A stretch of DNA of 37,590 bases from a virus. Both the position numbers and the translations under genes were made by a program. The notes under the pieces were generated by a model. That model did not search any database. It saw only the letters and a program-made list of their open reading frames with translations, and was not told the DNA's origin. The stretch is from the IMG/VR virus record IMGVR_UViG_3300007960_000066, positions 1-37,590 of that record, one strand, 5' to 3'. Below are positions 1 to 37,590 of the stretch, one piece after another (the first letter of the stretch is position 1; every line of letters starts with the position of its first letter).

Positions 1-13
1 CCCGCGCGTAACC
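1..13. repeat. Left terminal direct repeat, probable filled cos end
   Basis: The first 13 bases are identical to bases 37578-37590. The repeat is too short for a typical assembler overlap or for a T7-type terminal repeat, but it is in the size range of lambdoid cohesive ends. Five-prime overhangs filled in during library preparation would appear as exactly such a direct repeat. The gpA-type large terminase, and a small terminase gene starting about 155 bases inside the right end, support a cos reading. A chance circular-assembly overlap is not excluded. Confidence 0.6.
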
Positions 14-105
14 TGCCGACGCCTTTCGCTGTGGTAGCCTTCGAACTAGACACTGTGTCCACATATGAGACACTGACTGTCGATTGGTCAGAATTGACCA
101 CCTCA
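14..105. other. Left-end non-coding region with inverted and direct repeats, possible cos/terminase-binding site
   Basis: No gene is visible in this 92-base stretch. It holds a near-perfect palindrome GACACTGTGTC at 49-59, a direct repeat GACACTG at 49-55 and 69-75, and an inverted repeat with six-base arms, TGGTCA and TGACCA, around a four-base loop at 85-100. On circularised DNA it lies between the stop of the HTH gene and the small terminase gene, where lambda-like phages carry cos and the terminase-binding sites. The role is inferred from position. Confidence 0.4.
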
Positions 106-531
106 TCATGCCACCCTCCCCTCGTGCTGTCGCCTCGCCGCCGCCGCGTTGTTCTCCCTCGTCTCGTCCGATCGCATGAGGTGATTCCGAAACTTGAATT
201 CATCCCTGAACGATCGGATGTGTCGCGAGAATGCTTGTCTCGTGAATCCCAACCTCTCGGCGAGCTCCGATTGTGTGCATCCTCCGAAGAGGGAAGGACA
301 GACAACCCATATTGCCGCTTGAATCTTGAGCGGTACCCACTCGACCGCCCCCCGCCCCCCGCTTGACCGAAGAGCCCATTCGAGAATGTCGTGAAGCGCG
401 ACTCCTGCCATCTGGAACTCAACCGTTGAGGGCAAGCCCTCCATGAGAGAGGGAATCCCGTCGATCTTGTCGTAGTCAAAGTCCTCGGATGCGAGAAGCG
501 TATCCTCAACCGTGTGATCTCTGTCGCTCAT
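106..531 (-). CDS. Small HTH DNA-binding protein, possible regulator or packaging factor
   Basis: A 141-residue protein, read from the ATG at 531 because it follows a strong AAGGAGGGGAGGAG ribosome-binding stretch. The N-terminus is acidic. The middle third carries a helix-turn-helix segment (TQSELAERLGFTRQAFSRHI) at about residues 91-110, of the type that recognises specific DNA. The tail is basic and alanine-rich. It is the last gene before the left end; on joined ends it would directly precede the small terminase gene. It could be a late regulator, the factor acting on the repeated phage promoters, or a packaging accessory. No family was firmly recognised, so the DNA-binding call rests on the HTH segment alone. 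Confidence 0.6.
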   Translation of the reverse strand: MSDRDHTVEDTLLASEDFDYDKIDGIPSLMEGLPSTVEFQMAGVALHDILEWALRSSGGRGAVEWVPLKIQAAIWVVCPSLFGGCTQSELAERLGFTRQAFSRHIRSFRDEFKFRNHLMRSDETRENNAAAARRQHEGRVA

Positions 532-598
532 ATCTCCTCCCCTCCTTCGCAGTGACAAGCCTCCGGACCTTGACCGCAGCGATCACAAGACCAGAGCC

Positions 599-1249
599 CT
601 AGATCGGCTTGAAGTGTCGCTTTGCTGAATCCTTCATGGCCGCTTGGAAGTTCTTGTCGAATCGCTTCTCGAATTCCTTCGCGGCGATCTTCGGCGCCTT
701 CGTCTCGAAGCCGAGCGTCTTCTTGATCCTGACCGACTTCTGGATCAGGTAGAGCAAACGATAGGCGCCGTCTCCTCCGACGTGCGGGATGTATAGGGCT
801 TCGCTTTTGCCGGTAGGGCTCGGGCCGATATACGCCCCTCTCTTGCGTGAAGCCTTGATCGCCTTGAGCGGCCTCGGGATAACCGCATTCGGGGAAGGCC
901 TCGCCGTGAAGGGGATCGCGACGCCTCCGATCGCTTTCGGTCCGCTCCGAGATCCGCCCCGCTCGTGATCCTCGATCCAAGGAGCGATTGACTCGACTTC
1001 CGCGCGGAGCTTCTCCTTCGTCGCCTGCTTCACCTTGAAGCGGAACTTGCCGAACTTCGACCAAGGCCTTCCCGGAGATTTCGACCGGATCGTGAACTTC
1101 TCCGGAAGGAGCTTGTCGACCGTGAACTTCTGCGCGGCCCAAGCCGATTGCGTGAGCGTCTTCGCCGTCGCGAAGCGGGTTTGTTTCGGGATGTCCGTCA
1201 AGAAGCCGACGGTCCCTTTCAGGCCGACGATTGTCGCGTTCATGCTCAT
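599..1249 (-). CDS. Probable virion protein, tail/neck completion type
   Basis: A 216-residue basic protein. The centre has the pattern APWIEDHERGG followed by a proline-rich AIPF stretch, RKRGAYIG, a predicted beta segment ALYIPHVGG, and a C-terminal LIQKSVRIKKTLGFETKA. This layout recurs in uncharacterised phage minor tail or neck proteins, so a structural role is likely but not proven. The start may be the ATG at 1249 or the one two codons later at 1243; neither has a Shine-Dalgarno sequence. It is the first gene after the control region at 1250-1498 and lies far from the main tail block. On circular DNA it would open the late transcript running into the HTH and terminase genes. Confidence 0.5.
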   Translation of the reverse strand: MSMNATIVGLKGTVGFLTDIPKQTRFATAKTLTQSAWAAQKFTVDKLLPEKFTIRSKSPGRPWSKFGKFRFKVKQATKEKLRAEVESIAPWIEDHERGGSRSGPKAIGGVAIPFTARPSPNAVIPRPLKAIKASRKRGAYIGPSPTGKSEALYIPHVGGDGAYRLLYLIQKSVRIKKTLGFETKAPKIAAKEFEKRFDKNFQAAMKDSAKRHFKPI

Positions 1250-1265
1250 GTAGAAAAGCCGCCCG

Positions 1266-1294
1266 TGTTAATGCCCAAGCCCTTGGCGAGACAA
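1266..1294 (-). promoter_or_regulatory. Promoter P5 with palindrome in the spacer
   Basis: On the minus strand there is TTGTCT (1289-1294), a 17-base spacer and TTAACA (1266-1271). The spacer carries CCAAG-GG-CTTGG (1275-1286), placed as in the four better-conserved promoters at 11889, 12540, 13207 and 27585. The start of the 216-residue virion protein gene lies about 17-23 bases downstream. It is the weakest copy of the set. From its position it would drive the left-end genes and, across cos, the terminase operon. Confidence 0.5.
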
Positions 1295-1354
1295 AATTGA
1301 AAAGGGTTAGGGATTGCCCGACTGTCCTCCGATGGGATGAGACATAAATACCTA

Positions 1355-1392
1355 CCCCCTTCTCTCCTCCCCCTAAAGGGGGGAGAAGGGGG
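1355..1392. other. Large GC hairpin in the control region
   Basis: Arms at 1355-1364 and 1383-1392 (ten base pairs) stack on an inner five-pair C/G stem, 1369-1373 with 1378-1382, closed by a TAAA loop; a four-base bulge lies on one side. In the plus direction it is followed by GGTTTTT, so it could terminate plus-strand transcripts. In the minus direction no T-run follows. It may instead be a structural element of an origin or a transcription barrier. Confidence 0.55.
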
Positions 1393-1447
1393 AGGTTTTT
1401 GTCTCGCCCCTCGGGGAGGGCGTTTTGAGACAAAAAGAAGAGTGAGA

Positions 1448-1472
1448 CAAAAAGACAAAACGATTTTTGTCT
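1448..1472 (-). terminator. Possible weak terminator after the primase-helicase gene
   Basis: On the minus strand GACAAAA and TTTTGTC form a seven-pair stem with a short ATCG loop, followed at once by TTTTTG. It lies about 25-50 bases past the stop of the primase-helicase gene, at the end of the early operon. The stem is AT-rich, so termination would be weak. The same bases also form the GAGACAAAAA repeats, so the hairpin may be incidental. Confidence 0.35.
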
Positions 1473-1498
1473 CGGTTCTATGCTCAAGGTTTCGGGCA

Positions 1499-3682
1499 TC
1501 ATTTCGACCTCCAATCCAGCGTCTCCGGATCTTGCGCGAAGGACTCCTTGAGCCGCCGCTCGAAGGTCTTCGAGGAGGGAGCGTCGCCCTCCTGATCCCA
1601 AGCCTCGGCGAGCCGCTTCGAGAGGGCCGTCCGGGAGCCCTTGAAGTCGCCGATCTTCGACTCGATCCAATCCGACGAGACCTCGGCCTTCGCGCGGCCG
1701 CGAGGCTTCAATGAGACCTTGATCTTCGCGTTTGACTTCTTCCGGGGAAGCTCGGCCGAGTCGGGCTGCGCTCTCTGATTCCAATTGATCTTGCCCTCCT
1801 TGTTGTGCTCGATCCAGATCTGATCGGTGTCGCGGCCTTCCACTGACTCAAGTCCGGATCTCGACGCGCGCTTCGGAGCGTAGAGCGTGAAGATCCGATC
1901 GGCGTCCTCGTTTGTCGGTGTCTCCTCGACGTAGAGAACAGCCCTCGCCCAGTTTGTGAGCTCGGCCGATCCGGCTCCGGAATAAGCGCGCTCGCTGATC
2001 GTTCCCGTGTAGCCATTTTCCCGCCCCTTCGGCTTGTTGGTGTGATGGCAGAGAACCCAAGCAAACTTGTGATCGTGCTCCGACTTGCCGGCCGAGACCG
2101 GATTGAGCCATTGCCGCAGGAATCGAGAGCAAACTTCTTGCTTCGAGATGTCGTCGCCGATGAAGGAGAGGAGCGGATCGACGATCACGATGTCCGCGCG
2201 GACCTCCTTCACCCTCCGCTCAATCGCGTCGACAAACTCCTTCCCGACGTGCGTCCGGTTTGTGAACGTGACGAGGTTCTTCCGGATGAGCTTCATCTCG
2301 TCCTCGTCGAAGTAGCGATCGATGTCGAGGCCGTGAAGGACGCCTTGAAACTGCTCCGCGAGATCGCCTTCGTCGTTTTCGGCTTGGACGAGCATCACCT
2401 TGAGCGGCTGAACTGGCTGAAGGCCGAAGAGCGGCCGCCCCAGAGCCCACGAGATCGCCATCTGCATGACGAGCGAGGACTTCCCGATCCCCGAGGCTCC
2501 GATCAGGAGAAGCGAGCCCTCTCGCTTGAGCCAGTTCCGGCCGACGAGGTTGTTCTTGTCGAGGCTCGGGACGTAGTCGAGGAGCGCGTCGATGCTGTGC
2601 TCGATCATTCCGTCGTCGCCGGAGATCTTCTCATTCGCCCACTCGCGGAAGCCCCGCTCGTCGCCGATGTCGGTCGCGAGAAGCGTCTGATCCTTGTCGC
2701 CCCGGCGAGCTCCGGGGAGTCGCGAGAGTCTCGATGGATTGCCGCATTTGACGTCGGGCTTGTAGGTCGCGAAGAGGTCGAAGAGTTGCTTCGCGCGCTC
2801 GTCGTATTCCTCGCGCGTCGCCGCGTCGACTCGAACCCAAGCGTGAACGCTTTTTCCCCCGCTATCGAGGACGACCGAGCAAGGGACGTTGCTCTCCTTG
2901 ATCACGCTCCATTGAGCCTCCTTGGAGATCGAGTCGAATTCGAGGAGGACGTGTCGGAATTGCTCGATCGAGTCGTCGGTCCGCTTCTTCGATCCTCCGG
3001 GGAACGGATTCACGACGACGAAGACTCCGGGAAGCCCGGCCTCGGCCGCCGCGTCCGGATCTTTCTCGAAGAGCTTGATCCACTCCTCCCGCGTCTTGAA
3101 GATCCCCTTCCCTCGCGGCCTCGCTGGCGGCCATTGCTTGTCCCGGATGCACTCCGCGACGAAGCTCTCCTCGAAGGAGGCGTCGCCGTTGAGCCGGTTC
3201 TGGAGCTCGCGCGACGTGTAGATCGCCGGCTCGACGCAGATCGTCTCGTCCTCGAAGAAGGCCGCCTTCAAGAACTCGGCCGTCGGATTCTTCATCGCCT
3301 CCGGGAGCTTGACCTCCCCCCCAGATAGCCGCATCGCTTCGAGGTTGGCTTCTGGCGGCCTTTCCGGCGCCTTGACGTGCCGGTAGGCCTTCGGGCTCGG
3401 CGAGCGATCCTTGAGGAAATGTCCGCGCGGCTTGTCGTGCGTCGCCTTGAGAGCCTCCCGGACTTTGTGTCGAAGCTCGCGCTCGCTCCAAGGCGGATCG
3501 CATCGCGTGTTGTAGTAAAGGAGGTGAGCGATCGCCTCCTCCTCGCAGAGGTCGAAGCCGTTCACGATGGAGCAAGCGACCGAATAGGTCGTGTCGTGTC
3601 CGCGCGCCCCTGCGATTGCTTGATCGCATTTGTCAAGGTAGAGCCTCACTCGTTCCTCTTTGGTTTTCCGTAGCTTTGCCAT
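1499..3682 (-). CDS. Primase-helicase (AEP-like primase fused to RecA-like helicase)
   Basis: A 727-residue replication protein, the last gene of the early operon. Residues 8-80 resemble the helical primase-associated module seen in phage primases (GFDLCEEEAIAHLL, PPWSERELRHKVREA). Residues 240-325 match an archaeo-eukaryotic-type primase domain: HVLLEFD near 244-250, SGGKSVHAWV near 274-283, and NPSRLSRLPG. Residues 380-555 are a RepA-like hexameric helicase/ATPase with Walker A GASGIGKSS (395-403), Walker B ADIVIVDP (496-503) and a following CHHTNKP motif. The basic tail may bind DNA. It would prime and unwind phage DNA in the cytoplasm. The candidate origin repeats lie directly downstream. 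The start is ATG, one base after the HNH gene stop. Confidence 0.85.
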   Translation of the reverse strand: MAKLRKTKEERVRLYLDKCDQAIAGARGHDTTYSVACSIVNGFDLCEEEAIAHLLYYNTRCDPPWSERELRHKVREALKATHDKPRGHFLKDRSPSPKAYRHVKAPERPPEANLEAMRLSGGEVKLPEAMKNPTAEFLKAAFFEDETICVEPAIYTSRELQNRLNGDASFEESFVAECIRDKQWPPARPRGKGIFKTREEWIKLFEKDPDAAAEAGLPGVFVVVNPFPGGSKKRTDDSIEQFRHVLLEFDSISKEAQWSVIKESNVPCSVVLDSGGKSVHAWVRVDAATREEYDERAKQLFDLFATYKPDVKCGNPSRLSRLPGARRGDKDQTLLATDIGDERGFREWANEKISGDDGMIEHSIDALLDYVPSLDKNNLVGRNWLKREGSLLLIGASGIGKSSLVMQMAISWALGRPLFGLQPVQPLKVMLVQAENDEGDLAEQFQGVLHGLDIDRYFDEDEMKLIRKNLVTFTNRTHVGKEFVDAIERRVKEVRADIVIVDPLLSFIGDDISKQEVCSRFLRQWLNPVSAGKSEHDHKFAWVLCHHTNKPKGRENGYTGTISERAYSGAGSAELTNWARAVLYVEETPTNEDADRIFTLYAPKRASRSGLESVEGRDTDQIWIEHNKEGKINWNQRAQPDSAELPRKKSNAKIKVSLKPRGRAKAEVSSDWIESKIGDFKGSRTALSKRLAEAWDQEGDAPSSKTFERRLKESFAQDPETLDWRSK

Positions 3683-3683
3683 A

Positions 3684-4049
3684 CTAGATCAATCCCTTCT
3701 CTCTAAACATCCACTCTTGCCGCTGTCCCTTCATCGAATTCTCTGAGACCGTGATCGCCCGGAGGTTCCCGATCTCATAGCCTTTGTCGTTGTCGATCCG
3801 GTCGAGACTCAAGCATAGAGCCCCTCGACCGCGCCTCTCGTGATAACCGCTCTCGATCGCGAGCTTGCGATACTCCTCAAAGGTGAGCTTGAACTCCTTA
3901 CCTCGTTGCTTCGCTCGTTGCTTGAGAGCGTTGTAGTAGTAGCGGAGAGGATTCTTCGCTTTCCACTTCTTCGACCGGCACTTGCCGCAATAGGGACTCT
4001 TGCCTCCCTTGGTCGTGATCCCTCGGCAGTATTTCGTCGCGCACTTCAC
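3684..4049 (-). CDS. HNH endonuclease
   Basis: A 121-residue basic protein. The N-terminus carries a zinc-binding pattern (CATKYC, then CGKCRSKK) and the C-terminal third has the HNH-type core LSLDRIDNDKGYEIGNLR, with an asparagine-rich continuation ENSMKG. Such proteins nick or cut DNA and are frequent in phages, either as free-standing homing-type enzymes or as packaging partners. This one sits in the replication operon and overlaps the preceding gene by ATGA, so it is an integrated member of the operon rather than an obvious insertion. The lysine-rich middle (residues 26-50) would favour DNA contact. Confidence 0.8.
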   Translation of the reverse strand: MKCATKYCRGITTKGGKSPYCGKCRSKKWKAKNPLRYYYNALKQRAKQRGKEFKLTFEEYRKLAIESGYHERRGRGALCLSLDRIDNDKGYEIGNLRAITVSENSMKGQRQEWMFREKGLI

Positions 4050-4273
4050 TTTTCCGCCTCCTTCCGAAGTTGAGCCTCTTCGGGAGACGTTCCGGTGAAG
4101 TGAAAATGTTCCCCGCAGAAGACGTAGCCGTCGAGCGTCGACTTGAAGGCCTCGCCGATCTTGACGTCGTCCGGGACTTTCGTCGCCGTAAGATAGACCG
4201 CCCCGATCGGGATGTTGTCGGGGAACTCCTCGACGGCTCCGTCCTTCGCCCCGCCCATGAATTCGATTCTCAT
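4046..4273 (-). CDS. Hypothetical early protein, 75 residues
   Basis: A small acidic protein of no recognised family. It begins MRIEFMGGAKDGAVEEFPD and contains a short beta-rich segment (GAVYLTATKV, LDGYVFCGEHFHFTG) followed by a charged tail. The ATG start at 4273 overlaps the nuclease gene stop as ATGA and has GGAGGGAG just upstream. It is translationally coupled to its neighbours in the early operon. No catalytic motif or membrane segment is visible. Confidence 0.65.
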   Translation of the reverse strand: MRIEFMGGAKDGAVEEFPDNIPIGAVYLTATKVPDDVKIGEAFKSTLDGYVFCGEHFHFTGTSPEEAQLRKEAEK

Positions 4274-4623
4274 ACTCCCTCCAAATCGAAGATTGTGATC
4301 CGCTCGATCCGAGGCTGCCAGATCATCCGTTTTCCGCCCCGCTTCGCTTTGAGCTTCCGCCATCCCCAGAGCTCAAGCTTGCCTCCGGCTCTGATCCAGT
4401 CGAGCGACTCCTGAGCCTTCTCGATCGTGAGCTTGTTCCAGTGTCCGGAGAAGTCCGATCCGGTCGACTGGACACCGAGGATCTCGCCCGGCTTGATCGC
4501 GACGATGTCGATGATGTTGAAGAGGTCGATCCGGATCTTCCGGGGAGCGATGAATCGCTCGACGATCCCGGCTCGATACTCAAGAGCCTTGAGCTTCGCC
4601 AGTGTCCTTTGCGTCGGTGTCAT
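4270..4623 (-). CDS. PD-(D/E)XK-type phage nuclease, probable junction resolvase-like
   Basis: A 117-residue protein beginning MTPTQRTLAKLKALEY. The segment RKIRIDLFNIIDIVAIKPGEILGVQSTG (about residues 27-54) has the order aspartate, hydrophobic strand, then Q-x-T that is typical of small phage VRR/resolvase-like nucleases. Later, WIRAGGKLELWGWRKLK gives the closing strand-helix. The lysine of a classical motif is replaced by glutamine (GVQ), as in many of these phage enzymes. It probably cuts branched DNA during recombination or before packaging. The start ATG shares its A with the preceding TAA stop. Confidence 0.65.
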   Translation of the reverse strand: MTPTQRTLAKLKALEYRAGIVERFIAPRKIRIDLFNIIDIVAIKPGEILGVQSTGSDFSGHWNKLTIEKAQESLDWIRAGGKLELWGWRKLKAKRGGKRMIWQPRIERITIFDLEGV

Positions 4624-5012
4624 TATTCCCCGCCCTCCTTCCCGTTGAAGTCCCACTTGCAGACAACCTCGGAGACGCGACTCCGAAGCGGGAGAGGATA
4701 GCGGCGAGCGTTGGTCTTCCGGATATGGAGATCGAGCGCGCGGATCGTCTCGACGAGGTAGCCCTTGTCTTCGATATGGCGAGAGAGGATCTGGCCGTAT
4801 CGCTTCTCGATCAATTTCTCGATCGGCGAAAGCCTCGGATCTTTCGTCGCGATCGCCCACTTGAGCGAGATCCAGAAGAAGAGCGCGACCGCGTAGTTGA
4901 GCGGCCAGATCCAAAGGCGATAGGCTCGCCGCTCGACGGAGAAGTAGGCAACCGCCTGCCACCACTTCGGCCGATAAGCCTCCGGCGTCCACGTGCAGAA
5001 GAAGTCCTTCAC
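4623..5012 (-). CDS. Early membrane-associated protein of unknown function
   Basis: A 129-residue protein read from the GTG at 5012, which overlaps the preceding stop as GTGA and has GGAGG five bases upstream; ATG starts at 5024 or 5033 are less well placed. Residues about 36-56 (WIWPLNYAVALFFWISLKWAI) form one strong membrane segment, preceded by an aromatic, tryptophan-rich stretch. The remainder is basic and helical (IEKLIEKRYGQILSRHIE). It could anchor replication proteins to the membrane or alter the host envelope. No family recognised. Confidence 0.6.
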   Translation of the reverse strand: MKDFFCTWTPEAYRPKWWQAVAYFSVERRAYRLWIWPLNYAVALFFWISLKWAIATKDPRLSPIEKLIEKRYGQILSRHIEDKGYLVETIRALDLHIRKTNARRYPLPLRSRVSEVVCKWDFNGKEGGE

Positions 5013-5203
5013 AATTGCCTCCATTCCTTCTGCCATTCGGCGCGCTCGCGAAACACCTTCCAGAGCTCCGGCCAAGTCTCGCGGATCTTCTTTGAGTTCT
5101 CCGAGTCGGCGACCATGTAGGCCGTCGCGAGAGCCTTTGAGAAGCCGCTTCCGAAGATCAGCATCGTCTTTGCGACTTCAAGGTCTGTCACTGTGTTGTC
5201 CAT
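5009..5203 (-). CDS. Hypothetical early protein, 64 residues
   Basis: A small protein starting MDNTVTDLEVAKTM behind the phage-typical ribosome-binding sequence AAGGAACCAGC ATGG. The middle has a short hydrophobic stretch (MLIFGSGFSKALATAYMV), too short and glycine-rich for a confident membrane helix, and the C-terminal half is tryptophan-rich and charged. It is coupled by GTGA to the membrane protein gene that follows. No known family. Confidence 0.6.
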   Translation of the reverse strand: MDNTVTDLEVAKTMLIFGSGFSKALATAYMVADSENSKKIRETWPELWKVFRERAEWQKEWRQL

Positions 5204-5219
5204 GCTGGTTCCTTTCTTT

Positions 5220-6830
5220 TTAAAACGGCGCCGGGCCGCTCGGGGTTGATTTCTTGAGACGAAAACGTCGGGCCGCGACCGGCTTCGACGTGCGAGGCTT
5301 GCGCGGCTTATTCGGGAGCCGCGACGAGAGATAAGCGCTCGCTTCCGAGAAGGAGCATTGAGCCGGAGCCGGATGTCCGAGCCGCTTCAAGAGTCGGACT
5401 TGCTTCGGTGTCGCCAGATCTTGCTTTGACCGCTTGAAGATCACGTCGAGGATCGCGGAAGCGTGACCGCGCCCCTTCACGGCGTCGAGAGGGAAGCCGT
5501 TCTTCTCAAGGATCTCAAGTTGACGGGGAGTCGCCGGGAACGAGTCCCACTTCACGGCCGGCTCCCAATCGGCGAGCTCTGTCGCGTGAAGCGTGAGGCA
5601 AAACTCCGCGAGATCCTTCTCCTCCTTCTTGCGCTTCGCGTTCTTGCGGAGCTCCTCGGCGAGCTTCTCCTCCCGTTCCCGCGTCGCGTCGGAGACGAGA
5701 TCCGCGAGATCGAGGGACTCCTGCTTGTCGCCTCCGGCCTTCGCCTCGCGCTCGACGATCCCGGTCGCCATCTCCGCGAGCTCGTCGGTCTCCGCGACAA
5801 GACTCGCCGGTCTGACGAGGTTGTGCCGCTCGTGAGCCCACAAGAAGTCAATCAGAAGGAGATCGTCCTTGAACGGATCGATCCTCGTCCCCCGCCCTAC
5901 CATCTGCGAGTAGAGCGGCCTCGATCGCGTAGGCCGGAGGATCACGACGCAGTCGATGTCCGGGCAGTCGTAGCCCTCGGTCAAGAGCATCGCGTTTGAG
6001 AGAAGTTGGAAGTCGTTGTCCTCAAACTCCCGGAGGATCTCCTTCCGGTCCGGGGACTCGCCGTCGACGTGCTTCGCGGAGATCCCGGATTGATTGCAGA
6101 TCTCGACAAACTTCCGCGACGTCGCCCGGAGCGGGAGAAACGTCAAGATCTTCCGGTGAGGAGCGAGCCTCTTGAGCTCCCGGACGATCGACGGAAGAAA
6201 CGGATCGAGCGCGCTCGCGACTCCGGCCGCGTCAAAGTCTCCGCTCGTCTGCTTCACGTCGTTGAGGTCGATCTCCAAGGGAGCCGCGACGACGCGGATC
6301 GGTGAGAGGTAGCCGTCCCCGATCAGGTCGAGGAGCGAGATCTCGAAGGCGACGTTCTCGTAGTATTGCCCGAGGTTCTTCTTGTCGCCTCGGTCCGGTG
6401 TCGCCGTGACTCCGAGCGTGAGCGTCGCGAAGTAGTTGAGGACGGCGAGCCAGCTCTTCGAGATTGAATGATGAGCCTCGTCGCAGATCACGCAGTCGAA
6501 GTGATCGTGCGGCCATCGCTCGCGCCTCTTCTTCCGGGAGAGAGTCTGGATCGACGCGACAACGATCCGCGCGCTCAAGCTTGCGCGATGCTCGGCCTTC
6601 TCCTTGTCTGCGAAGAGCCCGGTCGCCTTGTGAAGTTTCTCGATCGCCTGATCGATCAACTCCTCCCGGTGAGCGAGGATCAAGACTCTCCCTTTGATCT
6701 GCTCCGCGATCTTCGAGAAGATGATCGTCTTCCCTCCTCCGGTCGGAAGGACGGCGAGATTCTTGTCGCAGTCTCCGAAGGCTCGGAAGATCTTGTCGAC
6801 CGCCTCTTGCTGATAAGGTCGGAGCTTCAT
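5220..6830 (-). CDS. SF2 DEAD/DEAH-type DNA helicase
   Basis: A 536-residue superfamily 2 helicase. It opens MKLRPYQQEAVDKI (Q motif), with Walker A PTGGGKT at 29-35, DEAH at 116-119, TATP at 141-144, and the C-terminal QMVGRGTRID motif VI near 308-317. It is the phage RAD25/UvrW-like type, used for origin melting, fork restart or recombination. Residues about 380-430 are a charged coiled coil. The C-terminus has two copies of a PRQLEIL / PKQVRLLKRLGHP helical motif, then a basic proline-rich tail. The ATG overlaps the preceding gene by ATGA. It works beside the RecT-like protein, the Cas4-like nuclease and the primase-helicase. Confidence 0.88.
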   Translation of the reverse strand: MKLRPYQQEAVDKIFRAFGDCDKNLAVLPTGGGKTIIFSKIAEQIKGRVLILAHREELIDQAIEKLHKATGLFADKEKAEHRASLSARIVVASIQTLSRKKRRERWPHDHFDCVICDEAHHSISKSWLAVLNYFATLTLGVTATPDRGDKKNLGQYYENVAFEISLLDLIGDGYLSPIRVVAAPLEIDLNDVKQTSGDFDAAGVASALDPFLPSIVRELKRLAPHRKILTFLPLRATSRKFVEICNQSGISAKHVDGESPDRKEILREFEDNDFQLLSNAMLLTEGYDCPDIDCVVILRPTRSRPLYSQMVGRGTRIDPFKDDLLLIDFLWAHERHNLVRPASLVAETDELAEMATGIVEREAKAGGDKQESLDLADLVSDATREREEKLAEELRKNAKRKKEEKDLAEFCLTLHATELADWEPAVKWDSFPATPRQLEILEKNGFPLDAVKGRGHASAILDVIFKRSKQDLATPKQVRLLKRLGHPAPAQCSFSEASAYLSSRLPNKPRKPRTSKPVAARRFRLKKSTPSGPAPF

Positions 6831-7012
6831 GGTTTCAGGAGGATTGATATTCCGACGGCGAGCCAGATCACGATGCGAACGATCCGATCCGGGGAGTCAC
6901 TGTCGCTCTCGATATCGATGTTAAGGCGAGCCCGGAGAGCCTCGACGAGGTCTTCGAGATTACACACGAGCGGCCATCCGACGAGCCAAACAACTAGGGC
7001 TAAAGTTTCCAT
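6827..7012 (-). CDS. Small two-helix membrane protein
   Basis: Sixty-one residues with a hydrophobic segment at each end, ALVVWLVGWPLVC near the N-terminus and IVRIVIWLAVGISILL at the C-terminus, separated by an acidic, soluble stretch. The start ATG at 7012 is chosen for the conserved AAGGAACCAGC ribosome-binding sequence directly before it. Two membrane helices and small size fit a holin or antiholin, but the early-operon position between the SSB-like and helicase genes gives no direct support. It overlaps the helicase start by ATGA. Confidence 0.55.
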   Translation of the reverse strand: METLALVVWLVGWPLVCNLEDLVEALRARLNIDIESDSDSPDRIVRIVIWLAVGISILLKP

Positions 7013-7069
7013 GCTGGTTCCTTTCAAGTTGCCTCCCTCCCCGAGTCTCCCCGAGGAGGGAGAGGTTCT

Positions 7070-7507
7070 TCAGAAGGGGACGTTCTCGTCGTCGCCATCG
7101 TCAAACGGATCAGGCTCGATCGCTTCAAGCTTCTCCTTGTCGGTGTAGAAGACCGCGACGCGGTTCCGCTTCTTGTCGTTGTATTCCTCGACCTTGAGCG
7201 CAACCCATCCCCGGAGGCCGATCATGTCGTCGGCTTCGAGTTCGAGATCTTGCCCCTCCTGCGCTTTGATCCCGAAGCATTGGATGAAACAATCGATCTT
7301 CCACTCCAGCGACTCGTCGAAGATCAGCGTCTCGTAGATGATCTTGCCGGTCGATTCCTCCTTGAGCTTGAGCTCCAACTGATCGGCTCCGTTGGTCTTC
7401 CGCCCCTTTGAGATCGTCTCCTCGCAGTCGACGACGCGAAGGATGTAGTCTCCCTCTTCGAGGAGGTCCGGGATCGGTTGAGCGTTTCCGAATTTGTGCT
7501 TTGGCAT
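7070..7507 (-). CDS. ssDNA-binding-like protein (DUF669 type)
   Basis: A 145-residue protein with the layout of phage DUF669 proteins: IPDLLEEGDYILRVVDCEETISKGRK, a beta strand with LELKLKEESTGKIIYETLIFD, then the WKIDCFIQCFG helix. The last residues (DPFDDGDDENVPF) are acidic and end in a hydrophobic pair, like the C-terminal partner-binding tail of single-stranded DNA-binding proteins. It would coat or hand over single strands during replication and recombination. It follows the Cas4-like nuclease gene, a common phage arrangement. Confidence 0.75.
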   Translation of the reverse strand: MPKHKFGNAQPIPDLLEEGDYILRVVDCEETISKGRKTNGADQLELKLKEESTGKIIYETLIFDESLEWKIDCFIQCFGIKAQEGQDLELEADDMIGLRGWVALKVEEYNDKKRNRVAVFYTDKEKLEAIEPDPFDDGDDENVPF

Positions 7508-7550
7508 TGTGTTCTTCTTTCTCTTTTCTGGTTTTTGTTGTGTGGGAGTT

Positions 7551-8621
7551 CTACTTCTTTTGCGGCCGGTCCTTCAAGATCATGTGAATCTCGGAGCCAG
7601 TCTCGATCACGGGCTCAAGCTTCTTGAGGAGATCTCGATCGGCCGCCGCCTTCGAGGTGTAATCCTCGCCGAAGGTTGCTTGATGAAGAGCCTTCAAGTC
7701 CCCGAAGGCGACCGAACAGACCTTGATGAATTCGTCCGGATCGAGCCCGGACAAGACGACCGCTTGGGCGAGGTCGGTGATCCGCTTCTTCCCGGCTCGC
7801 GTCGAAAGCTTGAAGCCCGGAAGGGAGCCCTTCTTGAGGAGCATCTGCTTGGCGTGATACTCGATCGCTTCGCACCACTTCTTGAGGGCTCGCGCGAGAT
7901 CCAGAGCCTTCGCCATCTCGACCGGGCTCTCGATCTCGCTCGCGTGATAGCTGTCGAGTCCCCAATCGTCCCGGCCGGATCTAACGGCCTCGACGCGCTC
8001 GGCGAGAGCCGGGCAAGAAGCGGCCTTCCCGCACCAACCGCAATACTCGCAAGGATTGGCCGGCTCCTCCCGGATCACTCGGCCGACGATGTCGACGATC
8101 TCGGCCTCGGCCTCGTCCTCGGTGAGCGTGAAAGTCTGCGGCTTCTTGTCGTAGCCGAAGAGGATGTGAACCTTGATCTTCTCGGTGAAGGCGTCTTGCA
8201 TGATCCCGAGAGCGTAGGCCGCCAACTGAGGGCGGTAGTTCCCGAATCGCCACTTCAAGTCAAACAGGTTCCGGGGACCGTTGTCGAGGCCGTCGCGACA
8301 ATCAGGAGTCCCCTCGATCGTCACGGTCTGGCCTTCGACGTTGAGCGCGATCGCGATCTTCTTCTCGAAGACGCCGTCGCCGACTTTGTGATTGTCGATG
8401 TATTCCGAAGCCCACTTGACCGCCTCCTGCGACTCTTCGGTGAGGTTGATCGGCGATCCGTCCTCGTTCTCGAATTTGCCGGTCGTGTTGAAGGCTGCGA
8501 GGAGCGAGTGTCGCCGAGTTCCCTCGGCCGCGTGATCGCTCTCTTTTCCGTCTCCCTCGAATTGCGGACACTCGGCCATCGCGGGGAGCGACGAGGGCCG
8601 GATCTTCTTCTCTGTGTTCAT
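7551..8621 (-). CDS. Cas4/RecB-like nuclease (DUF2800 type)
   Basis: A 356-residue PD-(D/E)XK exonuclease of the phage DUF2800 group. Visible are the N-terminal CPQF and AAEGTRRHSLL helix, the active-site strands EGTPDCRDGL and NLFDLKWRFGN, then QLAAYALGI, and a cysteine cluster CEYCGWCGKAASCP near 205-218. With the N-terminal cysteine, the cluster suggests an iron-sulfur site as in Cas4 and AddB. It probably resects double-stranded ends for the RecT-like annealing protein encoded two genes upstream. The start overlaps the lipoprotein gene by ATGA. Confidence 0.8.
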   Translation of the reverse strand: MNTEKKIRPSSLPAMAECPQFEGDGKESDHAAEGTRRHSLLAAFNTTGKFENEDGSPINLTEESQEAVKWASEYIDNHKVGDGVFEKKIAIALNVEGQTVTIEGTPDCRDGLDNGPRNLFDLKWRFGNYRPQLAAYALGIMQDAFTEKIKVHILFGYDKKPQTFTLTEDEAEAEIVDIVGRVIREEPANPCEYCGWCGKAASCPALAERVEAVRSGRDDWGLDSYHASEIESPVEMAKALDLARALKKWCEAIEYHAKQMLLKKGSLPGFKLSTRAGKKRITDLAQAVVLSGLDPDEFIKVCSVAFGDLKALHQATFGEDYTSKAAADRDLLKKLEPVIETGSEIHMILKDRPQKK

Positions 8622-8815
8622 GGGTTTCTAGGATAGTTCCGGAGCTTCGCCCGGAGGATTTCCGTCTCGAAGTCCTTCATCGCCTGATTCGCGCTCCGCG
8701 TCGATTGGAGTCGCTCGTCTGCATTCATCGACCGCCACCTCTCGCGCGTCATTGGCGACGAGCATCCCGAGGCCGCGACAATCGCGATCAGAGCGAGGAG
8801 GATCTTCTTCTTCAT
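8618..8815 (-). CDS. Small lipoprotein
   Basis: Sixty-five residues with a classic lipoprotein signal: MKKK, a hydrophobic core LLALIAIVAA and a lipobox ASGC with cysteine at position 18, followed by a charged helical tail. It would be lipidated and held in the envelope of a Gram-negative-type host. It could be an Rz1-like spanin partner or a superinfection-exclusion protein, but it is not nested in another lysis gene. AAGGAACCAGAACC precedes the ATG. Confidence 0.7.
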   Translation of the reverse strand: MKKKILLALIAIVAASGCSSPMTRERWRSMNADERLQSTRSANQAMKDFETEILRAKLRNYPRNP

Positions 8816-8883
8816 GGTTCTGGTTCCTTTTGGTTGAGGGAGCGACGCCGAGGGTGAGGCTCGACGCCGCTCCGGGTTGGGGT

Positions 8884-10071
8884 TTACTTCTTCGCCGCCA
8901 GCTTCGCGACCGCGCGAAGAAACTTGTCGGGAGCCTTGATGATCTGGGCCGCGTTCTCCGGGGAGATCTTCGTCGGCTTATCAGCAGAGGGAATCCACTT
9001 CTTCGCCGTGAGCCACTTGATCGCGTCCTCCTCGCAGTCGGCGACGATCTCCATGATCTGCTTGATCTGGTAGATCGAGGCGTATTCCGGAGCCTCGTCG
9101 CCGACGCCTTCCTCGATCGCCTCGGCCGCCTTCGCCTCCTGAGACTTCTCGGCTTCAGATTTGCCCTCTCCTGCGTCGGGAGCCGTTTCGGCCGTGTTGT
9201 CACCTTCGGACGCCTCAAACGCCTCCTGCGGAGCCTGAGCGTCCTTCTTGACCGTCTTCCGCGACTTGCGCGGCTTCTTCTTCGGCTCCGGGAGGTCGTC
9301 GACCTTGATCTCCTTGTTCTCCGGGTTGCTTCCGGCCTTCGTCGGCCTTCCGCCCTCCTGCTCCTCGGCGAGTCGCTCGGTGTAGGTTCCCCCGGCCGCG
9401 TCGCGAGGAGCCTCCTCGGCCGCGTTCTCGCGAGCCGCCGCGCGCTCCTCGGATCGGGAATCGTTCTTCCCGGCCTTCGCCTTCTTCTCGTCGGAGAGCG
9501 GGGGAGTTCCCGCCTTGAGCGGGTTAGGCGCCGGAGCAACCGGAGCCGAGGCCGCAACCTCGTCCTCGATCGATCCCCCGAAGAGGATCTCCGGGGCGAG
9601 CATCGTGATCGCTCGCGTCGTGCATCGAGCCCGGAGCATCTCGGCCGGAGTCTTCTCCCAGCCCGAGCCCTTCCGGATCAGGCCGGCAAGCTTCGCCTCC
9701 TCCATCGTGAAGGAGATCTCTATGTCGTTACCCTCGAAGCTCCAGATCCCGGTCGCGGCCTTCGCGTCGGTCGTCGTCCACTTTACGCGACCTCCGGCCG
9801 CCCGGAACTTCGCCAACTGCGCGCGAGACTTCATCGTCAGCCGACCGTCGACGAGATGATAGGTGTCCGCGATCTCGATCGGGCTCTTCTTTTCGAGGAT
9901 CGCCGCGAGAGCGAGAATCTGCCCTTGCTCCTGCTTTTCGCAGCCGAACATCCCCGACTTCGCAAACCAAGTCCCCATTTTCTCGACCGCCGCGATCGGA
10001 TCTTGAATCCGGTCGATGGCCGAGGAGTGGTTAACCGGGACGAGCGCCCCGCCTGTGTCGTGTTCATTCAT
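8884..10071 (-). CDS. RecT-like single-strand annealing protein
   Basis: A 395-residue protein beginning MNEHDTGGALVPVNHSS. Residues about 35-185 match the RecT-type core: LALAAILEKKSPIEIADTYH, VDGRLTMKSRAQLA, the strand WSFEGNDIEISFTMEEAKLAGL, and KTPAEMLRARCTTRAITMLAPEI. A long low-complexity, acidic, alanine-rich linker follows (about 195-325), then a helical C-terminal domain (YASIYQIKQIMEIV) resembling the tail of the phage helicase. It would anneal single strands in recombination-dependent replication. The start overlaps the endolysin stop by ATGA. The linker is unusually long for a RecT protein. Confidence 0.78.
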   Translation of the reverse strand: MNEHDTGGALVPVNHSSAIDRIQDPIAAVEKMGTWFAKSGMFGCEKQEQGQILALAAILEKKSPIEIADTYHLVDGRLTMKSRAQLAKFRAAGGRVKWTTTDAKAATGIWSFEGNDIEISFTMEEAKLAGLIRKGSGWEKTPAEMLRARCTTRAITMLAPEILFGGSIEDEVAASAPVAPAPNPLKAGTPPLSDEKKAKAGKNDSRSEERAAARENAAEEAPRDAAGGTYTERLAEEQEGGRPTKAGSNPENKEIKVDDLPEPKKKPRKSRKTVKKDAQAPQEAFEASEGDNTAETAPDAGEGKSEAEKSQEAKAAEAIEEGVGDEAPEYASIYQIKQIMEIVADCEEDAIKWLTAKKWIPSADKPTKISPENAAQIIKAPDKFLRAVAKLAAKK

Positions 10072-10628
10072 TTCGATGTTTTCCTTTGCAAGTGGCGATT
10101 GACCGCGCGCCAATAGCCGAGGGTTGCTTGCTTGTGGCGGCCGCGCGGTCCGCCGTTGTGAATCCTTGCGATCGTCTCGAAGTCGCCGGAGGCGAGAGCC
10201 TCGGGACAATAGCGTCTCATGTAGGCGAGAAACACTCGCTTTGCGTAGTCGAGACGAGCGACGTCCTCGTAGCGTCCGGGGACTCGTGAGTCGATCCAGT
10301 AGGCTCGATGGATCTGAAGAGGACCGAGGGCTCGACCTCCGTCTCCCTTGATCGGTCCGAGTCGGCCGGAGGTCTCGACTTGATGGATCGCCGCGATCAA
10401 GCGGTCGGTCGAAGCCGAATAGCATCTCGATCCGAGGAGCGCGATCCCGAGGACAAGACAAAGAGCCGCAAGAGATCTCCGTCGGCGTCCCAGCAGAACA
10501 GCGTTGAACAGTGGACGACAAGAAGCCGGCCGCCCACTTGGATCTTGTAGAACGTCGGGGAGTCGGACACTCCGAGGAGTTCCGCTTCGAGGAGTCGGGG
10601 AGGTTGAGTGATCTGATCGATTGTCCAT
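10068..10628 (-). CDS. Lysozyme-like endolysin with N-terminal membrane anchor
   Basis: A 186-residue lysozyme-fold protein. After an N-terminal hydrophobic segment (SLAALCLVLGIALLG, 52-66) comes AAIHQVETSGRL with the likely catalytic glutamate at 85, then GGRALGPLQIHRAYW (98-112) and IARIHNGGPRG (153-163). This is the order of phage goose/transglycosylase-like lysozymes that cleave peptidoglycan glycan strands. The anchor could export it without a holin. The ATG at 10628 has the conserved AAGGAACCAGC site, but the first 45 residues are low-complexity and overlap another credible gene in a different frame. No other ATG, GTG or TTG start lies in frame before the anchor. Confidence 0.8.
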   Translation of the reverse strand: MDNRSDHSTSPTPRSGTPRSVRLPDVLQDPSGRPASCRPLFNAVLLGRRRRSLAALCLVLGIALLGSRCYSASTDRLIAAIHQVETSGRLGPIKGDGGRALGPLQIHRAYWIDSRVPGRYEDVARLDYAKRVFLAYMRRYCPEALASGDFETIARIHNGGPRGRHKQATLGYWRAVNRHLQRKTSK

Positions 10629-10663
10629 GCTGGTTCCTTGTAAATGATTCGCTTCGTCTTCAC
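10397..10663 (-). CDS. Hypothetical protein overlapping the endolysin start out of frame
   Basis: Eighty-eight residues from a GTG at 10663 that overlaps the preceding stop as GTGA. The sequence is protein-like: VKTKRIIYKEPAWTIDQI, then beta-rich TFYKIQVGGRLLVVHCSTLFCWD. Over the first half its codons end in G or C more often than those of the competing endolysin frame. It overlaps the endolysin gene by 232 bases in another frame. Either both are translated, or the annotated endolysin N-terminus is wrong. No family recognised. Confidence 0.5.
   Translation of the reverse strand: MKTKRIIYKEPAWTIDQITQPPRLLEAELLGVSDSPTFYKIQVGGRLLVVHCSTLFCWDADGDLLRLFVLSSGSRSSDRDAIRLRPTA
10632..10639 (-). promoter_or_regulatory. 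Conserved ribosome-binding sequence AAGGAACC
   Basis: The sequence AAGGAACCAGCATGG precedes the endolysin start, and near-identical versions precede the genes starting at 5203, 7012, 8815, 11672, 13157, 27532 and 36650. Because the motif extends past the AAGGA core that pairs with 16S rRNA, it acts as a reliable start marker in this phage. It decides the start of this gene despite the overlap with another frame. Confidence 0.65.
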
Positions 10664-10830
10664 TTCTTCGACTTCTTCTTCGGCCGGGGATTGGCCGGGT
10701 TGTTCTGAGCCCATCCCGAGAGAATCGCGCGACAAAGCGAGGCGAGGGATCGGTCTCGATCTCCCGCGCATTGCTCCAACTGCTTCTTGAGGCTCGGCTC
10801 GATGTTTGGAATGTGGATCGCTGATTTCAT
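10660..10830 (-). CDS. Small ribbon-helix-helix-like protein
   Basis: Fifty-six residues: MKSAIHIPNIEPSLKKQLEQ, then GDRDRSLASLCRAILSGW and a lysine-rich tail ending PRPKKKSKK. The short N-terminal strand, the two predicted helices and the basic tail fit an Arc/MetJ-type ribbon-helix-helix DNA-binding protein, which would act as a dimeric repressor. Its stop overlaps the GTG of the next gene. No Shine-Dalgarno sequence is evident before the ATG. The assignment rests on the pattern alone because the protein is short. Confidence 0.6.
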   Translation of the reverse strand: MKSAIHIPNIEPSLKKQLEQCAGDRDRSLASLCRAILSGWAQNNPANPRPKKKSKK

Positions 10831-10862
10831 TTGATGCGTTTTGAATTATTTTAATTTCCCCG

Positions 10863-11672
10863 TCAAGCCTGAAGATCCTCCTCGGGATCGCAGTCGCCGC
10901 AGTGACACTCCTCCATCTCTTCGAGAACCTCGATCCCCTCCTCGATCGACCAAAGCGATCGACAGTGAGCCCCGTCGAAGGAGCGATTCGGAGGGAGATG
11001 CAAGAAGCATCCCTCGAAATAACGGCCGGAGCCTTCGATCTCCGCGCCCGTAGACTTTAGGAGGGCTCGGAGCCTGTCGCTCGTCTTGCGACGTCCCTGA
11101 GCGGCCGCCGCGCGTTCTTCCGGGCTCTTCCCGGTCGGCCAGACCTCCTTGTCGACGCGAGCCTGCCAGCGGAGCCAGACATCCGGCCGCGTGTCCCGGA
11201 TCTCATAGACCTCGGCGACGCGCTTCCGCTTGTGCTGAGACTCGCTCTCGATCGTCATCCCTTGCATTGAGTCAACGATCAAGCCGCCCTTGACGACGAT
11301 CCAGTGATGACCGGCCGCGATCATGTAGAGCCGGCAGCGATCGGCCTCAGAGCGAGCCTTGAGCCATTGAGCGAAGGTCGGCCGAATGACTCGCCCGATC
11401 TCCTCCTCTGAGACGAAGTCGAGACCGAAGTCGCGAAGGACGACGCGGAGCTCCGGCGCCCAAGTCCCCATGCAAGAGCGCTTCCCGCTCTTCTCCCTGA
11501 TCCGGAGAGCCGCGTTCTCACACGAGATCCCGAGGATCGCCGAGAGGGCGGCCGGGCCGCAAAAGCGGTTCCGGCTCGCGCTCCCGTTATGCCAAGGCTT
11601 CGAGAGCTTGATCTTCACGCCTCCACCTCCTTCGCGATCCGGGACTTTGATGTTTGCTTTGTTCGTTTTCAT
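10863..11672 (-). CDS. Papain-like cysteine peptidase-type protein
   Basis: A 269-residue protein from the ATG at 11672, which has AAGGAACC upstream. NRFCGPAALSAILG (cysteine 38), a GTWAPELRVVL helix, FAQWLKA, AAGHHWIVVKGG (histidine 122/123) and LIVDSM (aspartate 134) give the Cys-His-Asp order of phage papain-like/C39-like proteins. A second part, about residues 160-269, is charged, with a C-terminal Cys-His group (CHCGDCD) that may bind metal. It could process a phage or host protein early in infection. It follows the repeated-promoter gene block and heads the early operon. The activity is inferred from the residue pattern. Confidence 0.6.
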   Translation of the reverse strand: MKTNKANIKVPDREGGGGVKIKLSKPWHNGSASRNRFCGPAALSAILGISCENAALRIREKSGKRSCMGTWAPELRVVLRDFGLDFVSEEEIGRVIRPTFAQWLKARSEADRCRLYMIAAGHHWIVVKGGLIVDSMQGMTIESESQHKRKRVAEVYEIRDTRPDVWLRWQARVDKEVWPTGKSPEERAAAAQGRRKTSDRLRALLKSTGAEIEGSGRYFEGCFLHLPPNRSFDGAHCRSLWSIEEGIEVLEEMEECHCGDCDPEEDLQA

Positions 11673-11695
11673 TTCGTTGGTTCCTTGCGTTGAGG

Positions 11696-11881
11696 TTAAC
11701 GGCTCGTAATGACTTCCCAGCGCTTCGCGCCGCCGATGAGCGGAGTCCGGTAGGACCAGACCGTCACGCGATCCTTGAACATCTCGGTGTCGGCGTAGGT
11801 TGCGCACGGGATCTCGACGAGCTTGCCGTCTTCGATGTAGGTGACTTTGTAGGTGAGCAAGTTGCTGTTGTTCGCTTTCAT
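11696..11881 (-). CDS. Hypothetical protein, 61 residues, leaderless-type start
   Basis: A small beta-rich protein (MKANNSNLLTYKVTYIEDGK) of no known family. The ATG at 11881 lies seven bases after the -10 box of promoter P1 and has no Shine-Dalgarno sequence, so the mRNA probably begins at or next to the start codon. The first codons are CA-rich (AAA GCG AAC AAC AGC AAC). It is the first gene downstream of P1 and leads into the peptidase and replication genes without a visible terminator. Confidence 0.6.
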   Translation of the reverse strand: MKANNSNLLTYKVTYIEDGKLVEIPCATYADTEMFKDRVTVWSYRTPLIGGAKRWEVITSR

Positions 11882-11888
11882 TGATGTG

Positions 11889-11917
11889 AACTTATGCTCA
11901 AGGCCTTGAGAACGCAA
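11889..11917 (-). promoter_or_regulatory. Promoter P1 with CTCAAGGCCTTGAG operator
   Basis: On the minus strand, TTGCGT (11912-11917), a 17-base spacer and TAAGTT (11889-11894). The spacer contains the perfect 14-base palindrome CTCAAGGCCTTGAG (11897-11910). The ATG lies seven bases past the -10 box. The element is nearly identical to those at 12540 and 13207. A T-rich stretch (the upstream terminator tail) sits just before the -35 box and could act as an UP element. It probably drives the whole early operon. Confidence 0.7.
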
Positions 11918-11921
11918 GCCC

Positions 11922-11959
11922 TAAATTAAAAAAAATTTCGGGGAGGTTTCCCTCCCCCG
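11922..11959 (-). terminator. Intrinsic terminator T1
   Basis: Minus strand: GGGGAGG, GAAA loop, CCTCCCC, then GAAATTTTTTTT. The stem lies directly after the 188-residue gene and immediately before promoter P1, so it ends one transcription unit as the next begins. It is almost identical to T2 at 12577. Confidence 0.8.
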
Positions 11960-11965
11960 GTTGAG

Positions 11966-12532
11966 TTACGAGATCTTGCGAGTCGGAAACTGATTGAAGA
12001 GCTTCCCGAGGCACGAGCAATTGATGATCATCTTCGTCGAGAGCTCGCCCTTGCCGCCGCTCTTAAAGCCGACCGAGAGAGTCGACGTGTTCCAAGGATC
12101 GCGCGTCCCGGAGTAGGTGACGGTCTCGATCTCCTCGCCCTCGAAGTGTTGAGCGACCTTCGCCGTGAGCTTGAAGACGTAGGCCGCGAGCGTCGCGTGA
12201 GACTCCTTCTCGGCGATCTCTTCGATCTTGGCCTCGACGATCGTGATCGGGAGCTTCTCGCAGAGAACGGGATCGCTCATCCGAGAGGTGTAGGACGTGA
12301 TCTCAACCCACTGGCGAGCGAAGGCCTTCTCGGCTTTTTGCTGCTTGTAGTTCCATCCGTTAGTATTGACAGGGAAGGCCTTCTTGAGATCGCCTCCGGC
12401 CTCGTCGATCTTCTCGAAGATCCGAGCGACCGCTGCGGAATAACTGTCCTTGAGCGAGGCCTTGATGGCTTTACGGGTAGGAGTGAGCGCGACCTCGATG
12501 GCCGCCCGGTTGTTGTCGTTGGTGTTTTTCAT
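11966..12532 (-). CDS. Hypothetical protein, 188 residues, own promoter and terminator
   Basis: A mixed helix/strand protein (MKNTNDNNRAAIEVALTP) with a long charged helical N-terminal half and a beta-rich C-terminal half (YVFKLTAKVAQHFEGEEIE, TLSVGFKSGGKG). No family, membrane segment or catalytic motif was recognised. The ATG at 12532 lies seven bases from the P2 -10 box and lacks a Shine-Dalgarno sequence, so it is leaderless-type. With P2 upstream and T1 downstream it forms a single-gene unit, typical of accessory genes added between phage operons. Confidence 0.65.
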   Translation of the reverse strand: MKNTNDNNRAAIEVALTPTRKAIKASLKDSYSAAVARIFEKIDEAGGDLKKAFPVNTNGWNYKQQKAEKAFARQWVEITSYTSRMSDPVLCEKLPITIVEAKIEEIAEKESHATLAAYVFKLTAKVAQHFEGEEIETVTYSGTRDPWNTSTLSVGFKSGGKGELSTKMIINCSCLGKLFNQFPTRKIS

Positions 12533-12539
12533 TGATGTG

Positions 12540-12568
12540 AACTTATGCTCAAGGCCTTGAGAACGCAA
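12540..12568 (-). promoter_or_regulatory. Promoter P2 with CTCAAGGCCTTGAG operator
   Basis: TTGCGT (12563-12568), 17-base spacer and TAAGTT (12540-12545) on the minus strand, with the palindrome at 12548-12561. The ATG follows seven bases after the -10 box. P1 and P2 are the same from the terminator through the start codon. Confidence 0.7.
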
Positions 12569-12576
12569 GCCCTAAA

Positions 12577-12609
12577 TTAAAAAAAATTTCGGGGAGGTTT
12601 CCCTCCCCG
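12577..12609 (-). terminator. Intrinsic terminator T2
   Basis: GGGGAGG, GAAA loop, CCTCCCC, then GAAATTTTTTTT on the minus strand, between the 179-residue gene and promoter P2. Its T-run joins the AT-rich stretch upstream of the P2 -35 box. Confidence 0.8.
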
Positions 12610-12617
12610 TTTTCGGC

Positions 12618-13157
12618 CTATCGACGGTAGACGTCGATCCCCCAGTAGTCGACGATATCTGCGTTCTCGTATCGCTCGGCGAGCGGGAGGCTTCGATCGA
12701 GGAACGCGCGCCCCTTGCCGCTGAGGTGGAGCTTGATCGCTTGAGGGAACTCGAGGAAGAGCGCGCGAAGCTCGCGCAGCGTCGGGCATCCGTATGAGTA
12801 GGTCGTTGCGTCCTCGATCCGCTCGCCGTTTTTATCAATAGCCAAGATCTGTATTTCCTTGTCAACGTAGTCGATGTCTTCGTCCTTTCTAAGTTCGTCC
12901 TTCGCCCTGCGGACGCAGGTCGAGATCTCGGAAGCCTTGGACGTCTCGACGTTGAGGCGAGAGCGTCGAGTCACCTCGAGGAAGCCTCTCCAGTGTCCGA
13001 GGAGTCGCTCCTCGCTCGTGATCGAGGGATCGGCCGAGATCGAGTGTGCGTTGTTGTCGAGGTCGTTTGAGAAGACGTAGCGATCGCCGCGAAGCTCGCA
13101 CTTGCAGTCGCCGTCGACGAGGAGGATTTTCGTTTGCGTGTCGTTGTTTGCTTTCAT
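12618..13157 (-). CDS. Hypothetical protein, 179 residues, two in-frame starts
   Basis: A protein of no recognised family (MKANNDTQTKILLVDGDCKC), with beta-rich N-terminal segments, a central basic helical part (CVRRAKDELRKDEDIDYVD) and a C-terminal helix before YENADIVDYWGIDVYRR. The ATG at 13157 is preferred because AAGGAACC precedes it. A second in-frame ATG at 13199, next to the P3 -10 box, would add a 14-residue asparagine-rich extension by leaderless translation. P3 upstream and T2 downstream isolate the gene as a single-gene unit. Confidence 0.65.
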   Translation of the reverse strand: MKANNDTQTKILLVDGDCKCELRGDRYVFSNDLDNNAHSISADPSITSEERLLGHWRGFLEVTRRSRLNVETSKASEISTCVRRAKDELRKDEDIDYVDKEIQILAIDKNGERIEDATTYSYGCPTLRELRALFLEFPQAIKLHLSGKGRAFLDRSLPLAERYENADIVDYWGIDVYRR

Positions 13158-13206
13158 TGCTTTGGTTCCTTGCTCGTTGTTGTTGTTGTTCGCTTTCATT
13201 GATGCG

Positions 13207-13235
13207 AACTTATGCTCAAGGCCTTGAGAACGCAA
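13207..13235 (-). promoter_or_regulatory. Promoter P3 with CTCAAGGCCTTGAG operator
   Basis: TTGCGT (13230-13235), 17-base spacer and TAAGTT (13207-13212) on the minus strand, with the perfect palindrome at 13215-13228. A leaderless-type ATG lies at 13199. It differs from P1 and P2 by one base between the -10 box and the ATG. Confidence 0.7.
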
Positions 13236-13244
13236 GCCCTAAAT

Positions 13245-13280
13245 TAAAAAAAAATCCCCCGGCCTTTCGACCGGAGGATC
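13245..13280 (-). terminator. Intrinsic terminator T3
   Basis: A nine-pair stem, ATCCTCCGG with CCGGGGGAT (one G-U pair), followed by a run of T on the minus strand. It ends the tail/lysis transcript after the 166-residue lipoprotein gene. The stem differs from T1 and T2 but the following T-run and TAATTTAGGGC are the same, so only the promoter side of the module was copied here. Confidence 0.8.
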
Positions 13281-13304
13281 TCGCGCTTTGTTGCGGTTTG
13301 CGGG

Positions 13305-13805
13305 TTACGAGCTCGGAGCGTCGCTGGGGGAGCCGTCGTCGCTCGTGTCGGAGGAAGAGTCGTCGCCGGAGCGATCGACTTTATGGGGGATTCCGTTCTT
13401 GATCCGCTCGATCTCGCGAAGGATCGCGTCAAGCTTCTGAGCGTCGGTCGAGATCCCGGCCGCGCCATACTCGACAACTTTCCGGCCGGTCCCCGGATCT
13501 CGCTCGGATCTCGCCGAGAGCTTCTCGGCCGCCGTCTTCGACGCAACGGAGGACGCGACCGCGACGACCGGCTCGTCGATCGTAGACTCAAGGCCGCTCT
13601 CCATCGTGAAGGGGATCAGCCGAAAGAAGGAGCCGAGGAGATTGATCGGGAGAACCTCCATCTTCTTTCCGTTTGCGAGGCCGGTCTCGGCGTCCTTGCC
13701 ATAGTTTGAAGAGCGTCCGCCGTCGAGGCGTCCGGTCGAAGCGCATCCGGTGAATAACATCGCGGCGAGCGCGATCCAGATCGGGAGGAGTTTGTTCTTT
13801 TTCAT
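13305..13805 (-). CDS. Lipoprotein at the end of the late operon
   Basis: A 166-residue protein with a lipoprotein signal: MKKNKLLPIW, hydrophobic IALAAMLF, lipobox FTGC with cysteine near 21. A serine/glycine-rich linker, a stretch ESTIDEPVVAVASSVASKTAAEK, a charged helix (LDAILREIERIKNG) and an acidic serine tail follow. It would be exported and lipidated in a Gram-negative-type host. Its place after the tail genes and a possible holin suggests a role in lysis or exclusion. No Shine-Dalgarno sequence is evident; terminator T3 follows. Confidence 0.65.
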   Translation of the reverse strand: MKKNKLLPIWIALAAMLFTGCASTGRLDGGRSSNYGKDAETGLANGKKMEVLPINLLGSFFRLIPFTMESGLESTIDEPVVAVASSVASKTAAEKLSARSERDPGTGRKVVEYGAAGISTDAQKLDAILREIERIKNGIPHKVDRSGDDSSSDTSDDGSPSDAPSS

Positions 13806-13863
13806 GGGTGAGTTGATTCTGCTTCAGGAAAAAGGATTTTGACGCATTTCGATAACTCGATCT

Positions 13864-14277
13864 CTAGCTTTTTTTTACCTCGTCTTTTGCCGCGCATTTT
13901 GCGTCGTCTAATTTCGGGCCGTGAGTCCGGAGCTCGTCGCGGATCTCTTCGAGGACGTGAACGGCCTCCTTCTGCTTCTGAACCTGATCGCGGAGAGTGT
14001 CGTCGACCTTCGCGAGCGTCGAGACGACCGACTGTCGTGGAGGTTGCGCGAGAAGGACATCGTGGATCTCTGCGACGTTCTCGGAGATCTTCTTCGTCTC
14101 GCCGTTGAAGCCCGGAGTCTTCGCGAAGTACTGCGTTTGATCGGTGACAACCTTCTTCGCCTTCTGCTCCTTCAAGAAGTCGAAGACGAGCTTCAGAATG
14201 AGGACGACGAGAATCCCCGCGCCCGTGAGCTCGGAGATCCCGTCCATGATGCCTAAGATGTTCGATGTCGTTTCCAT
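13864..14277 (-). CDS. Membrane and coiled-coil protein, possible holin-type
   Basis: A 137-residue protein read from the ATG at 14277, which has GGAAG upstream. One membrane segment (GAGILVVLILKLVFDFL, about 19-35) is followed by a basic KEQKAKK and a long charged helical region (VDDTLRDQVQKQKEAVHVLEEIRDEL) likely to form a coiled coil. A single anchor with a cytoplasmic or periplasmic coil could be a holin, a spanin-type protein or a scaffold for lysis. It overlaps the DUF1353 gene by 25 bases. The lysis role is inferred from position only. Confidence 0.5.
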   Translation of the reverse strand: METTSNILGIMDGISELTGAGILVVLILKLVFDFLKEQKAKKVVTDQTQYFAKTPGFNGETKKISENVAEIHDVLLAQPPRQSVVSTLAKVDDTLRDQVQKQKEAVHVLEEIRDELRTHGPKLDDAKCAAKDEVKKS

Positions 14278-14762
14278 AATCTTCCGCCCTTCCAGAATGC
14301 CCAACCGAAGAGCCTCACGGCTCCCCAGATAAAGACCGCTTGTGTCAACGGAGTCCCCCGGTATCGCATGAAGACCCAGAAGAGCCGGTCGGCCAGATAG
14401 CGCGAGACGCCGCAAGCGTTGTCGCTCTCCGTCGAATAAAGGTAGTCGTGAAGGACGGCCGCCCATCCCCACTTGCCCCAAGCCCCGAGCCGGCCGGCGA
14501 GAGCAAAGGCAACGACAAGCGCGAGGGCCAGGCCCTCGCCAGCCTCCGGGCCAAAGAAGATCACGGCCGCCCAACAAAGCGCGAGAGCCGCGATCACAAA
14601 GAAGCGAGTCGAAGGGATCGACGCGAAGTCAGTCTCGAAGCCGGCCGGGATCTCGCACAAGAACGAGTCCGCCTTGAAGGTCGTCTTCTCGACGACGCGG
14701 AACCTCCTCCCTCCCTTCACGGGATCGAGCAGGAGATAAGAGATGGCGATCCCTTTAGCCAT
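14253..14762 (-). CDS. DUF1353-family protein with inserted membrane helices
   Basis: A 169-residue protein. IPAGFETDFASIPS (about 39-52) and AAVLHDYLYS with SRYLADRLFWVFM (about 100-132) are the two signature blocks of the phage DUF1353 family. Between them is an insert of roughly 45 residues with two hydrophobic stretches (FFVIAALALCWAAVIFF and GLALALVVAFAL) that looks membrane-embedded, which is unusual. DUF1353 genes are common near the tail/lysis boundary, and their function is not established. It overlaps the fibre gene before it by eight bases. Confidence 0.75.
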   Translation of the reverse strand: MAKGIAISYLLLDPVKGGRRFRVVEKTTFKADSFLCEIPAGFETDFASIPSTRFFVIAALALCWAAVIFFGPEAGEGLALALVVAFALAGRLGAWGKWGWAAVLHDYLYSTESDNACGVSRYLADRLFWVFMRYRGTPLTQAVFIWGAVRLFGWAFWKGGRLWKRHRTS

Positions 14763-15927
14763 CGTTGTGCCAAATTTTCACCATTCCGGGCGCGCCGTCG
14801 CCGTCCTTTGTATCGCCGCCGCCGCCGCCGCCGGGATAGGAGCCATTAACTTCGCCGGTTGCCCCAGATCCCCCAATGCCGCCTCCGCCCCCTCGCGCGC
14901 CACTACCGCCCCAAGCCCCGTCGCTATTGTCGCCGCCATCTTGCCCGTCGATGGTGATCTGCCCGGTTCCCCCGGTTCCGCCAGCGCCACCATTAATTGA
15001 GACCGGAGCCGATCCGCCATTTGCTACAACCGTTGTTGAGTTGAAAGTCGAATTGTGGCCGGCAGTGAGCGTTGTTTGCTCCGCAGGCGCTGGACTGACT
15101 GCGTAATTTGTCGAGGCCGCCGCCGCGAAGTATGCGGCCGCATATTCGCCGCCGCCGCCGCCGCCTTGATTTCCGCCTATAGAGCTAGACGCGCCGCCGC
15201 CGATTGCCTCAACCCAAATGAGTTGCTGCGTCACGTTTTTGTATTTCAACGTGTTAGCCGTTTGGCCGCCGTCGTCGCCACGATATTCATATGAATTGCG
15301 GAATACTTCCCACGGGCCTTTGACGAATCGAATGTCGTCGAAAGAGATTGAGCCAGTGCCGCTCGGCGTCGCGCTTGTATCCGATGCGATGATCCGAATC
15401 TTGAAATACTTTGCGTCCGACGGAACGCGCGCCTCCGTGTAGCCTTGCGTCCAAGCCGTCGGATTGAACGTGTCGCTGTAGGCATCCGTTGAGGCGGTAG
15501 AGCTCGCGCTCTGGTCGTGTTTATGCCAGTAAAATCGAACGATGTGCTTCGCCCCGGTCGCGGACGTCCCGAGCATCTTCCAAGCTATTTTCAAGTATTC
15601 ATTCGCCGCGCACTCGTAGAAGTCGGAGGTCTCGAAGTAGCCTCCTCCGCTCGCGCTCGCCGGATAGGTGAACTTGATCGCGGCCGCGCCGTGAGCTTGC
15701 TCGGTGTTATCGTCGTCCTCGATCGTTTGAGTCCCGCCCGTCTCCGTCACGTCCCAACCGTCGGGATCGTTGGTCGTGAAGTTCTCGAAGGACGGATTCG
15801 AGATCCCCGAGGAGCCTCCCGATCCGATCCGAGAGTTGAGGTCGTTGAGATTGTCGATTATGTCCGACGCGAGATCTCGCTTGGTCGGATTTCCGACGCT
15901 TGGCTTTGTGATCGTTATGAATGCCAT
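14755..15927 (-). CDS. Tail fibre/adhesin with glycine-rich tip
   Basis: A 390-residue protein. Residues 1-40 look like an attachment segment. Residues 40-210 form a beta-rich carbohydrate-binding-like module (NPSFENFTTNDPDGWDVTETGG, FKIRIIASDTSA, ISFDDIRFVKG). From about 235 the protein is very glycine-rich (GGGGGGEYAAAYF, NGGAGGTGGTG, GGGGGGDTKDGDGAPG), like polyglycine-sandwich tips that recognise receptors in some phages. It probably binds the host surface. It is the last virion-type gene of the tail block. Confidence 0.75.
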   Translation of the reverse strand: MAFITITKPSVGNPTKRDLASDIIDNLNDLNSRIGSGGSSGISNPSFENFTTNDPDGWDVTETGGTQTIEDDDNTEQAHGAAAIKFTYPASASGGGYFETSDFYECAANEYLKIAWKMLGTSATGAKHIVRFYWHKHDQSASSTASTDAYSDTFNPTAWTQGYTEARVPSDAKYFKIRIIASDTSATPSGTGSISFDDIRFVKGPWEVFRNSYEYRGDDGGQTANTLKYKNVTQQLIWVEAIGGGASSSIGGNQGGGGGGEYAAAYFAAAASTNYAVSPAPAEQTTLTAGHNSTFNSTTVVANGGSAPVSINGGAGGTGGTGQITIDGQDGGDNSDGAWGGSGARGGGGGIGGSGATGEVNGSYPGGGGGGDTKDGDGAPGMVKIWHNDG

Positions 15928-15928
15928 A

Positions 15929-17734
15929 CTAGAACCATGTTGAGATTATGAAGCTTTCCGGATCTGTCGAGTCCGCAAAGCCGTTGGAGTCAGTCCAGAA
16001 GCCGACGTTCTGTCGAGCCCAAGCCTTTTGATCGGCCGTCCATGAAGAATCCCAAGAAGAGATTGTCGCGCCTCCGAGGGAGCTCGGGAAGGCGATCGTC
16101 GTGTCGCCCCAGAAGCCGGAGTCGCGTCCCCATCCCCGGAGGTTGGAGCACAAGAGCGAGACGACGCCGTTCTCGAAGTTCGCGTCGACGCTCACGACGT
16201 CGAGAACCTCGTTGAAGCCTCGGCGATCGTTCTCAATGTGAAGTTGATCTCCGGGGATGATGTCGAGCCCGGTCGCCGGGAGCTCGATCCGGTAAAATCT
16301 CCGAGGCTTCCCGTCGGAGACAAGATGTCGTTGAGCCCATTGCTCCGCGTCGTCCTCCTCGGAGATCTCCGGGATCTCGATGTTCAAGACCTCCTCGATG
16401 TCGACGAGGTGATCGTATTGATTGGCCGTCCGATTGACCGTCTCCAGACTCCACCATTCGTCATTGAGCCGGGGAGCGTATTTGACATTGATCTTCGACG
16501 AGAGCTTGTCGGCCTCGGTGATCGGAGTGAACTTCAGGAGCGTCTGGTCGCCGTAGGAAGTGAGGCCTTCCCGGACTTGCGGCCAGAATACATTGAAGGA
16601 GAACTTTCCCGTCGGATCGACGATCAGGTAGGAGCCGACCGAAGCATTGATCCGCGCGATGATGTCGGCGAGACTCTCGACCTCGTTGAGGTAGAGCGAG
16701 ACCGCCATGAGAGTCCCCCGGAGGCCGGTCGCCTCGAAGAGACCGTTGTCGAGTCGAGCCCAAGCCTCGGCGAGAGCCGCTGAGTCGATGTCGGCCGCCG
16801 CGATCCCGCCGTAAAGGAGGAGATCCTCGACGACGTCCGCCGCGTTATCCATGAGAGTTCCGTCGTCGTTCTTCCGCCCCTTGAAGTCGACCGCGACCTC
16901 GTAGCCCTCAACCCAAGCCGAGCAAGTGAACTCTCCGCTCGCCTCGTCGGTCGTCGTGAAGCTCGACGTCGTCCACGCCTCGTCAATCAAGAGCCGGATC
17001 TCGTCGAAGGACTTGATCGCGTGATTCGCGACCTTGAAGGTCTTCGTCCCGGAGTTGATCAAGATCGGCCGAGCTCCGAAGACTTCGCCGTAGGCTCGCG
17101 GGATCGGCTGACCGACGTCGTCGTCCGCCATCGAGGAGTAGGTCGTCTTGTTGAAGACCTCGACCGGGATCTCCGTTTCGAGCCGACTCTTCTTCTCCCG
17201 GAGGTCGAGCGAGAAGACTTTGTCGGAATTCGACCAGCGATCGACGCCCCAAGTCCCGAGGCTCTCGAAGTCTCCATAAGCCGCCTCCTCCGTCCTCGTA
17301 TCGTAGCCGATCAAGAGCGAGATCTTTGTGTCCGCATTCGCCCAGAGATAGCCCTCTCGCGCGTCGTAGGCGCCGTCGAGGTTGGCGAGCTTCAAGCTCC
17401 CGATCGAGATCTGCCCGACGCCTCCGAAGGTCTTCTCGATCCGCATCGAGAGCCGGGGAATTCCAGTGAGACGCGGATCGTAGTATCGGCCGGCGAGATC
17501 CTTCTCCTTGCTTGAGACGTAGAGCTTCGCGATCGCGACGACGCTCTTCCCATAGACGCTCCCGGAGGAGGCCGAGACGTAGAGCTTCCCGTTCTGGCTA
17601 TCGAAGAAGAAGGAGCCCGGAAGCGTCTCGCAGTCCGACGCCGAGCTCCGCTCTGTCAACGACGAGCCGTCGATCTTGACCGCGACGATCTCTTCGGTCG
17701 TGTCGTAGATATAGGTTATCGAGAAGGAGCTCAC
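15929..17734 (-). CDS. Tail hub/tip protein
   Basis: A 601-residue protein with a beta-rich N-terminus and the pattern RLSMRIEKTFGGVGQISIGSLKLANLDGAYD (about 94-124), frequent in siphovirus tail-tip or hub proteins. The middle has alternating strands and a DVVEDLLLYGG helix, and residues 390-530 resemble the domain that closes the tail tube in gpJ-like proteins (INVKYAPRLND, RFYRIELPATGLDIIPGDQLHIEN). The C-terminus is aromatic-rich (SSWDSSWTADQKAW). It probably forms the base of the tail together with the distal tail protein and the fibres. The exact family is not certain. Confidence 0.7.
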   Translation of the reverse strand: MSSFSITYIYDTTEEIVAVKIDGSSLTERSSASDCETLPGSFFFDSQNGKLYVSASSGSVYGKSVVAIAKLYVSSKEKDLAGRYYDPRLTGIPRLSMRIEKTFGGVGQISIGSLKLANLDGAYDAREGYLWANADTKISLLIGYDTRTEEAAYGDFESLGTWGVDRWSNSDKVFSLDLREKKSRLETEIPVEVFNKTTYSSMADDDVGQPIPRAYGEVFGARPILINSGTKTFKVANHAIKSFDEIRLLIDEAWTTSSFTTTDEASGEFTCSAWVEGYEVAVDFKGRKNDDGTLMDNAADVVEDLLLYGGIAAADIDSAALAEAWARLDNGLFEATGLRGTLMAVSLYLNEVESLADIIARINASVGSYLIVDPTGKFSFNVFWPQVREGLTSYGDQTLLKFTPITEADKLSSKINVKYAPRLNDEWWSLETVNRTANQYDHLVDIEEVLNIEIPEISEEDDAEQWAQRHLVSDGKPRRFYRIELPATGLDIIPGDQLHIENDRRGFNEVLDVVSVDANFENGVVSLLCSNLRGWGRDSGFWGDTTIAFPSSLGGATISSWDSSWTADQKAWARQNVGFWTDSNGFADSTDPESFIISTWF

Positions 17735-17736
17735 GA

Positions 17737-18681
17737 TCAGGAGTCATTCACAAAAGGCCGCCGCTTGTAAACGATATGAACCTCAAGAATCCCCGGCTCG
17801 GCCGTCGGATTCGTTCCCCCGGTCAAAGCGATCCGGGAGATCGTCAAGCCGAGGATGTCGTGAGTCGTAGTCAAGGCCGAGGCCGGAATTGTGATCCCCG
17901 TCGCGTGAGCGACCGCCTTGGCCGTTGCCGGGATGTTGAGATCTCCGCTCGTGAGCGTCCCGCTATTTCCGGGAGAGTCGATCGCCTCGCTCTCGTCGTG
18001 AGGCGTGAGAGAGTATTCAACTTGCCATTGAACTTCCGCGCTCGCCGTAGCGTAAGCCTCCTCGATGATGTATGAAATATGGACGTCAAGGTCTTGAGTC
18101 AAATCGATGTCGTGAGGGAGCTCGCCGACATAGACCGCGTCGTCTCCAATTCCGAATTTGTAGACGATATAGTCCCCGATCACGGCTTGAGTCGGAGCGG
18201 AGCCGCCCTTACCTAGAGCCGCGTTGGAAATCGTCATGTACTTATTATTCGGAGCGCGATAGTAGGCGAGAACCATCCAGTTCGAGCCGTCGCATTGGAT
18301 CTCGATGCAATCGTATTGATTCGCGATCTCGACTTGAGTCTCCCCGTCAATCGTCTCGCTCGCGTTCCCGTCGATGTATAGCAGATTCGCCGCGACCGTC
18401 TTCTTGATCCGAAGGATGTGTCCCGAGGAGCTCGCCGCAGCCGGGAGAGTGATCGTCACGTTCCCCGAGCTCGTGTCGACAAAGATGTTCCGATCGGTCG
18501 TCGTCGCCGTGTAGTTGGAAGACTTCGACGCAAAGAAGTTTCCGCGAGCGTTCTTGACTTTGACCTTCTTCGTCGTTCCGGCCGGATCTGCGGTCGTGTC
18601 CGAGACGTGATTGATCCCGAGGAGATCGTCGGGCTCCGGAGCCGTGTGTTCACTCAAGTCTGAATATGCAACGTCGGCCAT
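17737..18681 (-). CDS. Tail fibre-like protein
   Basis: A 314-residue protein. The segment NVTITLPAAASSSGHILRIKKTVA followed by YIDGNASETIDG (about 74-112) is the repeated beta-strand pattern of phage fibre and receptor-binding proteins. The C-terminal part is beta-rich (DYIVYKFGIGDDAVYVG, DVHISYIIEEAYATA). It starts directly after the TAG of the small upstream gene, with no gap. It probably attaches to the tail tip next to the hub protein. Confidence 0.7.
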   Translation of the reverse strand: MADVAYSDLSEHTAPEPDDLLGINHVSDTTADPAGTTKKVKVKNARGNFFASKSSNYTATTTDRNIFVDTSSGNVTITLPAAASSSGHILRIKKTVAANLLYIDGNASETIDGETQVEIANQYDCIEIQCDGSNWMVLAYYRAPNNKYMTISNAALGKGGSAPTQAVIGDYIVYKFGIGDDAVYVGELPHDIDLTQDLDVHISYIIEEAYATASAEVQWQVEYSLTPHDESEAIDSPGNSGTLTSGDLNIPATAKAVAHATGITIPASALTTTHDILGLTISRIALTGGTNPTAEPGILEVHIVYKRRPFVNDS

Positions 18682-18873
18682 CTATGCTCCTTCTGTTTTC
18701 AAGTTGTCCGCCCCGCCTTCAACGACGAGATCGTCCGCCCCGCCTTCGACGACGAGGTTGTTCTTTGTGATTGTCCCCGCTGCCAAGATGGCACCCTCCA
18801 TCCGGACCGCAACCTCGATCTCCGCGAGGATCACGGGGCGGACATTCGGCTGATCTGAAGCTTGAATCGCCAT
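18682..18873 (-). CDS. Small tail-region protein with tandem repeat
   Basis: Sixty-three residues. After a hydrophobic N-terminal half (PVILAEIEVAVRMEGAILAAG) there is a short tandem repeat, NNLVVEGGAD DLVVEGGAD, then NLKTEGA, encoded by near-identical DNA repeats. It lies between the distal tail and fibre genes in the same transcript. It may be a minor tail or linker peptide; no family was recognised. Confidence 0.55.
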   Translation of the reverse strand: MAIQASDQPNVRPVILAEIEVAVRMEGAILAAGTITKNNLVVEGGADDLVVEGGADNLKTEGA

Positions 18874-18875
18874 CG

Positions 18876-19664
18876 CTAAATCTGCTCCTCAAATTCGAGA
18901 GTCAAGTCCCATCGAAGCTCTCCATCGTAGGAGTGAACCTTCGGCCGGAACGGAGCCGAGAATTTGACGTATTGAATCACCTCGCGGACGCCGTCGCTCG
19001 CGCTAGGATCGATTTGTATGAAAAGCGGAGTGTGCATCCCGAGCGCGCGGTAGATCTTCCGGAGTTGCTTCATCTCGGAGTTACTGATCGCGCGAAACGT
19101 GACCTTGAAGCGTTGGAATTCCTCCTTGATATAGGAGAAGCTCTGGCCGCCGATCGACTTCTGATGTGAAGAGTTGTCCCGGACTTCCTCGTCGTAGCCG
19201 CCCGAGTCCGGATCGGCCGTCGTGTCGTAGACGTCGCCGAGAAAGATCCTCCCGATCGAGATCTGATCGCCGGCCGATTGCTTCGTAAATTCAAACCGCC
19301 ACCAACGCTTCGCCTGCGCGGACTCCCATTTTTGCACGCCCGTCTCGTTTTCGGACGTGATTGAGATCGCTTCGGAAATATCCGGGCTTCCCCATGAATC
19401 CGAAGTGTGCCCTTCGATATTGATCGCCAAATCATTCTCGTCGAGCGTGTGATTGAAGACGATAAATCCATCGATGACTTGGTTGAGATTGTAAAATGAG
19501 CCGAGGTCAAACTTGATCCACTCGGCCGCCTGCGACGTCCCGGTCTTGTAGGTCTTGCCCTTGCGCGCCTCGGCGACGTTGTCGTCGATGAAGACTGAGT
19601 CCTCGGTTGCCGAAGAGATCGCTGTCGCCGCCGCGTCGATAAAGTTGTCCCAGAAAAATCTCAT
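18876..19664 (-). CDS. Distal tail-type protein with discoidin-like fold
   Basis: A 262-residue protein from the ATG at 19664, which overlaps the tape measure stop by ATGA. The pattern MRFFWDNFIDAAATAISSATEDSVF, with EWIKFDLGSFYNLNQVIDGFIVFNH and KRWWRFEFTKQSAG, resembles the galactose-binding/discoidin fold seen in phage baseplate and distal tail proteins. The C-terminal half (FSYIKEEFQRFKVTFRAIS, HSYDGELRWDLTLEFEEQI) is beta-rich, as expected for a protein that caps the tail tube. Its place directly after the tape measure gene is the usual one. Confidence 0.7.
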   Translation of the reverse strand: MRFFWDNFIDAAATAISSATEDSVFIDDNVAEARKGKTYKTGTSQAAEWIKFDLGSFYNLNQVIDGFIVFNHTLDENDLAINIEGHTSDSWGSPDISEAISITSENETGVQKWESAQAKRWWRFEFTKQSAGDQISIGRIFLGDVYDTTADPDSGGYDEEVRDNSSHQKSIGGQSFSYIKEEFQRFKVTFRAISNSEMKQLRKIYRALGMHTPLFIQIDPSASDGVREVIQYVKFSAPFRPKVHSYDGELRWDLTLEFEEQI

Positions 19665-21826
19665 GCAATAGCCCTCGGGGCGAGTTCCAGACGGCCGTCT
19701 CGGGAGGCCTTGCCCATAGCATCCCAGAGAGCCTGACCGTCGAGTTCGATTGTCAAGTGAAAGTCCCCCCCGCCAAAGCCGCCGCCTCCCTGCATTGCTT
19801 CGGTGAAGTCGGAATTCTGATCCGGGGAGAGGACGCGCTCGCCCTTCTTTAAAAGAAAAGTCTGGTCGCTCGGGACTTCCGAGATCCCACCGTGAGCGAC
19901 GCCCGAGATCGTCGCGACATTCGCGAGACCTGAAGCGATCACGGCTCCGGCCGCGACGAGGTTGAGCGGCCAAGTATGCTCCGCGAGAGCCTTATTTGCT
20001 CCGCGATAGGTGTTGATGATCGCCTCGGCGATCGCAAAAGCCTTGAAGGCCGCCGACTCCTGCCCGAAGAAAGTCCCGGCCGCCTGCGACATCTTCCCGA
20101 GACTGTCCGCGTAGCCTTGAGCGACCGCGTTCTGCATCATCATCTTATTCTTCGCGGACTCCTTCTCGATCTTGACGAGCTTCGCTTGATGAACGGCCTC
20201 GGCCGCCTCCTTCATCTCCCGAAGTTGAGCCTCGGTCTCGGCGATCTGCTCCGCGCGCTCGATCGTCCGAGCGAGATCCGCGTCAGCGTTGGCGATGTCG
20301 ACCTCCCGCTGTTCGGCGTCGATCAGTCGAGCCTTCGACTTGAGCTCGTCAATAAAAGCTTGAGCCTCCACGCGCTTCGCGAGCTCCTCCTCGATTCCGG
20401 CGATCTTTGCGTCGGTGAAGATCTTTTCGATCTGGCCTTCGACCTCGGCTCTCTTTTGAGTGTCCGCGATCAATTGCTCGGCCATTTTGAGACGCTCGTC
20501 CCGCTCCAATCGAGCGAGCTCGATCTTCGTCATCGTCAATTGATTGAACTTCCCTTGAATCTTGTCGATGAAGGATTGAGCTTGAAGAGTCGCCTCGGCC
20601 GGATCTCCGATCCCCGGTAAATTCTGCGCGCTCGCAAGCGTCCCGCCTTGGCCTCCGCGAGCCGACTGATCATTCCCGGCGAAAGCGTCGAAGATCGCCT
20701 TCGCGTCCTCCTTCGCTCGCTTGACCGCGTCCTCTTGAACCTTGCCGAGAATCTCGAATTGCTTCTTCGCTTCGTCCGGGACTCCCTCGAATCCCTTGCC
20801 CATTTCATCGCCAGCTTCAGCGATCAAGGCTCCCGCTCGCCGGAAGTTCCCGATCGCGAGGTTCTCCATCGCCGCGCTCAACTTCGAGATCGCTTTATCC
20901 ATCCCGGAGAGGGCCGTCTCGACGACGTTGGCGATCCCGGAGAACACTTGAACGATCGACGCCGCAACCGACGCCGTGATCCCGCCCAGAAGCTTGAAGA
21001 TCGCGACAACGCCAGAAGCCGCCCGGCCGACCGCGAGAAGCGTGTCCGCCATCGTCTGCGCGGCTCCTTGGAAGACTCCGGACTGAATCCCGGCCTTTAC
21101 GAGTGAGTCGGTGACCCCGATCAGAGCCGGGAGAGTCTCCGAAAGGAACGTCCGGGCCATCCCGGTCGCGAGCCCTTTCATTCGGACAATATCGTCGTTA
21201 AATTTCTCCGCTTGCGCGGCCGTATTCCCGTCGATCTCAAGCCCGAGCGCGCGGGCTTCCTCCTGCATCCTCTTGATCCCGTCCGCGCCTTGATTGAGGA
21301 GAGGAACAAGTTCAAGGCCTTGGCGGCCCATGAGCTTGGACGCGATTCCCGCCTTTTCGAGGCCGTCCTCCATCCCCGAGATTGCGTCGGCGATCTCAAG
21401 AAAGAGGACTTCGGTCGTCTTCATCTTCCCCGAGGCGTCGAGGACGTTCACGCCCAGAGCGTTGAAGTCGTCGTTTACTGACTTGAGGCCGCGAGTCGAG
21501 TCGACGGCTCTCTGCCCCAAAGTCTTGAACGCATTCCGGAGGCCGTCGAGGGAAGTTCCGGTGAGATGACTCGCATGAGTCATCGTCGAGAGCATCTCGG
21601 TTGAGACGCCGAGCTTCGCTGCGAGCTTCGCCGTCTGGTCGAAAACATTGATCTGCGATCGCGCCATTGCCGCGAAGGCCGCAGTCGCCGCAGTCGCCGC
21701 AGCCGCGAAGGCCGGGGCGAGGTTCTTGACCGCCTTCCCGAGATCCTTGACGTTCTTGATCGGAGCGGTCAGCCCCTTCTTAGTCTTGTCGACCGCGTCG
21801 ACAACGATTTTCACTCCGGCGCCCAT
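19661..21826 (-). CDS. Tape measure protein
   Basis: A 721-residue protein, the longest in the tail block. It begins with a helical and hydrophobic N-terminus (AFAAAATAATAAFAAM), followed by a TP901-like core (AAKLGVSTEMLSTMTHASHL, GIASKLMGRQGLELVPLLNQ). A long charged coiled coil (about 420-575) comes next, then a hydrophobic stretch near 610-660 and a glycine-rich C-terminus. It sets tail length and is injected with the DNA. The length implies a tail of roughly 100 nm if about 1.5 angstrom per residue applies. The ATG lies one base after the TAA of the frameshifted chaperone frame. Confidence 0.9.
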   Translation of the reverse strand: MGAGVKIVVDAVDKTKKGLTAPIKNVKDLGKAVKNLAPAFAAAATAATAAFAAMARSQINVFDQTAKLAAKLGVSTEMLSTMTHASHLTGTSLDGLRNAFKTLGQRAVDSTRGLKSVNDDFNALGVNVLDASGKMKTTEVLFLEIADAISGMEDGLEKAGIASKLMGRQGLELVPLLNQGADGIKRMQEEARALGLEIDGNTAAQAEKFNDDIVRMKGLATGMARTFLSETLPALIGVTDSLVKAGIQSGVFQGAAQTMADTLLAVGRAASGVVAIFKLLGGITASVAASIVQVFSGIANVVETALSGMDKAISKLSAAMENLAIGNFRRAGALIAEAGDEMGKGFEGVPDEAKKQFEILGKVQEDAVKRAKEDAKAIFDAFAGNDQSARGGQGGTLASAQNLPGIGDPAEATLQAQSFIDKIQGKFNQLTMTKIELARLERDERLKMAEQLIADTQKRAEVEGQIEKIFTDAKIAGIEEELAKRVEAQAFIDELKSKARLIDAEQREVDIANADADLARTIERAEQIAETEAQLREMKEAAEAVHQAKLVKIEKESAKNKMMMQNAVAQGYADSLGKMSQAAGTFFGQESAAFKAFAIAEAIINTYRGANKALAEHTWPLNLVAAGAVIASGLANVATISGVAHGGISEVPSDQTFLLKKGERVLSPDQNSDFTEAMQGGGGFGGGDFHLTIELDGQALWDAMGKASRDGRLELAPRAIA

Positions 21827-21827
21827 T

Positions 21828-22413
21828 TTATCGTCTCGCTCTCTTGGCCGCGCGTTCGGCCTCGTAGTTGTCCCGTGTCGTCCCGACGTTGCAGATCAAG
21901 ACGTCGAGTTGAAACGCGGCCGCGTCCCGCTCAAGGATCTCACTCGGGAGCTTCCCGTAGGTCTTCGCCAACCTGTGAATCGATACCAGAAGCGGCTGAT
22001 TCTTCAGGAAAGTTGCCGACGGAATCGCCGGCCTCCTCCGTCATATTGTTGACCTCGGCCGCCGCCGTAACGATCGCGTTAGCGTCCGCCTGCGAGAGTT
22101 CCTCGATCAAGATCTCGTCGTCGCTAAGTTGATCCAGATCCTTCCCCGTGACGAGCCGCTTCCGCGCATCGTCCCAAGTGATCGGAGAACAGCATCGAAG
22201 GAGAATTGTCTCCATGATCGAGCCGGAGTCCGCGATCTCCTGATCGGAGAATTCCCGCTCCCCCGATTCGATCGCCTTGATCTCGTCGGGATTGGGGAAG
22301 GCCTTCGGTTTCTTTTCCATCGACGCATAATCGAGGGCCGACAATGCGCGGACGACGCAAGTCCCCCCGCTGGGGAGGGTGATTTTCTTTCGAGTTGTGA
22401 GGTTAGGATTCAT
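21828..22413 (-). CDS. Tail assembly chaperone, frameshifted long form (GT-type)
   Basis: The +1 frame is open from about 22040 to a TAA at 21828-21830. It encodes RLAKTYGKLPSEILERD, a T-domain-like pattern, followed by a helical basic tail. A +1 shift at the TTT codon 22009-22011 (TTT-C, the same tRNA re-pairing on TTC) would fuse residues 1-135 of the short form to 59 new residues, giving 194 in all. The two frames differ by +1, equivalent to -2, unlike the -1 shift of lambda G/GT. The fusion frame ends exactly before the tape measure start, as expected. The slip site itself is an inference. Confidence 0.6.
21940..22413 (-). CDS. Tail assembly chaperone, short form (G-type)
   Basis: A 157-residue protein from the ATG at 22413; longer in-frame starts read through non-protein-like sequence. 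It has the G-type layout: LPSGGTCVVRALSALDYASME, then charged helices, ETILLRCCSPITWDDARKRL, and an acidic tail. Tail chaperones of this kind wrap the tape measure protein during tail assembly and are not found in the virion. It lies between the tail tube and tape measure genes. No Shine-Dalgarno sequence precedes the ATG. Confidence 0.75.
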   Translation of the reverse strand: MNPNLTTRKKITLPSGGTCVVRALSALDYASMEKKPKAFPNPDEIKAIESGEREFSDQEIADSGSIMETILLRCCSPITWDDARKRLVTGKDLDQLSDDEILIEELSQADANAIVTAAAEVNNMTEEAGDSVGNFPEESAASGIDSQVGEDLREAPE

Positions 22414-22447
22414 TGGCGTGTGATCCAGTGTTGAGGGTGAGCTTCGA

Positions 22448-23419
22448 TCAGATGATCGACGTATCGGTGTTGCGGAGAACGGCCGTGATCTCGTCGTTGT
22501 CCGCAGTCGTGCAGAACGCGCGGAAGTCGACCGGGAGCATGAGCGGGCCGCCATCCTTCATCCCGATGTCGGGCGGACCTTCGAGGTAACACTGCGACAT
22601 CGTAATCGCGAGATTGTAGGTGTAGCCCGACTCGATCGCATTGGCCGGAGCCGCCCAAGTCGCGACGATCGGAACCTCGGTGAGATCCCGGAAGAGATCG
22701 TATTCCGTCACGTCGTCGAATTCGATCAGCATCGAGCCCGAGACTTCGCGCGGACCTGATCCGCGACCGATGCCGGGACGAAGCCTCGATCCGAGATTGC
22801 CGCGATCCGTTGCGAGGTTGTTTGCGATCGTGACCTCGAACTCCTTCACGTTCTGCGCGACCGAGTTGACCTGAACAGTCAACATCGAGTAGTCGATCTG
22901 GTAGAGCGTCGCGAAGGACTCGGTCGCCTCGCTCTGCTTCGTCTCCTCCTCGCCTTGGAAGGCGACCTCGACTTCGAGCGGAGCCTCGTTGGATTGCCGG
23001 AGAGTCAAGCTCTCGATCTGACATCCTTCGTAGTCGTAAGCCGTCCCGATGTTCGCCGCGTCGCGGGAGCATTGGATCGAGAGCCCGACCGGGAGATCCG
23101 AGTCCGGATTGATCGTGTGATCATAGGCCGACGAGGCGTCCACTTGAGCGGAGCTCGCGTCGCCGATCGCGTCGTTGAGGAGGACGCCGATCATCCCGTT
23201 GAATCCCGCGTAGAACTTGAAGCCTCCGTCGACGAAGCGACGCGACGCAACGCTCCGGTATTGCCCGGCCGTCCCGAGGGAAGGCAAGGGGAGTTGCGAC
23301 TGGTTGAGCTTCATCGATTCCTCGATCGGTCGCTCGAAGACCGTCGGAGCGACGCGCGTCCCCCATGTGGTCTCCCGGCCGACGCCGATCCATCCTTTAT
23401 GTCCGTATCCTTGAGCCAT
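22448..23419 (-). CDS. Major tail tube protein
   Basis: A 323-residue protein beginning MAQGYGHKGWIGVGRETTWGTRVAPT, the typical start of phage tail tube proteins, in which the N-terminal arm precedes a beta-barrel. Later strands include FVDGGFKFYAGFNGMIGVLL, CQIESLTLRQSNEAPLEVEVAFQG and VSGSMLIEFDDVTEYDLFRDL. It polymerises around the tape measure protein to form the tail tube. It lies between a small tail-associated gene and the assembly chaperone, the usual order. Confidence 0.8.
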   Translation of the reverse strand: MAQGYGHKGWIGVGRETTWGTRVAPTVFERPIEESMKLNQSQLPLPSLGTAGQYRSVASRRFVDGGFKFYAGFNGMIGVLLNDAIGDASSAQVDASSAYDHTINPDSDLPVGLSIQCSRDAANIGTAYDYEGCQIESLTLRQSNEAPLEVEVAFQGEEETKQSEATESFATLYQIDYSMLTVQVNSVAQNVKEFEVTIANNLATDRGNLGSRLRPGIGRGSGPREVSGSMLIEFDDVTEYDLFRDLTEVPIVATWAAPANAIESGYTYNLAITMSQCYLEGPPDIGMKDGGPLMLPVDFRAFCTTADNDEITAVLRNTDTSII

Positions 23420-23455
23420 AATCGTTCTTTCTCTCTATGCCTCTCTGAGGCGTCT

Positions 23456-23692
23456 TTATTTCTTCGGGGTGATCTTTGTCGACTTCTTCTTTCCGGCGTC
23501 TCCTGCGGCCTCCTGCGAAGGATTTGAGGCCTTCACGACGTCCTCGGGGAGCTTCCACGTCTCCGAATTGAGCCCGAGCGCGAGGCTTCGCGGGATCTCC
23601 CGCTCGACGTTCCGCTGAAAAGGTTCTTTCCCCGCTCTCGGAATAAGGACTTCCCGAGCCGGGCCAATATAGGTGACTTTGATTTTCTCCAT
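23456..23692 (-). CDS. Small conserved tail-region protein
   Basis: Seventy-eight residues: KVTYIGPAREVLIPRAGKEPFQRNVEREIPRSLALGL, then WKLPEDVVKAS and a lysine-rich tail ending KKKSTKITPKK. The N-terminal pattern recurs in small proteins encoded between head-tail joining and tail tube genes, so it is probably a minor head-tail or tail component. The ATG overlaps no other gene, and no Shine-Dalgarno sequence is visible. Confidence 0.6.
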   Translation of the reverse strand: MEKIKVTYIGPAREVLIPRAGKEPFQRNVEREIPRSLALGLNSETWKLPEDVVKASNPSQEAAGDAGKKKSTKITPKK

Positions 23693-23701
23693 GAGGTTCT
23701 T

Positions 23702-24190
23702 CTAATGGTTTGTGTTGTAGGGATCGAAGTCGAGCGTCGTATAGACGACCTCGAAGACAAGTTGTCCGCCGCCGATGATCTCCTCGACTTGCTTCACGTC
23801 GATCGCGGTCGAGACGACCCGCGTATCCCAAGCGAGATTCTCGGTCCCGTCGTTCCATCGCCGGTCCGTCCCGATCGCCTTGATGATGTCGGCGAGGATC
23901 TTCCGGAGGTGAGCGTCGGTCGCAATCGAGGTTTGCTGCGTCGCGAATTCAACGTGAACGGTCAGCGTATGCTGAGTCGTCCCCATTGCCTGCTCCTCGC
24001 GCGTCTCGACCGTCGTCACGTCCTTGACGTTCGCGGCGTCGAGGTTATCACTCGGGAATGGAGCGCGCTCCATATCGCGCCAGACTGCGACGTTGCTCCC
24101 GACGTTTGTCTCGTAGCCGTTCCCGGTCGTGATCGTTCCGATCCGAGTCTCGATCTCGTCGACTATCTTCTGTCGAATATCGTCAGCCAT
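23702..24190 (-). CDS. Tail terminator-like protein
   Basis: A 162-residue protein from the ATG at 24190, overlapping the joining protein by eight bases. The pattern MADDIRQKIVDEIETRIGTITTGNGYETNVG, then AVWRD and a beta-rich VEFATQQT region, followed by RKILADIIKAIGTDRRW and QLVFEVVYTTLDFDPYN, matches small phage proteins that close the head end of the tail (gpU-like). It is placed between the head-tail joining gene and the tail genes, as expected for a tail terminator. The family is read from the pattern, not proven. Confidence 0.65.
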   Translation of the reverse strand: MADDIRQKIVDEIETRIGTITTGNGYETNVGSNVAVWRDMERAPFPSDNLDAANVKDVTTVETREEQAMGTTQHTLTVHVEFATQQTSIATDAHLRKILADIIKAIGTDRRWNDGTENLAWDTRVVSTAIDVKQVEEIIGGGQLVFEVVYTTLDFDPYNTNH

Positions 24191-24524
24191 GGATCGCGCG
24201 CTTTGAGAGTAGTAGAACGACCGCATCGCCGGAGCCTTCCGCTCCAAGCTTCCGCGTGACGTAGTAGGTCGTCGAGTTCCGGACGACCGTGTCGCCGTCA
24301 GTGTCGCCGGAAATGTCGGACGCCTTCGCGAAGCAAGCCGGCTGAACTGCCCGGACTTCGCCCTCGTCTCCGAATTCCACGGTCTCGAAGGCGTCGTCCC
24401 AGATCACATTGATCGAGGCCGCGCTCCCGCCGTCCGGAGTATAGGAGACCGCCTCGTCGAAGCCGCTTCCGGAGAAGAAGACGTCGTCGAGATCAGCCGC
24501 TATCGTGTCCGTCAATTCGCTCAT
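24183..24524 (-). CDS. Head-tail joining protein (gpFII-like)
   Basis: A 113-residue protein of the head-tail joining group: a short N-terminal helix (LTDTIAADLDDVFFSGSGF), the strand VSYTPDGGSAASINVIWDD, AVQPACFAKASDISG, and the closing strands STTYYVTRKLG and GDAVVLLLSK. It would occupy the neck between portal complex and tail. It begins 14 bases past the terminator that follows the capsid gene, so it depends on read-through or on a promoter not visible here. Confidence 0.7.
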   Translation of the reverse strand: MSELTDTIAADLDDVFFSGSGFDEAVSYTPDGGSAASINVIWDDAFETVEFGDEGEVRAVQPACFAKASDISGDTDGDTVVRNSTTYYVTRKLGAEGSGDAVVLLLSKRAIHG

Positions 24525-24537
24525 TTTTCATTCAAAG

Positions 24538-24568
24538 AAAAAACCCGCGCCCGTTTCCGGGACGCGGG
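24538..24568 (-). terminator. Strong intrinsic terminator after the major capsid gene
   Basis: A two-part stem, CCCGCG/CGCGGG with an inner CCCG/CGGG and a GAAA loop (one bulged base), is followed by six T on the minus strand. It lies between the capsid gene stop and the joining protein start. Partial termination here would keep capsid mRNA above that of the tail genes, a common way to set protein ratios. Confidence 0.85.
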
Positions 24569-24609
24569 CTTCTCCCACTTGCAAGGAACCAGCTTGATCG
24601 CGGAAAGGA

Positions 24610-25587
24610 TCAGGAGTAGCTGGTCGTGATCAAGGTTCCGGCCGCGCCGTCGATGATCTTCTCGGCCGTGTTCTGGCGGACGCGGACGATGTCAGACCGT
24701 TTCGATTCTTCGCGGTAGGTCTCCGTCACGTAGAGACCGCCTTCCTTGTTCCAGACCAAAGTCCGCCCGGCGCCCTGATTGGCGAAGTCACCTCCGGCGA
24801 CCTTGCCGACCCAGATATAGGTATTCCCCCAGATCGAGGTTGCCGAATAGGTCTGTCCCTTCTTGGCGCTGTTCTTGACCGCGCGGCCGACGAGGACTTG
24901 CTCGATCCCGGACTCGGCGAAGGCGGACGCGACCGCGTTCGGCGTGACGTTCATCGTCGAGCTCGCGTCGCCCAGATTGCCGCGAAGGAAGTTCTGGGTG
25001 AGCGTGGCGCGCCTGACCCGTTGCCAGACGTTGCTCGACATAACGATCGTGTTCGGGCTCTCGGCGTTGTTGTTCAACCGCTCGACGGCGTCGAAGACGT
25101 CCTTGACGAAGTTGATCGTCGCGATGTTCGCCTCGGTGTAGTTGACCGCCGCCGCCGTCCCGCTTCCGAAGTTGGTCGTCGCATTCGAGCCGGTGATCTC
25201 GGCCGCGACGCGGATCTCGTGTCCGAGAGCGACCTGATTCATCACGTGCTTCGCGGCCGTAACCTCGGCCGAGAAGTAGCGCGCGACGTTCTTCTTGTAG
25301 GTGTCGTCGACCTCCTCTTCGAGACCACGATCGACGCAGTCGAAGGTATCGTTCTCGTAGGTCCGACGGACGCGACCATAGGAGCCGCCCGGCGTCCGCT
25401 CGGTCACGTCGTCATTGATGAGCTCGCCCTTGCCCTTCTTGAAGACGGGATATTGGCCGGTCTGCTCGTCGACCTCAAACGGAGGCATGACGCGCGCCCC
25501 GATCAAATTCGAGGCCGCCTCGGATGCCTCTTCGACGAGGACGTTGATGTCTGCCCGGAGGACTGCTGCGGAATCGGATTGTGCCAT
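24610..25587 (-). CDS. Major capsid protein
   Basis: A 325-residue protein following the protease, scaffold and decoration genes, the usual place for the major capsid gene. The N-terminal arm (AQSDSAAVLRADINVLVEEA) is followed by NLIGARVMPPFEVDEQTGQYPVFKK, a segment with the features of an extended loop, and a helical spine (EEEVDDTYKKNVARYFSAEVTAAKHVMNQ). The C-terminal half has SPNTIVMSSNVWQRVRR and GNTYIWVGKVAGGDF, consistent with an HK97-fold capsid protein. No Shine-Dalgarno sequence precedes the ATG although the product must be abundant. Confidence 0.85.
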   Translation of the reverse strand: MAQSDSAAVLRADINVLVEEASEAASNLIGARVMPPFEVDEQTGQYPVFKKGKGELINDDVTERTPGGSYGRVRRTYENDTFDCVDRGLEEEVDDTYKKNVARYFSAEVTAAKHVMNQVALGHEIRVAAEITGSNATTNFGSGTAAAVNYTEANIATINFVKDVFDAVERLNNNAESPNTIVMSSNVWQRVRRATLTQNFLRGNLGDASSTMNVTPNAVASAFAESGIEQVLVGRAVKNSAKKGQTYSATSIWGNTYIWVGKVAGGDFANQGAGRTLVWNKEGGLYVTETYREESKRSDIVRVRQNTAEKIIDGAAGTLITTSYS

Positions 25588-25642
25588 GATGTTCTAGGAG
25601 TTGAGATTCTGTCGTCGTTTCAAAAATGGATTCGCGTCGGCC

Positions 25643-26011
25643 TCAATTGATCGCGTGAGCGCACTCGATGATGTCGCCGTCGGCCGTCGCGGCTTCGAGA
25701 GCGACAAAGCCAATCTTCGCGCCCGAGCCGGGATCAGCGTCGTCGACCTTGCCGCTCGCGGTCCCCCAGAGCTCTGCCCCGTTGGTGATCGCCGCGCTCG
25801 CGGTCATCATATGGGTTCCGCTCTGCTCGCGAAGGCGGACAGTCCCGCGACCGTCGGCCGCGATGTCCTCGGTCGTCGTGCCGATCCAAACCTCGGCGAC
25901 GCCTGCGGCCGAGATCTCGCCCGAGGCGTCGACCTTGACGCGGACGTTCTTCGCGATCGCGGTTCCGGTTGCGGTGAAAGTCTTGAATCCGGTTGTGTTT
26001 TCGGTAGCCAT
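25643..26011 (-). CDS. Capsid decoration protein (DUF2190-like)
   Basis: A 122-residue, almost entirely beta protein. Its C-terminus, AAITNGAELWGTASGKVDDADPGSGAKIGFVALEAATADGDIIECAH, has the signature of small phage head-decoration proteins (DUF2190). It would bind the outer surface of the mature head and stabilise it. It lies between the scaffold and the major capsid gene, matching the known order. The ATG has no Shine-Dalgarno sequence. Confidence 0.8.
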   Translation of the reverse strand: MATENTTGFKTFTATGTAIAKNVRVKVDASGEISAAGVAEVWIGTTTEDIAADGRGTVRLREQSGTHMMTASAAITNGAELWGTASGKVDDADPGSGAKIGFVALEAATADGDIIECAHAIN

Positions 26012-26050
26012 GTCGTCTTGTGCGTTGAGTGTTGTCGCTTGTTTCCCGGA

Positions 26051-26512
26051 TCAGAAGTGAGCTTGACCGCCCCGAGCCTTCCACGCCTTGTAGAGCTCGG
26101 CATTCTCGGGCTGACCGATCGCAAACTCGACCGCCTTCGGCTTCTCCATGCCGCCAGCGATCAAATGCTGGACGACCGCCTCGAAGGACTTCGGAGTGTT
26201 GTCGTTCCCGCCCTGCGGAGCCTGACCGTCCGTCGGCTGATTCGTGACTCCGGTCGCCGGAGCCTGCCCTTCGGCCGGAGCCGGAGTCTGTCCGGGCTTC
26301 CAACCGAGGGCCGTCGCCTGCTCGGAGACTTGGCCGTTGATCAGGTTCTTGAGCTCACCTACGGAGACCTCGGAGAGCTTCGTCTCGTCGGTGATTTCCT
26401 TCTCCGGCTTGGGAAGCTTGTCGAGGACGGACTCGAAGGCATTCGCGAGCTTGTCGATCTTCGCGGAAAGCTCTTGAGTCGTCGGGGCGGTTTCGGTGTT
26501 TGAATCGCTCAT
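26051..26512 (-). CDS. Nested scaffold protein (internal start of the protease gene)
   Basis: An in-frame ATG at 26512 (residue 185 of the protease) gives a 153-residue protein, MSDSNTETAPTTQELSAKIDKLANAFESVLDKL, with helical and proline/glutamine-rich linker segments and a C-terminal helix VQHLIAGGMEKPKAVEFAIGQPE. This is the composition and position of phage scaffold proteins such as lambda Nu3 within gene C. It would direct head assembly and then be removed by the protease. A weak GAAGAA precedes the start; internal initiation is an inference. Confidence 0.6.
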   Translation of the reverse strand: MSDSNTETAPTTQELSAKIDKLANAFESVLDKLPKPEKEITDETKLSEVSVGELKNLINGQVSEQATALGWKPGQTPAPAEGQAPATGVTNQPTDGQAPQGGNDNTPKSFEAVVQHLIAGGMEKPKAVEFAIGQPENAELYKAWKARGGQAHF

Positions 26513-27064
26513 GTTGTTCTTCGGTTGAGTTGAAGTCTGAAAAGTCTGCTCTGTATTAGAACACCCCGACGTGTCAACGCTCGGAGCCTCGAAGAGCCCG
26601 GTCGGGTTGGCGGCTGGACGGTCGACAAGATCGATCGAGAAGACCTCGTCGACGCGCGCAAACATTAGGCCGTTGAGCTCCTCGTCGACGCCAGCGAAGG
26701 ACGCCGAGAGCCCAAACATATCGGGCATGTCTTCGGCCATTTCTAGGACGAGGCCGGTCGCCTTGTGGTTCTTCAGGAGGTGAAGATCCCCGAGGAGTTT
26801 CTTCCCCTTGATCCGAAAGTTTTGAAGCGTCCCGATGATTCCCTCGAAGCCGGAGAAGTGGTCGATCTTGACCTTCACTCCGTTGTCGAATTCCTCGCAA
26901 CGCTCCTTGAGTTGCTGAAGAGTCTTCTTGTCGATCAGGAGATTGTGTCCCTCGGCGACTCCCTCCGTCATTAGGGAAACGCCCTTGACGATCATCTCCT
27001 CGTGATCGACTTGAGCTCCGAGGACGATCTCGAAAGCGTTAATCTTGGAAGCTTGCGCGGCCAT
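26051..27064 (-). CDS. Prohead protease, fused to scaffold
   Basis: A 337-residue protein from the ATG at 27064. Residues 1-160 carry the maturation-protease pattern: VKVKIDHFSGFEGIIGTL with the likely catalytic histidine at 69, DLHLLKNHKATGLVLEM, MFGLSASF with the likely nucleophile serine at 120, then VDEVFSIDLVDRPAANPTGLFE. Residues from about 185 form the scaffold part. The protease cleaves scaffold and capsid during maturation. No Shine-Dalgarno sequence precedes the ATG. A TTGACA lies 17 bases before it. Confidence 0.8.
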   Translation of the reverse strand: MAAQASKINAFEIVLGAQVDHEEMIVKGVSLMTEGVAEGHNLLIDKKTLQQLKERCEEFDNGVKVKIDHFSGFEGIIGTLQNFRIKGKKLLGDLHLLKNHKATGLVLEMAEDMPDMFGLSASFAGVDEELNGLMFARVDEVFSIDLVDRPAANPTGLFEAPSVDTSGCSNTEQTFQTSTQPKNNMSDSNTETAPTTQELSAKIDKLANAFESVLDKLPKPEKEITDETKLSEVSVGELKNLINGQVSEQATALGWKPGQTPAPAEGQAPATGVTNQPTDGQAPQGGNDNTPKSFEAVVQHLIAGGMEKPKAVEFAIGQPENAELYKAWKARGGQAHF

Positions 27065-27092
27065 ATAGCAAACGCGCAACGTGTCAACGCAA

Positions 27093-27125
27093 CGAGGCCG
27101 CCCTCGGAGATCGAGAGCGGCCTCG
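27093..27125. other. Intergenic hairpin before the protease gene
   Basis: Nine-base arms CGAGGCCGC (27093-27101) and GCGGCCTCG (27117-27125) flank a 15-base loop that can itself pair in part. In the minus direction no T-run follows, so a terminator role is doubtful; in the plus direction GGATTTT lies some bases beyond. It could be an RNA-processing or attenuating structure ahead of the head-assembly genes. Confidence 0.5.
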
Positions 27126-27143
27126 GATTGGATTTTCAGCCGG

Positions 27144-27305
27144 CTATTTCTTGCCCCATCGCTTGAGCGCTGCGGCCTTCATCTTGGCCGAGTCGCGCGC
27201 CTTCGACGGTCCCTTCGCGGAGCCTCCCTTCGCGCCAGAAGCGCAAGAGAAGTGAGTCGCCGGCTGTTTCTTTTCACAGTGAGGACAGAAGTAGAGCTTC
27301 GCCAT
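27144..27305 (-). CDS. Small zinc-ribbon-like protein
   Basis: Fifty-three residues from the ATG at 27305, which has the best Shine-Dalgarno sequence in the genome (AAAGGAGGTG). MAKLYFCPHCEKKQPATHFSC gives a CxxC and a distal cysteine suited to bind one zinc, followed by a glycine/lysine-rich tail ending ALKRWGKK. Such short proteins are common in phages and may bind nucleic acid or a host enzyme. It lies between a promoter-P4 gene and the protease gene. Confidence 0.6.
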   Translation of the reverse strand: MAKLYFCPHCEKKQPATHFSCASGAKGGSAKGPSKARDSAKMKAAALKRWGKK

Positions 27306-27307
27306 GA

Positions 27308-27532
27308 TCAACCACCTCCTTTCGATCGCGGTTTCCAGTTGCCAATAAAGCTGTCGATGTGAGTCAACCATCCCTCAATCTCTCGTGCATACGTCGGTCG
27401 GCCTCCCTTGATCCGCTTGCCGATCGCTTGCTCGTGCAATTCGACGATGCTCGAAAGAGCCTCCCGCATCCTGTCGAGGTTCGCGGCCACCTGACGACGT
27501 CGCGCCTCTTCGATTGTGATTTCGTTTTGCAT
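27308..27532 (-). CDS. Hypothetical helical protein behind promoter P4
   Basis: A 74-residue protein from the ATG at 27532, preceded by AAGGAAC. It is mostly helical (ITIEEARRRQVAANLDRMREALSSIVEL) with a glycine/lysine-rich tail. An alternative in-frame ATG at 27577, seven bases from the P4 -10 box, would add a 15-residue asparagine-rich N-terminus, as in the gene behind P3. No family recognised. It shares its transcript with the zinc-ribbon gene. Confidence 0.6.
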   Translation of the reverse strand: MQNEITIEEARRRQVAANLDRMREALSSIVELHEQAIGKRIKGGRPTYAREIEGWLTHIDSFIGNWKPRSKGGG

Positions 27533-27584
27533 TTTGCTAGTTCCTTTCTCGTTGTTGTTGGTGTTGCTCGCTGTCATTGAGGAG

Positions 27585-27613
27585 AATTTAAAGCCAAGGC
27601 CTTGAGCATTCAA
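27585..27613 (-). promoter_or_regulatory. Promoter P4 with CAAGGCCTTG core
   Basis: TTGAAT (27608-27613), 17-base spacer and TAAATT (27585-27590) on the minus strand. The spacer carries the ten-base palindrome core CAAGGCCTTG (27595-27604) but not the outer bases of the P1-P3 operator. A leaderless-type ATG lies at 27577. An A/T-rich stretch upstream may serve as an UP element. It restarts transcription inside the head operon. Confidence 0.65.
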
Positions 27614-27655
27614 GAAAAAGTTTTGACTTTTTTTGGGCTGCTTTTGCTGGGGTTT

Positions 27656-29494
27656 TTAGGCCTCCTCGCCCTCGACGAGAGAAAGGATGTAGACGAGCGC
27701 GACATCTTGAGACTTCGCCGGCTTGCCGGGACGCTTCTCTCTCTGCTCCTCGCCGACCGCGTAGAGCTTGCCGGGTCGAGCCTTGGCGGCCGCGAGACTC
27801 AAGACCTCGACCGCGTCGACGCGCGCCGTGATCTCGCCGAGTTGAATCCGGAGATCCTGTCCCTTGAGATCGATCCGCTTGTCCTTCGCGCCGAGGACCG
27901 GCTTCGTCGGGCCGTGAATGTGAGCGGCTCCTTGTGCCGGAGCTCCGATCGAGGCGACGTTCCAGAGAAGGCTCAAGTCCTGCCCGACCGCCTTCCGGAC
28001 ATCCCACTGAAGCCCCAGATCGACCGGAGCGTTCATGCTGACGTAGACGTTCCAGATCAATTGAGTCGACGCCGTCGCGAGCGTGTTCACGTTCCAGATC
28101 AATTGAGTCACGGCCGCCGCGAGAGCCTTCACGTTCCAGACCATTTGGAGCGTCTGAGCCGCGACCGCATAAGTCACGTCAAGGACGGCCTCACTCGTCC
28201 CCGTATGCTCGAAGGCCTCGACCGAGATCCACTGCGACGAAGAGAGCCCTCCGGTCCCCGGCTCGATCCCGAATCTCATGTCGTTATTCTGAGCCCATCC
28301 CGATCGATTCAAGATCGCTTGAACGGCCGTCGTTAGAGCCGCCGTATGAGGGCCGACCGGAGAGCCGAACGAAGTCACGACATTGAGCGAGACCTGTCCG
28401 ACCTTCGAGATTTGCGTCGGCCGATTGCTTGTTGACCAAGCTGCTGCGTCGTCGACATCGTCGGCCGCGACCTTGAGATCCCATGCTCCCCCCGTCTGAG
28501 GGCCGGCGCCCTGATTCGTGAGCGTGAGCTTCGCCGTCGAGATCGTCGCTCCGGTAGGGATGCCTACGCTCTGAAAACGGAAGCCTCCGGCGTATTGCAA
28601 AGCCGCGAAAGTTGTAAACGTGCCGTAAGTAGTCCTGTAACTCACTATTGTAAGTGGACCGTACCCGAGCTTGATCTTCGTCCCCCCGGTCGAGATCGTG
28701 TTCTGAAGCATCGACTCTTGAACATCGTCGCCTCCTGCGGAGATCTCCTCCGAGACCGAGGCGTCGATCGTGACGGGATAAGACGTCTCCTTCTTCAGCC
28801 GTCGGACTCGCTTCTCGTCCGGGACGGCCGCGCGGCCGGTGTAGGTCTCCGTCAATCTGAAGACCGTCTCCCCGGTCGCCTCGTCGAAGAACTCCTCCGT
28901 CTCGTTCACGATCTCGACTGTCCGACGGACAAAGCCCTTCCGGTCCTTCGTCACGGGGCGATTGATCTTCTCCCGATCCCATCCCTTCGTCTTCTTCTGA
29001 AGTCGGACATTCGGGATCTTTCCTCGCCATCGATATTCCCAAGTAAACGACCGAGGAGCTCGATCGCCTCGAAGGATCTTGAAGAATTCAGCGCCACTCG
29101 GAAAGAATCGGAGCTCGATGTCGAGCTCGGGAAGGAGGTCGTTCCAGATCACGCGGTTCGCGTCACTCTCCGGCTTCACGTTGAGCTTATGCTCCGAGAG
29201 AGGTCTCCCTTCAATCGCGACGAGAAGAGCGCGCACAAGACCGCCTCGACGCGACTCATAAGTGAAGGCGACTTGATCAGCCGAGACGCGAGCGATGTAT
29301 TCCGCGCGCTCGACTTCGAGCTTCTCGTCGACGTTGAGATCGACATCCTTCCACTCCCGAGCCTCGTCGAGATAGTGGATCGCCCGAGCGGACGCGCGAC
29401 ACAAGAAGCTCCCGTCGGGAAGCCTGAAGTGTTTTGCGTTTCGGGATCGCTTAGAAACGATCTCCTTCGCGTCCTTGGGAATCGCCGGGATCAT
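27656..29494 (-). CDS. Large virion protein with WNV repeats
   Basis: A 612-residue protein from the ATG at 29494, overlapping the previous gene by ATGA. The N-terminus (FRLPDGSFLCRASARAIHYLDEAREWKDVDL) and the middle (TISTAKLTLTNQGAG, WDLKVAADDVDDAAAWSTS, SWISVEAFEH-like) resemble DNRLRE-type surface proteins. From about 455 there are at least four short repeats of the form LxWNVxxLAxAxTQ, typical of some phage structural proteins. It probably forms a head or neck appendage. Its location in the head block away from the tail genes is unusual for a fibre. Confidence 0.6.
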   Translation of the reverse strand: MIPAIPKDAKEIVSKRSRNAKHFRLPDGSFLCRASARAIHYLDEAREWKDVDLNVDEKLEVERAEYIARVSADQVAFTYESRRGGLVRALLVAIEGRPLSEHKLNVKPESDANRVIWNDLLPELDIELRFFPSGAEFFKILRGDRAPRSFTWEYRWRGKIPNVRLQKKTKGWDREKINRPVTKDRKGFVRRTVEIVNETEEFFDEATGETVFRLTETYTGRAAVPDEKRVRRLKKETSYPVTIDASVSEEISAGGDDVQESMLQNTISTGGTKIKLGYGPLTIVSYRTTYGTFTTFAALQYAGGFRFQSVGIPTGATISTAKLTLTNQGAGPQTGGAWDLKVAADDVDDAAAWSTSNRPTQISKVGQVSLNVVTSFGSPVGPHTAALTTAVQAILNRSGWAQNNDMRFGIEPGTGGLSSSQWISVEAFEHTGTSEAVLDVTYAVAAQTLQMVWNVKALAAAVTQLIWNVNTLATASTQLIWNVYVSMNAPVDLGLQWDVRKAVGQDLSLLWNVASIGAPAQGAAHIHGPTKPVLGAKDKRIDLKGQDLRIQLGEITARVDAVEVLSLAAAKARPGKLYAVGEEQREKRPGKPAKSQDVALVYILSLVEGEEA

Positions 29495-30072
29495 AAGCCG
29501 GGAACGAGCTCCTCCTTCTTGAAGCGACAGAGATCCGGATTCACGATCCGCGCGGCCTTGCCCGGATCGATCGGCCATCCCTTCGCCGCAAGAAGCGAGA
29601 AGGCCGAGATCGGAGACAAGACGACGTCGCGATAGTTGAGGACCGCGAGCTCGACGTCCCTCCGGTTCTTCATCTGCGAGATCCACCATCCCGCCGCCTT
29701 CCAGTAGCTATCGGCCGAGAACGGCTCGCCGCTGATCAAGGGACAAGTCTTCGAGAAGAAAGCCTCGTAGCTCTGGCGGATCTCCTCCGGATCTCGGAGC
29801 ATGATCACAATCCGGTAGCCGTGAACGGGGAGCCGGCCGAGAGCTCCGAAGAGTCCCTTGATCAACTTCCCCTTAAACGGAAGCGGGAAGTCCGGTCGCC
29901 GGTAGGTCTCGGAGTCAAGCTCGTAGAAGCCGCCCTCATTAGGGCGATAGGACTCGTCCCCCCATTGATCATTCATCTCGTCGCGAGCCGGATCGAATTC
30001 GAGATCCATCCCCCCGGCTCCGAGCGCCTTCATCATCATCGAGGTTCCGGATCGCATAAATCCGGAGACCAT
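29491..30072 (-). CDS. P-loop sulfotransferase-like protein
   Basis: A 193-residue protein read from the ATG at 30072. MVSGFMRSGTSMMMKALGAGGMD gives the phosphosulfate-binding loop of sulfotransferases (residues 4-11), and GYRIVIMLRDPEEIRQSYEAFF (about 85-106) matches the second cofactor motif (RDP with a serine eight residues later). It could transfer a sulfate or phosphate-type group, or bind a nucleotide. A longer frame to 30219 exists but the extension lacks protein character and overlaps the upstream gene by 131 bases. The start is uncertain because the first strand is short and no Shine-Dalgarno sequence is near. Confidence 0.6.
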   Translation of the reverse strand: MVSGFMRSGTSMMMKALGAGGMDLEFDPARDEMNDQWGDESYRPNEGGFYELDSETYRRPDFPLPFKGKLIKGLFGALGRLPVHGYRIVIMLRDPEEIRQSYEAFFSKTCPLISGEPFSADSYWKAAGWWISQMKNRRDVELAVLNYRDVVLSPISAFSLLAAKGWPIDPGKAARIVNPDLCRFKKEELVPGL

Positions 30073-30088
30073 CGAGATCGGCTGCTTA

Positions 30089-30631
30089 TCAAGCTCCCGT
30101 GTCGCCCTCGAAAGTGAGCGTCGCTCCGTCGTTGTTTGCGGCTCCGCTGTTGGTCGAGTCCCTTCGGACCCAGACTGCCCGGCATTGCCCCGCTGGTATG
30201 TCTCCAAGGCTGATTCCATTTGCTTTTACAGTAGGTGAGGAAAAGGAGACGCCGACCGGGGCGGTCTCCTCGTCTGCGACTTCCAAGGCTTGCGCGCTCG
30301 CCGATCCGATCGCGCTCGCCGCCGTTGTATCGACGCCGATGGCAGTATCCGCGCCACCCGAGACTTCGGCCGAGATCCAAACCTTCGGCCCCTGCCAAGT
30401 GAGAGTTGCGTGTGAGTTGTGAACGAAAATGCAACGATAGCGGCTCTCGCTCGCCGCGTTCTCGTCGCCCGTCACGGCCGCGAAGAGATTGTGAAGCGTC
30501 GCGTCGGTGACTTCGGTCGTCGAGATGTACTTCCCGAGTGACTCGTTCACGTCGGATTGAGCTTGAGAGTTCCCCGCGCTCCCGGTCTTGATCGAGAGCT
30601 TTACCTTGATGTCGGAGTCAGCGATCGGCAT
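30089..30631 (-). CDS. Virion-associated protein of unknown function
   Basis: A 180-residue beta-rich protein: MPIADSDIKVKLSIKTG, then SRYRCIFVHNSHATLTWQGPKVWI and a C-terminal AGQCRAVWVRRDSTNSGAANNDGATLTFEGDTGA. This pattern occurs in uncharacterised structural proteins of tailed phages. It follows the portal block and lies next to the FTARG-type protein. No catalytic residues or membrane segments are visible. Confidence 0.55.
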   Translation of the reverse strand: MPIADSDIKVKLSIKTGSAGNSQAQSDVNESLGKYISTTEVTDATLHNLFAAVTGDENAASESRYRCIFVHNSHATLTWQGPKVWISAEVSGGADTAIGVDTTAASAIGSASAQALEVADEETAPVGVSFSSPTVKANGISLGDIPAGQCRAVWVRRDSTNSGAANNDGATLTFEGDTGA

Positions 30632-30634
30632 GGC

Positions 30635-31060
30635 TTAAAAAAGTTTGATAATGGCAGTCTTCGCGTTAGCGGCCGGAACGGCGAGAGTGAAGTTCCCCCG
30701 GTTTGAGACGACGTCGTAGCCGAAATTGATCACGCAGATCGCCGGCCGTCCGGGGAGAGAATCGTTGTAGATCATGCAACCGCGAGCCGTGATCGTCGCC
30801 GTCGGCCAGACGATGTTGAGGAACGACATAAAGGCCGTGTCGCCATCGAGGCCGAAGGAGAGCCCGAGGAGAGCCTTCCCTCCCGGAGTGTAGCCGACGC
30901 CTTGAACCTCTTGAGCCGCGATCTCTGGCCGGAAGCCCGGAGTGTTTTTGTCGATGCTCGCCCCGGCCGGGAAAAGCGCGCACTTGAAGATGTGCGTCTC
31001 CCGGTGAACTCCCCGGAGGAACTCGACCTTCGCCGTGTTGCAGATCCCGCTTCGGATCAT
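30635..31060 (-). CDS. Conserved phage protein of unknown function (ITARG type)
   Basis: A 141-residue protein whose core, VQGVGYTPGGKALLGLSFG, then ATITARGCMIYNDSLPGRPAICVINFGYDV and RGNFTLAVPAANAKTAIIKLF, matches a widespread small phage protein family, usually structural. The ATG overlaps the portal stop by ATGA. It may be a minor head or neck component. Confidence 0.6.
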   Translation of the reverse strand: MIRSGICNTAKVEFLRGVHRETHIFKCALFPAGASIDKNTPGFRPEIAAQEVQGVGYTPGGKALLGLSFGLDGDTAFMSFLNIVWPTATITARGCMIYNDSLPGRPAICVINFGYDVVSNRGNFTLAVPAANAKTAIIKLF

Positions 31061-32856
31061 CGCTGAACCTCCAAGAGATCATTCCCGTCGATACGGACGC
31101 GGCTTCCCTTTTCGAGCTTGACCGATCGCTTGCTCTCGCCTCCCTCGGTCTCCTCGATGATGTCCGCCCCGACGACCTTCGATCCACGATGCTTGAGCTC
31201 GATCCGCTTCCGAACCTTCTTCTTCGGCTCGGCCTCCTTCCCGAGGTTGAGGTGAATCGGAGCCGTCCGGACGTTGATCGGCTGAAGCGAGGCGTGACCG
31301 TTCCGGCCGTCGTGAAGGTGAATCTCCGAGAAGCCCTTGCCCTTCTTCGCGTCCTTGCCGTCCTCGGCGTCGTCCTCACCTCCGACTTCCGGGGGAGCTT
31401 GCGCGGACTTTACCCGATCGCCTATCAGGTATTGAAGAGGAACGTCGAGCTCCTCGGAGATGTCCATCCAGTCCCGGATCTCCTCGCCGATCGCCCGTCG
31501 CTCGGTGTGTCCGTCGAGGGAGTACTTCGCGAGGACCGTCCCTTGAGACTTGATCGCGGCCTCAACCTCGGCGACATCTGCGGCCGACTCGCGGCCGAGG
31601 TCAATCGAGGCGTGTCGCGGGAATCGCCAGATCCCCTTGAAGATCCGTCGGTGAGATGGCAGATCTCCTCGCGCGATTGCGGCCGTGATCGCAATGTTCT
31701 TGATTTTATCCAGAGCCTTCTCGACGAGGAGATCTTGCCAGAGCTCAAAAGTCCTCCGGGCTTGCTCGGCTTCAAAGCGAGCTCCCGGTCCGCGCGCCTG
31801 AGAGATGTCGAAGACGAAGCCGAAGGGGAGGTTCACGCCCCCAGCATAAAGCCGAATCAGGAGTTGAAGGAATCCTTCCCAAGCCGCGCCCGGCCGCTCG
31901 GTCTTGAATTGCATGATGTTCTCCCCGTTTTCGAGGTAGTTGATCTGACCATAAAGAACCTCCTGAACACGCTTGGCGAGCCCGGTCGTCGTGTCGCCGT
32001 CCTCATACCATTCATTAGATTGAGGGCCGCCCGGAGCTCCGGTGACGACGCCCGTCTGCATCGAGCCCCACTTGACCGCGAGCTTCTCGAATTGAACGAT
32101 CTCTTGAATGTCGACCGCGACATTGATCACGGGAGCGAAAGCCGAGACGCCCCGGTAGCGGTCAAACTGCCCTTGGTTTGCCAAGTGGCAAAAGTTCACG
32201 GCCGGGATCAATTCCGGGGAGTGATACTGACCGAATTCGTCCCGCTGGTAGATCTCGAAGCTCTGCGGAGCGTTTCTTGAATCGAGGTGAATCCCGTGAA
32301 CGTAACCCCTCCGGGGAGTCGTGTCGTGAGGCGATCCGATCCGGTCGCCCTCGATCCCGATCACCTTCGCCTCGCCGTCCTCGTCGATGAAAGGAACGAG
32401 ACCGCAGTCGCCATCCGTAAGCGTCGAGCGAAGCCCGATCTGGACAAGCTTCTGAAGAGAGTGTCGTTGAGTATAGTCCGCCCGTTTGCACCATTCCGGC
32501 CACCATTCGCGAATTGCGTTGTCGGCTCGCTTCGATCCGGTCTTCGGCTCGTAGTTAATCCGGCCGGCGACGTGCGTCTCAAACTTCCCGAGGATCGCGT
32601 TCGCGACTTCGCCGTTCTCGGCCAGATCGCGCGCCTCCTTCATTATCTGAATCCGGTCGCGAGCGTAGGTCGGAGACTCGGAGCCTTGGAGAGAATACGA
32701 GGTCGTGACTCGATCCCGTGAGGGAGTCGCGCCAGCGTAGCGGAAAGCGTGAAGCCTGCGGCGAGCTCCTTCACGTCGAGCGGCGAGACCGGGAGCGAAG
32801 ATCTCGATCGTCCGGTCGATTGCTCTGGCAAAGCGGTTTTTCTCGATTTGATTCAT
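31057..32856 (-). CDS. Portal protein (lambda gpB-type)
   Basis: A 599-residue protein with the lambda-type portal pattern: REWWPEWCKRADYTQRHSLQKLVQIGLRS, VIGIEGDRIGSP, AVNFCHLANQGQFDRYRGVSAFAPVINVAVDIQEI, and a C-terminal helical barrel region. The charged tail after about 470 is acidic/lysine-rich and unusual in length. It forms the dodecameric DNA channel of the head and the platform for terminase. The ATG overlaps the gpW-like stop by ATGA. Confidence 0.9.
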   Translation of the reverse strand: MNQIEKNRFARAIDRTIEIFAPGLAARREGARRRLHAFRYAGATPSRDRVTTSYSLQGSESPTYARDRIQIMKEARDLAENGEVANAILGKFETHVAGRINYEPKTGSKRADNAIREWWPEWCKRADYTQRHSLQKLVQIGLRSTLTDGDCGLVPFIDEDGEAKVIGIEGDRIGSPHDTTPRRGYVHGIHLDSRNAPQSFEIYQRDEFGQYHSPELIPAVNFCHLANQGQFDRYRGVSAFAPVINVAVDIQEIVQFEKLAVKWGSMQTGVVTGAPGGPQSNEWYEDGDTTTGLAKRVQEVLYGQINYLENGENIMQFKTERPGAAWEGFLQLLIRLYAGGVNLPFGFVFDISQARGPGARFEAEQARRTFELWQDLLVEKALDKIKNIAITAAIARGDLPSHRRIFKGIWRFPRHASIDLGRESAADVAEVEAAIKSQGTVLAKYSLDGHTERRAIGEEIRDWMDISEELDVPLQYLIGDRVKSAQAPPEVGGEDDAEDGKDAKKGKGFSEIHLHDGRNGHASLQPINVRTAPIHLNLGKEAEPKKKVRKRIELKHRGSKVVGADIIEETEGGESKRSVKLEKGSRVRIDGNDLLEVQR

Positions 32857-33095
32857 TTGATCACCTTAACGTGCGTATGCTTGACGGAGCTTCCGGATTT
32901 GTGCGCGAGGGACTCTTCGAGCTTCTCGATCGTGTCGACGATCTCTCGGAGGTTCTCCTTCGAGACTGTCCTTGTAACTCCTCCCGAGGTGATTGTGTAG
33001 GACTTTCCTGCCGCGATGGCGTCCATCGCCGCATAAAAAGCGGTCAACCGCGTCGTGATCTGCGCGGCGGATTGTGATCGAAAAGCGTCGGCCAT
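32853..33095 (-). CDS. gpW-like head-tail joining protein
   Basis: Eighty residues: ITTRLTAFYAAMDAIAAGKSYTITSGGVTRTVSKENLREIVDTIEKLEESL. The helix, a beta-hairpin with a GG turn and a second helix reproduce the lambda gpW fold. It joins head and tail by binding to the portal ring. Position between the large terminase and the portal matches lambda. A TTGACA lies 16 bases before the ATG and no Shine-Dalgarno sequence is visible. Confidence 0.8.
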   Translation of the reverse strand: MADAFRSQSAAQITTRLTAFYAAMDAIAAGKSYTITSGGVTRTVSKENLREIVDTIEKLEESLAHKSGSSVKHTHVKVIK

Positions 33096-33128
33096 TGATA
33101 AACCGGAGATCTGTCAACGGAGCCGCCC

Positions 33129-34946
33129 TCATTTCGCCCTCCCGATCAGGAGCCCTCGAATCGCCGCTTGGACAAGGATCATACACTCGCAATCCCGGAG
33201 ATGATCCCCCGCCCGGCCGGTCTTGACCCAGATCCACTCCCGCTTGCCGCGCGGATCGATCTTGATCCTCCTTTGCTCGCCGTTCATCTGGTTGAGGTAG
33301 ATCTGCCCGACGTTCGCCGGGACTCCCCAATAAAGCCCCATACCTGCGCGAAGGTTGAAGAGAACGTCCTTGATAAAGGGATTCGACCATCGACAGAGCT
33401 TCGCATAGCGGAACTTTCGCTTCCGCTTGAAGTCCTGAACCTTTGAGCTCGACAAGTCCGAGGCCTTCATCCCGAAGAGCGGCTCCCGGTTGACCGGCTC
33501 CGAATATGGCCGCCAGACCTTCTCTCCCTGATCGTCCTTCCATGGGAAGCCTTGAGCCGGATCTCCCTTGAGCGTCCGCCAACCGTAGACACAACAATAC
33601 ATGTACACATCGCTCGCCCACTTGCCCGAATCGATCGCAGTGTATTGAGCCTCGACCTCATTCTCCTCGCGGATCATTTCGAGCTCGGCGTCGGAGTGAG
33701 CCTTTCCCCAAGCAACGAGCCGGGACGTCCCGAACTTCGAGAACGCGCGGACGACCCACCAATAGTGATCGATTTGTTTGTCGATCGCCATGAAGCGAAA
33801 GGACTCTTCGTCCCACTTCGGAGCCTTCCCGTCCTCGCCGAAGACGTAATCCGAGGCCTCGGTCGCTTGAGTGTCGAACCAGTTCACTCCCTCGTCGTCG
33901 GACTCGGCAAGCTTCTTCTGAATAAACTTTTGAAGCGGCTCCCGGTTGCCTTGCTTGTATTCCGGGACGACCTCTTCGACCCATTCCCAGACGATGTCCG
34001 CCCAAGGAATCGCCTCACAAGCGAGCGCGTTCCAGTGAAACGACCGCCGAGCTCGGGGAGCTCCGGGATTCTGTCGGATGTAGCTCCCCGACTCGGCGAG
34101 AATCTTCCGGTTCTTCGGAGTGTCCTCGAAGTCCTCTCCGCATTGTCGACACTGCATCCGGACAGTCTTCGACAATGCGTCGTAATCCCATCGCCCCTCC
34201 GGACAAGTGAGATCGCTCTTCTCGAATTTGATCCCGCCCTTCTCGCGATAGTTGTTGTTGTAAGTCCACTTGTACGGCTGCGAGAATTCACACTTCGGGC
34301 ACGTCCATGAATAATCCTCCATCGAGCCGCCCTTCCAGCGTCGATCAAGCTCGTCCCCGACCATCCCGCCCTGAGAACAGTTGTAGGTCTTCCGCTGCCA
34401 TCCGAAAGCCGTCTGTCGAGCGTTGGCATCCCGGAGAAGAGAGTCAGGCTTCCAGAAGACGATCTCGTCGTTCACTGAGACGCAAACGGATTTTGACTGA
34501 AGGTTGGAGAGGTTGGCTCCCTGCATGATCATCCAGAAAACTTGAGCGACGATCTCCTGAGTCACTCGCTTGAGCTTCCCCTTGTGGCCTTCCGGGAGGA
34601 TCGAGAAGACCGGATCGCAATTGTTCAAGAGTTCATTGATCCGGAGCTCCGTGTGATCCTTAGCGTCGTCGTCGGTCTGCATATTCCAGAAGGTAGGCGC
34701 CGGAGCGTTTCTGATCCGGTAGGCGCCGGCCCATATATCCGCGACGAGAGAGCCTCCCGTCTGCGTTGCCTTCATTAGCGTCACCTCTTGAACCTCGGGA
34801 TCTTCCAAGGCTTCCCACGGCCCGAGGAGATAGCGCGAAGTCCCGATCCGGAAGGCTCCGGGGGAAGCGTAGGCCGACGGGAGGACGACGTTCCTCTCCG
34901 CGTATTCCGCGACGCTCAACCTCTCAAGTGGTTCGATTCCCTTCAT
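33129..34946 (-). CDS. Terminase large subunit (gpA-type)
   Basis: A 605-residue packaging motor and nuclease of the lambda gpA group, read from the ATG at 34946 because it overlaps the preceding stop as ATGA; a GTG at 34952 is the alternative. KATQTGGS (59-66) is Walker A, SVNDEI near 157-162 is Walker B-like, and a zinc-type pair CPKC (216-219) with CRQC (266-269) follows. The nuclease domain shows FMAIDKQ (aspartate 389), YTAIDSG (aspartate 439) and HLRDCEC near the end. It cuts cos and drives DNA into the head. Confidence 0.93.
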   Translation of the reverse strand: MKGIEPLERLSVAEYAERNVVLPSAYASPGAFRIGTSRYLLGPWEALEDPEVQEVTLMKATQTGGSLVADIWAGAYRIRNAPAPTFWNMQTDDDAKDHTELRINELLNNCDPVFSILPEGHKGKLKRVTQEIVAQVFWMIMQGANLSNLQSKSVCVSVNDEIVFWKPDSLLRDANARQTAFGWQRKTYNCSQGGMVGDELDRRWKGGSMEDYSWTCPKCEFSQPYKWTYNNNYREKGGIKFEKSDLTCPEGRWDYDALSKTVRMQCRQCGEDFEDTPKNRKILAESGSYIRQNPGAPRARRSFHWNALACEAIPWADIVWEWVEEVVPEYKQGNREPLQKFIQKKLAESDDEGVNWFDTQATEASDYVFGEDGKAPKWDEESFRFMAIDKQIDHYWWVVRAFSKFGTSRLVAWGKAHSDAELEMIREENEVEAQYTAIDSGKWASDVYMYCCVYGWRTLKGDPAQGFPWKDDQGEKVWRPYSEPVNREPLFGMKASDLSSSKVQDFKRKRKFRYAKLCRWSNPFIKDVLFNLRAGMGLYWGVPANVGQIYLNQMNGEQRRIKIDPRGKREWIWVKTGRAGDHLRDCECMILVQAAIRGLLIGRAK

Positions 34947-35287
34947 CTCCACTTCAAGCTTTCGTCTTCTTCCTTGAGCGCGCGGAGCCGGATCGAGATG
35001 TATCGCGGGACCTCCTTCGTCTCCGGAGTGAGGTGTCCTCCCTCATTCCAGATCCAATTGAGATACCCGACCGGGACCGAGAACATAGGCTTGCCCTTAT
35101 ACTTCCCGAATGGCATCCGATCAAACTCCCCGAGGTCAATCATCCAGACCGCGACGACCGGGGGGACCGGATGCTCCGCGCATCGCTCGACCGCCCCGGC
35201 CCTCTCGGCGATCCTCCGGTGAGCGCCCTCGTCGATCCACATTCCCGCGCGCTCGCCCCGGAGATATTCGCACTCCTCGCAGATCAT
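34943..35287 (-). CDS. DUF3820-like protein
   Basis: A 114-residue protein starting MICEECEYLRG with a CxxC, then a central proline-rich strand, and the core MPFGKYKGKPMFSVPVGYLNWIWNEGG (about 58-84), which is the DUF3820 signature. Proteins with this core are often small phage-encoded cofactors of nucleases or polymerases. It lies between the thymidylate-synthase-fold and large terminase genes; the latter overlaps its stop by ATGA. Confidence 0.65.
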   Translation of the reverse strand: MICEECEYLRGERAGMWIDEGAHRRIAERAGAVERCAEHPVPPVVAVWMIDLGEFDRMPFGKYKGKPMFSVPVGYLNWIWNEGGHLTPETKEVPRYISIRLRALKEEDESLKWR

Positions 35288-35290
35288 AGC

Positions 35291-35917
35291 CTAACGAGTC
35301 CGAACGTCCTCCGGCCGGTAGTTGTCGATCCCGGCCTTCCGTCGGACTTCGATTCCGGTCGAGGCCGGCTTTTGCCGGAGCATCGAGAAGCCTCGCTCGA
35401 AGTTTGAGTCGAGCGCGATCAGGCTCCCGACGAAGAGCTCGACCGAGACCGGCTCGCGATCAAGCTCCTTCGCGACAATGGCGAGGAGGATCGAGGCGTC
35501 GGTTAAGACCTCCGGGAGCTCGGTGATCACGTCACACTCCGGGACGACGATCGAGAACGAGAGCTTCGCGTCGGTTGCATTGATGAAAATCATCTCGATC
35601 AAGTCGAGAGGATGCTCCGGATCTTCGCCGGAGAGAATCGCATGCGACCGGACCGTTTCAAACGTGCTCCCGCTCGTGATCCCATCCATCGCGACGACGA
35701 GACCGTCCTCAACTCCTCTTCGGGTGTATTGGCCGAAGCGACCGAAGCCTCGCAGAGATCCGATGACGCGCTCGGGGAAATGAGACAAGAAGCCCGAGGC
35801 TCCGGGAGCCGCCCCGCTCGGCTTGACCGCCGTCGCCTGATTGTAGCCTCCGAACTTGTTCCCGTCCGCGAAGACCTTGATGATCTGATTCTGAATTGTT
35901 TTGTCGATTGTGTTCAT
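35291..35917 (-). CDS. Divergent thymidylate-synthase-fold protein, likely not catalytic
   Basis: A 208-residue protein from the ATG at 35917. The C-terminal half follows thymidylate synthase order: DLIEMIFINATDAKLSFSIVV, ECDVITELP, ASILLAIVAKELDREPVSVELFVGSLIALDSNFE. The last part fits the family strand-helix-strand with HxY replaced by IAL. The nucleophilic cysteine normally about 12 residues before the KLS strand is leucine, and the phosphate-binding arginine-serine pair before the aspartate is also lost. The N-terminal third is glycine-rich and short for the family. It may bind a nucleotide or have a structural role. It lies in the terminase operon. Confidence 0.5.
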   Translation of the reverse strand: MNTIDKTIQNQIIKVFADGNKFGGYNQATAVKPSGAAPGASGFLSHFPERVIGSLRGFGRFGQYTRRGVEDGLVVAMDGITSGSTFETVRSHAILSGEDPEHPLDLIEMIFINATDAKLSFSIVVPECDVITELPEVLTDASILLAIVAKELDREPVSVELFVGSLIALDSNFERGFSMLRQKPASTGIEVRRKAGIDNYRPEDVRTR

Positions 35918-35935
35918 GTTGTGCGTTCTGATTTG

Positions 35936-35971
35936 ACTCTCCGCGCGCCCATTGCAAGACGCGCGGAGAGT
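35936..35971. other. Perfect 12-bp hairpin
   Basis: Arms ACTCTCCGCGCG (35936-35947) and CGCGCGGAGAGT (35960-35971) pair perfectly around a 12-base loop. Neither strand has a T-run after it. It lies between the 56-residue protein and the thymidylate-synthase-fold gene, so it could attenuate transcription or mark an RNA-processing site. Confidence 0.6.
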
Positions 35972-35976
35972 TTGAT

Positions 35977-36147
35977 TCACTTCTTCGCCGGAGCCTTGGC
36001 CTTGGGTTTGGCCTTGGCCGGAGCCGGATCTCCCTCGCGCCACTCCGCGACGATCTTCCCGTCCTTAAACTCCTTGTGAGTTCCGGGATGACCGGCCGCG
36101 ACTGAGCAAGTCGAAGAGCCGTTTTTCTGATTGCAGCGTCCGTCCAT
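35977..36147 (-). CDS. Small Cys/His protein with lysine-alanine-proline tail
   Basis: Fifty-six residues from the ATG at 36147: MDGRCNQKNGSSTCSVAAGHPGTHKEF, where two cysteines and two histidines could bind one zinc, then KIVAEWREGD and a tail of A, P and K ending KAPAKK. The Cys-x-x-x-AGHxGxH pattern recurs in short phage proteins of unknown role. It lies in the terminase operon. The short basic tail suggests nucleic acid contact. Confidence 0.6.
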   Translation of the reverse strand: MDGRCNQKNGSSTCSVAAGHPGTHKEFKDGKIVAEWREGDPAPAKAKPKAKAPAKK

Positions 36148-36182
36148 TCTATTCGCTTTCTCTTGTCGAGGAGTGACTGCGA

Positions 36183-36650
36183 TCACTCCTCCGGATTGTC
36201 TTGTTCTTCCCGTCGCAGCGGAATTTTTAGAGCGTCGGAGACTGCCCCTTGAAGCCCTCCGACAAGCTCCCCCAGACTGAAGACCGGCCGGCTGGCTTCC
36301 TCGGCGACCTCGACGATCGCATCGACCCAGAGGTCCGGAGATCCGGGGCGGTCGACGATGAAGATCCAATCGGCTTGCCGAGCCTTCGCGGCTTCGAGGT
36401 CCAACCACGCCTTTTGACCGGATGCCGGAGAATGCGTCTCCGGCCGCGTGACAATGTGACCGGCGAGAGCGAGGATCTCGCTCCAATGCTGGAGCTCCGC
36501 GAAAGCTTCTTTCACTCCGCAAACGTAGACGACCGCGCGCCGCGTCGACTCGGGCTTTGTCTTGAATGCCGTTTCGGCTTCCGAGATCTTACCGTCCTGA
36601 TTCATCGCTTCGACAAACTCCTGCCGGGGATGCTTGCTCTTGTCGCTCAT
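36183..36650 (-). CDS. Nucleoside deoxyribosyltransferase-like protein (DUF4406 type)
   Basis: A 155-residue protein read from the ATG at 36650 because AAGGAACC precedes it and it overlaps the small terminase stop as ATGA. After a charged N-terminal segment (residues 1-35) comes the strand AVVYVCGVKEAFAELQHWSEILALAGHIVTRPETH, then DLEAAKARQADWIFIVDRPG and VDAIVEVAEEASRPVFSLGE. This is the NDT/DUF4406 order, with a glutamate in the position used as the nucleophile. It may act on nucleosides or nucleotides, but such phage proteins are often uncharacterised. It lies in the terminase operon. Confidence 0.55.
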   Translation of the reverse strand: MSDKSKHPRQEFVEAMNQDGKISEAETAFKTKPESTRRAVVYVCGVKEAFAELQHWSEILALAGHIVTRPETHSPASGQKAWLDLEAAKARQADWIFIVDRPGSPDLWVDAIVEVAEEASRPVFSLGELVGGLQGAVSDALKIPLRREEQDNPEE

Positions 36651-37435
36651 TTCTTTGGTTCCTTTCGCTTTGTTGCTGCGGCCAATTTCTTGAAGGCGTC
36701 GAGCCGGGCCGCGCATTGCGCCTCGACGTCCTTGTAAAGCTCCTTGAGATCCGAGAGGAGAGCGTCGCCGATCCAGTCCGGGATCTCGGTCTTCCCTTCG
36801 CCTGTCGCGATCAAGCCGATCGTCGCGTTGAGCATCGACTCACCGAAGAGATCTTCAAGCTTCCGCGCGATGATCCCCGGACGATCCTCGGCAGCGAAGT
36901 CCTTCGCCTCCGCGATCGCGATCTGGCGAGCGCCCATCCGGAGGAACCAAGCGAGGACCGTCAAGACACGCTCGACCTCGACGCGCGGGAGCGTCGCCCC
37001 GGTCGCCCGGCGAGCCTCGGCGATCATTGTGTCGTAGCGTCGGAGCGAGTCGCCGAGCTTGAGCCAGTTCTCCCGAGCCGCCTTGATCGCGAAAGGCTTC
37101 CCCTTCTTCATCGCCCACGCCATTTGATCGTAGGCCGCGACCTCCATCTCTTCGAGCCGGGCAAGGGCGGCCGCCGCTCCGGCCTCGGCCTTTCCCTTCT
37201 TGTCGACCTTCGGCTTCGGGAAGGAGAAGTCCTCCTCGCCCTCTTGCTCGGCCTTCTCCTTGCCGGTCTTCCGACCCTGCGTCTTCTGCGTCCGGTAGGC
37301 CTCGACGTCCTCGGGATTGTCGAGATCGAGGCCGCGCGTCCGCCATCGCTTCACAGTCGAGAGCGCGACGCCGTATAGCTTCGAGTACGCCGCGAGCGGC
37401 TCCTTCAGCTTGGAGAGCTTCGGCTTCGCGCTCAC
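36647..37435 (-). CDS. Terminase small subunit
   Basis: A 262-residue protein starting at the GTG at 37435 behind GGAGGTCGGAGCC. Residues 14-37 (AAYSKLYGVALSTVKRWRTRGLDL) are a winged-helix/HTH-type DNA-binding module as in lambda Nu1. A charged linker (40-85) and a long helical region (88-180) for oligomerisation follow, then a C-terminal region. It recognises cos and recruits the large subunit. It is the first gene inside the right end and is followed by ATGA-coupled genes. Confidence 0.8.
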   Translation of the reverse strand: MSAKPKLSKLKEPLAAYSKLYGVALSTVKRWRTRGLDLDNPEDVEAYRTQKTQGRKTGKEKAEQEGEEDFSFPKPKVDKKGKAEAGAAAALARLEEMEVAAYDQMAWAMKKGKPFAIKAARENWLKLGDSLRRYDTMIAEARRATGATLPRVEVERVLTVLAWFLRMGARQIAIAEAKDFAAEDRPGIIARKLEDLFGESMLNATIGLIATGEGKTEIPDWIGDALLSDLKELYKDVEAQCAARLDAFKKLAAATKRKEPKK

Positions 37436-37577
37436 GGCTCCGACCTCCTCTCGCTCGATCTGAGACGTCGGAGCCTCCGGGAGGCCTCGGGAGATCGGGC
37501 CGCCCCTGATCGCCCCGCAGCGAGCGAGTCTCGGCCGAAATGGGCGGTTTCCGCCACACGATCAGGAAAGAAACGGA
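37436..37577. other. Right-end non-coding region, probable cos-flanking site
   Basis: No gene is visible. The sequence GGCGGTTTCCGCC forms a five-pair stem with a three-base loop near 37541-37555. It lies between the probable cos end and the small terminase gene and would be expected to hold part of the cos and terminase-recognition sequence. Confidence 0.4.
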
Positions 37578-37590
37578 CCCGCGCGTAACC
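37578..37590. repeat. Right terminal direct repeat, probable filled cos end
   Basis: These 13 bases repeat bases 1-13. Joined to the left end they would restore a single copy and a 37,577-base circle. The interpretation is the same as for the left copy. Confidence 0.6.

Follow-up and report, generated by a model that had tools for sequence, protein, structure and literature searches.

The window, the 37,590-base stretch of virus record IMGVR_UViG_3300007960_000066, carries a block of terminase, head and tail genes (Table 1). One gene in this block, on the minus strand, encodes MVSGFMRSGTSMMMKAL... and ...IVIMLRDPEEIRQSYEAF..., and is assigned here to the sulfotransferase family. As the initial annotation had claimed, it lies inside the head gene block, between the genes for the portal and the major head protein. 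The product of the gene directly downstream is referred to below as the partner.

Table 1. Features of the sulfotransferase locus in the window (positions in bases from the first letter of the window).
Feature	Position	Strand	Remarks
Terminase	33129-34952		Same block as the sulfotransferase gene
Portal	31057-32856		Same block
phrog_644 gene	30635-31060	-	Unknown function
phrog_13135 gene	30089-30631	-	Unknown function; upstream gene
Sulfotransferase-family gene	29491-30072	-	Counted from ATG 30072, 193 codons and a stop
5'-PSB / P-loop, SGFMRSGTSMMMKAL	30022-30066	-	Arg12, Thr15, Ser16 (alignment numbering); invariance partly from search seeds
Glu56	29920-29922	-	No other acidic residue is invariant between the PAPS motifs; putative catalytic base
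Lys77 (GKLIK)	29857-29859	-	Invariant; aligns with Lys of KTH in cytosolic sulfotransferases
3'-PB motif, MLRDPEEIRQS	29770-29802	-	Arg98...Ser106, spacing R+8
ATGA overlap	29491-29494	-	Partner start codon overlaps sulfotransferase stop codon
Partner gene	27656-29494	-	612 aa; directly downstream of the sulfotransferase gene
Major head protein	24610-25587		Further downstream in block
Tail tube	22448-23419		Further downstream in block

The start of the sulfotransferase gene had been described as unclear, and this doubt is justified. The in-frame start candidates are ATG 30219, TTG 30207, ATC 30078, and ATG 30072. The first would use the open frame to give a long N-terminal extension, and was assessed from the 132-base overlap with the upstream phrog_13135 gene, as compared between the window and its closest relative (L008). 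Of the 31 differences in this overlap, 21 fall at third positions when it is read in the phrog_13135 frame, and identity is 37/44 in that frame vs. 21/43 in the sulfotransferase frame and 19/43 in the unused frame; the body of the sulfotransferase gene is identical to that of L008 at 132 of 193 positions. Because the overlap is conserved in the phrog_13135 frame and not in the sulfotransferase frame, ATG 30219 is unsupported and was rejected. Judged from the sequence, translation probably begins at ATG 30072 or at the rare codon just before it (ATC 30078). Both fit the family, most members of which start shortly before VSG; a start at ATG 30072 removes two residues from the first modelled strand. 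Elsewhere in the window, three open frames (11969-12568, 12621-13235, and 27311-27613) carry a similar stretch (LRSQGLEHKF(T/A)SMK, LNAQGLGFKFSSM) before their likely start, which suggests a repeated upstream region.

The window protein alone had no match in the PDB (phmmer), and its match to Pfam Sulfotransfer_3 was below threshold (E 0.012; 17.2 bits vs. a curated cut-off of 27). Because the single-sequence PDB search found nothing, a profile was needed. Six IMG/VR relatives (41-46% identity) gave a starting profile that extended the family to 54 viral loci and 359 stretches of cellular DNA, the best 80 of which formed the cellular set. The PDB matches of a 59-member profile were nearly all sulfotransferases (best E 2e-6); the alignments cover the 5'-PSB, KLIK, and 3'-PB stretches and place R98 and S106 on the 3'-PB of SULT1C3 and SULT4A1. 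At E ≤ 0.01, Sulfotransfer_3 is matched by 40 of the 59 members (best E 1.1e-14) and Sulfotransfer_1 by 17, including L006 at 22.1 bits (cut-off 22). Relative to these Pfam families, the phage proteins form a compact, divergent branch, and the window member falls under the curated cut-off. The initial reading of GFMRSGTS and an LRDP with a spaced serine as marks of a sulfotransferase is supported by the profile search, as well as by the fold match described below.

The motifs are conserved beyond what chance would give: R12, G14, T15, S16, M18, M19, E56, K77, R98, and S106 are invariant in all 59 aligned relatives, partly by construction, because the GTSMMM, KLIK, and MxRD stretches were the seeds of the collection scans. 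Three additional members (L199, L201, and L203) provide a useful check on this invariance because they were found only via the neighbouring gene; all three retain the Arg, Thr-Ser, Glu, Lys, Arg, and Ser. Loss of the P-loop was looked for among the relatives, which keep it, although in L203 it has the variant form RCMTSGMM; L201 has GTSMAM. Sulfotransferases are reported to carry a positively charged residue in their first PAPS motif and a Ser in their second, with a Glu or His in the stretch that separates them (PMC6637879); Arg12, Glu56, and Ser106 fit this rule in 59/59 members.

An AlphaFold model of the window protein (pLDDT 94.3, pTM 0.90) was searched for a fold mismatch with sulfotransferases and instead matched them. 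Sulfotransferases occupy the top ranks in both Foldseek (Teg12/14, TPST, and StaL, with E about 1e-5 to 1e-4) and VIA-align (TPST1, Z 12.7, rmsd 3.3 over 167 residues; TPST2, Z 12.2; 4gox, Z 12.1; Teg12, Z 11.3). From sequence and model, the protein very probably has sulfotransferase chemistry. The initial annotation had also raised nucleotide binding in head assembly; a head-assembly protein of this kind, or a P-loop kinase that merely resembles a sulfotransferase, would account for the P-loop and for the few kinase structures among lower-ranked fold matches. This seems very improbable, given that sulfotransferases come first in both profile and fold searches, that the Arg...Ser of the 3'-PB, typical of sulfotransferases, is invariant, and that relatives occur in tail-fibre as well as head contexts.

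Among characterized enzymes, human TPST1 and TPST2 are the best VIA-align fold matches and share the R-SGT loop; they differ in length (about 300 residues vs. 193 aa for the window protein), and identity in the fold alignments is 15-21%. Their Z scores are tied within 1 with those of other sulfotransferases, so that protein-Tyr specificity is not implied. Because hhalign against human TPST2 (264 residues) aligned the C-terminal half only (probability 51%), Glu56 is unmatched to Glu99 by sequence. The glycopeptide sulfotransferases Teg12, Teg14, and StaL, among the top Foldseek matches, are bacterial enzymes; they act on antibiotic aglycones, share 10-15% identity with the window protein, and are without a virion link. 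A parallel in gene organization is RaxST, a tyrosylprotein sulfotransferase of Xanthomonas that uses PAPS as donor and shares a gene cluster with its peptide substrate, RaxX (PMC6637879). RaxST also has an Arg in the 5'-PSB, a base between the motifs, and a Ser in the 3'-PB (PMC6637879). The Rax system differs in being cellular, in its secretion genes, and in its 60-residue peptide substrate, whereas the window has a phage operon and a large partner of two beta-sandwich domains.

Sulfotransferase and partner genes occur as a pair in about 24 uncultured phages, where they sit in blocks of tail-fibre or head/tail genes. A partner HMM identified the adjacent gene in the window and, as a full-type partner, in 19 further viral contigs; two more contigs had only the DNRLRE domain, and no partner was found in the 80 cellular loci. 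A search with the partner itself yielded the three further pairs L199, L201, and L203. In the common gene order the junctions overlap or touch (ATGA, GTGA, TAATG, TAGTG, and short overlaps), and we therefore infer translational coupling; L018 has the two genes in reverse order. The tree places 20 of the 22 partner-linked enzymes in one group of 25 rows, with moderate support (80/91). About 8 more diverged loci have the partner without an adjacent sulfotransferase, and many distant phages have a sulfotransferase without the partner, near tail or head genes. Since each gene occurs without the other in some phages, neither needs the other everywhere. Upstream of the sulfotransferase gene lies a tail-fibre gene in L012 and L021, a tail-fibre gene followed by an APS kinase gene in L013, and, directly adjacent, a phrog_644 gene in L009 and L025.

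Cultured phages (50,697 records) were searched by tblastn with the window protein, L009, L071, and two partner forms, and contained no member of the sulfotransferase family or partner, except for one weak P-loop match at 25% coverage. The initial description of such genes as rare in phage structural operons is therefore to be qualified: no family member turned up in the cultured-phage collection searched, yet the gene recurs in the structural operons of phages that are uncultured.

The partner is homologous to the neighbour proteins of relatives over about 440 residues (26-30% identity). Its model comprises two beta-sandwich regions predicted with confidence and a tail of low confidence: a mutarotase-like beta-sandwich (residues about 52-250), a DNRLRE/CBM-like jelly roll (about 300-445), and a variable C-terminal tail with TQLIWNV repeats. 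The folds most resemble mutarotase-like domains found in polysaccharide enzymes, and jelly rolls of the TGF-beta-propeptide/CBM-like type, with middling scores that speak for fold type only; the same holds for an uncharacterised siphovirus protein. The C-terminal domain gives weak matches to DNRLRE-domain proteins (NF033679) in L004 and L041. Compared with NF033679 proteins, the partner adds a conserved N-terminal domain of KRTxxSKTF type, and this domain is sulfotransferase-linked in most close loci. Gene context and folds are consistent with an adhesin-like virion protein.

Partner tails range from 7 to >500 residues. In the window, the TQLIWNV repeats are encoded by a 42-base tandem repeat (2.4 copies, 28047-28147), and the L014 tail has many repeats of KSLKY type. 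The first partner alignment was too diverse for scanning, and two subsets were used. No shared Tyr-rich or Ser/Thr-rich acceptor stretch was found across the partners; because several have almost no tail, a Tyr-rich or Ser/Thr-rich tail was rejected as the general acceptor.

APS kinase makes PAPS. Matches to the APS kinase family PF01583 were present in 5 of 39 phage records, all five beside the sulfotransferase or partner gene, and none was found in the window. An HMM for APS kinase, derived from three proteins of phages, matched 16 of the 80 cellular loci (948 kb), each time within 1 kb of the sulfotransferase gene. L003:3033-3848 and L005:5403-6038 each encode a fusion of an APS kinase domain with a HIGH-motif nucleotidyltransferase, the order of the two differing between the loci; in L001:508-1231 they are encoded by adjacent genes. 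The nucleotidyltransferase in these three loci looks NMN-adenylyltransferase-like. By sequence, the fusion and the gene pair are possibly a compact PAPS synthase.

The linkage to APS kinase genes points to catalysis, as do the invariant Arg, Glu, Lys, Arg, and Ser at PAPS-binding and catalytic positions in the 59 members. Both observations argue against the sulfotransferase acting as a dedicated chaperone or assembly factor for the partner, using its nucleotide-binding fold while transferring hardly any sulfate or none. The one-to-one coupling with a fibre-like gene does resemble fibre-chaperone pairs, and L203 keeps the gene pair despite its altered P-loop; even so, we regard such a role as improbable.

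On the homology, fold, conserved active-site pattern, gene pairing, and PAPS-gene linkage found here, we favour, with some reservation, a PAPS-dependent sulfotransferase that forms a modification cassette with the directly downstream gene, the product of which would be the most likely acceptor. PAPS would be bound at its 5'-phosphosulfate by Arg12 and the Gly-Thr-Ser loop, and at its 3'-phosphate by Arg98 and Ser106. Glu56 may act as the base on the acceptor hydroxyl, with Lys77 stabilizing the transition state as sulfate passes to the acceptor. PAPS would be drawn from the host in the window phage, and from the phage APS kinase in some relatives. That a phage transferase modifies a virion component, as first proposed, remains the best reading, and the coupled downstream gene product is the candidate acceptor. 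Because of the gene coupling, and with RaxST and RaxX as a precedent for encoding a sulfotransferase alongside its substrate, the acceptor is taken to be the paired protein or another virion component. The sulfate would most likely be added to the co-translated partner with its carbohydrate-binding folds, on one of its residues or on an attached glycan; the candidate groups are Tyr, Ser/Thr, and a glycan. The added negative charge might tune adsorption or particle stability.

A true PAPS-dependent sulfotransferase could instead act on a host surface glycan (LPS or capsule) or a small molecule, with the neighbour merely co-expressed; the cell would then be changed during infection, such as by blocking superinfection. 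Cellular relatives beside APS kinase genes and unlinked to the partner gene are consistent with such an activity, as are the glycosyltransferase genes near L011, L013, and L020. Where the literature searched mentions viral sulfotransferases, it has so far treated them as metabolic genes only (PMC13079714), which also fits. In >20 phages, the stop codon closely overlaps the start of a structural-like gene; this, and the position in head or tail blocks, points to the virion, and we consider modification of the host or of a small molecule unlikely, if less so than a chaperone role.

Returning to the virion-directed cassette, the recurrence of the two-gene unit suggests that certain phages add sulfate to a component of their own particles. 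A broader proposal is more tentative and may well not hold: that a widespread group of uncultured phages carries a dedicated virion-sulfation cassette, with a compact sulfotransferase for co-translational sulfation of an adhesin-like virion protein, in some cases with the APS kinase-HIGH nucleotidyltransferase fusion as a possible small PAPS synthase. In the open-access literature searched, no report of a phage sulfating its own virion was found, and phrase searches for phage sulfotransferases found no paper. If the proposal is true, sulfation would join glycosylation as a modification of phage particles, with consequences for receptor binding; the unit is small, at two genes, and directly testable by mass spectrometry.

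Two further loci contain additional genes near members of the pair. In L011:2731-3767, two tandem genes with a P-loop-like start (YVVMGAPHSATSF and YIVTGAPHSATSF) lie upstream of the sulfotransferase gene and beside glycosyltransferase-like genes; the first of them has no Pfam match. In L206:3371-3982, a Cys-rich protein (CSKCCHYP...CPFLKKHRC) is encoded directly upstream of a partner gene that lacks a sulfotransferase, and therefore another gene may take the place of the sulfotransferase at this locus.
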